Assembly: GCA_026014615.1 (NCBI GenBank) | Contig: JAOZHZ010000004.1 | Coordinates: 310,001-374,000, forward strand | Length of the DNA stretch: 64,000 nucleotides | Direction: 5' to 3' | Source: Candidatus Bathyarchaeota archaeon | GTDB taxonomy: Archaea > Thermoproteota > Bathyarchaeia > Bathyarchaeales > Bathycorpusculaceae | Shown here: positions 1 through 64,000 of the stretch, piece by piece | Layout of the letters: each line of letters begins with the position of its first letter | Position numbering within the stretch: the stretch's first letter is position 1 | Position numbers and translations under genes: made by a program | Notes under the pieces: model-generated | The model's database searches: none | Told to the model about the DNA's origin: nothing | The model's input: the letters and a program-made list of their open reading frames with translations, nothing else

Positions 1-24
1 AGGCGTGAACTTCTGTTATATGGC

Positions 25-180
25 TCATTTTTGTTGTCCCCTCTTTTGTTTTTGTCGTGGTCTGTTCCAATATGGACTTTTGCAGCTAGGACACACTTTG
101 GGTTCTTGTTCCGTGGTCCTTGGTAGCCAAATGTGACCACAGCGTTCACATTTGTAAGCTTCGACCTGAACTTTTCCCAT
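25..180 (-). CDS. Small zinc-ribbon protein (51 aa)
   Basis: Not in the ORF track. Reverse-strand translation MGKVQVEAYKCERCGHIWLPRTTEQEPKVCPSCKSPYWNRPRQKQKRGQQK, ATG start, TGA stop, two CxxC pairs. Confidence 0.75.
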   Translation of the reverse strand: MGKVQVEAYKCERCGHIWLPRTTEQEPKVCPSCKSPYWNRPRQKQKRGQQK

Positions 181-295
181 ACCTTTCACTATTATAGTAG
201 TTGTATATTAGTTTTAGTATATTAACTTTAGTATATTACCACAAAGCTTTAATGTTATATACCTATTAGTAATATACTACAAGGCATATAGTAAA

Positions 296-1426
296 ATGAA
301 CGCAATGATGACCCCAAGAGAAACACGTGGTTTACAGATTGCGGAAGCAAAAGAATCTCAAATAACATGTGTAGAAGAGAACTTTTACACCGTAAAATCT
401 CAATTTGGGAATGGCGAGTACGCTGTTTCCAAAGTCAACGGCGAATGGATATGCGAATGCCCCGACAACAAATACCGAAACGTTAAATGCAAACACATCC
501 ACGCTATAATTATCTCCCAATCCCTAAAGGTAGAAGTTAAAAAGAATGTCGTTATCGCGCCGCTGAGCAACTCAAAATGCGTTTTCTGCGGTTCAGAACA
601 CATCGTTGAAGATGCAGTTCGCCACAATAAAAAATACGACATTCAGCGTTATCTTTGCAAGTCATGTGGCAAACGATTCTCAATTAACGTTGGTTTTGAG
701 GGAATGAAGGCTTCGCCTCAGGTTATCACTTCAGCCATGCAACTGTACTTCACAGGTGAATCCCTAAGAAACGTTCAGAAGTTCCTTAAACTCCAAGGCG
801 TACAGATAAGCCATGTTGCGGTTTTGAAGTGGATAAAGAAGTACACCACGTTGATGACGCAGTACCTTTCACAGATAAAGCCCAACGTAAGTGACACATG
901 GAGAGCAGATGAATTATACGTAAAAATCAACGGGAACCTAAAGTACCTCTTCGCCATGATGGACGACCAAACCCGTTTCTGGATAGCTCAAGAAGTCGCA
1001 GAGAGCAAAGATAAACATGACGCAAGAAACCTTCTGCGCATGGCTAAGGAAGTCGCTGGAAAGAAACCCATGACCTTCATAACAGACGGATTACCTTCTT
1101 ATCATAACGCTTACAAAAAGGAGTTCTGGACGCTAAAGGGACCAAGAACAGAGCACATCCGACACATCACCCTAAAAGGCGACAGGAACAATAACAAGAT
1201 GGAGCGCATGAATGGTGAAGTTCGTGACCGTGAGAAGGTTATGAGGGGATTAAAAAAAGACGAAACTGCCGTCTTGCAAGGATACCAACTTTATCATAAC
1301 TACATTCGACCCCATGAAGGCTTAAGTGGCAAAACCCCTGCTGAAGCTTGCGGAATAAAGGTCGAAGGCGTGAACAAGTGGAAAACATTAATAGAGAACG
1401 CTAGCCGAAGCAAACAGAGTATCTAA
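296..1426 (+). mobile_element. DDE transposase (IS6/IS240-like catalytic core) with N-terminal SWIM-type zinc finger
   Basis: CxCxn..CKH SWIM signature (CECPDNKYRNVKCKHIHA), a CxxC zinc ribbon, then a DDE core (WRADELYVKI...FAMMDDQTRFW...FITDGLPSY...NNKMERMNGEVRDREKVMRGLK). Confidence 0.85.
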
Positions 1427-1502
1427 GTATCCCGTAAACTTTTCTCTTATCAAGCGTTGATTTTATATAGGTAAAGTGCGTAAAACTGACTTTGTGGGCA
1501 AA

Positions 1503-1772
1503 ATGTTCACCATAAATTTATTCCAGATGTTTGGCACCGACACGTTACGCCATAGAGAAACTGCAAGAAAGGTAGTTGAAACGTTGCCCAAAGACTCAGA
1601 GCATTCGCCGATTATAATAGACTTCCAGAACATTGACTTTGCTTCTCGGTCTTTTTTACATGAACTGCTTTGTGATTTAGGCGATAGAACAGTTGACTTT
1701 GCAAACAGGAATGAAGAAGTATACCAACTGACGGAAATAATACTGAAAAAAGGCGTATACATTAACTGCTAG
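1503..1772 (+). CDS. STAS-like domain protein (DUF4325-type)
   Basis: MFTINLFQMFGTDTLRHRETARKVVETLPKDSEHSPIIIDFQNIDFASRSFLHEL resembles DUF4325. The track ORF starts at GTG 1476; ATG 1503 fits the family better. Confidence 0.7.
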   Translation: MFTINLFQMFGTDTLRHRETARKVVETLPKDSEHSPIIIDFQNIDFASRSFLHELLCDLGDRTVDFANRNEEVYQLTEIILKKGVYINC

Positions 1773-1777
1773 CCAGA

Positions 1778-2641
1778 CTACATAATGTAGTTGTACATGT
1801 TAACATCTTTTACGTTAAAGTTGATGCAGACTACTGCCCCTCTCCAATAGGCATCTATCAGAATTTCTTTTCGTTTATCCCCTTTGTAGTATATTATGGA
1901 GTCGCCTGACATTATGATAAGTTTTCCTCCATAGCCTCGAAGGAAGAGGTTTGCTATATTGGGTATTCCTGTTCCACGTGCATTGCTTTTTTTCTTAGCT
2001 GACTTTGAAGATTTGCCGTCTAAAGCGTTCTTTATTGCTTGAGCGTCTGTTTCTACTTCAAACGCCGTTCCGTCATACGATTCTTTGTATCCTATTCCAT
2101 TGTCGGCTATTACTATCTCACACGTTTTACTGTTGGAGCCTTGGTAGTATTGGGCAAGAATCCAGTAGTGGTCGATTTTGGCATGTTCGTTGACGTTGTT
2201 TACTAGCTCACTTGTCAAGTATTTTACGTTGTTTTTGTACCAGCCAGCATGTTGTATGTTTGCTTGTGATAAAATTCTTTCTTCATACTGTCCTAGTACG
2301 TTGTCGTTTTCAAATGGTGGCAGTTTTGTTATTGGGAGATAATGTTTTTCGTTGTTCGGAAGGCATGTAACGCCTTGTTGAAATTTAATTGTGTCTAGGT
2401 AACTACAAGCATCACGAGTTGGGTCTTCTGTACAGTTCACTGTGAGACCGTTATGGTTGGCATAAACTGTGAGAGGGAGAATGGATAAGGGAGTTACAAA
2501 TTTGACTGTTGATAATTCAACTTCTCGTTTGCCCTTCAGCAAAGCTTTTTCCATTTCTGCAAGGTTATTTGCAACTTCATCCAATCTTTCAGAGATGCCG
2601 AAAGGCTTTGCTTGAATTTCCATAGCTCCGCTTTTATGCAT
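1778..2641 (-). CDS. GHKL (HATPase_c-like) ATPase domain protein
   Basis: N-box-like ELVNNVNEHA, G1-like IADNGIGY, G2-like ARGTGIPNIANLFLRGYGGKLIIMS. Confidence 0.75.
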   Translation of the reverse strand: MHKSGAMEIQAKPFGISERLDEVANNLAEMEKALLKGKREVELSTVKFVTPLSILPLTVYANHNGLTVNCTEDPTRDACSYLDTIKFQQGVTCLPNNEKHYLPITKLPPFENDNVLGQYEERILSQANIQHAGWYKNNVKYLTSELVNNVNEHAKIDHYWILAQYYQGSNSKTCEIVIADNGIGYKESYDGTAFEVETDAQAIKNALDGKSSKSAKKKSNARGTGIPNIANLFLRGYGGKLIIMSGDSIIYYKGDKRKEILIDAYWRGAVVCINFNVKDVNMYNYIM

Positions 2642-2944
2642 AAGTAATATTTAAAATAATTTTAACAAGTGGCAATTGGAGTATCACCCGACTGTTAACA
2701 CCTCTCTTCAGACCCCTTGTTTTGTCACCCGAGAGTTAACACTCTTCTCCATCGCCTATGAAGTTAACAGAACCCAAAAGGGCAAATGTTAAAAGAAAAT
2801 GCATTACCACCAGAACCAACCAATACGAAGAATCAGGAAAAAAGAAAGACATACACATAACATTGCTCTAAAAAATTACAGTACGGGTCAGTTAAAGCGA
2901 AGAGAATAATATTCAAGTATGGAAAAAATCGGGGGAGGTTATTC

Positions 2945-4261
2945 ATGTATAACCCATTTGATGAAAAAATCGAGAATCTAAAACTTCAAGATATTAAAGC
3001 CCTTAGAGAAAAACAAGTGACAGAAGGATTCTATATAGAATATAAGTCAACTTTCACAACAACATTAAAGATTGCTCGGTCTATAGCATCTTTCGCAAAC
3101 ACACATGGCGGATGGTATTTCATAGGCATTGAATCAGATCAATCAAATCTTCCAACTACTTTTCCAGGTTTTGATTTAAAAGAACACCCCAAGCCGTTAG
3201 AGCATATACGGGACATCATCAAAGACAATATAGACCCTTTTCCAATATATTATTCTAAGCTAATCGAAGTTGAAACTGGAAAAGCAATAGTGGTTCTTGA
3301 AATTCCAGAAAGCGATGAGCCTCCGCATATAACTAAAGATGGCAGGATTTACAGAAGGAATTCGGCGGGTTCTGACCCCGTTGCTGAAAACAACAGATAT
3401 GTTATAGATGGCTTATATGAAAAAGCTAACAACATCGACAAAAAAATCGAAAGATTCTGTTGCAGACAAATCGCGATCTCAAGAGGTGAAGAAAAAAACA
3501 GTTGGATGGAAGTATATTTAATGCCTTATCCGCTTAACAGAATGGAAATTGATAGCTTTTTTAAAACAAAATTTATTGATGATTTAAAAGTAAAAATGAA
3601 TGGCGTTACTAAAATTGAATTCTCAGCTAATGCACACCTTTCAGCAAGCATTCCATTTAACTGCACAAGTGCGTCATACTCTTCAGTAATCTTCAGACAG
3701 GCAAACACAGGGGGATTAGCACACATGGGTCTAACGTTTGAATTATATAGAAATGGAAATGCAAAAATCATTATTCCATATCAATCCATTCCCAGTGGTA
3801 ATACTCAAAGTAAAAGTCCAGCTTGGGAAAAAATGATCTCATGCCTAAAAGACGAGGACATAAGGTTATTCACAATTATCGATGGATTTAAAGCTCTGAG
3901 CATTTTTGTTTGTCTTCTTCAGCACTATATAGACATAATTAAATCACAAAATTGGAAAGGCAAAATTTTGTTAGCTTACAGACTCGAAAACACTTGGAGA
4001 ACAATCCTATTTTTTAATTCAAATAACATGATTGAGCACATTGAAAAATACGGTGTTTCAGTATGCCAAAAAGACAACGCTTGGATACCAACAAGGTTGA
4101 GAAAGGAGTACATGATAGAAGAAATCCCAGAAAACTGCATTTTTTGGCTTTCCCAGTTTATGATAATTTCATCTCATTTTGGATTTTTCCCTGGTGAAGG
4201 CAGAGCGTTTGTTAAAGAATGGATAACCAGTTTTTCTAAAAATGGCGATGACACGCCCTAA
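2945..4261 (+). CDS. AlbA_2 (Schlafen-type) putative DNA/RNA-binding domain protein
   Basis: N-terminal EFYxEYKSTF...IARSIASFANTHGGWYFIGIESD...RDIIKDNIDPFP...VVLEIPESDEPPHITKDGRIYRRNSAGSDP is typical of AlbA_2; C-terminal ~250 aa not recognised. Confidence 0.8.
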   Translation: MYNPFDEKIENLKLQDIKALREKQVTEGFYIEYKSTFTTTLKIARSIASFANTHGGWYFIGIESDQSNLPTTFPGFDLKEHPKPLEHIRDIIKDNIDPFPIYYSKLIEVETGKAIVVLEIPESDEPPHITKDGRIYRRNSAGSDPVAENNRYVIDGLYEKANNIDKKIERFCCRQIAISRGEEKNSWMEVYLMPYPLNRMEIDSFFKTKFIDDLKVKMNGVTKIEFSANAHLSASIPFNCTSASYSSVIFRQANTGGLAHMGLTFELYRNGNAKIIIPYQSIPSGNTQSKSPAWEKMISCLKDEDIRLFTIIDGFKALSIFVCLLQHYIDIIKSQNWKGKILLAYRLENTWRTILFFNSNNMIEHIEKYGVSVCQKDNAWIPTRLRKEYMIEEIPENCIFWLSQFMIISSHFGFFPGEGRAFVKEWITSFSKNGDDTP

Positions 4262-4328
4262 AAAAGCTGTTTTACCACAAGCAGAGACCAAAGAAACTCC
4301 GCACGATAAAACAGCAGAGTTCCACTTT

Positions 4329-4346
4329 ACAAATTTATAAATTTGT
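4329..4346. promoter_or_regulatory. Perfect 18-bp palindrome ACAAATTTATAAATTTGT upstream of the terminase cassette
   Basis: Read directly; a further ATAAATTT half-site follows at about 4353-4360. Confidence 0.5.
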
Positions 4347-4412
4347 GAATTGATAAATTTCGCGACAGTTTAAAAGTTTCTTTTGGTGTTTTGTTTCTTT
4401 TGTGGAATCATA

Positions 4413-4811
4413 ATGAAAGAAATTCCAAGCCAAATTAAAAACTTAACCGCTGGAGACCTCGTCCAAGTTGAATGGACAGACGCATCTATCGGTAAGAGCC
4501 TTAGTAATGGGTTGGGCGGCATTGATGTGCCCGTCAAGAGTTGGGGTATCTATATTGGTGTGTTGGGGCAGAAGCGTCGGCATGTGATTTTGGCGCAGAA
4601 CGCTTTTCGCTACAGTGACGGACTCTACGACATCGACTACACTGCAGTGCCTGTGCCGTGGACCACCAACGCCACCGTGCTGGCGAAGGGGCATGTCAGC
4701 GGGGAGGAAGCCAAAGTGCTGCTACACAGCTTCACCATCAACGAGAAGGCCAAGTCGGAGACGCACACTTTGGGGCGGTGTCTGCGTCAGAGGAGGCTGC
4801 GTAACCATTGA
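4413..4811 (+). CDS. Hypothetical protein, first gene of TerL cassette
   Basis: ATG 4413 (MKEIPSQIKNLTAGDLVQVEWTDASIG...); stop overlaps start of next ORF (ATTGACGG). Confidence 0.65.
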   Translation: MKEIPSQIKNLTAGDLVQVEWTDASIGKSLSNGLGGIDVPVKSWGIYIGVLGQKRRHVILAQNAFRYSDGLYDIDYTAVPVPWTTNATVLAKGHVSGEEAKVLLHSFTINEKAKSETHTLGRCLRQRRLRNH

Positions 4812-5056
4812 CGGACTGGGTCAAACGGGCACTAACGCGACGCAAAAAGCCCTCAACGGGAAAGCGTGCCAGAGAGGAGGAGCCGAGCCCGAGGCTGGTG
4901 TTAGGCGTCAAATTCGCCATAACCTTCACCTTCAGCCTCTCAGCCATCGAAATCGCCCACCTCGCCCTGATAGGAACATGGAACAGCGAAGTCTTTGCCG
5001 CAATAACTGGGCTATCGGGTACGATTATGGGAATTTTGATTTCGCAAAAAACGTAG
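4808..5056 (+). CDS. Small membrane protein in TerL cassette
   Basis: Basic N-terminus then hydrophobic segments (LVLGVKFAITFTFSLSAIEIAHLALIG; VFAAITGLSGTIMGILI); overlaps upstream gene. Confidence 0.6.
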   Translation: MTDWVKRALTRRKKPSTGKRAREEEPSPRLVLGVKFAITFTFSLSAIEIAHLALIGTWNSEVFAAITGLSGTIMGILISQKT

Positions 5057-5071
5057 GGTGGAGGGTCGCTA

Positions 5072-5407
5072 TTGGTTAAAATTCCACGCAATAGCATGTT
5101 GAAAAACCGCGTTAGAAAACTTCGAACAGAAGTCAAGGTAGACACGCAAAAAATCCGTGATGACGCAATAAAAAGCCTTCAGGAACTTTTCAAGCTCGCA
5201 AAAGCACAAGCACAAGACGAGAAAGTGAAGCTGAAACAAAGGGAGTCATGGGCGCGAGTAGCCGCGTACATCTGCCAAATCATGAACGGCATCGCAACCC
5301 GAATCGATGAACAACAAATCGACAAAGACTTAGACAGACTGGAGGAACTAATCAACGAGGTCACAGCAAAAAATAAAACTCAGACAACTGGAACAGAAAA
5401 TCAATAG
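5072..5407 (+). CDS. Small charged, probably coiled-coil protein in TerL cassette
   Basis: TTG start after GGTGGAGGG; Lys/Glu/Gln-rich helical composition; directly precedes TerL. Confidence 0.55.
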   Translation: MVKIPRNSMLKNRVRKLRTEVKVDTQKIRDDAIKSLQELFKLAKAQAQDEKVKLKQRESWARVAAYICQIMNGIATRIDEQQIDKDLDRLEELINEVTAKNKTQTTGTENQ

Positions 5408-5438
5408 TACAGAAACGATAGAGTTCCCCAAAGAGCCA

Positions 5439-6785
5439 TTGCAGTTCTGCACGGAAAACATAGATTTTTACCCAACCGCCTATCAAGCCGAGCTTATTAA
5501 ACAGTTCAAGAACAACCAGTTTGTTGCGGCGCGGTGGGCACGACAGACAGGCAAAAGCCACACCATCAGCGCCCTGCTTTTGCATTACGCCTTAACCCAC
5601 CCCTACGTTAACGTGGGCATTGTGGGTCCCAGCTGGAGACAAACCAAACTTGTAATCAAACACATTAACGGGTTTCTCAAAAAACTCCCCCACGCCAGCG
5701 GAAGACCACAAAAAACCGCCGTCTCCCTCACCAACGGCAGCACCATCGAAGCCTACCCGAATAACCCTGAAACCATCCGAGGCCCAACCCTGCACGTTGT
5801 TTACGCGGACGAATTCAACTTCATACCCAACGACGAAGAACTCTACGACGCCATCCTCTTCACGTTGGGAACCACCGACGGCAAATTCGTCTGCACCAGC
5901 ACCCCATGGCACACAGACAGCATTTTCCACAAAATCTTCCACGACACAGCCTACGCAGAATACGCCAAAAGCCACGTTACATGGGAACAAGCAACCGAAC
6001 CCCACGGACCCCTCAAACGGAGGATACTTAGCCGCATAAAACGGCAACTGGAAGGTGACCCCGCAAGATGGAAACGGGAAATGCAAGCCGAATGGGCAGA
6101 AAACGAAGCCGCCTACCTCAGCCAAGCCCTCATCGCAGGCTGCATCGACCACACCCTAGACTACACAGACTTTGAGACTGCTGTCAATGGCGACTTCTAC
6201 ATGGGACTGGACTTAGGCAAGCATCAGGACTACAGCGTCTTAGCCGCCATCAAAGTTGAAGAAGGCAAACTCAAACTGGTTCACATGCGCCGCTTCCCCC
6301 TCGAAACCCCCTACGCAAGTGTCATTGGCTACGTTAAAACCCTCAACGACCGATGGCAAAGCATCCACAAAATCTATGTGGACTGCAGCGGCGTTGGCGA
6401 CTACATAACTGAAGACATGCAAAACGCGGGCTTGTTTAACGTGGAAGGCGTCAAATTCACCGTGGAATCCAAGCAGACGATGGCACAGCACCTTAAACAA
6501 GCCATGACCGAAAAACGCCTCGGCATACCCTACGATAGCGAACTCATTGCCGAACTCAACGTGGAGCAGTATGAGTTGACTAAGGAGGGGAAAACGCGGT
6601 TTAGTCACCCGCAGGGCACGCATGATGACCGTTTCTGGGCGCTTGCCTTGGCAGCATACGCCACAAGAACCGAACCCGCGCCACGGCTGTGGGTGGTTGC
6701 CAAAGCCGCAAACGCCTGCAAAACCCGACTCCGCCAAATCCGCCAACAACTCGCCAAACACAAAGTACAAGGGCAAACAAGATGA
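5439..6785 (+). CDS. Phage-type terminase large subunit (TerL)-like protein
   Basis: Walker A-like AARWARQTGKSHT, Walker B LHVVYADEFNF, motif III-like CTSTPW, RNase H-fold nuclease start FYMGLDLGKHQDYSV and IYVDCSGVGDYI. The ORF track start of 5439 is used; the true start may differ. Confidence 0.88.
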   Translation: MQFCTENIDFYPTAYQAELIKQFKNNQFVAARWARQTGKSHTISALLLHYALTHPYVNVGIVGPSWRQTKLVIKHINGFLKKLPHASGRPQKTAVSLTNGSTIEAYPNNPETIRGPTLHVVYADEFNFIPNDEELYDAILFTLGTTDGKFVCTSTPWHTDSIFHKIFHDTAYAEYAKSHVTWEQATEPHGPLKRRILSRIKRQLEGDPARWKREMQAEWAENEAAYLSQALIAGCIDHTLDYTDFETAVNGDFYMGLDLGKHQDYSVLAAIKVEEGKLKLVHMRRFPLETPYASVIGYVKTLNDRWQSIHKIYVDCSGVGDYITEDMQNAGLFNVEGVKFTVESKQTMAQHLKQAMTEKRLGIPYDSELIAELNVEQYELTKEGKTRFSHPQGTHDDRFWALALAAYATRTEPAPRLWVVAKAANACKTRLRQIRQQLAKHKVQGQTR

Positions 6786-8227
6786 GACACAGACGCAAAG
6801 AAACCCTCCAAGTTACCAAGTTCAAGCGCACCTACAACCGACAAAACAGCACCTTCACGTTCGACATCAGCTACCAAACCGCCCCCACACTACGCACCGA
6901 ACGCACCCGCGAAGTCGCCGAAGCCTTCGGACTCGGAGAAGACCAGACACAGCAGTTCACCCTCTACGACAACGTCCAACTCAAAATCCGACCAACCGAC
7001 ATCGTGCTCATAACAGGTGATAGCGGCAGCGGAAAATCCGCCCTGCTCAAGGCTCTTAAAGCTGATTTAGCTGCAGAAGCCCAAGACACCAAAGACCTAA
7101 ACATCAACCCTGAAACGCCAATTATCGAAACCGTCGGCGAAAACACGCAGCAAGCGCTCGAAATCTTAAGCAGAGTTGGCTTAAACGACGCCTTCTTGTT
7201 CCTGCGCAGCTACCGCGAGTTGAGTGATGGGCAAAAGCATCGATACCAAATCGCAAAGCTAAGTCAAACAGGTGCGCATTGGTGGATTCTGGACGAATTT
7301 ACAAGCTCGTTGGACCGCGACACCGCAAAAATTGTTGCGTACAACTTGCAACGGCTGGCAAGAAAACTGGGCAAAGCCGTCATCGCCGCAACCACCCACA
7401 GCGACCTCCTCCGCGACTTAGCGCCTAACGTGCACATTCACAAACGCTATGGCAAACAAGTCACCCTCCGCTACCACCCAAGAGCCAAAGCATCAGCGTG
7501 CAGCTTAACCCGCCAAACCCGCATTCAGCAGGGAACAACTGCGGACTACAAAGCCTTAAGCCAATTTCACTACCGGACAGGACGCACACCGCCACCCAGA
7601 AAAATCTTTATCCTCAAACGCAAAACCGAAACCCTCGGCGCAGTAGTGTACAGTTACCCGTCGCCGTTGTGTTTTGGACGAAGCAAAGCATGGAAAGGCA
7701 CCTTCCAAGAGCTTCAACGGAACATGAGTATAATCAGCCGTGTCGTGGTGCATCCCAAGTACCGCAGCATCGGTTTAGGAGAAAAACTCATCCGCGAAAC
7801 CCTGCCACATTGCGGCACAGACTGTGTGGAAGCCGTTGCGGTCATGGCAAAGTACAACCCGTTTTTCGAGAAGGCAGGGATGCAAAAAATATGTCAAAGC
7901 AAACCTTCCACGGCAGTTACCGAAGCCTTGACACATTTAGAAACGCTAGGTTTTGACACCGCACTTTTGGGCAGCACTGCGTACAACAAGAAACAGATTG
8001 CCCGTGTAGGTGAAGAAAAGATTCAGACTCTTCTTGAGAACCTGAGCCGAAAAGACGCTGCTGCAAGAAAACGCCTCGCCAGCCTACCCAGCCTCTACCC
8101 TAAACACACAGAATTCCAAACAAAAATCCGAAACGCAGACACCGCTGGCTTGTCAAAAATGCTCAAACGCCTAAGCTTTTTGGCTCAAATCAAAATCTAC
8201 TTGTTCTGGTCACGGCTCCAGCACTGA
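6782..8227 (+). CDS. ABC-type ATPase fused to GNAT-like acetyltransferase domain (COG2401-like)
   Basis: ATGA overlap with TerL stop. Walker A ITGDSGSGKSALLKAL, signature LSDGQKHR, Walker B WWILDEFTSSLD, H-loop ATTHSD; then GNAT-like SRVVVHPKYRSIGLGEKLI. ORF track start of 6689 lies inside TerL and is rejected. Confidence 0.8.
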   Translation: MRHRRKETLQVTKFKRTYNRQNSTFTFDISYQTAPTLRTERTREVAEAFGLGEDQTQQFTLYDNVQLKIRPTDIVLITGDSGSGKSALLKALKADLAAEAQDTKDLNINPETPIIETVGENTQQALEILSRVGLNDAFLFLRSYRELSDGQKHRYQIAKLSQTGAHWWILDEFTSSLDRDTAKIVAYNLQRLARKLGKAVIAATTHSDLLRDLAPNVHIHKRYGKQVTLRYHPRAKASACSLTRQTRIQQGTTADYKALSQFHYRTGRTPPPRKIFILKRKTETLGAVVYSYPSPLCFGRSKAWKGTFQELQRNMSIISRVVVHPKYRSIGLGEKLIRETLPHCGTDCVEAVAVMAKYNPFFEKAGMQKICQSKPSTAVTEALTHLETLGFDTALLGSTAYNKKQIARVGEEKIQTLLENLSRKDAAARKRLASLPSLYPKHTEFQTKIRNADTAGLSKMLKRLSFLAQIKIYLFWSRLQH

Positions 8228-8523
8228 AAAAAAGCTACAAACAACCAACACCAGAAGTCCACCAAAAGCAGCCCCCACTAACATTTACAACTCACTATTT
8301 CTCAAACACCACACAATAAAACCACAAAAAACTCGCCTTCTTGATCCATTTCTTTTATTATTTGCTAAACGTTTTTATACGCGTGCAGGAACTTTTGCTA
8401 CATCACACTAACTCATGTAACAACAGGAAGCTCCCATCAGAAGCTTTTTTGACAGATGCATGAAACGTTTGTGATAGGAGAATACAAGAAACGTTAGAAG
8501 TACAATCATTCCAAGACCTACCA

Positions 8524-9642
8524 TTGAGTATGGAGGTTTTGAAGAGCATAAACGAGCTCGGATTTGAAACACTTTTCCCCATCCAAGCTCAAGCGATTTT
8601 GCCTCTGCTTGAAGGCAAAGACGTTATAGGACAAGCACAAACTGGAACTGGGAAAACAGCCGCGTTCGGCGTTCCCATGGTTGAACGTTTAGACCCCCAA
8701 CTTAGAAGAGTTCAAGGCTTAATTTTGGTGCCTACACGTGAACTTGCCATGCAAGTAGCACAAAACATGTACAAGTTCGCCCGACACAAGAAACTGCGGG
8801 TTCTGCCAGTTTACGGTGGAGCCTCAATAGAAAGGCAAATCCGCGAACTCTCAAACGGAGCCCAAATCGTAGTGGGCACACCAGGAAGAGTCATTGACCT
8901 TCTGGAAAGACGCGTTCTAAATTTGTCGTCGGTTAAGGTTTTGGTTTTGGACGAAGCTGACCGCATGTTAGACATGGGCTTCATTGAGGACATCACCTAC
9001 ATTCTGTCCAGAGCGCCAACCAACAGGCAAACAAGCCTTTTCAGCGCAACCATCGACAAGACCGTTATGAAAGTATGCAACCGCTACATGAAAAACCCAG
9101 TGAAAGTCTTTGTAAGCAAAGACGAAATCGGACTAACTCAGATGAAGCAATACTACCTGATTGTGAACCAAGGCGCAAAATTTGATGCCCTCTGCGATAT
9201 CCTGCGAGAAAAAGGCGTGGACCGCGCTATAGTTTTTTGCAGAACTCGACATGAAACGAGCAAAATCGCAGACCGATTAGCCAAGAAGGGATACCGCGCC
9301 CAAGCTTTGCATGCAGGTTTTACTCAGTCCCAAAGGGAACGCGTCATAAACGCTTTCCGTGCAGGTAAACTGAATTTGCTGGTCGCTACAGATGTCGCTG
9401 CCAGAGGCTTAGACATAGAAGGCATTACACACATAATTAACTTTGATGTTCCCTGTGAGGCGCCAGTGTATTTCCATAGGGTTGGACGAACCGCACGTAA
9501 AGGGTCTGACGGCACAGCTATCACTTTGGTCAGCTATGGTGAAATGGGCAACTTCGACAACATCAAGGCGATTACGAAGACAAAAATCGAAGAACTTAAA
9601 CCTGAACGCAATCAAGATTCGCCGATTGTTGGCTTTTTTTAA
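8524..9642 (+). CDS. DEAD-box RNA helicase
   Basis: AQTGTGKTAAF, PTRELA, VLDEADRMLDMGF, FSATI, HRVGRTARKG. Confidence 0.93.
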   Translation: MSMEVLKSINELGFETLFPIQAQAILPLLEGKDVIGQAQTGTGKTAAFGVPMVERLDPQLRRVQGLILVPTRELAMQVAQNMYKFARHKKLRVLPVYGGASIERQIRELSNGAQIVVGTPGRVIDLLERRVLNLSSVKVLVLDEADRMLDMGFIEDITYILSRAPTNRQTSLFSATIDKTVMKVCNRYMKNPVKVFVSKDEIGLTQMKQYYLIVNQGAKFDALCDILREKGVDRAIVFCRTRHETSKIADRLAKKGYRAQALHAGFTQSQRERVINAFRAGKLNLLVATDVAARGLDIEGITHIINFDVPCEAPVYFHRVGRTARKGSDGTAITLVSYGEMGNFDNIKAITKTKIEELKPERNQDSPIVGFF

Positions 9643-9699
9643 ACCAACAACCATAATAGGCGGAAAATCTACTCTCATTTGAGGTCAAGACCGAAGAAA

Positions 9700-9843
9700 A
9701 TGTTTAGAGACCCAGTTTGCGGCATGGTACTCGACGAGAACACTGCTAAATTCAAAATAACCTACGAAGGCGAAACATACCATTTCTGTAGCCTGCAATG
9801 CAAAAAGAAGTTCAAACGCCACGCAACCAAATACATAAAATAA
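9700..9843 (+). CDS. YHS-domain metal-binding protein (47 aa)
   Basis: MFRDPVCGMVLDENTAKFKITYEGETYHFCSLQCKKKFKRHATKYIK; too short for the ORF track. Confidence 0.85.
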   Translation: MFRDPVCGMVLDENTAKFKITYEGETYHFCSLQCKKKFKRHATKYIK

Positions 9844-9934
9844 GAGTCCAAAACGCCCCCTAAATGAAAACAGTTGAGTCGTCAGCAGGTATTCTGGGTA
9901 AAACTGTTTTTGATCTAAAAAACGTGAAGGACTG

Positions 9935-11221
9935 TTAGAGTTTTTCAGTTGCGGAGATATCCATCATCATTAATCCAGAAGCAGGTTTTGGATAGAAGTC
10001 TGTGGATTTCTCGGGGAGGCGTTCTCGTTTTTGGGCGACTTCCCAAACGACTTTGGGGCTTATAGAGTTGACCAGAAAAGCCAGTTTTACTTCTTCGTTG
10101 TCAACTCGCTCCATCGCGCTCTTTGTTGACCGCTCATAAACGATGTCTTCTTCGATTTTCAGCTCCCCAGTTTTCATCATAGTTTTAAAGACGATGTCTT
10201 TGAGGATTACAACGTCCAGAAGCCTAACTGCACCAGAAGAATTTGGAGACAGAACCTTGCGGGCTTGGTGCTCGTCCCTCAGCAGTAACCCGTAGGCTTT
10301 GATTCCATCATAAATACAGAAGGCATGTTCGGCTTTGTGTTCACGCAGAAAACTTTCAATCACATCAACCGTTGGGTCGATTTCTGAAATTTCAAAAAAG
10401 GAAGCAAGCGCCTCTATGGTCTCTATTGTTAATTCGAACCTGCGCAGTAAACGATGGGTCGGCAGAATCACCAAACCCTCGTCTTGAACGGGAACAATGT
10501 AGCTCATGTGAAAGTTAAACGCTGAATCCTCAGTCCAGTCAACTTGCCCGCGCCGTTCATCACGGTACGCCAACGCGCTTTCGTATCGGTGGTGCCCGTC
10601 GGTTATGACCAGATGCTTACGTTCCAAAGCCTTCTGCACCAACGCAATGTCCTCTGGGTCAGACACCTTCCACACTTTATGGCACACCCGCAGTTCATCT
10701 TCAACCTGCAGGTCAGGTGGACTCGTGGCTACTTCTTTAAAGAAGTCAACCGTCACTTTTTCGGGGTCGGAGTAAATTAGGAAAACGGGCTCCAAATCTT
10801 TCTGGATTGTACGCAACATATTAAGGCGGTCAGCTTTGGGAGCCGAATAAGTGGTTTCATGAGGAAAAACCATGCCTTCGCTGTAAGCACAAAGCCGTAG
10901 CGCTGCGATTAATCCTGTGCGGCTACAGTTATTGCCGCCTAAACGGAATTCTTGGCGACAAACAAAAAGGGCGGGCGCGTCGTCTTTTGCGAGGACATGT
11001 TCGTTTAGCCATTCGTAGATGCGTTGGTGAACGGTTTGGTAACGGTTTTCCTCTATGGGCAAAATCAATCGACAGTAGTTGTAGGGGGACTTCTCGTAGT
11101 ATTCCCGCTGCATATCTTGGTTGATTTTATCGTAAGGCTGCGTTATCAAAGATTTGAGGTTCCCCGCTTTCTGAGTGTACCTTACTGCTTTGAAAGGTCG
11201 AATGTCCACCATGAACTTCAA
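9935..11221 (-). CDS. DUF1015 family protein
   Basis: IRPFKAVRYT...ITQPYDKI...VITDGHHRYESALAYRDE matches DUF1015. Confidence 0.85.
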   Translation of the reverse strand: MKFMVDIRPFKAVRYTQKAGNLKSLITQPYDKINQDMQREYYEKSPYNYCRLILPIEENRYQTVHQRIYEWLNEHVLAKDDAPALFVCRQEFRLGGNNCSRTGLIAALRLCAYSEGMVFPHETTYSAPKADRLNMLRTIQKDLEPVFLIYSDPEKVTVDFFKEVATSPPDLQVEDELRVCHKVWKVSDPEDIALVQKALERKHLVITDGHHRYESALAYRDERRGQVDWTEDSAFNFHMSYIVPVQDEGLVILPTHRLLRRFELTIETIEALASFFEISEIDPTVDVIESFLREHKAEHAFCIYDGIKAYGLLLRDEHQARKVLSPNSSGAVRLLDVVILKDIVFKTMMKTGELKIEEDIVYERSTKSAMERVDNEEVKLAFLVNSISPKVVWEVAQKRERLPEKSTDFYPKPASGLMMMDISATEKL

Positions 11222-11226
11222 CTCAT

Positions 11227-12135
11227 CTACTCTTCCAGTGCTTCAATCACTTTTTTAGCTATCTGCTCACTTGTACGCGATTGTGCCTCAAAAGTTTGCG
11301 CCCCAACATGCGGAGTAGCAATCACGTTACCAAGAGCAAGCAGTTTATTGTCTTTTGGAGGTTCATTCTCAAAAACGTCCAAAGCAGCCGCCTTCACTTT
11401 ACCTTTAATCAACGCATTGTACAAGGCATCTTCGTTAACTATGCCCCCTCGGCTACAGTTAATGAGCACCACGCCATCTTTCATTTTGGCAAATTCTTTT
11501 GTGGAAAGGAGATTTCGGGTGTGAGGCGTCAGGGGAACATGTATCGAGAGAAAGTCCGCTTGAGGCAACATAACATCCAAAGGAACAAACTCTTCTGTTA
11601 CACAAACGTCAACTGTAAGCACATTCATACCCAAAGCTCGGGCAAGTTTCTTCATTTCTCTACCGATGTTGCCACAGCCAAGAATACCCAAAGTTTTGCC
11701 GTTAACTTCGGTGCCCATGAGTTCTTCTTTGAGCCATTTGCCTTCGCGGAGGGTCACGGTGCCTGCGACTATGTTTCGGGCAAGCGCCAACAGGTGACCT
11801 ATGGCAAGTTCGGCAACGCTTACCGAGGAGGTATGAGGAGTGCTAACAACAGCGATGCCTTGCTTCTGTGCCTGTTCGACATCGATGTTGTCTAAACCGT
11901 CCCCTGCACGCCCGATGACTTTCAGGTTTTTCCCTTTGGCAATCAGTTCTGCAGTGACTTTGGTTGCTGACCGCACAACAAGGGCTTCATATTCGCCAAT
12001 TATCGCTGACAGTTCGCTTTTGGGCAGGTCCCAAGCTTTCTTGACAACGTAGCCTTTTTGTTCGAATAGTTTTACGCCTTGTTCAAAGAGGGGGTCACTT
12101 ATGAGAACCTTAAAGGTCAAGTTTTTAGACTCCAA
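11227..12135 (-). CDS. serA: D-3-phosphoglycerate dehydrogenase
   Basis: GRAGDGLDNIDVEQAQKQGIAVVSTP, LGILGCGNIGREMKKLARALGMNV, INCSRGGIVNEDAL. Confidence 0.88.
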   Translation of the reverse strand: MESKNLTFKVLISDPLFEQGVKLFEQKGYVVKKAWDLPKSELSAIIGEYEALVVRSATKVTAELIAKGKNLKVIGRAGDGLDNIDVEQAQKQGIAVVSTPHTSSVSVAELAIGHLLALARNIVAGTVTLREGKWLKEELMGTEVNGKTLGILGCGNIGREMKKLARALGMNVLTVDVCVTEEFVPLDVMLPQADFLSIHVPLTPHTRNLLSTKEFAKMKDGVVLINCSRGGIVNEDALYNALIKGKVKAAALDVFENEPPKDNKLLALGNVIATPHVGAQTFEAQSRTSEQIAKKVIEALEE

Positions 12136-13196
12136 ATTTCATCGATAGCGGCTAGAGCCTCCTTGATTCCCTCAACAGTCCATTCGCCCATGTGACCTAT
12201 ACGGAAGGTTTTCTCGGACAGCTTGCCGTAGCCGTTGCTTATTTCTAAGCCTCGTTCGGCGAGGTTCTGGTTAAGCTCCTTCACGTTCTTGCCTAAAGTG
12301 TTCTTTATGCATGAAACGGTTACGGATTCGTAGCCTTTCTCAGGGACCATTTCAAAATGCGTTTTAGCCCATTTACGGGTGAGCTCTGCCATGTCTAAGT
12401 GCCGCTGGTAAATGTGTTTGTAGGTTTCAGCCAGCATAAGGTCTAAGCGTTTATCCAACGCGTAAAGAAGCGAAACGTTCGGAGTAAAGGGCGTCTGGTG
12501 CTTCTCTTCGAATTCAAAGATTTCTAGCATGTCGGTGTAGCCGCCTCTGTTGGGCACTTCTTGCGCCCTCGCCAACGCTTTGTCATTCACAAATGCAATG
12601 GCTAAGCCCGGAGGTAAAGCAAAGCATTTCTGGGTGGAAGCAAACAGGATGTCGACGCCCATTTCATGCGGCAAGGTCCAGTCTCCACCCATGGAGGAAA
12701 CACTGTCAACCGCGAAGACAACGTCAGGGACTTCTTTTTTGAGGAGTTTGCCTACTTCCGTGACTGGGCTTCGGGTGCCTGTGGAGGATTCGTTGTGGCA
12801 CATGGTTAAGGTGTCGTATTCGCCTGTTGCCAGCTTTTCGGCTATGGCGTCGGGTTTAACGACGCTTCCCCATTCTACCTCGATGTAGTCGGCGGGTTTG
12901 TCGCATGAGCGAACAATCTCGCCGAAACGCTTCGAAAACGCACCGTTAATGCAACAGAGAGCCTTCTTTTTTACGATGCTTCTGCCAACTATGTCAAACC
13001 ATAAAGTGCCTGAAGAAGTGGTCGTGGTTGGCTGATAGTTTTCTGGCAACTCAAAGAGGCTAGTTAGTTTGCCAGTTATTCCGCCGTAAAGTTCACTGAA
13101 TGCTTTACTTCGATGGCCTATCAGGGGGCGACCTTGTTCTTGAAGCACTTGTGTGCTGACCTCTGTGGGTCCAGGAATCAGGAGTTTCTTGTGCAT
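12117..13196 (-). CDS. Class V aminotransferase (alanine-glyoxylate/serine-pyruvate type)
   Basis: LLIPGPTEVSTQVLQEQGRPLIGHRSKAF; PLP-lysine region DILFASTQKCFALPPGLAI. Confidence 0.88.
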   Translation of the reverse strand: MHKKLLIPGPTEVSTQVLQEQGRPLIGHRSKAFSELYGGITGKLTSLFELPENYQPTTTTSSGTLWFDIVGRSIVKKKALCCINGAFSKRFGEIVRSCDKPADYIEVEWGSVVKPDAIAEKLATGEYDTLTMCHNESSTGTRSPVTEVGKLLKKEVPDVVFAVDSVSSMGGDWTLPHEMGVDILFASTQKCFALPPGLAIAFVNDKALARAQEVPNRGGYTDMLEIFEFEEKHQTPFTPNVSLLYALDKRLDLMLAETYKHIYQRHLDMAELTRKWAKTHFEMVPEKGYESVTVSCIKNTLGKNVKELNQNLAERGLEISNGYGKLSEKTFRIGHMGEWTVEGIKEALAAIDEIWSLKT

Positions 13197-13783
13197 ATTT
13201 ACGGTTCTCCTTTATGCTTGAACGTTTGGAGCTAAATTAATGACACGCTTCTGCGTCCAGTCTACGCCATTTTTCTTGTTTAAAACCAAGCAGCACCAAG
13301 AAACAAAACAACATGGATAAGCTTGGGTTAACTGTTTAATAGGCGCTTAATCCAGAACCTTGTCCAGATCCTGCGGTACAGCAAGGGTGATTGTTGGATG
13401 CAGATGTTGCGTTCATTACAGTTAGCCCTCTAAAGCAAGAAGGGGAATAGATTTTAGATATAAAGTTTATGCTGTTTATTGTTCAAGGTTATCGAATACC
13501 CGCCTGGCGAAAAAGAATACCGTATGCAAGATTGTTTCATATTTTATTAAGCATCAAACATTTGAGAACCACGTTTCCACATTCATAGTTCAGTTTTCAA
13601 GATACTCCATTTTAGAAACTGAACTTATGTGGAAAACAGAGAAAATAATGAGCGAGAAACAATGACGCATATTGAACATGCGTTGAACAAAACTACAGAA
13701 AAAACAAAAAACACGCTAAAAGTTACTTAGTTAAAATACGGGAAAATGGGGCGTACAACAGTTCAACAGTTATACGCGTGTTT

Positions 13784-14119
13784 TTAGGTTTTGAGGGTTT
13801 CGAAGAATCCAAGAAGTAGTTTTGCCACTTTTTCGCCAAGCGGTGTGCTCAGATAGTATTTCTTGAGCGGGTCGATGCGTTCGCTTTTTGCCAAGCCAAG
13901 TGATTCAATTTCAAGCATTCTAGCTCGGAAGGTGCCGTCGCTTAGAGTCAAGCTGTGTTCCCTCATGAAATCTTTGGCATCTTTCCATTTGCCACGGTTT
14001 ATGTACAGCAGCAAAAGACAGTCTATAGCGTGGTCTTTCTCCAGCATCGCTTTTATAGTCGACATCTTAGGGTCGGTTAAAATCTTCTTGACCTTCTCCT
14101 CTTCTCCACTTTTTTTCAT
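13784..14119 (-). CDS. Winged-helix type putative transcriptional regulator
   Basis: Helical protein with SDGTFRARMLEIESLGLAKSERIDPLKKYYLSTPLGEKVAKLL; inferred wHTH. Confidence 0.5.
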   Translation of the reverse strand: MKKSGEEEKVKKILTDPKMSTIKAMLEKDHAIDCLLLLYINRGKWKDAKDFMREHSLTLSDGTFRARMLEIESLGLAKSERIDPLKKYYLSTPLGEKVAKLLLGFFETLKT

Positions 14120-14643
14120 GCCTTCTTCACTATTCCTATTATTGTTCTACTATTAATTCAACATTTGCCATTAAGGCTTTTAACTTATATTACGAGTTGT
14201 GAAACATATCAGCAGACGCGTCTCTCAGCAAACTGAAATTTCACGAAAATAGAGACTTTAAAACCCCCTTATAAACAAAACCCTCCCGCTGCAATTGAAA
14301 AGGAAGATACAACACAAAAACTGGCGAAAACCCCAAGTTTTAGCTTGAAATTTATTGAATAATTAAAAGAAATCTCCAAAACAACCAAGTTATAGATTGC
14401 TTGCTTTGTACAGTTACACCTACGTTGAGTCAAATTGTTAAAGATAAGCCCACGTGACGATTTCAGCAAGTTAATGGAAGACATACAGAAGCCTTTTAAA
14501 AACAAAAATGTACTTTTCCAACCAATTTAGAACACAGAATAAACCCATTTTAGGTTCAGAAGCTGAAAACAACCAAAACTGGTCTCGCCAAGAAAGAGGA
14601 GGAGACAAAGTTTTACGAAAAAAACAATCGGGAAAGGGGAAGG

Positions 14644-14874
14644 TTAGGTGAAGTTTCGGCTTTCTCTGCGCCTTTCGGCTTCTTCGGTGAACCGCAATAT
14701 TTCGTCGATGATTTCCACGTTTGAAAGCAGCATCCGCCTGCAACAGTAACGTTTAACGCCTAAGCTGTCCAAGACGTCTTTGGCGTTTTCTCCTGTTCGG
14801 ATTCTTCGGGCGAATTCTTCCCATTTATCGCCGACAGGTTTGCCGCAGGTGAAGCATCTCACGGGAATAATCAT
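14644..14874 (-). CDS. rpoN: DNA-directed RNA polymerase subunit N (Rpo10)
   Basis: [21 protein letters not shown]...[20 protein letters not shown]. Confidence 0.95.
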
Positions 14875-14886
14875 CGTTATTTCTCC

Positions 14887-15297
14887 TTACCTGTAGCTCT
14901 TCTGTTCCTTTGCTCTTGCGCCTGGACCACCGAACTTTTTGGGTTCTTTAGCACGGGCGTCGCCAGCAACCATTGTTCGGTCATACTCGTTAAAGACAGT
15001 TCGCAGATGAGTGCTTTTTGTCCACTTCAACAAGGCGTTAGCAATAGCCATACGCGCAGCTTCAGCTTGACCCATGTAGCCTCCGCCGAGAGTCTTCACG
15101 TCAATATTGACCTGTTTCCAAGCGCCTTCACCCGCCTGCAGAAGCGGCTCCATCATTTTCTCACGCGCCACTGCAGGTTCGTAAATTTCTACAGGAATCA
15201 AGTTTATGCGGACTTTGCCAACGCCCTGCTTGACTACAGCGCGGGCAGTGGCGGTTTTTCTTTTTCCACTAACAACAAGTACTTTTTTACCTGGCAT
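14887..15297 (-). CDS. rps9: 30S ribosomal protein S9
   Basis: SGKRKTATARAVVK...GPGARAKEQKSYR. Confidence 0.95.
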   Translation of the reverse strand: MPGKKVLVVSGKRKTATARAVVKQGVGKVRINLIPVEIYEPAVAREKMMEPLLQAGEGAWKQVNIDVKTLGGGYMGQAEAARMAIANALLKWTKSTHLRTVFNEYDRTMVAGDARAKEPKKFGGPGARAKEQKSYR

Positions 15298-15299
15298 AA

Positions 15300-15764
15300 C
15301 TATGCACCTTTATTCCATCCTATTTCTACTGCGAACTGTTCAAGTGTGAAGTGGGGACCATTTAGTTTTGAAGCGCTTGCTTGCTCGATTGTCTCCATGT
15401 TCTTGTCTTTGAAAGCGTCAGGTATGCTCAAGTACACTTTCAGTTTTTTGTAAGCGGTTTTGCCTTTAGGCTGCCTCCACGGCACCATGCCCCTGACGGT
15501 TTTGCGAACTATTCGGTCGGGTCTGCGAGAGTGGAATGGTCCTTGTTCAGGAGCGCCTACTTCGAGAAACTTGTGTGCTTCAGCAACTTTGGTTTTTCTT
15601 TTACCTGATATAATGATTTTTTCTGCGTTAACTATGATTATTCGTTCGCCGTTAAGAAGACGTTTAGCGACTTTGCTGCATAAACGACCTAAGATGAGAC
15701 CTTCACCGTTAACGATTGCGGTCGTCGTTTTAGGGACGGTTTTTGTTGCTTGCATCTTGTTCAC
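15300..15764 (-). CDS. rpl13: 50S ribosomal protein L13
   Basis: GLILGRLCSKVAKRLLNGERIIIVNAEKIIISG...VRGMVPWRQPKGKTAYKKLKVY. Confidence 0.95.
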   Translation of the reverse strand: MNKMQATKTVPKTTTAIVNGEGLILGRLCSKVAKRLLNGERIIIVNAEKIIISGKRKTKVAEAHKFLEVGAPEQGPFHSRRPDRIVRKTVRGMVPWRQPKGKTAYKKLKVYLSIPDAFKDKNMETIEQASASKLNGPHFTLEQFAVEIGWNKGA

Positions 15765-16123
15765 CTGATTATCTTGACTTTAGAGCCTTGAGGGTTTGTT
15801 TCTACAAGTTCTGGGATGGATAAGTATTTTGCTTTTGCCATCGCGAGTTTTGCTTTGGCTTTATCTGAAGCATCAAACGCCGCCACAGTTACGGCGTGAT
15901 CAAGAGCTCCCGACGCCAGAAGCTTTCCAGGTACAACGACCGTTTCGCTTTCCTCAGAGTTCCGGTTAAGTGTGCTCAAATTCACGGCTACACGTTGTCT
16001 GCTTGGTTTAGCCAAGTATTCAGCAACAGCAAGCCAGATAGCGGCGTCTTTTTCCTTGCTCTGCTTTTTGAGGTATTTGATAAGCTGCAAGATTTCAGGA
16101 TTTGTAGATTTTGTTTCTCTCAT
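15761..16123 (-). CDS. rpl18e: 50S ribosomal protein L18e
   Basis: IWLAVAEYLAKPSRQRVAVNLSTLNR...VVVPGKLLASGALDHAVTVAAF. Confidence 0.93.
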   Translation of the reverse strand: MRETKSTNPEILQLIKYLKKQSKEKDAAIWLAVAEYLAKPSRQRVAVNLSTLNRNSEESETVVVPGKLLASGALDHAVTVAAFDASDKAKAKLAMAKAKYLSIPELVETNPQGSKVKIIR

Positions 16124-16935
16124 GGCACTTCTACCTTTAGCTGTTCTTCGAACTCATTAAGTTGTTTATCCAACATTTTAGTTGCTTCCTGCAATACGCG
16201 TTCGGGGGGAAGCGCACCCGTTGACTCTACAGTCATAATGAAATCGTTCTTTTCCCATTCGACCTTAACGCCTTGGTCTTTCTTGGGGCAGATCTCCACG
16301 CAGTCCATACAAAGGTTACAAGCCAAGAGGTCACGAACCTCAACTTTTTCGCCCTTCATGGCGAAAACTTTTTTGGGGCAGATGTCGACACATTTTTGGC
16401 AATCTTCACATTTTTCAGAGGGAACTTCAATCTTTGGGTAGTATTTGTAGACGCATACGCAGACGGGTTGCCATTTTGCGTGGACTTTCCCTTTGCCCAG
16501 CCTAGCGTAGGCTTCCAGTTTGAGTTTTTGCCCTTTTCCTAATTTGACTATGGGAATTTTGTCTGAAACGGGCATTATATCAGGATTCTCTGAAACCAGT
16601 TCCCCTGAGTAAACAGATCTTGTAGCCTCAGGTGACTCAGCGTTTAACGTGAGAGTAACTCGACATTGTGAACAGCCAAATTCACTTTGACATTCACAGT
16701 CTTCAGGTACATTGTAATTATCCAAGTCCGTTTTTAACGGCACAAGCCCTAGCCTGTGGGCAATCATCTCATCCTGCAGTATCGAAGAGTTCTCAATCAT
16801 TACAACTTCTTCAATAGCCATAGCTGGAACTTCAGCGAGTGATATCCGACGCAGAGCATTCATTAAAGGAACGTTCGCGTCCCTAACGATTACTCGAAGG
16901 TTTATATCGTCTTTTTCGAGCACTTCTATTTTCAC
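16120..16935 (-). CDS. rpoD: DNA-directed RNA polymerase subunit D (Rpo3) with ferredoxin-like Fe-S domain
   Basis: LRRISLAEVPAMAIEEV...ILQDEMIAHRLGLVPLKTD; two Cys clusters CEDCQKCVDICPKK and CNLCMDCVEICPKK. Confidence 0.95.
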   Translation of the reverse strand: MKIEVLEKDDINLRVIVRDANVPLMNALRRISLAEVPAMAIEEVVMIENSSILQDEMIAHRLGLVPLKTDLDNYNVPEDCECQSEFGCSQCRVTLTLNAESPEATRSVYSGELVSENPDIMPVSDKIPIVKLGKGQKLKLEAYARLGKGKVHAKWQPVCVCVYKYYPKIEVPSEKCEDCQKCVDICPKKVFAMKGEKVEVRDLLACNLCMDCVEICPKKDQGVKVEWEKNDFIMTVESTGALPPERVLQEATKMLDKQLNEFEEQLKVEVP

Positions 16936-17043
16936 TTACTTACACTCCACAAGGTCAATGTGACAAAGCTGAGTCGATTGACAAAGCTGTGGCGCCATTA
17001 TTTCAATTTTTCTGCTAATAAGGGGGAAAGGAAAGTAAAGCAA

Positions 17044-17448
17044 CTAGACGCGTCTGCCTCTTCTGCCCCCGGGTCTGCGGGTGCCGTCGTGTGGTACAGG
17101 GGTGACTTCTTCGATGCGTTCTATGCGGAAGCCGAAACGTGCAAAGGCTCGGATGGCTGCTTGTGCGCCTGGTCCTGGTGTGCGTGGTCCGGAACCGCCT
17201 GGAGCGCGGACTTTGATGTGTACAGCGGTTAAGCCTTTGTCGCGTGCTATTTCTGCGGCTCCTGTGGCTGCTCGCATGGCGGCATAAGGTGAGGATTCCA
17301 TGCGGTCTGCTTTGACGAACATGCCGCCGCTTGTGCGTGCGATGGTTTCTGCGCCTGATATGTCTGTTATGTGGATTATGGTGTTGTTGTATGAGCTGAA
17401 TATGTGGACTACGCCCCACTTTTCGGTTCGTTTAGTGCTGGTGCTCAA
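17044..17448 (-). CDS. rps11: 30S ribosomal protein S11
   Basis: [27 protein letters not shown]...[18 protein letters not shown]. Confidence 0.96.
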
Positions 17449-18023
17449 AATCTACCGCCTCGTCTTCTGTCTCGTTGCTGGTTTATCACACGCGGTTTAC
17501 TTACAACCAGCATTGCCTGACGGGTTGGGTGGTCAGGGTTTGCAAGGTGGCTATCCGCGGTGTAGGTCAAAGTTTTCTCGTCTTCACGGGAAACCAAGTA
17601 TCCCGGAATGGTTACTCTTCGGTCAGCCAGAGAAATATGTCCATGTGTTACAAGTTGCCTTGCTTGATGGACTGTTTTGGTTAAGCTTTTTCTGAAGACT
17701 AAAGTTTGGAGCCTGCGCTCAAGGATGTCTTCAAGAGTTAAGTCTAAGACATCGTCCAAAACGGCTGTTTCCTGAAGAACGCCAAGTTTCTTGAGCTTTG
17801 TTAGGAGTTCGTTCTCCATTTTCATGCGTTCATCAGAGGGTTTGCCTATAAGTGAACGAGCGATGCCTCTGAACTTGCTGAGTTGTGTTTCGTGGCGCCA
17901 GAGTTCATGCTTGTTACGCAAGCCGTAAGTGCCTAGAAGTTTGAGTTCTTCTTGAAGGATATCCGTGCGCCAAGGGAAACGTGGAGTATCAAATTTTCTT
18001 CTTTGCCTTTTTGGGTCTCCCAT
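17445..18023 (-). CDS. rps4: 30S ribosomal protein S4
   Basis: [18 protein letters not shown]...[30 protein letters not shown]. Confidence 0.96.
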
Positions 18024-18025
18024 GA

Positions 18026-18499
18026 TTATTTACCTCCGCCTTTTCCTTGAGGGGTCTTCTTCTTGACGCCTAAAGATTTGCCTGCGCGCCCAGTGGTCTT
18101 TGTTCTTTGACCGCGAACTTTCAGGCTGTAAGCGTGTCTGTATCCGCGCCATGACCTGATGCTTTTTGCTTCATCAATATCGTTTTTAGTTTTTAAAACG
18201 AGGTCTGCGCTTATCATGTGCAGGTCTTTTCCTGTGTCAGAGTCTTTTCGGCGGTTGAAAAGCCATCCGGGTAAATTGTATTTTGCAGGGTCTTTGACTA
18301 CGTCCTCAATTTTTGTTATATCTGAGTCAGTGAGGAAACCTGACCTCATGTTGGGGTTTATGCCTGCCTTCTTGAGGATTGCGTTGGATAGGCTAAGATT
18401 TACCCCTTTGATGCTTGTAACAGAGTAAGCAACTTTTAGGGTCCCTGCTGAGTCGGCCCCTAAGATACGAACGATGTGACGAAATTCCTGAGATGACAT
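18026..18499 (-). CDS. rps13: 30S ribosomal protein S13
   Basis: MSSQEFRHIVRILGADSAGTLKVAYSVTSIKGVNLSLS...RSWRGYRHAYSLKVRGQRTKTTGR. Confidence 0.96.
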   Translation of the reverse strand: MSSQEFRHIVRILGADSAGTLKVAYSVTSIKGVNLSLSNAILKKAGINPNMRSGFLTDSDITKIEDVVKDPAKYNLPGWLFNRRKDSDTGKDLHMISADLVLKTKNDIDEAKSIRSWRGYRHAYSLKVRGQRTKTTGRAGKSLGVKKKTPQGKGGGK

Positions 18500-19082
18500 C
18501 TAATTTTTCATCCGTTTAGCTTGAAGCATATACGAAATGAGTCAGTCTTTATTTAAACCTTCCTTTCACAAAAAGATTATCAAGAGATTTAAGGCGGAAA
18601 TGTTCTGTTCACGTTTTAAGTAATAGACTGGCTGTTTTTATGGGTTGGGTCTGTAATTCGGTGGCTTGTTGATTCATGGATGCCAACGCCGTAAGATGGA
18701 ACATAACACGATTTGCCCGCAATAGTTGCACACTCGCAAAGTTTCCTGCAAGCCTCACTCTTTTGGTTTTCAGATGCACAGGCTTGAGCTCAAACGGCTT
18801 CACTAAAGCAAGCCAAGCAGACACACAAGCAGGTCAGCTATACTTGCGTCCCAAGTGTTCCTCTTTTCAAAACATGTTTTTGAATTGAAAAAAAGTCAAC
18901 AGCACCCTACCCCTCTATCGTTTCTGCATAGAATCAACATTAGGACCCAAATAGAAAATATTTCTTGTTTTTTGCGGTTATTTCAGCTATTTGTTTCCTC
19001 GATAGTTTTAGGGCTACAATTGCGAAACGTTCATAATACCCCCTTTTAGACTAGCCCAAAAGCAAAAAAGAAGCTGATAGAA

Positions 19083-20324
19083 ATGTTGAACAAAAGCAAG
19101 CAGGTTCTCGGCATCCTCATGGTCATTGCATTAATGGCATCGGTTGCTGCAGCGTTTAACGTGTTCCAACTGCCACAAGCTAGTGCACAAACGTCGGTGA
19201 TGGTTATAGGCAGTGATGGAACTTCAAAGAGTTTCACCTTAACCGAGTTAGAAGCCATGGATAAGGTCACAGGGAACGGCGGATTTTACCAGACACCCCA
19301 AGGAACCATTAATTATGGTCTTTGGGAAGGAGTCTCCCTGCTAAACCTCTGCAACCAAGTAGGAGGCATAACCGCCGACAGCACAATCACAGTTACGGGA
19401 GACGGTACCAACAGTTTTACCTATAACATGGTAAACAGCGGAACCACCCTCAACACGGCATACACAACCTACAACAGCGAAACAGGAACCCCACAAAACC
19501 AACTCCAGCCCGCAACCATAATACTCGCATATCAAGTGAACGGCACAGATTTACCTGAAAACTCGCAGCCAGCCCCAAGACTTGTTATTGTTGGTCCTGA
19601 AGGGCTACTTCTGGATGGTACAGGCGGAAAAAGCATAACAGAAATCGAAGTCAGCAACCCAGAACCTACACCAACCCCAACAGCCACACCCACCCCAACA
19701 CCAACGCCCACACCAACCCCAACAGCCACACCCACCCCAACACCAACGCCCACACCAACCCCAACAGCCACACCCACCCCAACACCAACGCCCACACCAA
19801 CCCCCACTCCGACCCCCACGCCCACGCCCACACCAACCTCAACCCCTACTCCACCCCCTACACCAACGCCTACCCCGCCACCAACCACAAATCCAACTCC
19901 AACACCAACTCCTACTCCAACCGCAAGCCCGACGCCAACACCTACCGCAACGCCAACTCCAACACCCACACCGACAGCTACTCCAACTACCACTCCTTCA
20001 CCCACACCAACTGCGACACCGACACCCACAATAACTCCAACCCTAACTCCAACACCTACCCAAGAACCCACTGCAACACCCACACAAACTCCAACCCCAA
20101 CGCCAACTTCAACGGCTACGCCAACTCAAACACCAACAGCTCCACCTACCCCCACACCAACAACCTCAGCGACTCAGCAACCCACAACCTCGCTCTCACC
20201 GTCACCGACAGCCCCTGCGCCAAGCAGCGCAACGGGACCTGACAGCACAATCTACATGATGACAGTAGCGTCTGTTCTAGCAATCATTGCCGTCTCAACG
20301 TTCCTAACAATGAAGAAAAAATAA
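19083..20324 (+). CDS. Secreted/anchored protein: signal peptide, molybdopterin-oxidoreductase-like N-domain, long Thr-Pro stalk, C-terminal TM anchor
   Basis: Hydrophobic N-terminus; [10 protein letters not shown]...[20 protein letters not shown]...[10 protein letters not shown]; (TP)n linker; C-terminal [24 protein letters not shown]. Confidence 0.75.
19671..19796 (+). repeat. Three exact tandem copies of a 42-bp unit in the Thr-Pro stalk
   Basis: ccaaccccaacagccacacccaccccaacaccaacgcccaca at 19671, 19713 and 19755. Confidence 0.95.
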
Positions 20325-20350
20325 CCCCTACTTTCTTTTCACCAATTTTT

Positions 20351-20935
20351 TTATAGTTGCCAGCCATTTGGAAAACTTTGTACTTTCAAGCAGCTAGGGC
20401 AGACGATGGTTTCGCCTTTTCGCAGCACGTTATGCAAGTTATATCGGGCGCCGCAGGTCTTGTTGGGGCAGAAGTACCGACGGGGTTTGCTGTAGCCAAA
20501 CTCGAAGGTGGTACCTTCCGCGTAGCCCCGGATGACCTTGGCTTCGTACCCGTTAGGCTTTGTTTCAATGCCCATTGAGTAGTTGCTTAGGTAGGGTAAG
20601 GGGAAGTTGATGGTAACGTTGTTGTCACATATGACCCAAACATCCAGCTTCAACGCCACCGCAAGCCCCAACTCGTAGTTCATCCAAGCTCGAATTTGAC
20701 TCCAATCGGCGCCGCCTTTGGCTTCCACCAGTTTAGGTCCAACCAGAAAAATCAGCGCCTTCGAAGCCGCCAAACCATCGTGTATTGTCTGCCAAGCAGG
20801 CGCCGCTTTAGGGGCTTCAAACTCTTGCTTTATGAAGTTTACGGCTTCTTTGGAGACAGCAGAGTTGAATCGTTTGAGGGTTTCTTTGTCGTTTTTGCTG
20901 CAAGCCAAGAATATTTGGGTGTCTTTGGGGGACAT
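20351..20935 (-). CDS. TIR-like/nucleotide-processing domain protein with C-terminal zinc ribbon
   Basis: TQIFLACSKNDKETLKRF...GLAASKALIFLVGPKLV...WMNYELGLAVALKLDVWVICD is TIR-like; YFCPNKTCGARYNLHNVLRKGETIVCPSCLK is a zinc ribbon. Start taken at MSPKDTQ. Confidence 0.6.
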   Translation of the reverse strand: MSPKDTQIFLACSKNDKETLKRFNSAVSKEAVNFIKQEFEAPKAAPAWQTIHDGLAASKALIFLVGPKLVEAKGGADWSQIRAWMNYELGLAVALKLDVWVICDNNVTINFPLPYLSNYSMGIETKPNGYEAKVIRGYAEGTTFEFGYSKPRRYFCPNKTCGARYNLHNVLRKGETIVCPSCLKVQSFPNGWQL

Positions 20936-21098
20936 GGGTATGGGCTCCGAATAGAAGTGGCGGAAAAGCGCTATATGCTTTACCATAACAAGAGAGGTAT
21001 CTGTACAGGTTTCGACGTTCCAAATGTTGCTTGCAGTTAGGTAGCAACATGTTGACAAATAATAAAAGCTGCCTCACTTCATTATCCAACGAGGAAAA

Positions 21099-22109
21099 AT
21101 GTCCCCGCCTCTGAGATGGAAAGCACCACTTAGATTTGACCTAACATCAACTTTGCTGTCTTCAGGCAACGAAGCTGTGGTGTACTTTACGAAACGTGAC
21201 CTTCTTGAAGAAAATGTAGAGCCGATAGACCACATCTGGCAGTTACCTGAGCCTCAGAAGACATTTCGAAAACAACAACCTGACGGCTCATGGAAACACT
21301 CGGGGAAAGAGACAGTTACCTACCCAAAGTATCATTATTCACTAGTGCAAACATGGAGAGTTTACCGTTTACTAATTGGACAATACGAGTTCAACAAAAA
21401 ACATGAAGGTACAAGTAAAGCAGCTGAATTCTTGTTTTCTTGCCAGACGCCACAGGGCGACATTAGAGGAATGCTGGCAAACCAGTACGCCACTTACTAT
21501 ACGGGGGCTATCTTGGCGGTTCTCATCAAGGCAGGATACGAAAACGACCCGCGAGTGGAGAAGGGGCTTAATTGGTTGCTTTCGATGCGGCAAGATGACG
21601 GCGGCTGGACTATACCGATTTTAACCCACAAGTTAGATAGAGACACGTGGATTAATTTGACAAGCCACTACGCTGAGCCTCTTGAACTTGACAGGTCACA
21701 GCCCTTCTCGCATAACTGGACAGACATGGCGCTTCGAGCATTTGCGGCGCACCCAAAATACCGACGCAGAGAGGAAGCGTTGAAAACCGCCGATTTGCTC
21801 AAAACACGTTTCTTCCAGCCTGACGTCTACACTTCCTACCAAGACCCGAAATACTGGGTGACATTCCACTTCTGGTGGCCAAACCTTGTAACCGCGCTGG
21901 ATTCTCTTTCGCTTATGGGCTACTCAAAAGACGACCCAGACATAAAAAAAGCGTTAGACTGGCTTGTCGAGAACCAAGCAGCAGATGGATGTTGGAACCT
22001 CGAATACGCTAAGAGAAAAAATGTGGCAAAGCGTGAAAACAAAGAAACAAAAGAAAGGCGACTATGGCTCACTCTAAAGATTGCCCGAATCCTCAAAAGA
22101 TTCTACTAA
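21099..22109 (+). CDS. Prenyltransferase/squalene-cyclase-fold (alpha-alpha toroid) repeat protein
   Basis: GLNWLLSMRQDDGGWTIPI and ALDWLVENQAADGCWNLEY repeats. Confidence 0.75.
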   Translation: MSPPLRWKAPLRFDLTSTLLSSGNEAVVYFTKRDLLEENVEPIDHIWQLPEPQKTFRKQQPDGSWKHSGKETVTYPKYHYSLVQTWRVYRLLIGQYEFNKKHEGTSKAAEFLFSCQTPQGDIRGMLANQYATYYTGAILAVLIKAGYENDPRVEKGLNWLLSMRQDDGGWTIPILTHKLDRDTWINLTSHYAEPLELDRSQPFSHNWTDMALRAFAAHPKYRRREEALKTADLLKTRFFQPDVYTSYQDPKYWVTFHFWWPNLVTALDSLSLMGYSKDDPDIKKALDWLVENQAADGCWNLEYAKRKNVAKRENKETKERRLWLTLKIARILKRFY

Positions 22110-22115
22110 GCCGAG

Positions 22116-22472
22116 TTAACGAGACGCTCGCACGCATTCAAGGTTTTCCTTTGCCTTCTGATACCCAAACGAGAAGAACCCATTCAACATTTCACAACTG
22201 TCAAATTCCGCGCAGTCTCCGCAGTTGTTCAGGTTCTTTTCGCCACAGCACTTCCTAATTGAGCAGCTTATGCAGCCTACGAACAAGTTCTGTGAGTGGC
22301 ATCCCGTGCAGTTCATGTCGCTGGGTTCGAGAGGCTTTGGGAGAAAATCTGCGTAGAGTTTTGACCATTCAACAAGGGTTTTCTGCCTAAGACTATCATC
22401 ATTGTTGGAGGTGGCTATAAAAATGGGGCATTCATTACAGTTCAATCCGCAGCAACCGAGCTGAAACTCCAA
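22116..22472 (-). CDS. DUF3795-like cysteine-rich protein
   Basis: GCCGLNCNECPIFIAT...CTGCHSQNLFVGCISCSIRKCC...NCGDCAEFDSC. Confidence 0.75.
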   Translation of the reverse strand: MEFQLGCCGLNCNECPIFIATSNNDDSLRQKTLVEWSKLYADFLPKPLEPSDMNCTGCHSQNLFVGCISCSIRKCCGEKNLNNCGDCAEFDSCEMLNGFFSFGYQKAKENLECVRASR

Positions 22473-22556
22473 ATTTGCGACCTGTACTCATTTTGGGCGA
22501 GGACCCTAATAACACTTGATTTGCCCAGATAAAAAAATTAAAAAGAAAGGTTGGGT

Positions 22557-23372
22557 TTAGTAGGCGTAGATTCTGCCGTAGGGTCTGCTTGAGTAGGGCA
22601 CGATTTTTACAAATTTGCCCGCCATGATTTTGTCGTAGTCCGCATTGAAGTAGCCGCAGTACTCCTTCACTAAGTCACCAATGACTGCTAAGTCCTTCTG
22701 GTCTACGTCCATCATTTTAACTTCCTTGCCCAGATGGGAGATTTCGCCGCGAACGTAAAGAATGCCTGCGTGCATGCCTGTGCCCACGAACCGCGCTTTA
22801 TGCTGCTCGCCCTTCTGCAACGTCAAACCTAAGACGAGGAGTACGCCGCCTGCCATGTATTCAGCCAAGAAGTCTTCGGCTGTTCCGCCGACCACCATGT
22901 AGGGCTTGTTGCTCATGTACTCCTTCATGTGGATGCCTACGCGGTAGCCTGCGTCGTCGCGGATGAACAGTTTGCCGCCCCGCATGCCATAGCCCGTGAT
23001 GTCGCCTGCCCTGCCGTGGATGACGATTTTGCCGTCGTTCATAGTGTTGCAGATGCAGTCCTGCGCGTTCCCATGCACCTCAATGGTTTGCCCATCCATG
23101 AAAGCTGCTAAGTCGTTGCCGGGGGTGCCGTAGATGTCGATTTTCATTTTATTCTTCAGGTCAGTTCCGATGTATCGTTGCCCGTAAACGTTGCTAATCT
23201 CCACCCTCTCGACGCCTTTTGCGTCTAACTCACGTAGCAGGGTGTTGAGTTCTTTGTAGTAAAGGTCTTGAGCGTCAATTTTGTACACACCGTCCTCAAC
23301 AACAACGCGGGAGAGGAATCTTTCGCTGATTTCTGCTTTAACGTTCTGTGTTTGTGCCACCACGTTATTCAC
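22557..23372 (-). CDS. Glutamate synthase alpha-subunit domain 3 (GXGXG) protein
   Basis: GNAQDCICNTMNDGKIVIHGRAGDITGYGMRGGKLFIRDDAGYRVGIHMKEY. Confidence 0.88.
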   Translation of the reverse strand: MNNVVAQTQNVKAEISERFLSRVVVEDGVYKIDAQDLYYKELNTLLRELDAKGVERVEISNVYGQRYIGTDLKNKMKIDIYGTPGNDLAAFMDGQTIEVHGNAQDCICNTMNDGKIVIHGRAGDITGYGMRGGKLFIRDDAGYRVGIHMKEYMSNKPYMVVGGTAEDFLAEYMAGGVLLVLGLTLQKGEQHKARFVGTGMHAGILYVRGEISHLGKEVKMMDVDQKDLAVIGDLVKEYCGYFNADYDKIMAGKFVKIVPYSSRPYGRIYAY

Positions 23373-24876
23373 CTGCCATTTTCACACCTAAGATTTTCAG
23401 TTCCGTATCCGTCAAGTTCACACCACGCAGATGCAGACGGTTACCACGAAGGCTTTCTATAGCGTTTACGCCCATACCGCCCATCATGTCTTTGATTTCC
23501 ATGCTCCAGCCACGCAGCAAATTCACCAGCCGCTCCGACGCAATGTCAGGGTTCACGCGTTTACCAATCCAAGGATCAGGCGTAGCAATACCCCACGGGC
23601 ACTTGCCTGTGTAGCATTTCTGGCAGACCGTACAGCCTATCGCGATGAGAGCCGCGGTTCCAATGTAGACGGCGTCGGCGCCTAAAGCTATGGCTTTTAA
23701 GATGTCGCCGCTGTTTCGGAAGCCACCCGCCGCCACCACTGAAGCGTGGTTACGGATGCCTTCGTCACGCAGACGCTGGTCAACACTGGCGATTGCTAAC
23801 TCGATGGGTATGCCCACGTTGTCTCGAATGACTTTGGGAGCTGCACCCGTAGAACCGCGCACACCGTCAATGGCAACGATATCGGCGCCTGCACGCACAA
23901 TACCGCTCGCGATTGCTGCGACGTTGTGCACTGCCGCAATTTTCACGGACACGGGTTTTTCGTAGTTGGTTGCTTCTTTGAGGGCGTAGATTAGTTGGCG
24001 GAGGTCTTCGATGCTGTAGATGTCATGCTGAGGCGCAGGAGAAAGCGCATCAGTGCCGATGGGAATCATGCGGGTTTGGGCGACGAGTTCGGTGACTTTT
24101 TCGCCTGGAAGGTGCCCCCCGATGCCCGGCTTTGCGCCTTGACCGATCTTAATTTCGACGGCAGCGCCTGCATGTAGGTATTTGCTGTGGACGCCGAATC
24201 TGCCTGAAGCAACTTGCACGATAGTGTGTTTGCCGTACTTGTACAGAGAGGGGTCTAAGCCACCTTCGCCTGTGTTAAAGTACGTGCCTGCCTTTGTTGC
24301 TGCCCGTGCGAGGGATTCGTGGGTGTTGAGGCTGATAGCGCCATAGCTCATAGCAGAGAACATGATCGGGGTTTCCAACGTTAACTGTGGAGACAGCTTT
24401 GTGGTGAGGTCTATGTCGTCGTCCTTGTACTTCATTTCCAACGCGTCAGGCTTCGCACCCAAGTAAGTACGGATTTCCATGGGTTCCCGCAACGGGTCAA
24501 TGGACGGGTTTGTGACTTGGCTTGCATTCACCAGTAGTTTGTCCCAGTAAGTCAAGAAAGGCTTAGGGTTACCCATACCGGTGAGCAAAACGCCGCCTGT
24601 TTCAGCTTGCTTTTTGATGTCTTTGATTGCGTCGCAGGTCATGTTGGCATTATCGCGGTAGACGCTAGGGTTCTTTTTGATGCTGAGGGCGTGGGTGGGG
24701 CAGAAGGTTACGCATCGCTGGCAGTTGACGCAGTTTTCGTCCTTGCTGCGGATAACGTCGTCTTCTTCGTCGTAGCTGTGCGTGTCGTAGGTGCATTGGT
24801 TCACGCAGACCTTGCAGCGGATACACTTCTCTTCGTCACGTTCAACTATGTATTCTGGGGGTAAGTAACTCTTCAT
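23365..24876 (-). CDS. Glutamate synthase central/FMN domain protein with N-terminal 2x[4Fe-4S]
   Basis: CIRCKVCVNQCTYDTH, CVNCQRCVTFCPTHA; GEGGLDPSLY, GRFGVHSKYLHAGAAVEIKIGQGAKPGIGGHLPG. Confidence 0.92.
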   Translation of the reverse strand: MKSYLPPEYIVERDEEKCIRCKVCVNQCTYDTHSYDEEDDVIRSKDENCVNCQRCVTFCPTHALSIKKNPSVYRDNANMTCDAIKDIKKQAETGGVLLTGMGNPKPFLTYWDKLLVNASQVTNPSIDPLREPMEIRTYLGAKPDALEMKYKDDDIDLTTKLSPQLTLETPIMFSAMSYGAISLNTHESLARAATKAGTYFNTGEGGLDPSLYKYGKHTIVQVASGRFGVHSKYLHAGAAVEIKIGQGAKPGIGGHLPGEKVTELVAQTRMIPIGTDALSPAPQHDIYSIEDLRQLIYALKEATNYEKPVSVKIAAVHNVAAIASGIVRAGADIVAIDGVRGSTGAAPKVIRDNVGIPIELAIASVDQRLRDEGIRNHASVVAAGGFRNSGDILKAIALGADAVYIGTAALIAIGCTVCQKCYTGKCPWGIATPDPWIGKRVNPDIASERLVNLLRGWSMEIKDMMGGMGVNAIESLRGNRLHLRGVNLTDTELKILGVKMAGE

Positions 24877-26015
24877 TAGTGGGGAACCTCCAGTTTAGCT
24901 TGTTTTTCGATGAGTTTTCTGTCGCCAACTCTGCCAACAAGGGGCTCGCCGCCGCGTGCCGTCCAAAGGCTGTCCAGCATGGGGGAAACCAGCCGAATGG
25001 CGGCTTCCTCGCTGGATAGGTACATCATGTCGCCTTTGGTTGCTGCAATCATAGGACGCAGCTTGATGCGGTCAGTTAACCCAATCATTTCGCCATGGTG
25101 CGCCACGATGAAGCTGAAGGGCCCGTTCATCAACAGGCTCCCGTATGTTTGCCGTAGCGCTGTTAACGCTTGCTTCTTTTTAGGTTCGGCTTGGTCGATT
25201 TCAGCCCAGAAGGGCGAAGCCAGAATCTTTGAAACCACTTCAATGGGTAGGTTCTGTTTACGCATGAGCAAATCTACCGCGTATGCTACCACTTCGGTGT
25301 CGGTTTGTAGGGTGCATTTGTAGCCGTACATTTCAAGAAAACGGCGGTTGATACCGTAGCTGGAAATCTCCCCGTTGTGGACGACGGTCCAGTCGAGGAT
25401 GTTGAAGGGGTGTGCACCGCCCCACCAGCCAGGCGTGTTTGTTGGGAACCGTCCGTGGCAGGTCCAGAGGTATCCTTGATAGTCGTCTAGGCAGAAGAAG
25501 TCCGCTATGTCTTCGGGGAAGCCCACGCCTTTGAAGACGCCCATGTCTTTGCCGCTGCTGAACACGAATGCTTTGCCTGTTTCGGTGTTGATGCGCATGA
25601 CGGCGTTGGTGACGCAGTCGTCTGGGCTTAGGTTTTGGGGTCGGTTCTTTTTGGGCTGCACGAAGTAACGCCACATAAGCGGTGGGTCGATGACGTTGGC
25701 GGGTCGCGTCTGCATTTCTTCATCGTAGATTATATTGAAGCATTGGGCGAGGATGCGGTCGGTTTTGTCTTTTGCGTCACGGCTCAAGTACATGACGTGG
25801 AAGGCGTAGCAGTCCTTGAAGTCGGGGTATATACCGTAGACTGCGAAGCCTCCGCCTAAGCCGTTGCCGCGGTCATGCATGTTGGTGATGGCGCGGACAG
25901 GGTCTTTGCTGCCGAAACGGTTGCCTTCGAGATTCATCATACCGAAGATGCTGCAGCCTGAGATGTCCTTGTCGTCGCCGAAGCGGTTTATGATGTTGCG
26001 GTCTTGTTCATTCAT
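24876..26015 (-). CDS. Glutamate synthase class II glutamine amidotransferase domain protein
   Basis: CSIFGMMNLEGNRF, HGRFPTNTPGWWGGAHPFNILDWTVVHNGEISSYGINRR. Confidence 0.9.
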   Translation of the reverse strand: MNEQDRNIINRFGDDKDISGCSIFGMMNLEGNRFGSKDPVRAITNMHDRGNGLGGGFAVYGIYPDFKDCYAFHVMYLSRDAKDKTDRILAQCFNIIYDEEMQTRPANVIDPPLMWRYFVQPKKNRPQNLSPDDCVTNAVMRINTETGKAFVFSSGKDMGVFKGVGFPEDIADFFCLDDYQGYLWTCHGRFPTNTPGWWGGAHPFNILDWTVVHNGEISSYGINRRFLEMYGYKCTLQTDTEVVAYAVDLLMRKQNLPIEVVSKILASPFWAEIDQAEPKKKQALTALRQTYGSLLMNGPFSFIVAHHGEMIGLTDRIKLRPMIAATKGDMMYLSSEEAAIRLVSPMLDSLWTARGGEPLVGRVGDRKLIEKQAKLEVPH

Positions 26016-26018
26016 CTG

Positions 26019-27299
26019 TTATGCCTCTAAATTCATCTGTTTACGTATATTCAGGGGTAATGCGGCTAATCCAAAGTCGTCCTGGAGGAGGACATCTTTG
26101 AATTCCTTCACGTTTATCTTGTTCTTCAGGAGGTAGAACAGGATGCCCGAGCGTTCGATTTCGCCAAGGAAAGTCATGCCTACGATGACGCCGTCTTTAA
26201 GGACGAGTTTCTTGTAGACGTTTTTCTCGGCGTCCTGCTTAACCATGATTTCTAATCCTGCGGGCTCTTTGGGGTTAGCCAAACCCACGGAAACAATGGG
26301 CATACCAAAGTACTTGAGGCTGCTCATGTTCGTGCCGCCCGTATAATCGGTCTTCTTGCCCGCCATGTTATAGCCAGCAACCTTACCCTCCAATACGGCT
26401 AGGGGCCAAAGCGGCAGTGACCGATTCTGGTTCAGGATGAAGTCGTAGGCTTCTGCGACGTCGCCGCTGGCGTACACGTCAGGCACGCTGGTCTGCATGC
26501 AGCTATCCACGACTATGCCGCGGTTGGTCTTCACTTCGGTGCCTGCGACCAGTTCCGTGCGTGGAATAACGCCTATGGCTACAATGACCATGTCACACGG
26601 AACTTGGTCGCCCTTAGTGAGGGCTACGCTGCCGACTTTTCCTTCATCTTCGGGTTTGCCAAGGATTTTCTGGACAGACTGCCCTGTAACTATGTTGACG
26701 CCTGCCTTGCGAACGGCGGCTTCGACCATGTCCGAGGCTTGGGCATCCAGTAGGAGGCTCAGGATTTTTGGCTGTAGCTCCACTAAGGTAACTTTTACGC
26801 CTCGCTTGGTGAGCGCTTCTGTAACGCTTATGCCGATTAAGCCAGCGCCGATAACTACCGCGGTTTTGGCGCCTTCCACGTTGATTTTTTGGGCTAACTG
26901 CTCGGCGTCGGAGATGTTGGTGAAGGTGTAAACGCCTTCTTTTTCTTGCCCCTCCATTTTGGGAACAAACGGCTTACCGCCTGTGGCTAATAGAAGCTTG
27001 TCGTAGGGAACTTTTTCGCCGCCCTCTAACTCCACTGTGTACTCGGCGAGGTTTAGACTAACGGCTTTCTTGCCCGTTAACGCGTTGACGTTGTGATTTT
27101 GCCAGAACTGGTCATCGCGGGTCTTCATCTTCTCAAGGTCAGCCTTACCTGAAACAAAGTCGCTGATCATGGGTCGACTGTAATGGCTACATTGCTCTTC
27201 GGATATGACGGTAATTTCGCCTTTTGGGTCAACTTCGCGTATGGCTTCAACTGCGCCTATGCCTGCAGCACAAGCGCCAACAATCACGTACTTGGACAT
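26019..27299 (-). CDS. NAD(P)/FAD-dependent pyridine nucleotide-disulfide oxidoreductase
   Basis: MSKYVIVGACAAGIGAVEAIREVDP, VIGAGLIGISVTEALTKRGVKVTLVE, DVYASGDVAE. Confidence 0.92.
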   Translation of the reverse strand: MSKYVIVGACAAGIGAVEAIREVDPKGEITVISEEQCSHYSRPMISDFVSGKADLEKMKTRDDQFWQNHNVNALTGKKAVSLNLAEYTVELEGGEKVPYDKLLLATGGKPFVPKMEGQEKEGVYTFTNISDAEQLAQKINVEGAKTAVVIGAGLIGISVTEALTKRGVKVTLVELQPKILSLLLDAQASDMVEAAVRKAGVNIVTGQSVQKILGKPEDEGKVGSVALTKGDQVPCDMVIVAIGVIPRTELVAGTEVKTNRGIVVDSCMQTSVPDVYASGDVAEAYDFILNQNRSLPLWPLAVLEGKVAGYNMAGKKTDYTGGTNMSSLKYFGMPIVSVGLANPKEPAGLEIMVKQDAEKNVYKKLVLKDGVIVGMTFLGEIERSGILFYLLKNKINVKEFKDVLLQDDFGLAALPLNIRKQMNLEA

Positions 27300-27742
27300 T
27301 AACTTTGAACCTCAACGCATTCAAGGGCACCGTTAGGACAGTTCGCCACACAGGCAGGAGTATCTAGGTCGGCGCATTGATCACATTTAGCAACTACGTG
27401 GCCTTCTTTGTCGATTTTTATGGCGCCGTAGGGGCAGACCATGACGCAGGTCCAGCAGCCCATGCACTTATCCACATCATGCGTGACTAAACCTGTTTTT
27501 TCGTCCTTGTGCATTGCGCCTGTTAGGCAGGCTTGAGCACAGGGTGCGTCGTCGCAGTGTCGGCACTGGATTGCGAAGCTTACGGGCTTGCTCATTTCTA
27601 GACGTACGCGACTGATTGGGCGGGGGCGTTCGCGGTTGTAGGCTTTGACGATGTCTTTGGATTTGCTGTGTTGGGTGGTGCAGTAGACTTCGCAAAGACC
27701 GCAGCCCATGCAGTGTTCTTGTTTTGCGATTATTCTTTTCAT
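27299..27742 (-). CDS. Poly-4Fe-4S ferredoxin-type electron carrier
   Basis: CMGCGLCEVYC, CRHCDDAPCAQAC, CMGCWTCVMVCPYGAI, CDQCADLDTPACVANCP. Confidence 0.92.
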   Translation of the reverse strand: MKRIIAKQEHCMGCGLCEVYCTTQHSKSKDIVKAYNRERPRPISRVRLEMSKPVSFAIQCRHCDDAPCAQACLTGAMHKDEKTGLVTHDVDKCMGCWTCVMVCPYGAIKIDKEGHVVAKCDQCADLDTPACVANCPNGALECVEVQS

Positions 27743-28018
27743 AATTTTTGCCTCTTTTTTGTTGGTTAGCGTGCGCAGGTGAGCATTAGAACGTAGAGTT
27801 CAACGTCTTTTGTGCATAAAATCGAGCGTATTGCGACCGTTTGCTCAGATTTATTCACGTATGCTTTACATATGTTTAAAGACATTTATGTTCACCTGTT
27901 TTCTGGAAGTGTCTACAGCTAGGTCACGTATTCTATATAATTGTAGCACAAATCATTTATGCGTAAGAGAATGAGTTATATAGTGTATACGAATCATATA
28001 TCAGAACAGTGAACGCTA

Positions 28019-29125
28019 ATGGCAGAAAAAGACCTAGGATACCGCAGAGTCCAATGCACAGGCAGAGGAAGCTACATCATATCCCTACCAAAAGAGTGGA
28101 TACAAGACATAGGCTTAAAACGCGGCAGCGAAATCGCCTTCAACCTAGAACCCGACCTATCCCTCACTTTAATCCCCAGAAAAATTCGCGAAAAAACAGG
28201 CGAAGACATCAGCAAACTCAAAGAATACTACGTCAGTGTAGACCCAGAAGAAGACATCGCCTCCACCTTACGCATGATTCAATCGTTGTATGTCATCAGC
28301 GCCGATGTCATACGAGTTCACTTTCGAGGCAAACCAGACGACATATCAAAAGGCAAAGCGGCAATCAAAAACTATGCTAAAGAAAACTTTTTGGGAGCAG
28401 AAATCATAGACGAAACAAACGACGAAGTCACCCTGCAAATCTTAGTAAAACACTCGGAGTTTCCCATAGAGAAAGCCGTAAGACGCATGGTTATCGTGAC
28501 GCTTGCCGCTCACCGAGATGTTATCGTGGCTTTGAAGGGGGGAAGCAAGGAACTTTACGAAAGCATTGTCAGTTCTCAGCATGATGCCCACCGTCTAGGG
28601 CTGTACATTGTACGGCAGCTAAAGTTTGGCATCGAACATAACATGTACCGCGAATTGGGCTTCAGAACCCCCAAAGAGTTTCTGCTTTACCGCATCATCG
28701 TAAACGACATCAAAGACATCGGAGAAAACGCCATAAACATCATGAACAACCTCGTCACCGTACAGAAACTTGTCGATGACCAACTGCTCTTCTTCAAAGA
28801 CCCCACCATGGACGAAGAAGTCCACGCCCAACTGCTAAACCTGAACTCAGTTGCACACCAAATGTTTGAGGACGCCACCAAAGCCATGTTCAAACGAGAC
28901 TACAACGACGCCGAAGCATTAATTCCCAAGCGGCAAGGCTACGTGAAACTGGAAAACGACCTCATCAAACTCATGAGCAGCAAAAAAATGGACCCAAACA
29001 TCTCAGCCATTCTGCGGCTGGTGCTGGACAGTTGCAGGCGAATTTTGGACTACGCACAAGATGTGGCAGAATTGACACTGAACCGCACCGTAGAGGAACT
29101 TTGCGCATCCTTCGCAGTCAAATAG
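28019..29125 (+). CDS. PhoU domain protein with N-terminal AbrB/SpoVT-like DNA-binding domain
   Basis: YRRVQCTGRGSYIISLPKEWIQDIGLKRGSEIAF (AbrB-like) then helical PhoU-like region. Confidence 0.85.
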   Translation: MAEKDLGYRRVQCTGRGSYIISLPKEWIQDIGLKRGSEIAFNLEPDLSLTLIPRKIREKTGEDISKLKEYYVSVDPEEDIASTLRMIQSLYVISADVIRVHFRGKPDDISKGKAAIKNYAKENFLGAEIIDETNDEVTLQILVKHSEFPIEKAVRRMVIVTLAAHRDVIVALKGGSKELYESIVSSQHDAHRLGLYIVRQLKFGIEHNMYRELGFRTPKEFLLYRIIVNDIKDIGENAINIMNNLVTVQKLVDDQLLFFKDPTMDEEVHAQLLNLNSVAHQMFEDATKAMFKRDYNDAEALIPKRQGYVKLENDLIKLMSSKKMDPNISAILRLVLDSCRRILDYAQDVAELTLNRTVEELCASFAVK

Positions 29126-29540
29126 TAACTCTTCAACAATTTGCACCACCCACACAGGAACCCACCAAAACAAGAAAAAAGCCCTTCCTTTCGGCAACTG
29201 TCTCACCAGCGACGCCTTTGTAGACATAGACCCACCGAATTGACCACAAAAAGCTCCTTTCCCGCCTTTTTTCGACGTTTCCAGCCTTTTCAAGCCGCGG
29301 ATTAAGCCCATTTCAGACGCTAAACCAAAAAAGCAACCCAAAACGGACGCTTCAAAAAATAGGGGGGAGGGTACAAAAAAAATCAAAGTAAATCGTGACT
29401 TTCACGGAGAAAATGCAAGCCAGAGTCACAGGAACCGAAATAGATTAGCGCAACTTTAACATGTAAAAGAGGAAAAGATAAGGTGGATGTTTATTTTTAA
29501 CTTCATTTTAAAATAAAGCAAGACACAGGGGCATTCGAGA

Positions 29541-30308
29541 ATGAAGCTGAGTTTATCCAACGGAATTTTTAGTAAACTGAAAATTCAGGAGAATTTGGAT
29601 GCTGTTAAGCAGCTTGGGTTTGAAAACATCGAGTTTAACATGAAATCCATAAAAAAGGAGCATGACACTGATGTTTATCGGGAACAGAAGGCGTTAGCGG
29701 CTTCAGGCTTGAACTGTATAACGTTGCATTCGGCGGTTCTGCATGTGAAAGACCCCATTGAAGTTCACCAAGCGGTTTATTATGGTAAAATTTCGTTGGA
29801 ATGCGCCCGCGCCCTACACGCACCCCTCATGACGGTGCACTCTAACATTTCAAAAAAGCTGCCCAAGCAGGTTAGGAAGCAGTGTTTGAGGGAGGTTTTT
29901 GGGCACATCAAACCGTTTGCTAAGAAGCTGGGCGTTAGGTTGTCTTTGGAGAATTTGTCATACACTTCAACGGGGTTTGGCAAGAACGTGGAGCAACTTG
30001 ACGAAGTCCTCGCCGTCATCGACCCCGAAGGGGAGATGGGGGTAACGTTTGACTTGTGCCACGCCTTGGAAACCAAAGAAGTAGACAACTTACTGCAGGC
30101 ATACGGCAAACGCGTCTGCAACGTTCACATGGCAAACAAGTCACACCAGCCCTTCTTGGAGAAAACCACCGAGTTAACCCACTTCCTCTCGGAACTCCAC
30201 AGCTACGGCTATAATGGACCAATAACTTTGGAACTGGACCACAAAACATCCATGCAAGACATAGCAAAAACCAAAACACTCTTCGACGAACTACTCAAAG
30301 AATACTAA
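29541..30308 (+). CDS. Sugar phosphate isomerase/epimerase-like TIM barrel
   Basis: LSLSNGIFSKL...ENLDAVKQLGFENIEFNM...LSLENLS...VTFDLCHALETKEV. Confidence 0.8.
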   Translation: MKLSLSNGIFSKLKIQENLDAVKQLGFENIEFNMKSIKKEHDTDVYREQKALAASGLNCITLHSAVLHVKDPIEVHQAVYYGKISLECARALHAPLMTVHSNISKKLPKQVRKQCLREVFGHIKPFAKKLGVRLSLENLSYTSTGFGKNVEQLDEVLAVIDPEGEMGVTFDLCHALETKEVDNLLQAYGKRVCNVHMANKSHQPFLEKTTELTHFLSELHSYGYNGPITLELDHKTSMQDIAKTKTLFDELLKEY

Positions 30309-30332
30309 CCAAAAAGTAGCGGCGGTTTCTTG

Positions 30333-31190
30333 CTAGGCGGGTTTTTTGAAAGCGACAGCTGCGTAACCCACCACACTTGACTTATCGCCTGTGACGTCAC
30401 CGCTGGTTCCATAGCCAAGCAACTCTGCCCTTCTTGCGCCCAACGCTTTTGCATATGTAATCAAAGCGGCAATCGGCGCATAACCACACGCCGTAACGTG
30501 CTCGGCTTCCAAAACTGCATAAAACCGCTTTTCGTCCAGCGCTTCCACGGCTGCAAGGGCATCGGAATCCTTCTTTTTGGCTCTGGCTGCAGGTTCATAG
30601 TGCGTAAAATCTGAAGAGGCCACAACCACCGCGTTCCTGTTCGCCAGCACTTCTGCTAAGACTTTGCCGACTTCGGTGGCGGTCTACAAATCCTGCATCA
30701 AAAAGCATATGGGTATAAACTTGAAGCTGTTTCCGTACAGGTACTGTAGAAAAGGCAGCTGAACTTCGATGCTGTGTTCGTGCCTGTGGGCGATTTCGTC
30801 AAAATCCAAAATCCCCGTCTCAGCCGCAAGTGCGTCCGCGACTTCTGTGTCAATTTCTATGTCACCAAGTGGAGTTCTCCAAGCGCCTTCACGCATAGTT
30901 GAAAGCGGATTCCCGTAGTCTGTGTGATTTGGACCTAAAACTACTGCAACGTCGGGTTTGCCGTCTTTGGCTAAAGAAAAATAGGCGTTCGCCGCTACAG
31001 CGCCACTGTAAGCGTAGCCTACATGCGGACAAACCAGCCCCACCACGTTTCTGGGACCGTCAGGGTTCACGGTTGGGAGTTGCCCCGGACCAAACGGGCT
31101 GAGAAAGCACCCGTCAATCTGGGAATGTAGCGCTTCGGCAGTTCCCTCGTAGAACATTCCAGCTACGACAGAACGCCGAAGATTTCCCAT
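30333..31190 (-). pseudogene. MEMO1 family protein interrupted by one in-frame TAG (30684-30686)
   Basis: RRSVVAGMFYEG...CPHVGYAYSGAVAANAY...GPNHTDYG...HRHEHSIEVQLPFLQYLYG...CFLMQDL*TATEVGKVLAEVLANRNAVVVASSDFTHYEP; both halves in one frame. Confidence 0.85.
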
Positions 31191-31200
31191 GGCTCTGCTC

Positions 31201-32067
31201 CTACTCGTCGTCACGAGAGATTTTGGCTTCGAAGTCTTCGACGGTTATTCGCGGATTCTGGTCCATCGCTAATTCGCCGCGTTCCCTCAGAACCTGCCTT
31301 GCCAATAGCCAGAAGATGACTGCCAATGCGCGTCTGCCTTTGTTGTTAGTGGGGATAACAAGGTCAACACCAGTGAACTCGTTGTCCGTGCTACACAATG
31401 CAACGATTGGGATGCCTACTGCGGAAGCTTCTTTCACAGCTTGGGCGTCGGCTCGTGGATCAGAAACCACGATGACTTCGGGGTCCACACGGTTCGGGTA
31501 CAACGGATTGCTCAGCATACCTGGAATGAACCTGCCGATTAAGGGCATAGAACCAGTTAGCTTACAAAACTTCCGCACGGGTTCATGTGCGTAAAGTCTT
31601 GTGGCTGCAACAGCAACCTTTGAGGGGTCGTACCGCGAAAGGAACCTGCCGGCTATGCGAATCCGCTCATCAGTTTTCTTCACGTCTAACACGAACAACC
31701 CATCGGGTCGTACACGGTAGATGAAGGGTTCCATGTCGCGCGTTTTCATGCGGGTTCCAATGTGAATACCTGCAGACAGCATAGTGTCCCTTGGCAGCAG
31801 CAGGTCTTCTTCAGAAGTTACTGCAGGGGGCTCTGGTTTTTCTGGTTGTGGTGCAGGAATTACGGTTGGGGTTTCATCCTCAGGAACCTCAGGCTCAATT
31901 TCAGGTTCAGGTTCCGTTTCGGCTTCTTCTGGTTCTGATTCGGTTTCGTTTTGGGTTTCAGTTTCTTCTGTTTGTTCGGTTTCTTCTGTTTCCTCAAACT
32001 TACTTTCCTGAACCTCTTCTTCGGGTTCAGTTTCAGGTTGAGGCGTGGTTTTTATTTCGTCTTCCAA
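31201..32067 (-). CDS. rps2: 30S ribosomal protein S2 with long acidic N-terminal extension
   Basis: Core LLPRDTMLSAGIHIGTRMKTRDMEPFIYRVRPDGLFVLDVKKTDERIRIA...VSDPRADAQAVKEASAVGIPIVALCSTDN; first ~90 aa Glu/Pro/Thr-rich. Confidence 0.93.
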   Translation of the reverse strand: MEDEIKTTPQPETEPEEEVQESKFEETEETEQTEETETQNETESEPEEAETEPEPEIEPEVPEDETPTVIPAPQPEKPEPPAVTSEEDLLLPRDTMLSAGIHIGTRMKTRDMEPFIYRVRPDGLFVLDVKKTDERIRIAGRFLSRYDPSKVAVAATRLYAHEPVRKFCKLTGSMPLIGRFIPGMLSNPLYPNRVDPEVIVVSDPRADAQAVKEASAVGIPIVALCSTDNEFTGVDLVIPTNNKGRRALAVIFWLLARQVLRERGELAMDQNPRITVEDFEAKISRDDE

Positions 32068-32091
32068 TTTTATTCCTCTATTACTTTGAGT

Positions 32092-33345
32092 TTAGATTTG
32101 TAGCTCCGCCATTTTGGCGCGGTCACCAAGGAAATGTTCAATCCGCACCAGCTCATTAAGCTTTGCTATACGTGCGCCTTCCACTACGCCGGTTTTGATG
32201 ACGGGGCAGTTGAATGCTACCGCCAAGTGTGCGATGTGCCAGTCGGTTGTGTCGCCGCTGCGGTGGGACATGATGCAGCTGTAGGCGTTGCGTTGGGCGG
32301 TCATTATGGTTTCTAAGGCGTCGGTTAAGGTGCCGATTTGGTTAACTTTGATTATGATGGAGTTTCCTGCCCCAATTCTGATGCCTTCGGTTAGGCGTTC
32401 AACGTTGGTGGTGAACAGGTCGTCACCGCAGATGAGGCAGTTCTTGACTTTTTTGGTGAGTTCAGCGGTGTTCTTAAAGTCTTCCTCTTCAAATGGGTCT
32501 TCCACGTAGGCAAGATGGTACTTTTCGATTATTTCTTTGACGTACTCGAGTTGTTCGCCGCTGTCACGTTTCACGCCTTCGTTGGCGTAGTCGTAAATTT
32601 GTTCTTTCTCTTTCCAAATCGAAGAGCACGCCATATCAACGCCAAAACCACACTCAAAACCCAATTCATTGCCTACTTCTTCACAGGCTTTAGCGATGAT
32701 TTCAAAAGCGTCGGTGCCGTCTATGGTGGCTATCCATGCGCCTTCATCACTTTTTCCCGCAGTGAAAAGCTTATCTTTCTTTTTGAGGGCAGCGCCTATT
32801 TTTTTGTGAATTTGGGCGTTTGCGGTGGCTGCTTCCAAAAAAGTTTCAGCACCATAGGGCAAAGCAAGAAACTCTTGAATGTCAGGACTCTTTCCTTTCA
32901 GGGCGTGTTGTCCGCCGCTGATGCAATTGCCCAAGGGGTAAGGCAGGGTTGTTGCGGTGCTGCCGCCTAGAAACTGGAAGAGCAGCATACTGTGAGAGTT
33001 TGCTGCGGCTTCCGCGTTTGCTATGGAAACTGCGAAGGCGGTGTTTCCGCCGATGGCTTTGAAGTTTGTGGTGCCGTCAATCTCGTGGAGGGTGTTGTCA
33101 ATTTCTTCTTGGTAATCCGCATTTAATCCTGCAAGTTCAGGCGCTATAAGTTCATCAGCCTTCTTTACGGCTGCATCCACCCCACCTGTTGGGTAATAAA
33201 CGACTTCGGCTTTTCCGCGGCTTTTACCAGCAGGCGCTGAGGCGCGTCCGAAGCCCGACGTGGTTACCACATCAATTTCGATTGTTTCTTCTCCTCGATT
33301 GTTGAAGATTTTTCGGGCGATAAGGTCTTCGATGATTGATGACAC
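32092..33345 (-). CDS. eno: Enolase
   Basis: LPYPLGNCISGGQHA...YVEDPFEEEDF...LICGDDLFTTN...IIIKVNQIGTLTDALETI...MSHRSGDTTD. Confidence 0.95.
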   Translation of the reverse strand: MSSIIEDLIARKIFNNRGEETIEIDVVTTSGFGRASAPAGKSRGKAEVVYYPTGGVDAAVKKADELIAPELAGLNADYQEEIDNTLHEIDGTTNFKAIGGNTAFAVSIANAEAAANSHSMLLFQFLGGSTATTLPYPLGNCISGGQHALKGKSPDIQEFLALPYGAETFLEAATANAQIHKKIGAALKKKDKLFTAGKSDEGAWIATIDGTDAFEIIAKACEEVGNELGFECGFGVDMACSSIWKEKEQIYDYANEGVKRDSGEQLEYVKEIIEKYHLAYVEDPFEEEDFKNTAELTKKVKNCLICGDDLFTTNVERLTEGIRIGAGNSIIIKVNQIGTLTDALETIMTAQRNAYSCIMSHRSGDTTDWHIAHLAVAFNCPVIKTGVVEGARIAKLNELVRIEHFLGDRAKMAELQI

Positions 33346-33608
33346 GGCTTTTTCCTCAGGTGGCTAAGTTAGTTTTGCGGGGTTATTTTAGGTTTCGGAA
33401 GGGGAAAAAATGCGTTTTACAGGTTTTGGGCAGAATCCAAGGCTGTTTAGGGGTGTCTTGTTGCTTGGAAAACGCGATTGAGCAGACCTGCCGAATTCAG
33501 AGCAGCACGCATTCTATCGTTTTCTGCAACAAACCGGGGCACTCGGACATAGCTGTAATTGTTTATTAATTTGTCAAGACCACTTTCATTAAGTTAGGAA
33601 GTTTACTT

Positions 33609-34652
33609 ATGTCGTTAGTTGAGAACTTGGAGAAACTCTCAAACGCCTGCGGCGTAGCAGGCAGAGAAGCTGAAGTTAGAAACTTCATGATTAACCTGCT
33701 TAAACCCTACGTAGACGAAATCTCGGTAGACAGGATGGAAAACGTAATTGCTATAAAAAAGGGCAAAAAAGCCGCGCCTAAGGTCATGTTTGCCGCGCAT
33801 ATGGACGAGGTTGGCTTTCTGGTTAAGAGAATAAGTAAAGAGGGTTTTTTGAAATTTACCAAGATGGGTGGTATCGACGACCGCATCCTGCTTGGTAGCA
33901 AAGTCAAAGTTATAACGGAAAAGGGTAGCTTGCCGGGTGTTATTGGCTCCAAGCCGCCGCATATCCAGAAGGAGGAAGAACGCAGAAAAATCGTCACCTA
34001 CGACGACATGTTCATTGACATTGGTGCTCAAAAAATGGACGTTACCAAGGAGATGGGGGTTAGGGTTGGTGACCCCGTGGCTTTTGATGTGCAGTTCACT
34101 AAGATTGGTGGTGACGCGGTTTTGGGTAAGGCTTTTGATAATCGTGCGGGTTGCGCGTTTATGGTGGAGGCTCTCAGGCAGCTGAACGAAACCGACTGTA
34201 CAGTTTACGCGGTGGGTACTATTCAGGAGGAGGTTGGATTAAGGGGAGCCGCAACAGCCACTTACGGTGTAGACCCTGATGTGGGTATAGCTTTGGATGT
34301 TACAGTTGCAGGGGACACTCCAGGCATTAGGGAGTTTGATACTTCCGTGAAAATGGGGAAAGGACCCGTTTTAACTGTGAGTGATTCAGGATTGATTGCG
34401 CATCCCAAGGTTCTGCGTTGGCTCATTGACACTGCAACCCAAAACGGCATCGAGTACCAGCTGGAAACGGGACCTTTGGGCTCTACTGACGCGGCGCGTA
34501 TGGCGCTCACCAGAGGGGGAGTGCCCAGCGGCGCCATATCTGCCCCAGCAAGATACATTCACAGTCCAGCGGGGGTAATTAGCCTCAAAGACCTAGAGAA
34601 CTGTGCGAAACTGGCAGTTGCCGCTGTGCATACTATTCAAGACCGATTCTAA
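33609..34652 (+). CDS. M42 family aminopeptidase
   Basis: VMFAAHMDEVGFLVKRI...GKAFDNRAGCAFMVEALR...GTIQEEVGLRGA...STDAARMALTRGGVPSGAISAPARYIHSPAGVI. Confidence 0.92.
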   Translation: MSLVENLEKLSNACGVAGREAEVRNFMINLLKPYVDEISVDRMENVIAIKKGKKAAPKVMFAAHMDEVGFLVKRISKEGFLKFTKMGGIDDRILLGSKVKVITEKGSLPGVIGSKPPHIQKEEERRKIVTYDDMFIDIGAQKMDVTKEMGVRVGDPVAFDVQFTKIGGDAVLGKAFDNRAGCAFMVEALRQLNETDCTVYAVGTIQEEVGLRGAATATYGVDPDVGIALDVTVAGDTPGIREFDTSVKMGKGPVLTVSDSGLIAHPKVLRWLIDTATQNGIEYQLETGPLGSTDAARMALTRGGVPSGAISAPARYIHSPAGVISLKDLENCAKLAVAAVHTIQDRF

Positions 34653-34817
34653 AAGCCCTGTTTTTGACTACGGAAACGCCAACAGGGTAGCCCCCTTCCC
34701 CCGTTTTCTGCATACTATTACTAATAGCATCCAAATAGGCGGCAAATAGGGCGGGTTTTGGGTTGTTTGCTTGTTTGGGTAAGTTGGGGTTTGTTTTTTG
34801 GTTAAACCTTAAATATT

Positions 34818-34839
34818 TGTAAATACTTAATTATTTACA
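34818..34839. promoter_or_regulatory. Near-perfect 22-bp palindrome TGTAAATACTTAATTATTTACA (candidate operator)
   Basis: Reverse complement TGTAAATAATTAAGTATTTACA: one mismatched pair. Ends 8 bp before ATG 34848 of the HTH gene. Confidence 0.65.
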
Positions 34840-34847
34840 GATGCTTG

Positions 34848-35333
34848 ATGAAACCCAACCCCTCCTTCGCCTCACCGCTCAGCCCCAAACAAATGGCAGT
34901 CTGGTCCCTAACCAGCGCAGGAAACTCCATCGCCGCCATAGCCAAAAAACTCAAAACCAGCAGACAATACGTCAACCAAACCCGACTAGCAGCAGAAGCC
35001 AAAATCAGCAAAGCCCTCCTCGAAGTCGCACAAGTTAACGAACTCCAAGTCACCCGCCTAAACACCAAAAACGCCATTCTCCTCGGCTACCACCCCACCC
35101 TCAACCGCAAAGCCGTCGTCACCTACACCACCAGCCACGGCATAAAAGTCTGGTACTGGCACGACACCCCCGAAGAAGAAACCCTCAGCGAAGACTTTCT
35201 GCGGCAAACGCGGGAGTACCTGTTGCAGGTAGCCAAAGAAAGGGGCATAGGAATAGCAGACGCTGAGGCGATGCACCCTGCCAAACTGGCAAACCAGATA
35301 TTTACTAGGCTGATTCCGGAGCTGAAAACATGA
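34848..35333 (+). CDS. HTH transcriptional regulator (sigma-70 region 4/Tfx-like HTH) heading the membrane-protein operon
   Basis: LSPKQMAVWSLTSAGNSIAAIAKKLKTSRQYVNQTRLAAEAKISKALLE; ATGA overlap with next gene. Confidence 0.75.
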   Translation: MKPNPSFASPLSPKQMAVWSLTSAGNSIAAIAKKLKTSRQYVNQTRLAAEAKISKALLEVAQVNELQVTRLNTKNAILLGYHPTLNRKAVVTYTTSHGIKVWYWHDTPEEETLSEDFLRQTREYLLQVAKERGIGIADAEAMHPAKLANQIFTRLIPELKT

Positions 35334-35650
35334 AAACGCGAAAAAACATGAGAGGAATAATCAGAGGGTGGCTCCCCAGAGAAGCTAACATGTCAATCCA
35401 CCAGCAAACAGTCACTCACAGGTTTTTCCCCACGCGCAAAGCCATGGTTGCATATATTGCCCTTGTTTTAGGCGCAGCACTTGCTGGGGCACTACTTTGG
35501 ATGTTGGGATATTTTCTGGGTTTGACCTCGCAATATGGCTTTTACTGGAATCTGGTCACCAGCATGGCTATCGGGATTGGAGGCGCCCTCATCTTCACCA
35601 AGATATATCAGAAAGAAAAACAGAAGGAGGCTAAGCTACGGGAACTCTGA
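35330..35650 (+). CDS. RGWLPKE-motif small membrane protein 1
   Basis: MKTRKNMRGIIRGWLPREANMSIHQ then two hydrophobic segments. Confidence 0.75.
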   Translation: MKTRKNMRGIIRGWLPREANMSIHQQTVTHRFFPTRKAMVAYIALVLGAALAGALLWMLGYFLGLTSQYGFYWNLVTSMAIGIGGALIFTKIYQKEKQKEAKLREL

Positions 35651-35652
35651 AA

Positions 35653-35967
35653 GTGAATTTCAAAGACCGAATTCGCGGATGGCTTCCAAAAGAACGCTAC
35701 ATAGCGTCGTCTCAGAACCAAACAAGGAGTAATGCTCGTGTTGCTAACATAGTCGGTTATGGGGTCGGTATTGGAGTTTGTGAGCTGTTAATGTTAGCAA
35801 GTTATTTCCTTGGATGGGGCGATGTTGAAAGAAGCATAGGCAGCCTGAGCCCTGCTCTGGACCTGTTCGCGAACCTGGTTATTGTTTTCCCCGCGGTTGC
35901 TGTTGCAATGGTAATAGGCAGTTGGCTAAGCAAGAAACTACAGGAACGATGGAGAGTTAAACTATGA
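35653..35967 (+). CDS. RGWLPKE-motif small membrane protein 2
   Basis: GTG start; (M)NFKDRIRGWLPKERYIASSQ then hydrophobic segments. Confidence 0.75.
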   Translation: MNFKDRIRGWLPKERYIASSQNQTRSNARVANIVGYGVGIGVCELLMLASYFLGWGDVERSIGSLSPALDLFANLVIVFPAVAVAMVIGSWLSKKLQERWRVKL

Positions 35968-36281
35968 ACCCAAAGCGATATTGTAAGAATTTAATTCGAG
36001 GTTGGCTTCCAGAAGAGACAAAGTTGTCCGTCTACCGAAAAACAGCAGATGAAAGGTTTTCGCCCATGGTTCGCTTGATGGCAAAGGCTCTTGTAGCGGG
36101 AGCTGTTGCAAGCGGACTGCTTAACGTGGTCGGAGGCATGGCAGGTTTAACCAATGGAATTGGCGCAATCGTCTGGCCTGCAGCTACATGTGTCACCTTT
36201 TGGACCGCTTTAGGAGTTGTTTCTGTTTTTGCTAGGCACAAAGAAGAACACCAAAGGAGAAAAGAAACATGGGTACACTAA
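35964..36281 (+). CDS. RGWLPKE-motif small membrane protein 3
   Basis: MNPKRYCKNLIRGWLPEETKLSVYRK; ATGA overlap with upstream gene. Confidence 0.75.
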   Translation: MNPKRYCKNLIRGWLPEETKLSVYRKTADERFSPMVRLMAKALVAGAVASGLLNVVGGMAGLTNGIGAIVWPAATCVTFWTALGVVSVFARHKEEHQRRKETWVH

Positions 36282-36571
36282 AGTCACTACAAAACCGCAT
36301 CCACGGCTGGCTCCCAAAAGAACCAAACGTAGCAATCCAAAAACAAACAAACAGCCACAAGCCACCGATAACAGGCGTCCAACTCGGAATCATAATGGTG
36401 ATGCTTGGTTTTGCAGGAAGTTTCTTGGGCGCATTAGACGCCACTTTAGGTTTAGGTCTATTTTCAGGGCTCGGAGTTTACATTTCTATTGCGCTCCTTA
36501 TTGTTTGCATAGCAGTTGCTGCAGTCACTACCATTTTGAGGCATAACAAGAAAAGGAACGCCAAAACATGA
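36269..36571 (+). CDS. RGWLPKE-motif small membrane protein 4
   Basis: MGTLKSLQNRIHGWLPKEPNVAIQKQ; overlaps upstream gene by 13 bp. Confidence 0.75.
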   Translation: MGTLKSLQNRIHGWLPKEPNVAIQKQTNSHKPPITGVQLGIIMVMLGFAGSFLGALDATLGLGLFSGLGVYISIALLIVCIAVAAVTTILRHNKKRNAKT

Positions 36572-37095
36572 ACGCTCTAAAATCTCTGGAAAATCGTCTT
36601 AGAGGCTGGATTCCAAAAGAGCCTAATCCCGCAAGTAGCAATCTGAAAAACAATTGCGCGCCACTGGAAGCGTCTAAGTCAAGAAGACACTATTTGACTC
36701 TGCTTGCCATATCTTATATTATTCTGGTAGCCATACAGGTCATTTTGTACTTCCTTGCCTACATTAACGAGACTACATTGTTTGGCGGCATTCTTGTACT
36801 TCTTCTAATCCTTCCGTTGCCCTTCTTAATCTGGCATATCCAAACAAAATACCGTGCTGCAAAAGCTATCCAAATTGCAAATCGCGTGGCATTCATACTA
36901 GGTCCTGCATTAATAGCCTTTCCAATTAGCTTTGTCTCGATATTTTTCATCTTTGGCGCTGAACGTATGAAAGCATTAAGCAGCTACGTAGGATATTGGC
37001 CTACTGTAATTCTTCTGCTATGTTTGCCCATGATGGCAGGAGCATTTATAGGGTACTTGATTGGTAAACGAAGAAAATTTGAACCCTACAGATAA
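36568..37095 (+). CDS. RGWLPKE-motif membrane protein 5
   Basis: MNALKSLENRLRGWIPKEPNPASS then about four hydrophobic segments. Confidence 0.75.
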   Translation: MNALKSLENRLRGWIPKEPNPASSNLKNNCAPLEASKSRRHYLTLLAISYIILVAIQVILYFLAYINETTLFGGILVLLLILPLPFLIWHIQTKYRAAKAIQIANRVAFILGPALIAFPISFVSIFFIFGAERMKALSSYVGYWPTVILLLCLPMMAGAFIGYLIGKRRKFEPYR

Positions 37096-37113
37096 CAAAG
37101 GTTGCATGAATAC

Positions 37114-37446
37114 ATGAATGCAAAGAAACAATTAGAGGATCGAATTCGGGGATGGATTCCAAAAGAGGCAAGTATAAATGTCACTCAAGCAAGACCAGAA
37201 AAATTTTGGAGCGCTAATCATGCGGCAATTCTTATCGTTGCAGGCTTAACAATTGCTTTTCCCTTTGCAGTGTATTTTCTTCCTTCAAACATTTTTCCCT
37301 ACTTTATGATTGCGTTTATTACACTGATGATAGGCTCTGGGCTCGTTGTTATGGCTGGGGCATTGCGTTTTTGGGGAAAAATCGCCGTAGCCGCAATCAT
37401 TTTTAGCATAATTCTTGGATTTATAGCTGGTTTAGCGTTACATTAA
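37114..37446 (+). CDS. RGWLPKE-motif small membrane protein 6
   Basis: ATG 37114, MNAKKQLEDRIRGWIPKEASINVTQ (the track extends to TTG 37102). Confidence 0.75.
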   Translation: MNAKKQLEDRIRGWIPKEASINVTQARPEKFWSANHAAILIVAGLTIAFPFAVYFLPSNIFPYFMIAFITLMIGSGLVVMAGALRFWGKIAVAAIIFSIILGFIAGLALH

Positions 37447-37471
37447 ACAAATAAGAGGATATGAATGCAGA

Positions 37472-37732
37472 ATGAGTAAACGGATTAACTTTCGCTTGCG
37501 AGCCATTATCACATTAACAGTTGGTTTTCTTATTCTTATCATCGGAACGGCTCTCTATTTTAGCTTAGATGCTGGAACAAACTTTATAGGCGTTGTTATT
37601 GGGCTTTTTATTCCCTTCTTTTTCACAGGATGCCTCCTTCTAAGAGCACATTATAGAGTAAAAAAGGGGCAATCACCCTTCAATGAAAATTTTCCCTCTT
37701 ACAATTGTACAGGAGACCCTAAGAGAATTTGA
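37472..37732 (+). CDS. Small membrane protein lacking the RGWLPKE motif
   Basis: MSKRINFRLRAIITLTVGFLILIIGTALYF...; stop overlaps the TTG start of the next gene. Confidence 0.65.
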   Translation: MSKRINFRLRAIITLTVGFLILIIGTALYFSLDAGTNFIGVVIGLFIPFFFTGCLLLRAHYRVKKGQSPFNENFPSYNCTGDPKRI

Positions 37733-38202
37733 GCACCTTGAAGTACCTTATTTTCAGAATCCGAGGCTGGATTCCAAAAGAATATCAAGTCACCCTTGCG
37801 CACAATATACCTAAGCCTGTCTGGTGGAAGCCTTTGTGGATAGCTGTATTGCTTCTATCGGTTGCTTCAGCGGTGGTGAGCTATTTTGTTTTTGGGATTC
37901 CTGTTGATCGAGTAGTTCTCGGGATATTTTTGACTTGCTTTTGCATAGGAATTGCCTACTACATCCGTGTTCGCCCATCAATCCAAGTAAACAGGGCGCT
38001 GTATATCCTGCTGGGCATAACACCCCTTGGGTTTTCCATCTGGATGGCGTTTGCCCTCAGCGGACTTGGTAGACAATTAACAAACGCGATTGGCGCCCTT
38101 CCTTCGCTTCTCATAGGCTGGGCGGTATGCCTCAGCGTAGGCGCTGTTATAGGCAACTGGATTGGCAGACGACGAGGCTATCGACTGCCTCTTACGCCAT
38201 AA
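37729..38202 (+). CDS. RGWLPKE-motif membrane protein 7
   Basis: TTG start; (M)STLKYLIFRIRGWIPKEYQVTLAHN then hydrophobic segments. Confidence 0.72.
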   Translation: MSTLKYLIFRIRGWIPKEYQVTLAHNIPKPVWWKPLWIAVLLLSVASAVVSYFVFGIPVDRVVLGIFLTCFCIGIAYYIRVRPSIQVNRALYILLGITPLGFSIWMAFALSGLGRQLTNAIGALPSLLIGWAVCLSVGAVIGNWIGRRRGYRLPLTP

Positions 38203-38217
38203 AAGTGGGAGCAAGAA

Positions 38218-38679
38218 ATGGGCTTTAAAGAAAATTTGAAGAAACACATTCGCGGATGGATACCCAAAGAATCAACGCTGACCGCAGCGCAAGAGCCAAC
38301 TAAAACCGTGAAGGCTTTGTGGTATGTAGTCGTAGTTGCGGTTTTGGCTCTCATGGTAGCCTTGGTTATTGTTTTTTACATTCCTTTTCTAACTGAAAGC
38401 TCCATAAATCGCACAATTGCACTTGTAGTCTATGCAGCGATGGCTGTTGCGGTGTACCTTGCCTTCGGTCGGGACTATTACAGGCGGCACCCAAAAGAGC
38501 GCAGAGTAAGAATAATAATCACCTCGGGGCTGCTCATGGCTTTAACCGTAGCCATAGCATTAAGTTTACGGATAGGCCCATTACCACCTTACTTCTGGAT
38601 ATACATTGTACTCTTGTTTGCTATTGGAGTGTTTGCCAGCGACAGAATCCTGAAAAAAATCGGAGGTGCACAACCATAA
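38218..38679 (+). CDS. RGWLPKE-motif membrane protein 8
   Basis: MGFKENLKKHIRGWIPKESTLTAAQ then hydrophobic segments. Confidence 0.75.
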   Translation: MGFKENLKKHIRGWIPKESTLTAAQEPTKTVKALWYVVVVAVLALMVALVIVFYIPFLTESSINRTIALVVYAAMAVAVYLAFGRDYYRRHPKERRVRIIITSGLLMALTVAIALSLRIGPLPPYFWIYIVLLFAIGVFASDRILKKIGGAQP

Positions 38680-38714
38680 AAAAACCGCATGAAAAGGGAG
38701 AAATTAAGAAGTAT

Positions 38715-39308
38715 TTGGAAAATCGTATTCGCGGTTGGCTTCCTAAAGAACCAGCAATGTCAAACCCTCAAAAGACCAGAATAGTTAACAAAAAGCTAAA
38801 ACTTGAGGCGGTGCCCACGCGGGTTTATGGAGTTTTTGCCTTCGGAACCCTCTTTTTGGGGCTGTTACTGCTAATTGCTCCATACTATGCCCTGCCAGAA
38901 TGGTACACTCCAAAGGTAAACCCTGCATGGGGATACACCTCGCCAAACACGTTGGAAGGCTGGGTTCTTCTAGTTACAAGTCTGGCTTTGATTGTGTCTT
39001 CTTTGGTGACGTTTGCGCTTTGGGGATTAAGGCTTAACGCGGAAGGTTCAAAGTGGCTCAGATACAGAGGCGGAGGATGGACGACGCCCAGAACCCAAAC
39101 CGACAAGGAAAGAAAAGCGTTCAAACTCAGCGCCATAGCAAACGGAGTCATGGTTGGCGTTTTCTCTGGCACACACGCGTTAACTAATCCAGCCTCATGG
39201 AGCACCCAGCTTACCGTAACGTCGTGGTTTCTGTTCACGATAGCCCTGATAGCAGTTAACCTGCTGCTTTACAGTTACGGCAAGAAGCAACCGCCTTCTA
39301 AAAACTAA
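38715..39308 (+). CDS. RGWLPKE-motif membrane protein 9
   Basis: LENRIRGWLPKEPAMSNPQ; TTG start in the track, frame remains open upstream (KKPHEKGEIKKYLENRIRGW). Confidence 0.7.
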   Translation: MENRIRGWLPKEPAMSNPQKTRIVNKKLKLEAVPTRVYGVFAFGTLFLGLLLLIAPYYALPEWYTPKVNPAWGYTSPNTLEGWVLLVTSLALIVSSLVTFALWGLRLNAEGSKWLRYRGGGWTTPRTQTDKERKAFKLSAIANGVMVGVFSGTHALTNPASWSTQLTVTSWFLFTIALIAVNLLLYSYGKKQPPSKN

Positions 39309-39380
39309 AAAGTTTGCTCAGAAAAAATTTTTGCTAAAAGCCAGTACCCAAAATCTTAAATCAATTCTGAAACAATACTG

Positions 39381-42125
39381 GTGAACCACGAGAACGAAAA
39401 GGAAATCAAACTTAGGAGAAATATGAATATGAAAAATCAGAGCAAAGTTTTTACAGCAATTCTGACTCTGCTGCTATGCACTTCCGCAGTCGCAGGCGTG
39501 TCTATTGCTAGCGCCCACGACCCACCGTGGACGATACCAACATGGACCTATGCTACCGTTACCGCTGACACCGTAGGCGTAAACCAAGACTTAGGCGTAG
39601 TTTTCTGGGCAAACGCTGTTCCACCAACTGCTATGGGCTCAGACGGGGACAGATGGACATTCAACATCGAAGTCACCAAACCCGACGGATCCACAGAAAC
39701 CATCGGACCAATAACATCTGACCCCGTAGGCGGCGGATACATAACATACGTACCAGACCAAGTAGGCGAACACACCCTAGTCGCGAAATTTGTAGAACAT
39801 GAAATAACTGGGCTACCAGTCCCACCAGCAGGCTACTTCATGGGCGGAGAAGCATACATCGGCGACACATACACGGCAAGCGAAAGCAAACCAGTACAAT
39901 TCACAGTACAGGCAGACACAGTCGAATCATGGCAAGAACCCCCACTTCCAACCGAATACTGGACAAGACCCATCAACAGCGCCAACCGTAACTGGTACGT
40001 CCTCGCAGGAAACTGGCTCAGCGGAGCAGCACAAAATGTTGGTCCAACAACTGGTTTCGGCTACGGACCAGCCCCCGAAAGCGCTCACGTCATGTGGGCA
40101 CGTGAAATATGGAACGGAGGCATCATGGACGAAAGGTTCGGACCAACAGGATACCAAACCTACCACTACGAAGGACTTCACTTCATTCCACCAATAGTGC
40201 TCAACGGAAAACTCTACTACAACGTTGAAAACTTACCAAAGGAAGGCTGGTACTGCGTTGACTTGTACACAGGCGAAACAGAATACTTCCACAACACCAC
40301 AGGACCAGTAACAGATGCCGGAGGCAACTTCGACTATTCAGGACGCATCGCAGGCGAACAACTTTCCTTCGGCCAAATATACAACTACGAATCACCCAAC
40401 CAGCACGGAGGCATGGCTTACCTATGGAGCCAAAGCGCACCCACACCAAACACCTGGATGATGTTTGACGCCTACTCAGGCAGCTACATTTGCAGCATCA
40501 ACAACGTACCCGCAGGAGTCGGCTACTTTGGACCCGCAGACTGGGGCACCAGAGTATACGGTAAAGATGGAAGCATTTTACTGTACAACATCGTGGGAAC
40601 AACCGACCCAACAAATCCGTTTGCACCCGCAACAGAACCATTCTACCTGCAATGCTGGAACACAAGCCGAGCTATATGGTATGAACCTGTTTTCACAAGC
40701 AACAACTACTGGATGTGGCGACCCACCCTGAACATGACCTTTGACGGAAACAACGGCTACTCCCTAAACGTCACTGTACCCGCAGTTCAGGGCAGCGTCT
40801 TTGCGGTTCGTGAAGACCAATACATAATCGGCGGAACCTCAGGCAAGAACAACGGCACTTTTGTACAGCAAGGTCACATATGGGCATTAAGCCTTAAACC
40901 AGGCGAAGAAGGAACCCTCCTTTGGAATGTCACCTACACACCGCCAGAAACAGAAGCACCCGACATCATATCAGGCCTCTTTGGGTCACCGATGCAGGGA
41001 CCCACAGTTGACCCAGAAGACGGCGTCTTCTTCTTCAAAGAAACTGTATCGCTGAAACGCTGGGGTTTTGACCTTGAAACAGGAGAGCAACTTTGGGAAA
41101 GCGAACCTGAAGCAGCAGGCAACTACTACGGCATGACTGAAAACATCTACGAAGGCAAACTCTTGACAACTGGCTACGGCGGCGAACTGCTCGCATACGA
41201 CGTAAGAACAGGAGATGCCGTGTGGAAGTATACGGCTTCAAACATCGGCTTTGAATCACCTTACGGCAACTACCCCTTAGGCATAGGTGCAATAGCAGAC
41301 GGAAAAATCTACTTAGGTTCAGGCGAACACTCCCCCACCCAGCCGCTCTGGCGTGGCTCACACCTAATCTGCATTAACGCATCCAACGGAGCAGAACTCT
41401 GGAAGTACCAGCAACTTGGTGTCTCGATGCCTTCAGGAAACGGCGGAGACAACTTCGCAGTCGCAGACGGCTACCTACTAGCCCTGAACGCCTACGACAA
41501 CAAAATCTACTGCTTTGGCAAAGGACCAAGCGAAACCACCGTGACCGCTTCACCAGTGATAGGCAGCGACAAAGAAGTGCTGATTCAAGGCACAGTCACT
41601 GACCAATCAGCAGGCGCAAAAGGTAGACCAGCGATATCTGACGTGGACCAACAAGCGTGGATGGAGTACGTTTACCAGCAGCAAATTAAACCAACCGACG
41701 CAGCGGGCGTTCCAGTGCACATCACGGCAATTGACCCGAACGGTAACTTCCAAGACATCGGCACAGCAACTAGCGACATATTAGGAAACTATGTAATTCA
41801 CTGGGTTCCACCAGTTCCAGGACTATACACAGTGACAGCCGAATTTGAAGGAAGCAACTCGTACTACGCCAGCGAAGCAGGAATCTCCTTCTACGTTGCA
41901 GAACCAACCGCTGCCGCAGTTACACCAGCCACAACTCCAGCGCATACTGTAGCCCCCACGGCATCTGCTCCTGCTTCAGTGCAGTCAATTTCACCCCTAC
42001 CCAGCGAGGCTCCACAACCCTCCACCACCGCAGGCACACCCACATGGACCTACATAGCAATCGCAGCAGCAATCATAACCATCATAGCAGCCGCAACAAC
42101 ACTACTACTAAGAAAACGAAAGTAA
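39381..42125 (+). CDS. Secreted, membrane-anchored PQQ/beta-propeller-like repeat protein with Ig-like domain
   Basis: Signal peptide; SLKRWGFDLETGEQLWESEPEAAG, ICINASNGAELWKYQQ propeller-like repeats; C-terminal TWTYIAIAAAIITIIAAATTLLLRKRK anchor. Confidence 0.75.
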   Translation: MNHENEKEIKLRRNMNMKNQSKVFTAILTLLLCTSAVAGVSIASAHDPPWTIPTWTYATVTADTVGVNQDLGVVFWANAVPPTAMGSDGDRWTFNIEVTKPDGSTETIGPITSDPVGGGYITYVPDQVGEHTLVAKFVEHEITGLPVPPAGYFMGGEAYIGDTYTASESKPVQFTVQADTVESWQEPPLPTEYWTRPINSANRNWYVLAGNWLSGAAQNVGPTTGFGYGPAPESAHVMWAREIWNGGIMDERFGPTGYQTYHYEGLHFIPPIVLNGKLYYNVENLPKEGWYCVDLYTGETEYFHNTTGPVTDAGGNFDYSGRIAGEQLSFGQIYNYESPNQHGGMAYLWSQSAPTPNTWMMFDAYSGSYICSINNVPAGVGYFGPADWGTRVYGKDGSILLYNIVGTTDPTNPFAPATEPFYLQCWNTSRAIWYEPVFTSNNYWMWRPTLNMTFDGNNGYSLNVTVPAVQGSVFAVREDQYIIGGTSGKNNGTFVQQGHIWALSLKPGEEGTLLWNVTYTPPETEAPDIISGLFGSPMQGPTVDPEDGVFFFKETVSLKRWGFDLETGEQLWESEPEAAGNYYGMTENIYEGKLLTTGYGGELLAYDVRTGDAVWKYTASNIGFESPYGNYPLGIGAIADGKIYLGSGEHSPTQPLWRGSHLICINASNGAELWKYQQLGVSMPSGNGGDNFAVADGYLLALNAYDNKIYCFGKGPSETTVTASPVIGSDKEVLIQGTVTDQSAGAKGRPAISDVDQQAWMEYVYQQQIKPTDAAGVPVHITAIDPNGNFQDIGTATSDILGNYVIHWVPPVPGLYTVTAEFEGSNSYYASEAGISFYVAEPTAAAVTPATTPAHTVAPTASAPASVQSISPLPSEAPQPSTTAGTPTWTYIAIAAAIITIIAAATTLLLRKRK

Positions 42126-42337
42126 ACACCAAAAACCACCCTTCCTTTCTTTTTGTTCGTGAATTTTAGCAGAATAAACGGAAAAAAGCATCAAAAAAGA
42201 TTTGTTAGCATTCCCCGTAGAAGAACAGTAAAAGTGATTTAGTAAATCCAATTCGTCGTATTCTGAACTAAAAGGAGGTATAAAAAATAAAGGGCAGGTT
42301 TGTTGGTTCTGCCTGCTTGGTGGTCGTTTGCTGAGGT

Positions 42338-43261
42338 TTAAGCTACGACTTTTTCCCAGCCCTGAACCAGGTCTAGGTACTCTTGGACGCGTTGCCCGCC
42401 GTAACTTCTGAGGCGTTCGCGAAGATCCACCTGTGCAATGGCTGCCTTCTGGAAGTTCTGCATCTGTGAGGCTTTTTCCGTTAAGTAGAGTAGGTTGTCT
42501 ACGCCAGCGCGTGTCATACGAGTGGAAACGGTCAGCAGTTCGCTTGGGGTGGCTACTTCTCTTGGGTCGTCGCCTGGACCGAAAACGTACAGTGAAATGT
42601 TAAGTGGCACTTCTCTGAACAGTTTCTTGAAGGCGCGGGTAAGCATTTCCCAGTACCATGGGGTAGCATAGTTTTTGCTGAACATGACCACAAGGAACTC
42701 GTCGGTTAGTGGGGCGAGGTCATCGAAGTGGATGCCGAAGCGTTCGTAGCTTGTGACGGGGTCTGGAAGAACACCGATAACGAACTTCTTCTTTGCACGG
42801 TCACGTACTCGTTCGCTAACTTGCGCCATGTAATCGGTGACTTCTTTGCGTCTCCATTCAAGCCAGCTTAAGCCGCTTTTCTTCCATTTTTCGTTGCATC
42901 GGGGGCAAGTGCAGTGTCCGTGCTCTGCAAAGTGAATACTGTTTAGCCAGACTCCTGGGCTGTGCCTTGCTACGTCTTCGATGTAGTCTAGTTGTTCTTC
43001 TCTGTGTTCGGGCTGTGTGTGGCAGAGGATGTCCCAGCGGACGTTGAAGTTGTTGTTGGTTCTCCATGCTGGACCTAGCGGTGATTGGCTAATCCAGTCG
43101 GGGTGGTTGCGTGCGGTGACGTTGTCTCCGAAGATGGCGATGTTGCTGTACATGTCTTCCATGGGTGGCATGCGTCTGCCCACTTCGGGTTTAACGCGGA
43201 ATAGGTGAAAGTCAAAACCTTCAGCTTTCTCAGGTAGGAACACGTATGTGCCTAATTTCAT
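42338..43261 (-). CDS. Hypothetical protein, putative TIM-barrel glycoside-hydrolase-like fold
   Basis: MKLGTYVFLPEKAEGFDF...WLNSIHFAEHGHCTCPRCNEKWKKSG; CxCxxC motif. Start revised to ATG 43261. Confidence 0.5.
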   Translation of the reverse strand: MKLGTYVFLPEKAEGFDFHLFRVKPEVGRRMPPMEDMYSNIAIFGDNVTARNHPDWISQSPLGPAWRTNNNFNVRWDILCHTQPEHREEQLDYIEDVARHSPGVWLNSIHFAEHGHCTCPRCNEKWKKSGLSWLEWRRKEVTDYMAQVSERVRDRAKKKFVIGVLPDPVTSYERFGIHFDDLAPLTDEFLVVMFSKNYATPWYWEMLTRAFKKLFREVPLNISLYVFGPGDDPREVATPSELLTVSTRMTRAGVDNLLYLTEKASQMQNFQKAAIAQVDLRERLRSYGGQRVQEYLDLVQGWEKVVA

Positions 43262-43547
43262 CTTATTGCACCTTTTGTTGACATGCAAAAACGTTAGGCG
43301 CAATAATAAAGTTTTGCGTAAAAACGTGTGCCGCGAAAAAGAACCACTTTTTCTGTTCGAACGTTTCCATAATATTCTTTCATAACAAAATTTCACGCCG
43401 AAGTGAAGCAGGAAATTTTCATACTTTTGCCTAAGTCGACTGCCCTTCTAACTCTAGATTTAGAAATATTCCAAGGGAACTTTAAGCAAAACTCTAAAGC
43501 TGACCATACAATAACAAACTCTAACAAACTAATACAGGTACACCCAA

Positions 43548-46157
43548 ATGAGCCAAAGCCCCACCCAAAAGCCCACGGCTTCTACCACAAACCCAGACAC
43601 GGGTCTAACCGTCAAAGAAGCCCAAGCGCGCCAAACAAAATACGGGGCGAACAAGCTGGTGGAGGAGCAGAAGATTCAGTTCTTGACTATTCTGCGGGAA
43701 GAAATCACGGAACCAATGATTCTGCTGCTCATCGCCATCGGCGTGCTTTACGGAGTCATCAATCAAGGTAACGTAACGGATTCGTTAACTATCCTCGTCA
43801 TAGTGGTTGTTTTGGTTCTTGTTGAAGTGCGGAACGAATACCGTGCCAAAAAATCCATATCAGCCCTCAAAAAATTGGCGTCACCCACAACCAAGGTTCT
43901 TAGAGACGGAAAAACCGTTGAAGTGCCAACCGAGGAGGTAGTCGTAGGCGACATTCTGCTGCTTGGGCAGGGTGACCTTGTACCAGCGGACGCTCAACTT
44001 ATAGAGGCGGTCGGACTGGAAATGGACGAGTCTACCTTAACGGGCGAATCGTTCCCCGCAGCTAAAGATTCCACCATCATAATTCTGGACCACACACCAT
44101 TAATCGGCAAGCAGAACAGGGTGTATGCAGGAACAGTTGTCACCAAGGGACACGCAAAAGCCGAAACCACAGCCATAGGAACCGCCACCGAGTTGGGCAG
44201 AGTTGCAGATATAACAAAGACGGCGAAAGAGCCCAAAACGCCCATGCAGTTAAGCATGAAGCAGCTTGCCAAGACGCTGGTTTGGATTGCCCTGTTCTTC
44301 AGCATCCTCATCCCAGTTCTAAGTTACCTGCGAGGTTTACCAGCAGCCGAAGCCGTCCTGTACGGGTTGTCTTTGTCTTTTGCCACCATTCCAGAAGAAT
44401 TACCCATAATCATCACCATGGTCTTGGGCGTGGGTGCCTACTCGCTGAGCCGAAAAAAAGCCATCGTCAAACGTCTGCGTGCGGCTGAAACTCTTGGAAG
44501 CACCACCGTCATAGCCACAGACAAGACAGGAACGATAACGGAAAACCGCATGCGGGTTGAAGCCCTCTTCTATACTACCAGAATAACGCAAAGAGGGGAC
44601 TTTGGGCAAAACCAGAAAGAAGCCCTAAAAACAGCGCTGCTTGCCACAGACGCCATAAAAGACGTAACCAGCAGCACTTCGTTAAGTAATCCGATGTCGC
44701 AGGCACTCTTGGAGGCAAACATAGAATTTGGCGCTGACTTAAAAGCACTGCAGGAAACTTGGGTGCTCAAAGAAGAGCGTGAATTTGACAACCAACGCAA
44801 ACTCGCCTCGTACGTCTACCAACTGGACAACGGATTCATCATGCTAAGCAGCGGAGCCCCCGAATATGTCCTTGCCAAATCCACTATGCTACTGTTTGAG
44901 GGACAGGAAACAAGAATTACCGACGACATGCGAAGACAACTTGCCGAGGCGTTTTCGGACATGGCAAAGTCGGGGCAACGGCTATTGGCTTTCAGTTACC
45001 GAAGAATAAGCCTTGCTCAAAGGCAGGAAAAGCAGGACTTAGAACAGAACCTTGTTTTCGTGGGCGTCATAGGCTTTCTGGATCCGCCCAGAAAAGAAGT
45101 TAAAGAAGCTATTCGCCAGTGCCAACAGGCAGGCATAAAAGTTGTCATGGTAACAGGCGACCACCCCGACACCGCCAGCGCCATCGCTGCACAGGTAGGC
45201 ATAGAAAACGGCAAGGTGCTAAAGGGAACCGAAATCGCAGAAATGACCGACGAAGAACTTCAGAACGCGTTGCGGAGCACGTTTGTTTTCGCGCGGACTT
45301 CACCTGAAGATAAACTGCGGCTGGTGCGTTTGCTGCATCAGAACGGCGAAATTGTGGCAGTCACGGGTGATGGGGTCAATGATGCTCCAGCACTCAAAGA
45401 GGCGCACATAGGTATAGCTATGGGTATTCGTGGAACTGACGTAGCCAAAGAGGCGGCGGACATGGTTTTGGCAGACGACAACTTCGCAACCATAACCACT
45501 GCGGTGAGGGGGGGCAGAAAAATTTTTGCTAACCTCAAAAAAGGCGTACGATACTATTTAGCCTGCAAAATCGCCCTCGTAGCCAGCTTCCTTTTACCCG
45601 TTGCGTTGGGAGTACCTTTGCCGTTTGCGCCCATCCAAATAATCGTGCTGGAACTGTTCATGGACCTTGCAGCGTCAGCGACGTTTGTGGCTGAACCGCA
45701 AGAAACAGGCGTCATGAAAAAGCCCCCGTTGAGCCCCACAGAGAAATTCATGAACCGCCCCATGCTAACAGCCATGGCTTTGGGAGCGTTAAGCCTATTC
45801 GCAGCGGTCTCCACCAGCTACCTCTACTCATGGTACACAACGGGGGACCTTGCGTTCGCGCAGACGATGGCTTTCGCAACATGGATGGTTGGACATGTAT
45901 TTCTTGCTCTGAATTTCCGCTCTGAAAAAGAACCACTTACAAAGCTTGGCTTGTTCTCGAACAAGTTCATGCTGTTATGGGCGCTTGTGGTTGCCGTGAC
46001 GTTGGTTGTGGGGACCAATTTGCCGTCTGTGCATGCGGCGTTGAAGATTACCAGCCTTGGCTTGGCGGACTGGGCAGTGGTGATTGCTGTGGCTTTTGCG
46101 ACAACGTTTTGGATAGAGTCTAAAAAATTGTTGACCAGCAAAAACAAAAAATGTTAA
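43548..46157 (+). CDS. Cation-transporting P-type ATPase
   Basis: TLTGESFPA, IATDKTGTITENRM, VTGDGVNDAPALKEAHIGIAMG; PEELP in TM4. Confidence 0.93.
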   Translation: MSQSPTQKPTASTTNPDTGLTVKEAQARQTKYGANKLVEEQKIQFLTILREEITEPMILLLIAIGVLYGVINQGNVTDSLTILVIVVVLVLVEVRNEYRAKKSISALKKLASPTTKVLRDGKTVEVPTEEVVVGDILLLGQGDLVPADAQLIEAVGLEMDESTLTGESFPAAKDSTIIILDHTPLIGKQNRVYAGTVVTKGHAKAETTAIGTATELGRVADITKTAKEPKTPMQLSMKQLAKTLVWIALFFSILIPVLSYLRGLPAAEAVLYGLSLSFATIPEELPIIITMVLGVGAYSLSRKKAIVKRLRAAETLGSTTVIATDKTGTITENRMRVEALFYTTRITQRGDFGQNQKEALKTALLATDAIKDVTSSTSLSNPMSQALLEANIEFGADLKALQETWVLKEEREFDNQRKLASYVYQLDNGFIMLSSGAPEYVLAKSTMLLFEGQETRITDDMRRQLAEAFSDMAKSGQRLLAFSYRRISLAQRQEKQDLEQNLVFVGVIGFLDPPRKEVKEAIRQCQQAGIKVVMVTGDHPDTASAIAAQVGIENGKVLKGTEIAEMTDEELQNALRSTFVFARTSPEDKLRLVRLLHQNGEIVAVTGDGVNDAPALKEAHIGIAMGIRGTDVAKEAADMVLADDNFATITTAVRGGRKIFANLKKGVRYYLACKIALVASFLLPVALGVPLPFAPIQIIVLELFMDLAASATFVAEPQETGVMKKPPLSPTEKFMNRPMLTAMALGALSLFAAVSTSYLYSWYTTGDLAFAQTMAFATWMVGHVFLALNFRSEKEPLTKLGLFSNKFMLLWALVVAVTLVVGTNLPSVHAALKITSLGLADWAVVIAVAFATTFWIESKKLLTSKNKKC

Positions 46158-46189
46158 AAAGGGAAGGTCACGGTGGATGAATAGAAACC

Positions 46190-49100
46190 TCATTTTTTGT
46201 CTGCCCCTTCCAGTATCCCTTCAACCGTTAGGTAGAGTTTTTGCAGCTTTTGTTTCATCTCTTCTGTTGCCTGCCACATGCCACGTTCTATGGCTTCCAG
46301 CAGACGCTCCACCATATTCTGCAGTGCATGGGGATTTACGTCTTTGAGCCACTGCTGTATCTCGGCGTCAAACACGTATTTTTCGGCGAGGTTCTCGTAC
46401 ATCCAGTCTTCAACGGCTTCAACGGTGGCGTCCCAGCCAAAAATGTAATCGGTTGCCCTTGACAGTTCAGCCGCGCCATGGTAGCCGTGACGCTTCAAAC
46501 CTTCAATGTATTTGGGGTTTAAAAGGCGACTCCGAAAAACATGGCAGGTTTCTTCAGCGGTGCTGCGAACCTTCACGCGGTCAGGGTCAGAACTGTCTCC
46601 GCAAAACGACGCCGGCGCCTTCCCACTCAACGTCTTAACCGCAGCAATCATGCCGCCATGGAAGTCGTACCAGTCATCACAGCAGAGTATGTCGCATTCA
46701 CGGGAATCGTCATTTTTTACCGTTAATTCGACCTGACTCAGCTGTAGTTTAAACTGCTCAGGTACCTCGCGCCCATACGTTTTGCGGCTGTAAGCATAAC
46801 AACCCCACGTAACATAAAGGGAGCCAAGGTCGGCTTGGTCTTCCCAGTTTTTAGAGTCAATTGCTTCACTAACACCTGCACCATAAGTTCCCGGTCGGTC
46901 ACCAAAAATCCTATAGCAGGCTTCTTCGCGAGCTTTTTCAGCATCAACCCCTTCAGCGACCCGTTTGCCAACTTCGGCTTGCACATGTTTTTTCAGATAG
47001 TTATCTTCGGGGCTCTCTTTAAGATCAGCCACTAATGCCACAGCTTCGTCGATAAGATGAACAATGTTAGGAAATGTGTCCCTGAAAAGACCGCTAATGC
47101 GAAGGGTCACGTCGATGCGGGGACGCTTCAACTCGTCAAGCGGAATAGCTTCAACACCCACAACACGTCCAGTAGAGGAGTCCCACACGGGTTTAACCCC
47201 CATTAAATACAAAATCTCCGCCACATCATCCCCTTTTGTCCGCATACAATCAGTAGCCCAAACCACAATTCCAATACTCTCAGGGTACTTGCCTTCTTGC
47301 TTCAAATACTGCTCCAGCAAAACGTCTCCTAACGCGACGCCAACCCGCCAAGCAGCAGCAGAAGGCACCGAACGCGGGTCCACCGAGTAAAAGTTGCGGC
47401 CAGTAGGCAATATGTCAGCCATACCCCGAGTGGGCGGACCTGAAGGCCCTGCTGGAACGTAGCTGCCGCCGCAGGAGGATAAGGTGTTGGTCAATTCGTC
47501 TGTGGTTGACTTTAAAGCTGGAACCAGAAAACTTGACACATAATTTAAGCACTGCCGAACATTGGGGTTACTAACGCCCAGAATATTCTGCATCAACGTG
47601 TCAACACATTCGGGGTTAAAGTCGGCGGCGTGAAACTGTTGCATTAACTCAAGTGCAACATCAGTCAGCTCGTTAATCACGCCGCCATTGGTTTGTCCAT
47701 CCGAACGTAGCTTTCCTCGATTCGCCAACAAATCATCATAATCGTAACCCTTCAAAACAGCCAGAGACTCACGCAAAGAAGGCACATCACCATTACTCAA
47801 CCTTGTCAAGGTAACCAAAAACTCGTCTAAACGCGAATCACTGGGTGGTTCACCGAACACATGTAAACCGTCACGAATTTGAGTATCAGAAAGTTCATTC
47901 AAATAACCATGTAGTCGCTCCAGAAAGGCGTCAAACCCAGCAAACGCGTCCTCCTCTGCGACGCCAAGGTCACGGTCAAGATTAGCCTGAACAACAGTTT
48001 CCCAGATTAATGTCTGTAGAACTTTGAGTTTTTTCGGGTCGGAACTTTTTGCACGGTAATATTCTTGCAGTTGAACTTCGATGCTGGCTAAATCCTCCTA
48101 CGTGTCTGCGTTTGTCATGACGGGGACTAGGTGGTCGATTATGCAACAGTAACTGCGTCTTTTTGCTTGAGTACCCTCACCGGGGTTGTTAATTATGTAG
48201 GGGTAAATGTTGGGTAAATCCGAAATCATAATATCTGGAAAACAAGATTCAGAGAGCCCAATCGATTTCCCAGGCAACCACTCCAAGGTTCCGTGCTTAC
48301 CAATATGCAAAATAACGTCAGCTTTGAAGACTTCTCGAATCCAACGATAATACGCGTAGTAATGGTGAGGCACCGATAGGTCAGGACTGTGATAAATGGC
48401 AGAGGGATTCTCCAAAAACCCGCGTGGAGGCTGCAAACCAACAAAAACATTGCCGTAAAGAACCCCACCAACAAGCAGGTTCCCATCATAACAGAAAAGT
48501 TTGCCTGGCGACACGCCCCAATCTTTGATCACCTTGGCAGATACTTCTTTGGGCAACTCCTTGAACCATTGGACATACCGCTTGCTGGGAGTTTTTGCGA
48601 ACGCTCGGTCAGCTAGCTCCTTTGAGCTTAACCATCGGCGGTCGTTAGTTAACCCGTTTAACACGGTTTCCATCAGGTCTTGGCTGGTTTCAGGCAGAGA
48701 ATCCACAGTGTAGCCCTGCGCTTCCAGACCCCACAAAATGTTCATTACCGAAGCAGAACTGTCAAGACCAAAAGCTTTGCCGACGGTGTCGTTTCGGGGT
48801 GGATAACTGTGGAAAATCACGGCCACTTTCTTTTTACTGTTTGGGATTCGCCGTAGTTTTCCCCAGTTTAGGCTTAAACGAACCAGTTTAGCAACTCTTT
48901 CAGAAATGGGTGTGTATTTAGTTACTTGCATGCCCGTTTCAGGGTTAACCTCGGAGCACTCTGTTGTTGCGATGGGCACGGAAATTAAGAAACCGTCAAA
49001 CTCGGGCAGAGCCACATGTAAAGGTATATCAACAATGCCAAGCCCTTGCTGGGAGTCAAGCCATTCCTCAAAAGAGTTAAACGTCAAAAGGGCTTTGATA

Positions 49101-49948
49101 ACAGGAATCCCTAGTTTGTTTAAAGCAGCCAAGTTCGCCAAGCTATTGGGAGAAGAAGCAAACCATGAGAAAGACAGCGTGCTTACCACAACATCAACCA
49201 GCGGTTTACCCTCTTTCATGAAATAATTTTCGAGCATCCAGTCGAAGCCGTGTATACCCAAAGAGCTATCTTTTTTGCCGCTGACAAAAACGGGCAGAAC
49301 ATTTGCGTCTTGTCGTTCAATTTCTCGAATTAAACTGTCAACAAACGCCGTGTTACTACCCTGCCAATACCCATGATGAAACCACACGCCCACCGTGAGT
49401 CGGTTGGGGTCAACTTTTTTTTCCAAATACTCTTCCAAAGTAGGAACGTAGTCAAAGTCGGGGTGATGGATACCTTCCCACTTTGCAGGTACAGGGGCAT
49501 CCACGTCATAAGCGGCGCCCACGAAACGGTTCGCTAAGTACAACAAAAGATTTTCAAAATTGGAGTTTCCACCGTGATTGAGGTAGACAAAAATTTTCTG
49601 GTAATCTTCGGGCTCCACTGTGGAGAGGTGGCGGTAAGTGGGGTTCTGCTCAAAAAAAGACCCCGCAATAAAAACGGGAACCCCCGCCTTCTTCAACGAA
49701 GACACAAGCACATCAAACTTGGGCGGCTCCCCCATCAGATGCACAATGGCTACGTGTGCAGTCTGGGCAAACTTGAGAAACTCGTCAAACCCAGCGTGCG
49801 CAGCGGCGGTTTTCCCGAAATCAGCATCGTACCAGAAGCGGGCAGCGACAACCTCGCCGAAACGTTTGTTCACTGACTTAAGGGCAGAAAGAAACGGCAA
49901 AGTATCTACCTGAGTTGTGGAGGTAAAAGCGATTTTGACCTGTTTCAT
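46190..49948 (-). pseudogene. CobN/magnesium-chelatase H-like protein interrupted by one in-frame TAG (48098-48100)
   Basis: Track ORFs 48098..49948 and 46190..47902 are in one frame. Linking sequence reads NADT*EDLASIEVQLQEYYRAKSSDPKKLKVLQTLIWETVVQANLDRDLGVAEEDAFAGFDAFLERLHGYLNELSDTQIRDGLHVFG. Confidence 0.88.
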
Positions 49949-50128
49949 GAAATTCTACACTTCATGTCCATTATAAGTGTTAGAAAAATTAAGCTTAATC
50001 TTCTTTGAGTCAGCCAAGTTGACCCTGAACCAGAACGTTAAAGGAAAAATCTACAAAAAAAGAAAAGGGAGCGAGAACAGCTCGCTTCATGCATGTTTCA
50101 GAGTGATTCCAGCGGTTCAAGCACATCA

Positions 50129-52327
50129 CTACGGGTACGCATACACTGTGTCAAGTGTTATTCCGAAGAATCTCTGGTACAGTTCAGCTTGCACTGCAGC
50201 GGGGTCGATGTCAGTAAACAGGTCGGGGTGAAGCCACGTTGCATAGTACAGCAAACCTATAGGATGGCGTATGCCCTGCGTGATGATGTTGTAGTAGGTG
50301 TAGACTTTGTCCTCTTGGATTGCAGTTGTATCACCTAGTACGGCACGGTCAAGCATTACATTTCGCTGGGTTTGAAGCGGCTCGAGACCCTCGTTTGTTC
50401 CTGCCACAACGCGGATGATGATGTCTGGATTCTGTTCCACCACGAATTCAGGGCTAATGTAGCCCATACTGGAAGATAAGCCAGCTTCCTCAGCGATATT
50501 TATTCCACCGGCAGCAGTCATCGTTCCAGCAATCGATGCGGTAAGGGCAGTCTGCCAATCATCGGTCCATTCCAAGTAAACAGTTGGTTTCTGGCTTTCT
50601 GTTAGATTCGCTATACGGGAAATGACAAGTTCTTGGTAGGAAGCAAGATAGTCACGTAATTCGTCAGCAGTTTGCTCTTGATCTAAAACTTTGCCCATGT
50701 TGGTTATGCATTCCTTGATGCGTGTGAAATTGCCGGTGCTTTCGATGTAGACGGTTATGCCAGCGGCTTTCATAGCTGCAACTTCCTGCGTCTTTAATCT
50801 TAGCATAGTATCGGCAATTACTAAATCGGGTTGCACACCCAGTAACAGCTCCATGTTGGGCGAATACGAGGTGCCCGCGACGCTAGGTATATCCAAAACG
50901 GAAGGTGGCGAGATAGATAGGTCATCGCGTCCAACAATTAAATCTTCAGCGCCTAAACCACAGAGCACCTCTGTAATTCCATAATTGATGCTGACGATAC
51001 GGTTAACGGGCAATGTCACGGTTACGGCATTACCTAAGCCATCTACGACGGTGACTATTTCAGGGTACGCGTAGATTTCTTCGGTTGTGACGCTGAAGAA
51101 TTTTTCAAGCATCTCTTGATTTACCGCTGCAGGGTCAATATCGGCGAACATCGTCGGATGGAACCATTTAGCCCAATACAGTAAACCAACAGGGTACCGT
51201 AGCCCCTGAAAAATTACAGAGTCATATGTGTAGACCCGCCCATTTTTCACGACATCTACATCTTGCAACACGCTTCGGCTCATAAATTCGTCGCGGGCAG
51301 CTTGGAACGCAGTCGAGTTACCTTTTGCCTCTTTGTCCACCATTAGAACTACAACTTCAGGGTTTTGTTCTACAACGTACTCTGCGCTTAAGGTAGGAGA
51401 AGACCCTGAAACACCCGCTGCAATGTTTATTCCACCTACACTGTTGATGTTAAGGTCAGCGCCGCTACCTTCGCCGAAACTTCGCCAAACAGTGTCCCAT
51501 TCAATGTAAACCAGTGGTTTTTCTGAGTCGGTTAAAGTTTCAATGCGTTCGCTTACGATGGTTTCATAGGAGGATATAAAATCAACTATTTCGTCGGCTT
51601 TTGCCTGCTTATCAAAGAGTAAGCCAAAGTTGTTGATGCACTGTTTTATTTGAGTGAGATTGTTTGTTAATTCAATCATTACGGGTATGCCTGCATTTTG
51701 AAGTGCTGTGAGAGATTCTTGGTTATACGATAGCATAGTGTCAGCGAGGAGCAAGTCGGGTTTCTGTTCAATCACCAACTCCAAATTTGGATTATATGAG
51801 CTTGATGCCACTATAGGCACATCTAACATTGAATCTGGGAAAAAGGAACTCTCGTCACGACCAACAATTTGGTCTCCATATCCTATCGCGCAGACTAGTT
51901 CGGTTAAGCCAGGGTTGAGGCTTACGATGCGGTTTACAGGAAGACTAACTGTCACTTCAGCGCCTGTTCCGTCTACAACGATTATGGTTTTGTTTTCGGG
52001 TTCAGCGGAAGGGGAGGGAGTAGGCGAACTAGTGGGTGTTGAAGTTGAGGTAGCTGTTGGTGTTGGGGTGGCAGTTTGCGTAGGCGAAGGCGAAGCAGTC
52101 GGCGAAGGCGAAGGCGAAGCAGTCGGCGAAGTTTGATGCATAGTGTGACCTGTGGGTGAAGGCTCAGGTGTTTCAGGTGATGCTGAGGGAGAAGCTGTCG
52201 ATGAAGGGGAGGCTGATGGTGTAGGCGAAGGGGAAGAAACGTTTAGCCAGTTGTAAGCGCCGTAAGCAGAACCAGAAATAATCAGTAGAGCAAGAATGAG
52301 TGCTATTACTTTGACGTTAGTTCTCAA
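50129..52327 (-). CDS. ABC transporter substrate-binding protein (BtuF/FepB-like) with two tandem binding domains
   Basis: Two homologous halves: VSLPVNRIVSLNPGLTELVCAIGYGDQIVGRDESS and VTLPVNRIVSINYGITEVLCGLGAEDLIVGRDDLS; Ser/Pro/Thr linker after signal anchor. Confidence 0.88.
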   Translation of the reverse strand: MRTNVKVIALILALLIISGSAYGAYNWLNVSSPSPTPSASPSSTASPSASPETPEPSPTGHTMHQTSPTASPSPSPTASPSPTQTATPTPTATSTSTPTSSPTPSPSAEPENKTIIVVDGTGAEVTVSLPVNRIVSLNPGLTELVCAIGYGDQIVGRDESSFFPDSMLDVPIVASSSYNPNLELVIEQKPDLLLADTMLSYNQESLTALQNAGIPVMIELTNNLTQIKQCINNFGLLFDKQAKADEIVDFISSYETIVSERIETLTDSEKPLVYIEWDTVWRSFGEGSGADLNINSVGGINIAAGVSGSSPTLSAEYVVEQNPEVVVLMVDKEAKGNSTAFQAARDEFMSRSVLQDVDVVKNGRVYTYDSVIFQGLRYPVGLLYWAKWFHPTMFADIDPAAVNQEMLEKFFSVTTEEIYAYPEIVTVVDGLGNAVTVTLPVNRIVSINYGITEVLCGLGAEDLIVGRDDLSISPPSVLDIPSVAGTSYSPNMELLLGVQPDLVIADTMLRLKTQEVAAMKAAGITVYIESTGNFTRIKECITNMGKVLDQEQTADELRDYLASYQELVISRIANLTESQKPTVYLEWTDDWQTALTASIAGTMTAAGGINIAEEAGLSSSMGYISPEFVVEQNPDIIIRVVAGTNEGLEPLQTQRNVMLDRAVLGDTTAIQEDKVYTYYNIITQGIRHPIGLLYYATWLHPDLFTDIDPAAVQAELYQRFFGITLDTVYAYP

Positions 52328-52632
52328 AGGTTAGTTTCCTCCAAACGCTGGGAGGTGAAATGAGTTACTAAGAGGGATAAAGAGACAGAACGGTGTTTTT
52401 GAAACATATTTCACATTCTCCTTTATGGTTGGATAATCCAACCAAGTCAAAAATATAAACGTATCTTAAACAGAACTTAACCTGAGGTTGAACAATACCC
52501 AAAGCAAACAAGAAAACCTAAACCAGTCACCCCTCCAACAACAGGCACATTTTATTGGAAACAATCCACCAAAGCACTCGCAAGGTAATAGTCAACAAAG
52601 GAAAGAAATTTTTAACTTCAAATGTACACTAT

Positions 52633-53061
52633 ATGCTAAACTCGAAGGCTATAGAAATGCCCATTAAATACTACGAAGCCCCCGACATAAAAAAACAGGT
52701 TGACCAGCTTGCCGCCGAATGCGAATTTTTCCATGTGGTACCTCAGTTTGTTTACTGCGTACGCAGTCGAGGCAGCAAAGCTCGACGTACCATTGCCAGA
52801 ATCCACGGGTTGGGCAAACTGTGGCAGGGCGTGTTGAACATGCCTCCCGCGTACACCATTGAGGTTATCTCGGAGATTTATGACAAAATGTCTCCGGAAG
52901 ACAAAGAAAAAACCCTTGTCCACGAACTCATGCACATCCCCGGCGGCTTCGGAGGCGGTTTTCGACCCCACAAGGGCTATGTGGAGCGAAAGATGGTTGA
53001 TGAAGTATACGCAAAGTTGAAGAAGGCGCGGGCGGAACGAAAATCCAAGTTGCCTTTATAA
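52633..53061 (+). CDS. Putative zinc metallopeptidase
   Basis: ATG 52633; KTLVHELMHIPGGFGGGFRPHKGYV contains an HExxH motif. Confidence 0.75.
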   Translation: MLNSKAIEMPIKYYEAPDIKKQVDQLAAECEFFHVVPQFVYCVRSRGSKARRTIARIHGLGKLWQGVLNMPPAYTIEVISEIYDKMSPEDKEKTLVHELMHIPGGFGGGFRPHKGYVERKMVDEVYAKLKKARAERKSKLPL

Positions 53062-53174
53062 ACTGATGGTAAGGAATTTGGTGAATGTTTTTAAGAGAGG
53101 GTCCGTAAATTTTATGGAAAATCAGCAAAGTTTCCACTCACCCTAAAAGGCGAATCTGAAAGAGATGGCAGTTC

Positions 53175-54848
53175 ATGAAACATGTTCTGAAGACACTCAA
53201 ACATAACGGCATATACGTTCCCCTTTACGACTTCAAAGGCTTCACAGTTAAAATCAGAGGGGAACCCATCAAGCTGACCCCTAAAAGCGAGCAGATGGCT
53301 GTTGCTTGGATACGGAAACGCCAGTCAGCTGCTTCGCCACCGGACAAGGTTTTCATGCGGAACTTCATGCGCGAATTTCTGGAACAGCTCAAACTGGAAA
53401 ACAACCCCACGGTCGGGTTTTTTGGTTCTTTCGCGGAAGAATATCTCCAAAAAAGTCAAAATTACGAAGGAAACGATGTTGGTGACTCCAACGCAGCAAT
53501 CCATGATGATATTGACTTCTCAGAAATCTCTGACTATGTAGAGCGCGAGAAACAGAAAAAAGCTGAAATGACCAAAGAAGAGAAAAAGCAGTTGGCGGCG
53601 GAACGTAAAGTCAAACGGGAAGCGCTCAAAGCCAAATACGCCGTGGCTGAAGTAGATGGACAAACACTAGAAATCGCTAACTGGACGGCTGAGCCCTCAT
53701 GCCTATTCGCAGGGCGTGGTGACCACCCACAACGGGGCAAATGGAAAGAAGGACCCAAAGAAGAAGACATCATCTTAAATTGGCCTCTGGACGAAGAAGG
53801 TAAGCCCGTTTACCCCGTTCCTGAAGGCAACTGGAAAAAAGTGGTTTGGGAACCCCAAAAAATGTACGTTGCCAAATGGGAAGACAAACTCACAGGAAAA
53901 ATAAAGTATGTCTGGTTTAGCGACACCGCGTTTTTGAAGCAGAACCGTGAGAAAGAGAAATTCCAAAAAGCAGACACTTTGGGCAAGCAGATTAAGAAAA
54001 TAGAAACACACATAATGCGTAACTTAGACGCAAAAGACGAGACACGTCGGAAAGTTGCAACGGTCTGTTGACTTATTCTACGCCCGAACATGAGAGTCGG
54101 TGACGAAAAAGACCCTGACGAAGCCGACACCGTCGGCGCCATCACACTAAGGGCAGAACACATCAAAATCGAAGGCGACATGCTGCACTTTAACTTTTTA
54201 GGCAAGGATTCTGTGCGTTGGGTAAAGGAAGTGCAAGCGCCACCAGCCGTTATCCGAAACATCGAGTATTTCGCCAAAAACAGCAAAGAGTACCTCTTTG
54301 AGGGCATTGACAGCAAAAAGGTCTCACGGTTCCTCAGCGAGAAAATGCCCAAATTAACCGCTAAGGTTTTCCGTACTTGGCGGTGTACCAAAACCGTCAA
54401 AGAAGAATTAGAAAAAAGCGGCGTAACCAAAGACAACCCGGACTACGTTAAAAAACACGCGGCAAAAATGGCGAACCTCAAAGTTGCTGAAGTCGCCAAC
54501 CACAAACGCAAAATTCCAGCCACATTCGAAGACCGCTTAGCCAAGAAAGAAGAGCGTCTTAAGGAGATGCAGGCGCAGTTGGAGCAGAAGAAAAAGGAAG
54601 GCAAAAAAACTGAAGGCTTAGAGAAACGTATTGCAAAAGCCAAGCTGGACATCAAGCTGACCCGAGAATCAAAAGAGTACAATTTGGGTACGTCGCTGAA
54701 GTCGTACATTGACCCAACAGCGTACGCGAAGTGGGCTAAGAAAGTCAAGTTTGATGTTGCCAAGTTTTACCCAACGACGTTACAGAAGAAGTTCAGCTGG
54801 GCACTGAGCAACGACAAATCTTCGGAATCTGAGTGTATCTCCGCATGA
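53175..54848 (+). pseudogene. Eukaryotic-type DNA topoisomerase IB interrupted by one in-frame TGA (54069-54071)
   Basis: WIRKRQSAASPPDKVFMRNFMREFLE...RRKVATVC*LILRPNMRVGDEKDPDEADTVGAITLRAEHI...YNLGTSLKSYIDPTAYAKWAKK; halves 53175..54071 and 54090..54848 share one frame. Confidence 0.85.
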
Positions 54849-55126
54849 GGCTGACTCAGACCAAAGATGGCACGGTAATCGAAGTTTATGTTAAGCCTAA
54901 CTCCGCCAAGTTCGGAGTCACAGTGGAAAACGACGAAGTGGTTGTAAGGTGTACCGAAGAACCAGAAAAAGGCAAAGTAAACAAAGAGCTTCTAAAAAAC
55001 CTCGGCAAACGTTTCCATGCAAATGTGAAACTTGTCTCTGGCGCTACGTCTAGACAAAAAACGCTGCTTGTAAAAGGATTGGAAAAAAGCAAAGTGGAAC
55101 TTGTTTTGCAGGGACAAAGCAGTTAA
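54845..55126 (+). CDS. DUF167 (YggU-like) protein
   Basis: MRLTQTKDGTVIEVYVKPNSAKFGV...VNKELLKNLGKRF...LVSGATSRQKTLLVKG; ATGA overlap with topoisomerase stop. Confidence 0.85.
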   Translation: MRLTQTKDGTVIEVYVKPNSAKFGVTVENDEVVVRCTEEPEKGKVNKELLKNLGKRFHANVKLVSGATSRQKTLLVKGLEKSKVELVLQGQSS

Positions 55127-55313
55127 CGCGCTATGCTTCACAGTTTTCTTAGCACTGATAAGCCGCCCAAGTTAAGCAAAAAGTTATCCAGCCACAGGAG
55201 TATCCTAAAAATGGATAAAATGCCGCGTTTTCCAAAAAGTAAACAGGTTGAAGCGTAAAAAAGCGTAGAGGGATAGAGGTCTATCGAGAAGTAGTTAAGC
55301 TACCCAACAGTTC

Positions 55314-56582
55314 TCAGCTTTGCTGTTTGAACCGCAATATCGCCCCGATTCCGCCAAACGCGTTCTTCAACATTAACCCTTCCTCAGTCTCAGCCGAAAT
55401 AACCTCCACGTCAGTGTTTGAATATTCGGCGAGTTGGGCAAGGTCATCCACGATGTCAATTTTCTCTTCGATAGCTAACGAGGGCGCAGTGCATTTTGGG
55501 CACGGTTTACCTGAAAGTTCCTGCTCAAAAGCGGGCAAATCTACGTTCTTTACGGTGTGCTGCTCAGTGTAGCCGCATGCGTTGCATTTAACGGTTACAC
55601 GGGACAGGTCTAAGCCTTCGGATAGCAGAAGCGTTCTGACTGCGCCTGACTGCAGAGCTTGACGAACTTCAGCTTCACCATAAGTGATAAAACCCGTATC
55701 GTGACCCACTTCGTAGAGGAATTTCTGCATAAGTTCTTTTTCCTCGATGTAGCGAACTTTACGCATGATTTCAGGCGCTTTATCTACAACTTCTTTGACG
55801 CCTTGCTCCTCCACATACGCAGTGTCGACAACCTCCAGAATTTTGTTTTTCAGTTGGTAATTAAGGTAGTCACCTTTTTGGAAGTCATACTTGGTGGGTC
55901 CGGGTCCAGCTAAGATTATGCCTTTCAGGTTTTCTATCGGAAGAAAAACATCGTTAGCGTGTCCACCCACACGGGTGAAGTATTCGTTAAGCTGCATCTC
56001 GCGGAGCCTTTCGTAACGTCGCGCAGACTGCCCACCCGCTCGGGTTTTACCCGTTACACCTGAATACATCTGCTGCACAATTGTTAGTTTTTTGCCTTGC
56101 AGCGTTGCGATAGTTGCGTCGGAAGCGTCCACGAGAAGTATACCGTATGTTTCTTTCTCCCGCAACATCTCCTGCAAATGTTCCGTGTGGAATCGCGAGT
56201 CACAGCGATACAAGAAAATTTTGATGGGTTCAGGCGGAATGATAACGTAGGTTTCCATACGCTCGGTTCCTGGACCCCCGCCTTCTTGAGGCAGAGCCCC
56301 CGCAAAAATCACGATGCCTTTTTCTCCGGGGTCTTTGAAGAGTTTGAGCTTCTGTTGGACTTTGACGATTGCATCTAGGACGTTTTTGCGTGTGACGTTG
56401 GATTTGATGTTGCTTGCGGTTCCGTATTCGTTGCGTAGCAGGTTGATGGCGTCGCTGATTTGTTTGTCTGGTGGTACGTAGATGGTGATGAGTTCGGTGT
56501 GGCTACCTTCTTTGTTAGCTAATGCGTTTAGGGTCTTGCGTAAGCGGAACAGTTCTAGGGAGGATTTCTTTGCGGTGCTCAA
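55314..56582 (-). CDS. prf1: Peptide chain release factor aRF1
   Basis: TASNIKS, YxCxxxF (YRCDSRF), GGQ (TRAGGQSARRYERLRE). Confidence 0.95.
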   Translation of the reverse strand: MSTAKKSSLELFRLRKTLNALANKEGSHTELITIYVPPDKQISDAINLLRNEYGTASNIKSNVTRKNVLDAIVKVQQKLKLFKDPGEKGIVIFAGALPQEGGGPGTERMETYVIIPPEPIKIFLYRCDSRFHTEHLQEMLREKETYGILLVDASDATIATLQGKKLTIVQQMYSGVTGKTRAGGQSARRYERLREMQLNEYFTRVGGHANDVFLPIENLKGIILAGPGPTKYDFQKGDYLNYQLKNKILEVVDTAYVEEQGVKEVVDKAPEIMRKVRYIEEKELMQKFLYEVGHDTGFITYGEAEVRQALQSGAVRTLLLSEGLDLSRVTVKCNACGYTEQHTVKNVDLPAFEQELSGKPCPKCTAPSLAIEEKIDIVDDLAQLAEYSNTDVEVISAETEEGLMLKNAFGGIGAILRFKQQS

Positions 56583-56662
56583 ATGTCTTCACAATTTTGC
56601 TGCTTTAATCACAAGAACCTTGCGGTTAACTAAATATAAGGGGTAAAGAAAAGAAGGGAAAG

Positions 56663-57634
56663 CTATGTGGCGCCTATGGCGTCTTTTAGGAAAGCCTTGA
56701 AGGGACCAAGCTTTCCGCCGTAGTTACCAGAGCTGATTTTCACCACGCCTAGCTGGCTTGCGGCTGCGGTTACACCCTGTTTCATGCCGTTCTTTACAGC
56801 GTCCAAGGTTAAGCCGTTCATGACAATTTCGTAAACGCAGTTTACACCTGGGGGAACCACGCTATCTGGCACAAGCGTTCTTAATGTGGGACAGTAGGGG
56901 TGGTTGGTGGAGGCTTTCAGTTTGTACTTGAGTGAACCTGCTTTGCTTCCTGCACGGCAGACGCCTCCTGGAAACTGCATGATCACATCGGGAGCGTTTT
57001 TGCGTATAGCATCTGCGGCTGCTTCCGCGGCTTTAAGCCCGTCTTCTTGGGTTTCTGCGAATATCATAAAGTTACCGCCTGCAACTGCTTGCATGGCTCC
57101 GAAACCATCTTCCACTATGAAGTTTCCTTCCATGACGGGGAGTTTCCAGCATTTTCTGCCGCCGACCATGGTTTTCTTTTGGAAGCCGTCACCGAAGTAT
57201 CGAAGGCTGCTACCTACGCTGAGGGTGCGTTTGCCTTGTAAGCCGTTAAAGGCTGCAGTTGTTGGGCAGGTTAGGGTGCATTGACCGATACGCTGCATAA
57301 GTTGCTCTTTGAGTTCGAAGCGGTCACGATTATAAATTTGAATAAGCACTCCGGGTCGTTTGTCCGGTGTCTGGTCTGCTGGAACGGCTCGTTCGATTGC
57401 GGCTTCCGCGGTTGCCTCAATTACGCTTGTGGCAAAACCTGTTGTTAAACTTGCGGCAATTTGTGCCCACTTCTCGTTCTGGGCAGTTATGAGGACTCTT
57501 CCAGCCCACAGCGGAAACATCTCTGCAAAGGTGTCCTGAATAATAACGGTGTTTCCAGCTGGGGATTTTACCTTGAAAAATTTCTCATTTTCGTTGTAAT
57601 CGAGAATTTCCAGCTTGATATTGTCGCTTGACAT
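56663..57634 (-). CDS. ftr: Formylmethanofuran--tetrahydromethanopterin N-formyltransferase
   Basis: CPTTAAFNG...LRYFGDGFQ...WKLPVMEGNFIVEDGFGAMQAVAGGNFMIFAE...FPGGVCRAGSKAGSLKYK. Confidence 0.88.
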   Translation of the reverse strand: MSSDNIKLEILDYNENEKFFKVKSPAGNTVIIQDTFAEMFPLWAGRVLITAQNEKWAQIAASLTTGFATSVIEATAEAAIERAVPADQTPDKRPGVLIQIYNRDRFELKEQLMQRIGQCTLTCPTTAAFNGLQGKRTLSVGSSLRYFGDGFQKKTMVGGRKCWKLPVMEGNFIVEDGFGAMQAVAGGNFMIFAETQEDGLKAAEAAADAIRKNAPDVIMQFPGGVCRAGSKAGSLKYKLKASTNHPYCPTLRTLVPDSVVPPGVNCVYEIVMNGLTLDAVKNGMKQGVTAAASQLGVVKISSGNYGGKLGPFKAFLKDAIGAT

Positions 57635-57838
57635 GAGTGAGACCTTGAAGTGTGTTATGTCTGGTGTAATTTAAGAGTTTTCGTGAAAGACCAAGCAGTT
57701 TAGCGGTGATTTAAAGGGTACTGTCCGAGTTCTACGGGTTTTTTGGTTTGCTTTGTGGGTGGAACCGAACTGTGACTTTTGTCAGTAACCCCTAAACAGA
57801 AACGTTTTTCCGTTTCCGTGGCTTCTTTGAAAATCAGG

Positions 57839-58051
57839 TTATCTTCGTTTTTTTGAAAAGTCCGTGGCGTACTTGAATAGCAGACTTGCAGCAATAAGAA
57901 CAAAGATGCCGACTCCGAAAAGGGTGCTGGAAATGGAGCCTGTGTAGTTCAAGTAAATCAGCAAAACCCCAACCACTACGTACACTACTGCAAAGACGAG
58001 AGCTGTCAGGTCACGTTTGTGGTTTTGGCTGTAGGAGCTCAACGAGTTCAC
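57839..58051 (-). CDS. Small two-TM membrane protein
   Basis: Two hydrophobic segments (LTALVFAVVYVVVGVLLIYLNY; LFGVGIFVLIAASLLFKYA), basic C-terminus. Confidence 0.5.
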   Translation of the reverse strand: MNSLSSYSQNHKRDLTALVFAVVYVVVGVLLIYLNYTGSISSTLFGVGIFVLIAASLLFKYATDFSKKRR

Positions 58052-58107
58052 CTAAGCATGGAAAAGTTAAACGGGTTAATGGGTTTTTCTGCAGTTTTAA
58101 AGAAAAC

Positions 58108-58332
58108 TTAGGTTTCTTGTCTGCGGAGTTGCTCTTCTATGGCTTGCTGCTGTTGGGGAGTGAACTGTTCTTCTTGGCAAATGGGGCAACGCAGGAGTTT
58201 GACGTTGTGCAGGATGGCGCCGTCGATTTCAAAGTCTACTTCTTCTTCGATAAGTTCCACGCAGCATATGGGGCAGATTATGGCTCCCGCTTTTAGCGTC
58301 TGTTTGGGGTTGGTGTTGGTTTTGTGTGGCAC
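58108..58332 (-). CDS. Small zinc-finger protein
   Basis: CPICCVELIEEEVDFEIDGAILHNVKLLRCPICQEEQF: two CxxC pairs. Confidence 0.7.
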   Translation of the reverse strand: MPHKTNTNPKQTLKAGAIICPICCVELIEEEVDFEIDGAILHNVKLLRCPICQEEQFTPQQQQAIEEQLRRQET

Positions 58333-58516
58333 TGTTTGTCGGTATCCAAAACGTTTATGGTGTTAATGTGTCTTACTAATGGCCAAATAGTTCAGTGTTT
58401 GCTTCTGGGTTTCCCAGTTGTGTTTCGCGAGTTTGATGCGGAAAACGTTTTTGGTTTGTGTTAGTTCTGATTTTTAACAGTAGTGTGTACGAAATGCGTA
58501 AATAAAGTAATGAAAT

Positions 58517-58535
58517 CGGAAAGGCTTATATAATC
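58517..58535 (+). promoter_or_regulatory. Candidate BRE/TATA promoter of the lysine operon
   Basis: cggaaaggcttatataatc about 40 nt upstream of dapA ATG 58573. Confidence 0.55.
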
Positions 58536-58572
58536 CTTCACGAAAACTATTCCTTCGCAGAGGAAAAACGAA

Positions 58573-59610
58573 ATGACAGTATTTAGTGGTTGTTACACCG
58601 CCCTCATAACCCCTTTCCGCGCAAATCGCGAAGTAGACTACGAGGGCTTACAAAAACTGGTAGAGTTCCAAATGAACAACGGTGTCAGCGGCATCTTAGC
58701 CTGCGGCACCACAGGCGAAAGCGCCACCTTAGACTGGAATGAACATAACAAAGTAACCGAACGCATACACGAATACACCCACAACAAGGGCATGACCATC
58801 GCAGGCACGGGCAGCAACAGCACCCAAGAAGCCATCGAAGGCACCGTCCACGCAAAGCACACAGGCATCAAAGCAGTACTCCTTGTAGACCCCTACTATA
58901 ACGGACCCAGCAGCCTTGAAATCCGCCGCGAATACGTCGAACCCGTTGCCAAGCAGTTCCCAGACATGCAAGTCATCCCCTACATCATCCCCGGAAGAAC
59001 AGGCACCCAACTTCTTCCCCAAGACCTCGCGGTCCTCCACGCAGACTACCCAAACGTGCGCTGCGTTAAGGAAGCAACAGGCAACGTGGAAAACGTGCGC
59101 CTAACCCGCAAAGTTTGCGGAACTGATTTTGATATTCTTTCAGGCGACGACGACAAAACGTTTGCTATGATGTCGCAGCCAGATATGGCGGCAACTGGGG
59201 CGGTATCCGTAACAAGCAACATTGCCCCCCGAGCAGTCAGCGACATGTTACGCTGCGTCTTAGACGGCAAAGTTGAACAAGCAAAGCAGCTTGCCGAAGC
59301 ATTGCAGCCCTTGTTCGACACAATCACAGTGAAGACTCAAGAGCAGACTCCGTTTGGGCCTGTTTTGTGCAGGGCAAGGAACCCGTTGGCGACAAAGACC
59401 CTTATGAATGTGTTGGGTATGCCGTCGGGTCCGTGCAGGCAACCGTTGGGCAAGATGACTCGTAGCGGACTTAAACTCGTGCTGCAAGCTGCCCGAAAAG
59501 TCTACGAGACGCACCCAGAAATCTTTAAGCCCATCGAGCAGACCTTCGACGTAGACCTAACAGACAGACTCAACAACGAGCGATACTTGGAGGGCTTAAC
59601 CTACGCTTAA
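58573..59610 (+). CDS. dapA: 4-hydroxy-tetrahydrodipicolinate synthase (DapA)-like
   Basis: GCYTALITPFRANREVDYEGLQKLVEFQMNNGVSGILACGTTGESATL...VKEATGNVENV. Confidence 0.88.
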   Translation: MTVFSGCYTALITPFRANREVDYEGLQKLVEFQMNNGVSGILACGTTGESATLDWNEHNKVTERIHEYTHNKGMTIAGTGSNSTQEAIEGTVHAKHTGIKAVLLVDPYYNGPSSLEIRREYVEPVAKQFPDMQVIPYIIPGRTGTQLLPQDLAVLHADYPNVRCVKEATGNVENVRLTRKVCGTDFDILSGDDDKTFAMMSQPDMAATGAVSVTSNIAPRAVSDMLRCVLDGKVEQAKQLAEALQPLFDTITVKTQEQTPFGPVLCRARNPLATKTLMNVLGMPSGPCRQPLGKMTRSGLKLVLQAARKVYETHPEIFKPIEQTFDVDLTDRLNNERYLEGLTYA

Positions 59611-60394
59611 GCTCTGTGTCGCGGGCGTTGCTGGCAGAATGGGACAAGCTATTATCCAAGAAGCCATCGCCAAGGGACACGAGATTGTGGGCGCCGTTGA
59701 AGGAACGGGACACCCAGCTATAGGAAAAAGTCTTCAGCAAATGGGCATTGCGGATTCGGATATCTGTATCGTGGGACCCGACAACGTATGCGACGCTGTT
59801 GCCAACGCTGACGTTTACATCACCTTCACTTTGCCCGCTGCGGAAGTGCTTAACTTGCCAGCGGTGGCGAAAATGGGCAAAAAAATTGTCCTTGGCACCA
59901 CAGGTTTCACGCCAGAGCAGAACCAGATAATCCGCGCAGCCGTGGAAGGCAAAGTCCCCGCCGTGTTTTCACCTAACTACAGCGTAGGCATCAACATACT
60001 CTTCAAACTCGCCGAAACCCTCAAAGCGTTCCCTCCGGAATACAACTTCAGCATATCAGAAATCCACCACACCGCAAAGAAAGACGCACCAAGCGGCACC
60101 GCATTGAAGCTAGGCGAAATCGTCGCAGACATCCGTGGCTACACCGCAACCGTTCACGGTAGAGAAGACAACAGCGTCCGCAAAGAAGATGAACTGGAAA
60201 TCATAGCGATGCGCGCAGGCGGAGTCGCAGGCGTCCATGACCTCATCGTCGCTGGACCCTACGAGATGCTTCGCATAGAACACACAGCATTCAACCGAAA
60301 CGTGTTCGCTCAAGGAGCAGTGTTAGCGGCGGAATGGCTCAGCAAGCAGGAAACCCCGGGAATCTACAGCATGGCAACCGTGCTGGGGCTATAA
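59609..60394 (+). CDS. dapB: 4-hydroxy-tetrahydrodipicolinate reductase (DapB); start codon uncertain
   Basis: KLCVAGVAGRMGQAIIQEA precedes the first ATG (59639); SPNYSVGINILFKLAETL, EIHHTAKKDAPSGTALKLGE. Start given at the first conserved residue, not an identified start codon. Confidence 0.85.
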   Translation, partial: KLCVAGVAGRMGQAIIQEAIAKGHEIVGAVEGTGHPAIGKSLQQMGIADSDICIVGPDNVCDAVANADVYITFTLPAAEVLNLPAVAKMGKKIVLGTTGFTPEQNQIIRAAVEGKVPAVFSPNYSVGINILFKLAETLKAFPPEYNFSISEIHHTAKKDAPSGTALKLGEIVADIRGYTATVHGREDNSVRKEDELEIIAMRAGGVAGVHDLIVAGPYEMLRIEHTAFNRNVFAQGAVLAAEWLSKQETPGIYSMATVLGL

Positions 60395-60445
60395 TCAAAG
60401 TTTTTATCAATGAATCGCATCAAAAATCAAAGGAAACGATAAGCA

Positions 60446-61507
60446 ATGTCCTCAAAACGTAAAGTTGCAATATTGGGCGCCACAGGAGCCATCGGACAAC
60501 GATACATCCAACTTTTGCAGGGGCACCCATGGTTTGAAATTGAAGTGCTCGCAGCTTCAGAGCGGTCAGCAGGCAAAAAGTACAAGAACGCCTGCAACTG
60601 GACAATGGAATGTGACCTGCCAAAAGAGCTCGCAGACATGACCGTGGCAGATGCCAACGTTGAAGCTGTGAAGAAGGCAGGCAACGTTGACTTAGTCTTT
60701 ACCTCATTACCAGGTGACCTAGCGGGTCCTGTGGAGGAAGAATTCGCTGCAGAGTACCCCGTGTTCAGCAAAGCCTCAGCCCACCGTATGGAAAGCGATG
60801 TCCCACTGCTAATTCCAGAGGTAAACCCAAACCATTTGGCGCCGCTTGTTGCGTTACAGCGGAAGAATCGCGGCTGGAAAGGCTTCATAACCACCGACCC
60901 CAACTGCAGCACCATCCAAATGGCAATGACGCTTAAGCCGTTGATGCAGTTTGGCTTACAGCAGGTTATGGTCACCACGATGCAGGCGCTCAGCGGCGCA
61001 GGCTACCCAGGCGTACCCTCATTAGACATCATCGATAACGTTGTGCCTTACATCGGCAAAGAAGAAGAAAAGATGGAGTCAGAGTCCAACAAGATACTGG
61101 GCATCTTCGACGGCAAAACAGTGCAAAACGCAAACTTCGTTGTAACTGCCAGCTGCAACCGAGTCCACGTCAAAGACGGCCACTTGGAGTCCGTTTTCGT
61201 TAAGCTGCACAAGAACCCATCCGTAGAGGACTTAGCAGAGGCTTTCCGAAACTTCAAAGGTGAACCCCAAACGCTTAAGCTGCCATCAGCCCCTGAGAAC
61301 CCCATTGTAGTCAGGGAGGAAGCAAATCGCCCGCAGCCCAGATTCGACAGGTACGCAGGCAAAGGCATGAGCGTCACCGTGGGCAGAATCCGCAAAGACC
61401 CCATCATGACCCACAGATACATGTGTCTAGGCCACAACACCATCCGAGGCGGCTCAGGCGCGGGAATTCTCAGCGCAGAGCTTGCAGTCGCTAAAGGGTT
61501 AGCTTAA
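60446..61507 (+). CDS. asd: Aspartate-semialdehyde dehydrogenase
   Basis: VAILGATGAIGQRYIQLLQGHPWFEIEVLAAS...DPNCSTIQMAMTLKPL. Confidence 0.93.
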   Translation: MSSKRKVAILGATGAIGQRYIQLLQGHPWFEIEVLAASERSAGKKYKNACNWTMECDLPKELADMTVADANVEAVKKAGNVDLVFTSLPGDLAGPVEEEFAAEYPVFSKASAHRMESDVPLLIPEVNPNHLAPLVALQRKNRGWKGFITTDPNCSTIQMAMTLKPLMQFGLQQVMVTTMQALSGAGYPGVPSLDIIDNVVPYIGKEEEKMESESNKILGIFDGKTVQNANFVVTASCNRVHVKDGHLESVFVKLHKNPSVEDLAEAFRNFKGEPQTLKLPSAPENPIVVREEANRPQPRFDRYAGKGMSVTVGRIRKDPIMTHRYMCLGHNTIRGGSGAGILSAELAVAKGLA

Positions 61508-61558
61508 AAACTAACTCCCACCTTTCGTTTATCAGATTAAGTTAACTGGTGAGAATGA

Positions 61559-62848
61559 GTGAACCCCCTTAAGGACCCCTTAGAGAACCGGAACGGACAA
61601 CTCTTCATCGACGGCGTCTCAGCCCAAACCCTCGTAGCCAAATTCGACACGCCTCTGTACGTGATTAGCGAACGCAGAATCCGAAACAACTACCAACGCC
61701 TACAGCAAGCGCTTTCTCGGAATTACGGAAAGATCAAGATTTTCTACGCCATGAAGGCAAATTCGAACCTTGCCGTGCTGAAGATTCTAGAGTCAGAAGG
61801 CGCTAACGTGGACGCTGTTAGCCCAGGCGAGGTCGCCACCGCACTGAAAAGCGGGTTTTCTGCTGACCGCATATTGTTCACCGGTACAAGCGTGCGGACG
61901 GACGAGCTCAAGTTTCTGGTGGACTCAGGCGTAACCATAAACGTGGATTCACAATCCCAGTTGGAGAGGCTCCTAAAAATCACCGTGCCCAAGACCCTAT
62001 CTGTTAGGGTTAACCCTGAAGTAGGTGCAGGGCACCATGAGCACTGCATCACGGCGGGGAAGCAGTCAAAGTTCGGCATCTGGGAACAAGACGCCGTGAA
62101 GGCTTACGAGACCGCAAAGAAGGCAGGCGTCCAACATTTCGGCATTCATATGCACATTGGCTCAGGCATCCTAGACGCAGAGCCGTTCCTGATGGCTTTG
62201 GAAAAGTTTCTCTCGGTTGCCAAGCTGGTTCACGATCAGGCAGGCGTAGATTTTGACTTCATCGACGTAGGAGGCGGATTAGGCATACCCTACAAGCCCG
62301 AAGAGAAACCGTTGGACGTGCAGTACTTCTCCGACAAGGTTCTCTCGCTGTTCAAGGCAAAGACGCGTGAGTATGGGCTGGGGGAGCCGTTTCTGCATGT
62401 TGAGCCAGGCAGGTATCTTGTCGCGGACGCATGCGTACTTTTAACGGCAGTCAACACGGTGAAGGTGACGCCTTTCCGCAAGTTCGCGTGCGTAGACGCA
62501 GGCTTTAACACGCTGGTGCGTCCCGCTATGTACGGCAGCTACCACCACATCCTCGCAGCCAACAAGCTCAACGCGCCAGCGGAAGAAACCTATGACGTTG
62601 CGGGACCCATATGCGAGTCAGGCGACCTGTTAGCAAAAGACAGAAAACTGCCTAAGCTGGAGGAAGGCGACCTGTTAGCGGTCCTCAACGCTGGTGCATA
62701 CGGTTTTAGCATGAGTAGCCCTTATAACACACGTTCAAGAGCAGCCGAAGTCATGGTCAAAGAAGGCAAGTTCGGACTAGTTCGGGAACGGGAACGGCTT
62801 GAGGATTTGCTACGTGGACAAACCGAAACGGTGGAGTGGATGCAATGA
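61559..62848 (+). CDS. lysA: Diaminopimelate decarboxylase
   Basis: FYAMKANSNLAVLKIL...HMHIGSGI...DVGGGLGIPY...EPGRYLVADA...GPICESGDLLAKDR. Confidence 0.93.
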   Translation: MNPLKDPLENRNGQLFIDGVSAQTLVAKFDTPLYVISERRIRNNYQRLQQALSRNYGKIKIFYAMKANSNLAVLKILESEGANVDAVSPGEVATALKSGFSADRILFTGTSVRTDELKFLVDSGVTINVDSQSQLERLLKITVPKTLSVRVNPEVGAGHHEHCITAGKQSKFGIWEQDAVKAYETAKKAGVQHFGIHMHIGSGILDAEPFLMALEKFLSVAKLVHDQAGVDFDFIDVGGGLGIPYKPEEKPLDVQYFSDKVLSLFKAKTREYGLGEPFLHVEPGRYLVADACVLLTAVNTVKVTPFRKFACVDAGFNTLVRPAMYGSYHHILAANKLNAPAEETYDVAGPICESGDLLAKDRKLPKLEEGDLLAVLNAGAYGFSMSSPYNTRSRAAEVMVKEGKFGLVRERERLEDLLRGQTETVEWMQ

Positions 62849-63669
62849 ATTTTTGGAAGATGCATGGGTTAGGCAACGACTACGTGGTCATCGATAACCG
62901 CGACGGAAAAATCGTCGACCAAGAGTTGTCCGCGTTGGCGAAGCGGCTTTGTGAGCGCAGGTTTAACGTGGGCGCCGATGGACTCCTGCTGGTTTGTGGT
63001 TCTGAGGTGGCGGATGTGAAGATGCGGATTTTCAACGCGGACGGTAGCGAGGCAGAAATGTGTGGTAACGGTGTGCGGTGCTTTGCCAAGTACTGCTTCG
63101 AGAAGGGTATTGTCGAAAAATCCGAGTTCAACGTGGAAACCTTAGCTGGTGTCAAGCCTGTTTGGTTAACTGTTGAGGGCAAGGAGGTTAAGCTGATTAA
63201 GGTGGATATGGACGCGCCAAATTGGGAGCGGAAAGCTTTGCCGATGGTTGGCGAGGGCACCTGCATAGACGAGAATCTGCAAGTCAACGACGAATCCTAC
63301 AAGGTAACATGCTTGTCCATGGGGAACCCTCACTGTGTCATATTCGTAGACAACGTAGGCGAGTTCCCAGTTGAATATATCGGACCCGTAATAGAAAAAC
63401 ACCAAACCTTTCCGAACCGTACCAACGTGGGCTTTGTCCAAGTCCTCGGCAAAGGCGAATTGAAGGTGCGTGTTTGGGAGCGTGGTTGCGGTGAAACCCT
63501 TGCGTGCGGCACAGGAACGTGCGCGGCTGTTGCTGCAGCGAACCGTCTGGGAAAGGTAGGCAACAAGGTTAGGGTTCACGTGTTGGGCGGGGACTTGCAG
63601 GTAGAAGTCGGCAAAACCTTGTTCTTGAGTGGACCAGCGGAGAAGGTTTTTGAAGGAATACTGTTTTAA
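62845..63669 (+). CDS. dapF: Diaminopimelate epimerase
   Basis: MNFWKMHGLGNDYVVID, FNADGSEAEMCGNGVRCFAKY, ERGCGETLACGTGTCAAV; ATGA overlap with lysA. Confidence 0.95.
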   Translation: MNFWKMHGLGNDYVVIDNRDGKIVDQELSALAKRLCERRFNVGADGLLLVCGSEVADVKMRIFNADGSEAEMCGNGVRCFAKYCFEKGIVEKSEFNVETLAGVKPVWLTVEGKEVKLIKVDMDAPNWERKALPMVGEGTCIDENLQVNDESYKVTCLSMGNPHCVIFVDNVGEFPVEYIGPVIEKHQTFPNRTNVGFVQVLGKGELKVRVWERGCGETLACGTGTCAAVAAANRLGKVGNKVRVHVLGGDLQVEVGKTLFLSGPAEKVFEGILF

Positions 63670-63687
63670 ACAGAGGCGTGACTGAAG

Positions 63688-64000
63688 ATGAATGTAGAGT
63701 TTGCTGAAAGAATTAAGCGGCTTCCGCCTTACTTGTTTGCGGAGATTGAGAAGCAGATAAAGGACAAGAAAGCCGCAGGTGTCGACCTTATTTCTCTGAG
63801 TATAGGTGACCCTGACTTGCCGCCTCCGCAGGTGGTTATTGACGTGTTGCGGGAAGAGGCGACGAACCTTAAGAATCACAATTATAGTTTCAGCCAAGGC
63901 GAACCTGACTTCCGCGCCGCAGTGACGGAGTGGTACAAGAAACGCTTCGGCGTAGACGTCGCGGCGGACCAAGTAGTTGCGTTGTTAGGCAGCAAAGAAG
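63688..64000 (+). CDS. dapL: LL-diaminopimelate aminotransferase-like, 5' part, truncated by window end
   Basis: MNVEFAERIKRLPPYLFAEIEKQIKDKKAAGVDLISLSIGDPDLPPPQVVIDVLREEATNLKNHNYSFSQGEPDFRAAVTEWYKKRFGV. Confidence 0.82.
   Translation, partial: MNVEFAERIKRLPPYLFAEIEKQIKDKKAAGVDLISLSIGDPDLPPPQVVIDVLREEATNLKNHNYSFSQGEPDFRAAVTEWYKKRFGVDVAADQVVALLGSKE

Follow-up and report, generated by a model that had tools for sequence, protein, structure and literature searches.

The window, a stretch of 64,000 nucleotides of bathyarchaeal DNA analysed as a whole, contains a gene for an HTH regulator followed by a row of genes for membrane proteins, all on the forward strand. A TATA-like box, TTAAATAT (34809–34816), is followed by a palindromic operator with perfect 8-bp arms, TGTAAATA-CTTAAT-TATTTACA (34818–34839), which lies between the box and the HTH start codon and is the predicted site of the HTH protein. 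The palindrome is kept upstream of HTH orthologues, and the TATA-like box holds the same position ahead of it in other loci of the same HTH class (class A). The region delimited in the original prediction began at 34818, the first base of this palindrome. The regulator gene (34848–35333) encodes a protein whose N-terminal part is a LuxR/NarL-type HTH, followed by a C-terminal domain. The first tagged gene, g1 (35330–35650; tag IIRGWLPREA; ATG start), shares 4 bp with the end of the HTH gene and is followed by g2 (35653–35967; RIRGWLPKER; GTG), g3 (35964–36281; LIRGWLPEET; ATG), g4 (36269–36571; RIHGWLPKEP; ATG), g5 (36568–37095; RLRGWIPKEP; ATG), with about four TM segments, and g6 (37117–37446; RIRGWIPKEA), whose ATG start lies within an ORF opening with TTG at 37102. 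After a small membrane ORF (37472–37732) with neither a tag nor a Pfam match come g7 (37729–38202; RIRGWIPKEY; TTG), g8 (38218–38679; HIRGWIPKES; ATG), and g9 (38715–39308; RIRGWLPKEP; TTG), the final tagged gene. The nine ORFs with a near-identical N-terminal segment, spanning 35330–39308 in one operon downstream of the HTH gene, were all found where the original prediction had placed them, and its single transcription unit behind one HTH regulator is supported; the untagged ORF inside the operon had been overlooked.

The tag has the consensus [LI]-[RH]-G-W-[LI]-P-x-E, and none of the nine copies varies at G, W, P, or the second E. A search of one strand of the 2.6-Mb genome with a degenerate DNA pattern encoding GW[x]P[KR]E gave eight matches, each in the cluster (the ninth copy, with EE in place of KE, falls outside the pattern), and one match for the reversed control pattern; occurrence of the motif greatly exceeds chance. 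The invariant residues are encoded by varied synonymous codons (GGG, GGA, GGT, and GGC; CCC, CCA, and CCT), so selection acts on the peptide and not on DNA or RNA, and the tag region as an RNA or DNA element is ruled out. The parts behind the tag are mostly unlike one another. Among all pairs of g1–g9, post-tag homology was detected in g1–g3 (E 4.5e-7) and g5–g7 (E 3e-4) only; therefore, the nine proteins are not homologous over their whole length, and the dissimilar TM domains and modular exchange of the membrane part proposed at the outset are borne out. The positive-inside rule favoured an N-in topology for all nine window tags, as expected for a segment described as cytosolic-looking, and gave N-in over N-out at 64 v 3 for class A and 119 v 5 for class B. 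Some tagged proteins carry a large domain past a single TM segment, for example, a PQQ beta-propeller. Searches of Pfam and NCBIfam with tagged proteins returned only generic hydrophobic matches, below curated cut-offs where these exist, and a literature search for RGWLP found no relevant mention.

The model of the HTH protein (pLDDT 88.5) matched PDB entries by its DNA-binding helices alone; the fold search gave no PDB match for the C-terminal domain, and nothing significant was found in BFVD. To our knowledge, tagged membrane partners are not known for the Tfx/EnfR family. The best named-family match of the window HTH was Tfx (TIGR00721), with 20.2 bits vs. a curated cut-off of 60.25 bits, which speaks against membership; other HTH members scored 18–25 bits. 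Tfx/EnfR proteins (TIGR00721; PDB 8hno; PMC10570040) are similar in combining an N-terminal HTH with a C-terminal domain of comparable size. A full-length EnfR fold was ruled out by Foldseek (TM 0.33–0.34 by query length, rmsd above 12).

The operator of the family follows the pattern GTMAR-N10-YTKAC, which was present upstream of 25 of the 31 class A and 97 of the 108 class B HTH genes (0.06–0.2% in shuffled sequences). All six bathyarchaeal genomes searched have one operator, at the HTH gene, with one extra inexact site in a single genome. Since the operator is found at the HTH gene and almost nowhere else in these genomes, the HTH protein is, as far as sequence patterns can tell, most likely a dedicated autoregulator, and autoregulation of the operon is strongly indicated. 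A further palindrome, GTCAACAT-N4-ATGTTGAC, was set beside the window operator as a candidate HTH-binding sequence.

Homologues of the HTH protein (165 distinct sequences) were found in Bathyarchaeia, Archaeoglobales, Methanosarcinia, and Methanomicrobia. Their genes are nearly always followed by genes for membrane proteins that carry a corresponding tag (G-W-C-P in most cases), and the first such gene usually has a 4-bp overlap with the HTH stop. The window carries all three elements by which we define the archaeal HTH/tag operon: a homologous HTH, GW-x-P membrane genes, and the GTMAR-N10-YTKAC operator. Among 61 Methanosarcinia genomes, HTH and tags occurred in exactly the same 16, and each of the 55 tag matches had an HTH upstream on its own strand, at a distance of up to about 5 kb. 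All tag matches at E<1e-3 in 12 other genomes sat in HTH clusters, and the tag HMM found nothing convincing outside such clusters in either genome set. Presence is patchy (70/257 genomes of the class). Two HTH genes had no downstream tagged gene, and in one genome the tags were 35 kb distant from the HTH. Clusters with a single tagged protein are common, e.g., in Methanothrix and Methanoperedens, and many partners are large (200–600 aa), with beta-propeller, PH-like, or 8–10 TM parts. No natural HTH-tag fusion was seen among the loci read. Overall, the HTH/tag pairing is well supported and, judged by these comparisons, is ancient and conserved across archaeal phyla.

HTH proteins of class B carry a C-x2-C-x5-C triad, all three cysteines of which are missing in the window HTH; correspondingly, the Cys position of the tag is occupied by L or I in all nine window tags and by L/I/F/V/M in the window lineage. 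With Cys classes assigned partly by hand, 101 of 162 HTHs had the triad together with a Cys tag, 24 without the triad had a non-Cys tag, and the sole exception to the match was one locus. In eight genomes with both kinds, tag and HTH stay matched. A correspondence was also seen in adjoining clusters of Methanoregula, where HTHs with ...ELLWDY go with GWCP tags and those with ...EFIWDF with GLC[PR]K tags. In a third HTH class, the triad is present, the partner is a bPH_2 membrane protein with a Cys-free N-terminus, and the palindrome is different. Profile comparison of the two tag types gave a weak match (probability 37.5, E 3.5e-4 over 12 columns). The HTH tree shows a single loss of the triad, the independent-pairs test yielded just one pair, and no independent non-Cys tags were present in 151 Methanosarcinia genomes; therefore, the main Cys covariation is a single event and is not independently replicated.

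The euryarchaeal counterpart of the window proteins is DUF1673 (PF07895; arCOG06827), a family of membrane proteins with the "MGWCP motif", expanded in Methanosarcina; the motif was noted in 2014 without a function, and the two mentions found of these proteins give neither an HTH partner nor a function (PMC4158269; PMC4390880). The homologous HTH is followed by DUF1673 genes in Methanosarcina, Methanoculleus, and ANME, and euryarchaeal tagged proteins match this family with E down to 2e-58; one euryarchaeal tag peptide is IRKLMGWCPNAK. Window proteins share with DUF1673 an N-terminal hydrophobic/basic segment ending in GW-x-P, subsequent TM segments, and multigene clustering, and differ in having L/I for Cys in 9/9 and other membrane parts. 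DUF1673 is rejected as their family, as the Pfam scan gave no match of the window proteins to its model; none of 41 relatives scored above the cut-off, with weak scattered matches only. The original prediction, which recognised no named family for the motif, missed the euryarchaeal counterpart. The model of a DUF1673 protein (pLDDT 75) begins with an N-terminal helix, which a disordered linker connects to four TM helices, and had no PDB match.

We consider it slightly better than an even chance that the operon is a self-contained membrane-to-DNA signalling module, in which the tag would serve, in an anti-sigma-like manner, as the regulator's docking site at the membrane. The HTH protein would bind the palindrome at the start region of its own gene and control the operon. 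The tagged proteins would share a cytosolic docking peptide, a short helix followed by G-W-x-P, on a flexible linker, and binding of this peptide to the C-terminal domain of the cognate HTH protein could hold the regulator at the membrane or release it. The variable membrane and extracellular parts may be sensing or effector ends, so that one regulator would be coupled to up to nine inputs. In bacterial sigma/anti-sigma operons, a DNA-binding protein and its membrane-anchored anti-sigma partner are likewise encoded in one autoregulated operon, the partner having a short cytosolic N-terminal domain followed by a TM segment and an outer domain. However, there is no sequence relation, the HTH protein has its own operator and is not a sigma factor, and each regulator has many partners; a sigma/anti-sigma system proper was rejected, since matches were of HTH type only and included neither sigma region 2 nor an anti-sigma family. 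One point counts against signalling: strict operators are almost absent from the rest of the genome, so the module seems to have its own operon as output, an odd arrangement for a sensor of many inputs. Docking, targeting, and assembly had all been suggested for the tag. Conservation of the pair across phyla, the euryarchaeal counterpart, and the dedicated operator make docking to the cognate regulator the likeliest of these and leave a general role in targeting or assembly less likely.

It is unlikely that the tag assembles the membrane proteins into a complex or recruits a common non-HTH partner, with the HTH being merely the operon repressor. Co-expression of up to nine tagged proteins from one operon and stronger conservation of the tag than of the remainder of the protein would fit such a role, but many clusters encode a single tagged protein, tag and HTH co-occur in presence and absence, and a common third partner would not explain why the tag type shifts with the HTH type within one genome. 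Even less probable is a toxin-antitoxin-like role, in which the HTH would be an autorepressing antitoxin neutralising small membrane-active toxins via the common tag while the toxic membrane parts diversify. Gene order, overlap, and a private autoregulatory palindrome are typical of type II toxin-antitoxin modules; the HTH/tag operons share all three, with a 4-bp overlap and a near-private palindrome, and their short common motif and patchy distribution also agree with this role. On the other hand, the partners are diverse membrane proteins, many of them large and some with large outer domains, in some genomes the HTH is retained in the absence of a tagged gene, in another it stands far from the tags, and no HTH relatives were found in viral contigs (IMG/VR) or plasmids. 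A viral or plasmid origin is rejected on the latter result, as is an anti-phage defence system, for which PADLOC gave nothing beyond one weak 4TM match (E 2.7e-4); the virus- or defence-related function initially envisaged is therefore not supported. Very improbable is a reading in which the N-terminus does not bind the regulator and either directs membrane targeting or insertion or reflects only a common duplication origin: the tag is N-terminal, basic, partly helical, and ahead of the first TM segment, yet a targeting signal would occur outside HTH clusters, the post-tag parts are mostly unrelated, and the tag varies with HTH class.

Regulator docking by the tag could also involve a metal. 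The ligand set of FNR-type iron-sulfur proteins comprises C-x2-C-x5-C and a distant Cys. Class B HTH proteins have the same Cys spacing, and one further Cys is in the tag, the differences being that another protein would have to supply the fourth Cys, that metal binding is putative, and that the Cys are absent in window proteins. The tag Cys and the regulator triad, both present in most archaea with the pair, could form a four-Cys metal site common to both proteins, and the joint loss of the four Cys in the window lineage, one evolutionary event, may point to a metal-free version of the same contact. More tentatively, and in our opinion rather doubtfully, a Zn or Fe-S site of the regulator may be completed by the Cys of an interchangeable membrane-sensor docking peptide in at least two phyla, metal/redox and membrane signals jointly setting release; the window would then be a derived metal-free version with one regulator and nine partners.

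DUF1673 and similar multigene membrane families have so far been without function in Methanosarcina and other archaea, and a single regulator family with a single operator and docking motif now offers them a concrete, testable one. Recurrence of the pairing in methanogens and other archaea suggests an undescribed archaeal coupling of membrane events to gene control. If docking is true, archaea would have a signalling route from membrane to DNA that needs neither kinases nor sigma factors, and the addition of a peptide of some 15 residues would suffice to plug in any membrane module. Neighbouring paralogous pairs that differ in tag/HTH type provide natural material on recognition specificity.

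All nine membrane proteins of the window operon (g1-g9; 35330-39308), which follows an HTH gene (34848-35333, + strand), carry the N-terminal tag described in the original prediction. The glycine, tryptophan, proline and second acidic residue are invariant in 9/9 tags, and a DNA pattern search of the 2.6-Mb genome found the tag pattern in this cluster only. The copies are encoded by differing synonymous codons; thus, conservation acts on the peptide. The tight packing was also seen, with genes overlapping or almost adjoining. The predicted dissimilarity of the post-tag parts held for most proteins but failed for g1-g3 and g5-g7, the sole pairs with detectable homology. An untagged small membrane ORF (37472-37732) lies inside the operon; the string ATG-AAT-GCA-GAA-TGA just before it could be a remnant of a lost tag. 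The next gene (39381-42125), 72 bp past the operon, is untagged and encodes a large secreted PQQ-type beta-propeller protein with a C-terminal TM segment. In another HTH locus (L065), a Cys-type tag was fused directly to a similar beta-propeller.

A model of the tag gave 7 to 10 matches per genome in three same-genus genomes, five in one same-family genome, and one more in the same order. HTH orthologues were located directly upstream of these clusters; two tagged genes of one genome (G001) were 35 kb away from its HTH cluster. The membrane parts varied among genomes: some were 4-TM modules, one was a PH-like protein (weak bPH_4 match), and others had a single TM segment plus an outer beta domain. 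Within the tagged-gene cluster of genome G002 (L056:6995-8519) are membrane genes and one encoding an ABC transporter ATPase. ABC transporters were also present near HTH clusters in loci L086, L114, L119, and L121.

In the wider survey, an HTH profile identified 129 relatives via one conserved peptide in GTDB genomes, and 80 of these were retained. A relative was present in 70/257 genomes of the window's class, and the loci with a named source included Bathyarchaeota, Baldrarchaeota, Archaeoglobales, Methanosarcina, Methanothrix, ANME-2, Methanoperedens, Methanoregula, Methanoculleus, and Methanospirillum. The pairing and its operon structure are conserved: membrane proteins with a related N-terminal tag, most commonly hhxxhhGWCP, followed nearly all HTH genes having enough downstream sequence. 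The ninefold expansion in the window is not unique, since Methanosarcina, Methanoculleus, and ANME-3 have clusters with seven or eight tagged genes. Many euryarchaeal tagged proteins belong to DUF1673 (PF07895) by Pfam (E down to 2e-58), already a named family with no assigned function. It was noted in 2014 as a 'Membrane protein expansion in Methanosarcina, MGWCP motif' (PMC4158269), and no second paper with the MGWCP string was found in the literature searched. Assignment of the window proteins to DUF1673 was rejected, as they did not match its model. Locus L126, whose record bears the title Caldiserica bacterium UBA646, has an HTH/tag arrangement typical of methanogens or ANME; the contig may be archaeal and misplaced in a bacterial bin.

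In class B, the HTH protein has a C-x2-C-x5-C triad that follows a conserved WYxH; the x of GW-x-P in the matching tags is a Cys, kept even where GW is lost (GLC, DYC, NAC). Class A, including the window, lacks all three triad Cys and has L, I, F, V or M at this tag position. The 162 HTHs comprised 101 with triad and Cys tag, 24 with neither, 1 with triad and non-Cys tag, 24 with triad and a bPH_2 partner (class C), and 12 without a readable tag, ten of the tag states being assigned by hand after locus reading. The single clear exception (L127:4326) combined a GWRP tag with an HTH retaining the triad. In eight genomes with both classes A and B, tag and HTH types stayed matched. On an HTH tree computed with the Cys columns left out, the triad changed once, so the Cys covariation represents one event. 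A second switch was found in adjacent clusters of Methanoregula, where GWCP tags accompany ...ELLWDY HTHs and GLC[PR]K tags accompany ...EFIWDF HTHs. Cognate specificity between tag and HTH types is strongly indicated.

A palindromic operator (34818-34839) lies between the TATA box and the HTH start. The window's group has TGTAAAYA-N6-TRTTTACA, other Bathyarchaeia have TGTAAGCC-N6-GGCTTACA, and methanogens have GTCAACAT-N4-ATGTTGAC. The common form GTMAR-N10-YTKAC preceded 25 of the 31 HTH genes in class A and 97 of the 108 in class B (0.06-0.2% in shuffled sequences). Six bathyarchaeal genomes, searched with up to one mismatch, had one site each, at the HTH gene, the sole extra site being an inexact one in G054. 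Eight methanogen genomes had exact sites at HTH genes plus three elsewhere (G258, G263, G264), at least two of which lie near membrane or secreted protein genes. Conservation of the operator and its near confinement to HTH genes make the HTH protein most likely a near-dedicated autoregulator, as judged from genome comparison. Extra methanogen-type operators in Methanoregula-type genomes (L263:1500-2521, L264:1500-3020, L262:1500) are possible further targets; that in L263 precedes a secreted protein gene, and that in L264 membrane and secreted protein genes.

In the model of the HTH protein (pLDDT 88.5), a LuxR/NarL-type HTH is accompanied by a four-stranded part plus two helices. PDB matches covered only the HTH; the Tfx-family protein EnfR gave TM 0.34, and sequence links to Tfx were weak. 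By the positive-inside rule, a cytosolic tag is strongly indicated (9/9 window, 64/67 class A, and 119/136 class B proteins, with 5 of the latter opposed and 12 tied). A median of 25 residues separates tag and TM1 in class A, and in the AlphaFold2 model of one DUF1673 protein, a low-confidence linker joins a short N-terminal helix to four TM helices. Both fit a tethered docking peptide. We propose that the tag binds the HTH C-terminal domain and thereby would govern its DNA binding, while the outer and membrane parts would act or sense; in class B, HTH and tag may have a metal site in common. Regulators held by a membrane partner are a known kind, from which the proposed system differs in its unrelated parts and unusual one-to-many design; in the part of the literature searched, the HTH/tag pair is nowhere described. 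As the chief alternatives, the operon may be a toxin-antitoxin-like module, or the tag may assemble the membrane proteins into a complex. Among 61 Methanosarcinia genomes, HTH and tag each occurred in 16, the identical set. All 55 Methanosarcinia tag matches were on the HTH strand within about 5 kb downstream, and in 12 further genomes every match at E<1e-3 fell in an HTH cluster. The relatedness of the genomes makes all these counts weigh less, but a general targeting signal would not track HTH genes in this way.

In class C loci (L066, L067, L068, L070, L185, L189, and others), the triad-bearing HTH is followed by an untagged bPH_2 membrane protein, in which an N-terminal VI[KR]PP motif replaces the tag. 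PH-like segments resembling these partners were also seen in tagged proteins of differing classes (L134, L105, L057:3584-4147, L163), with weak Pfam support for L057 (bPH_4) only and the rest called by eye. The class C palindrome, AGTAAATNTTTACT, is distinct from the tag-linked operator, and in L067 an ABC-2 type exporter is next downstream.
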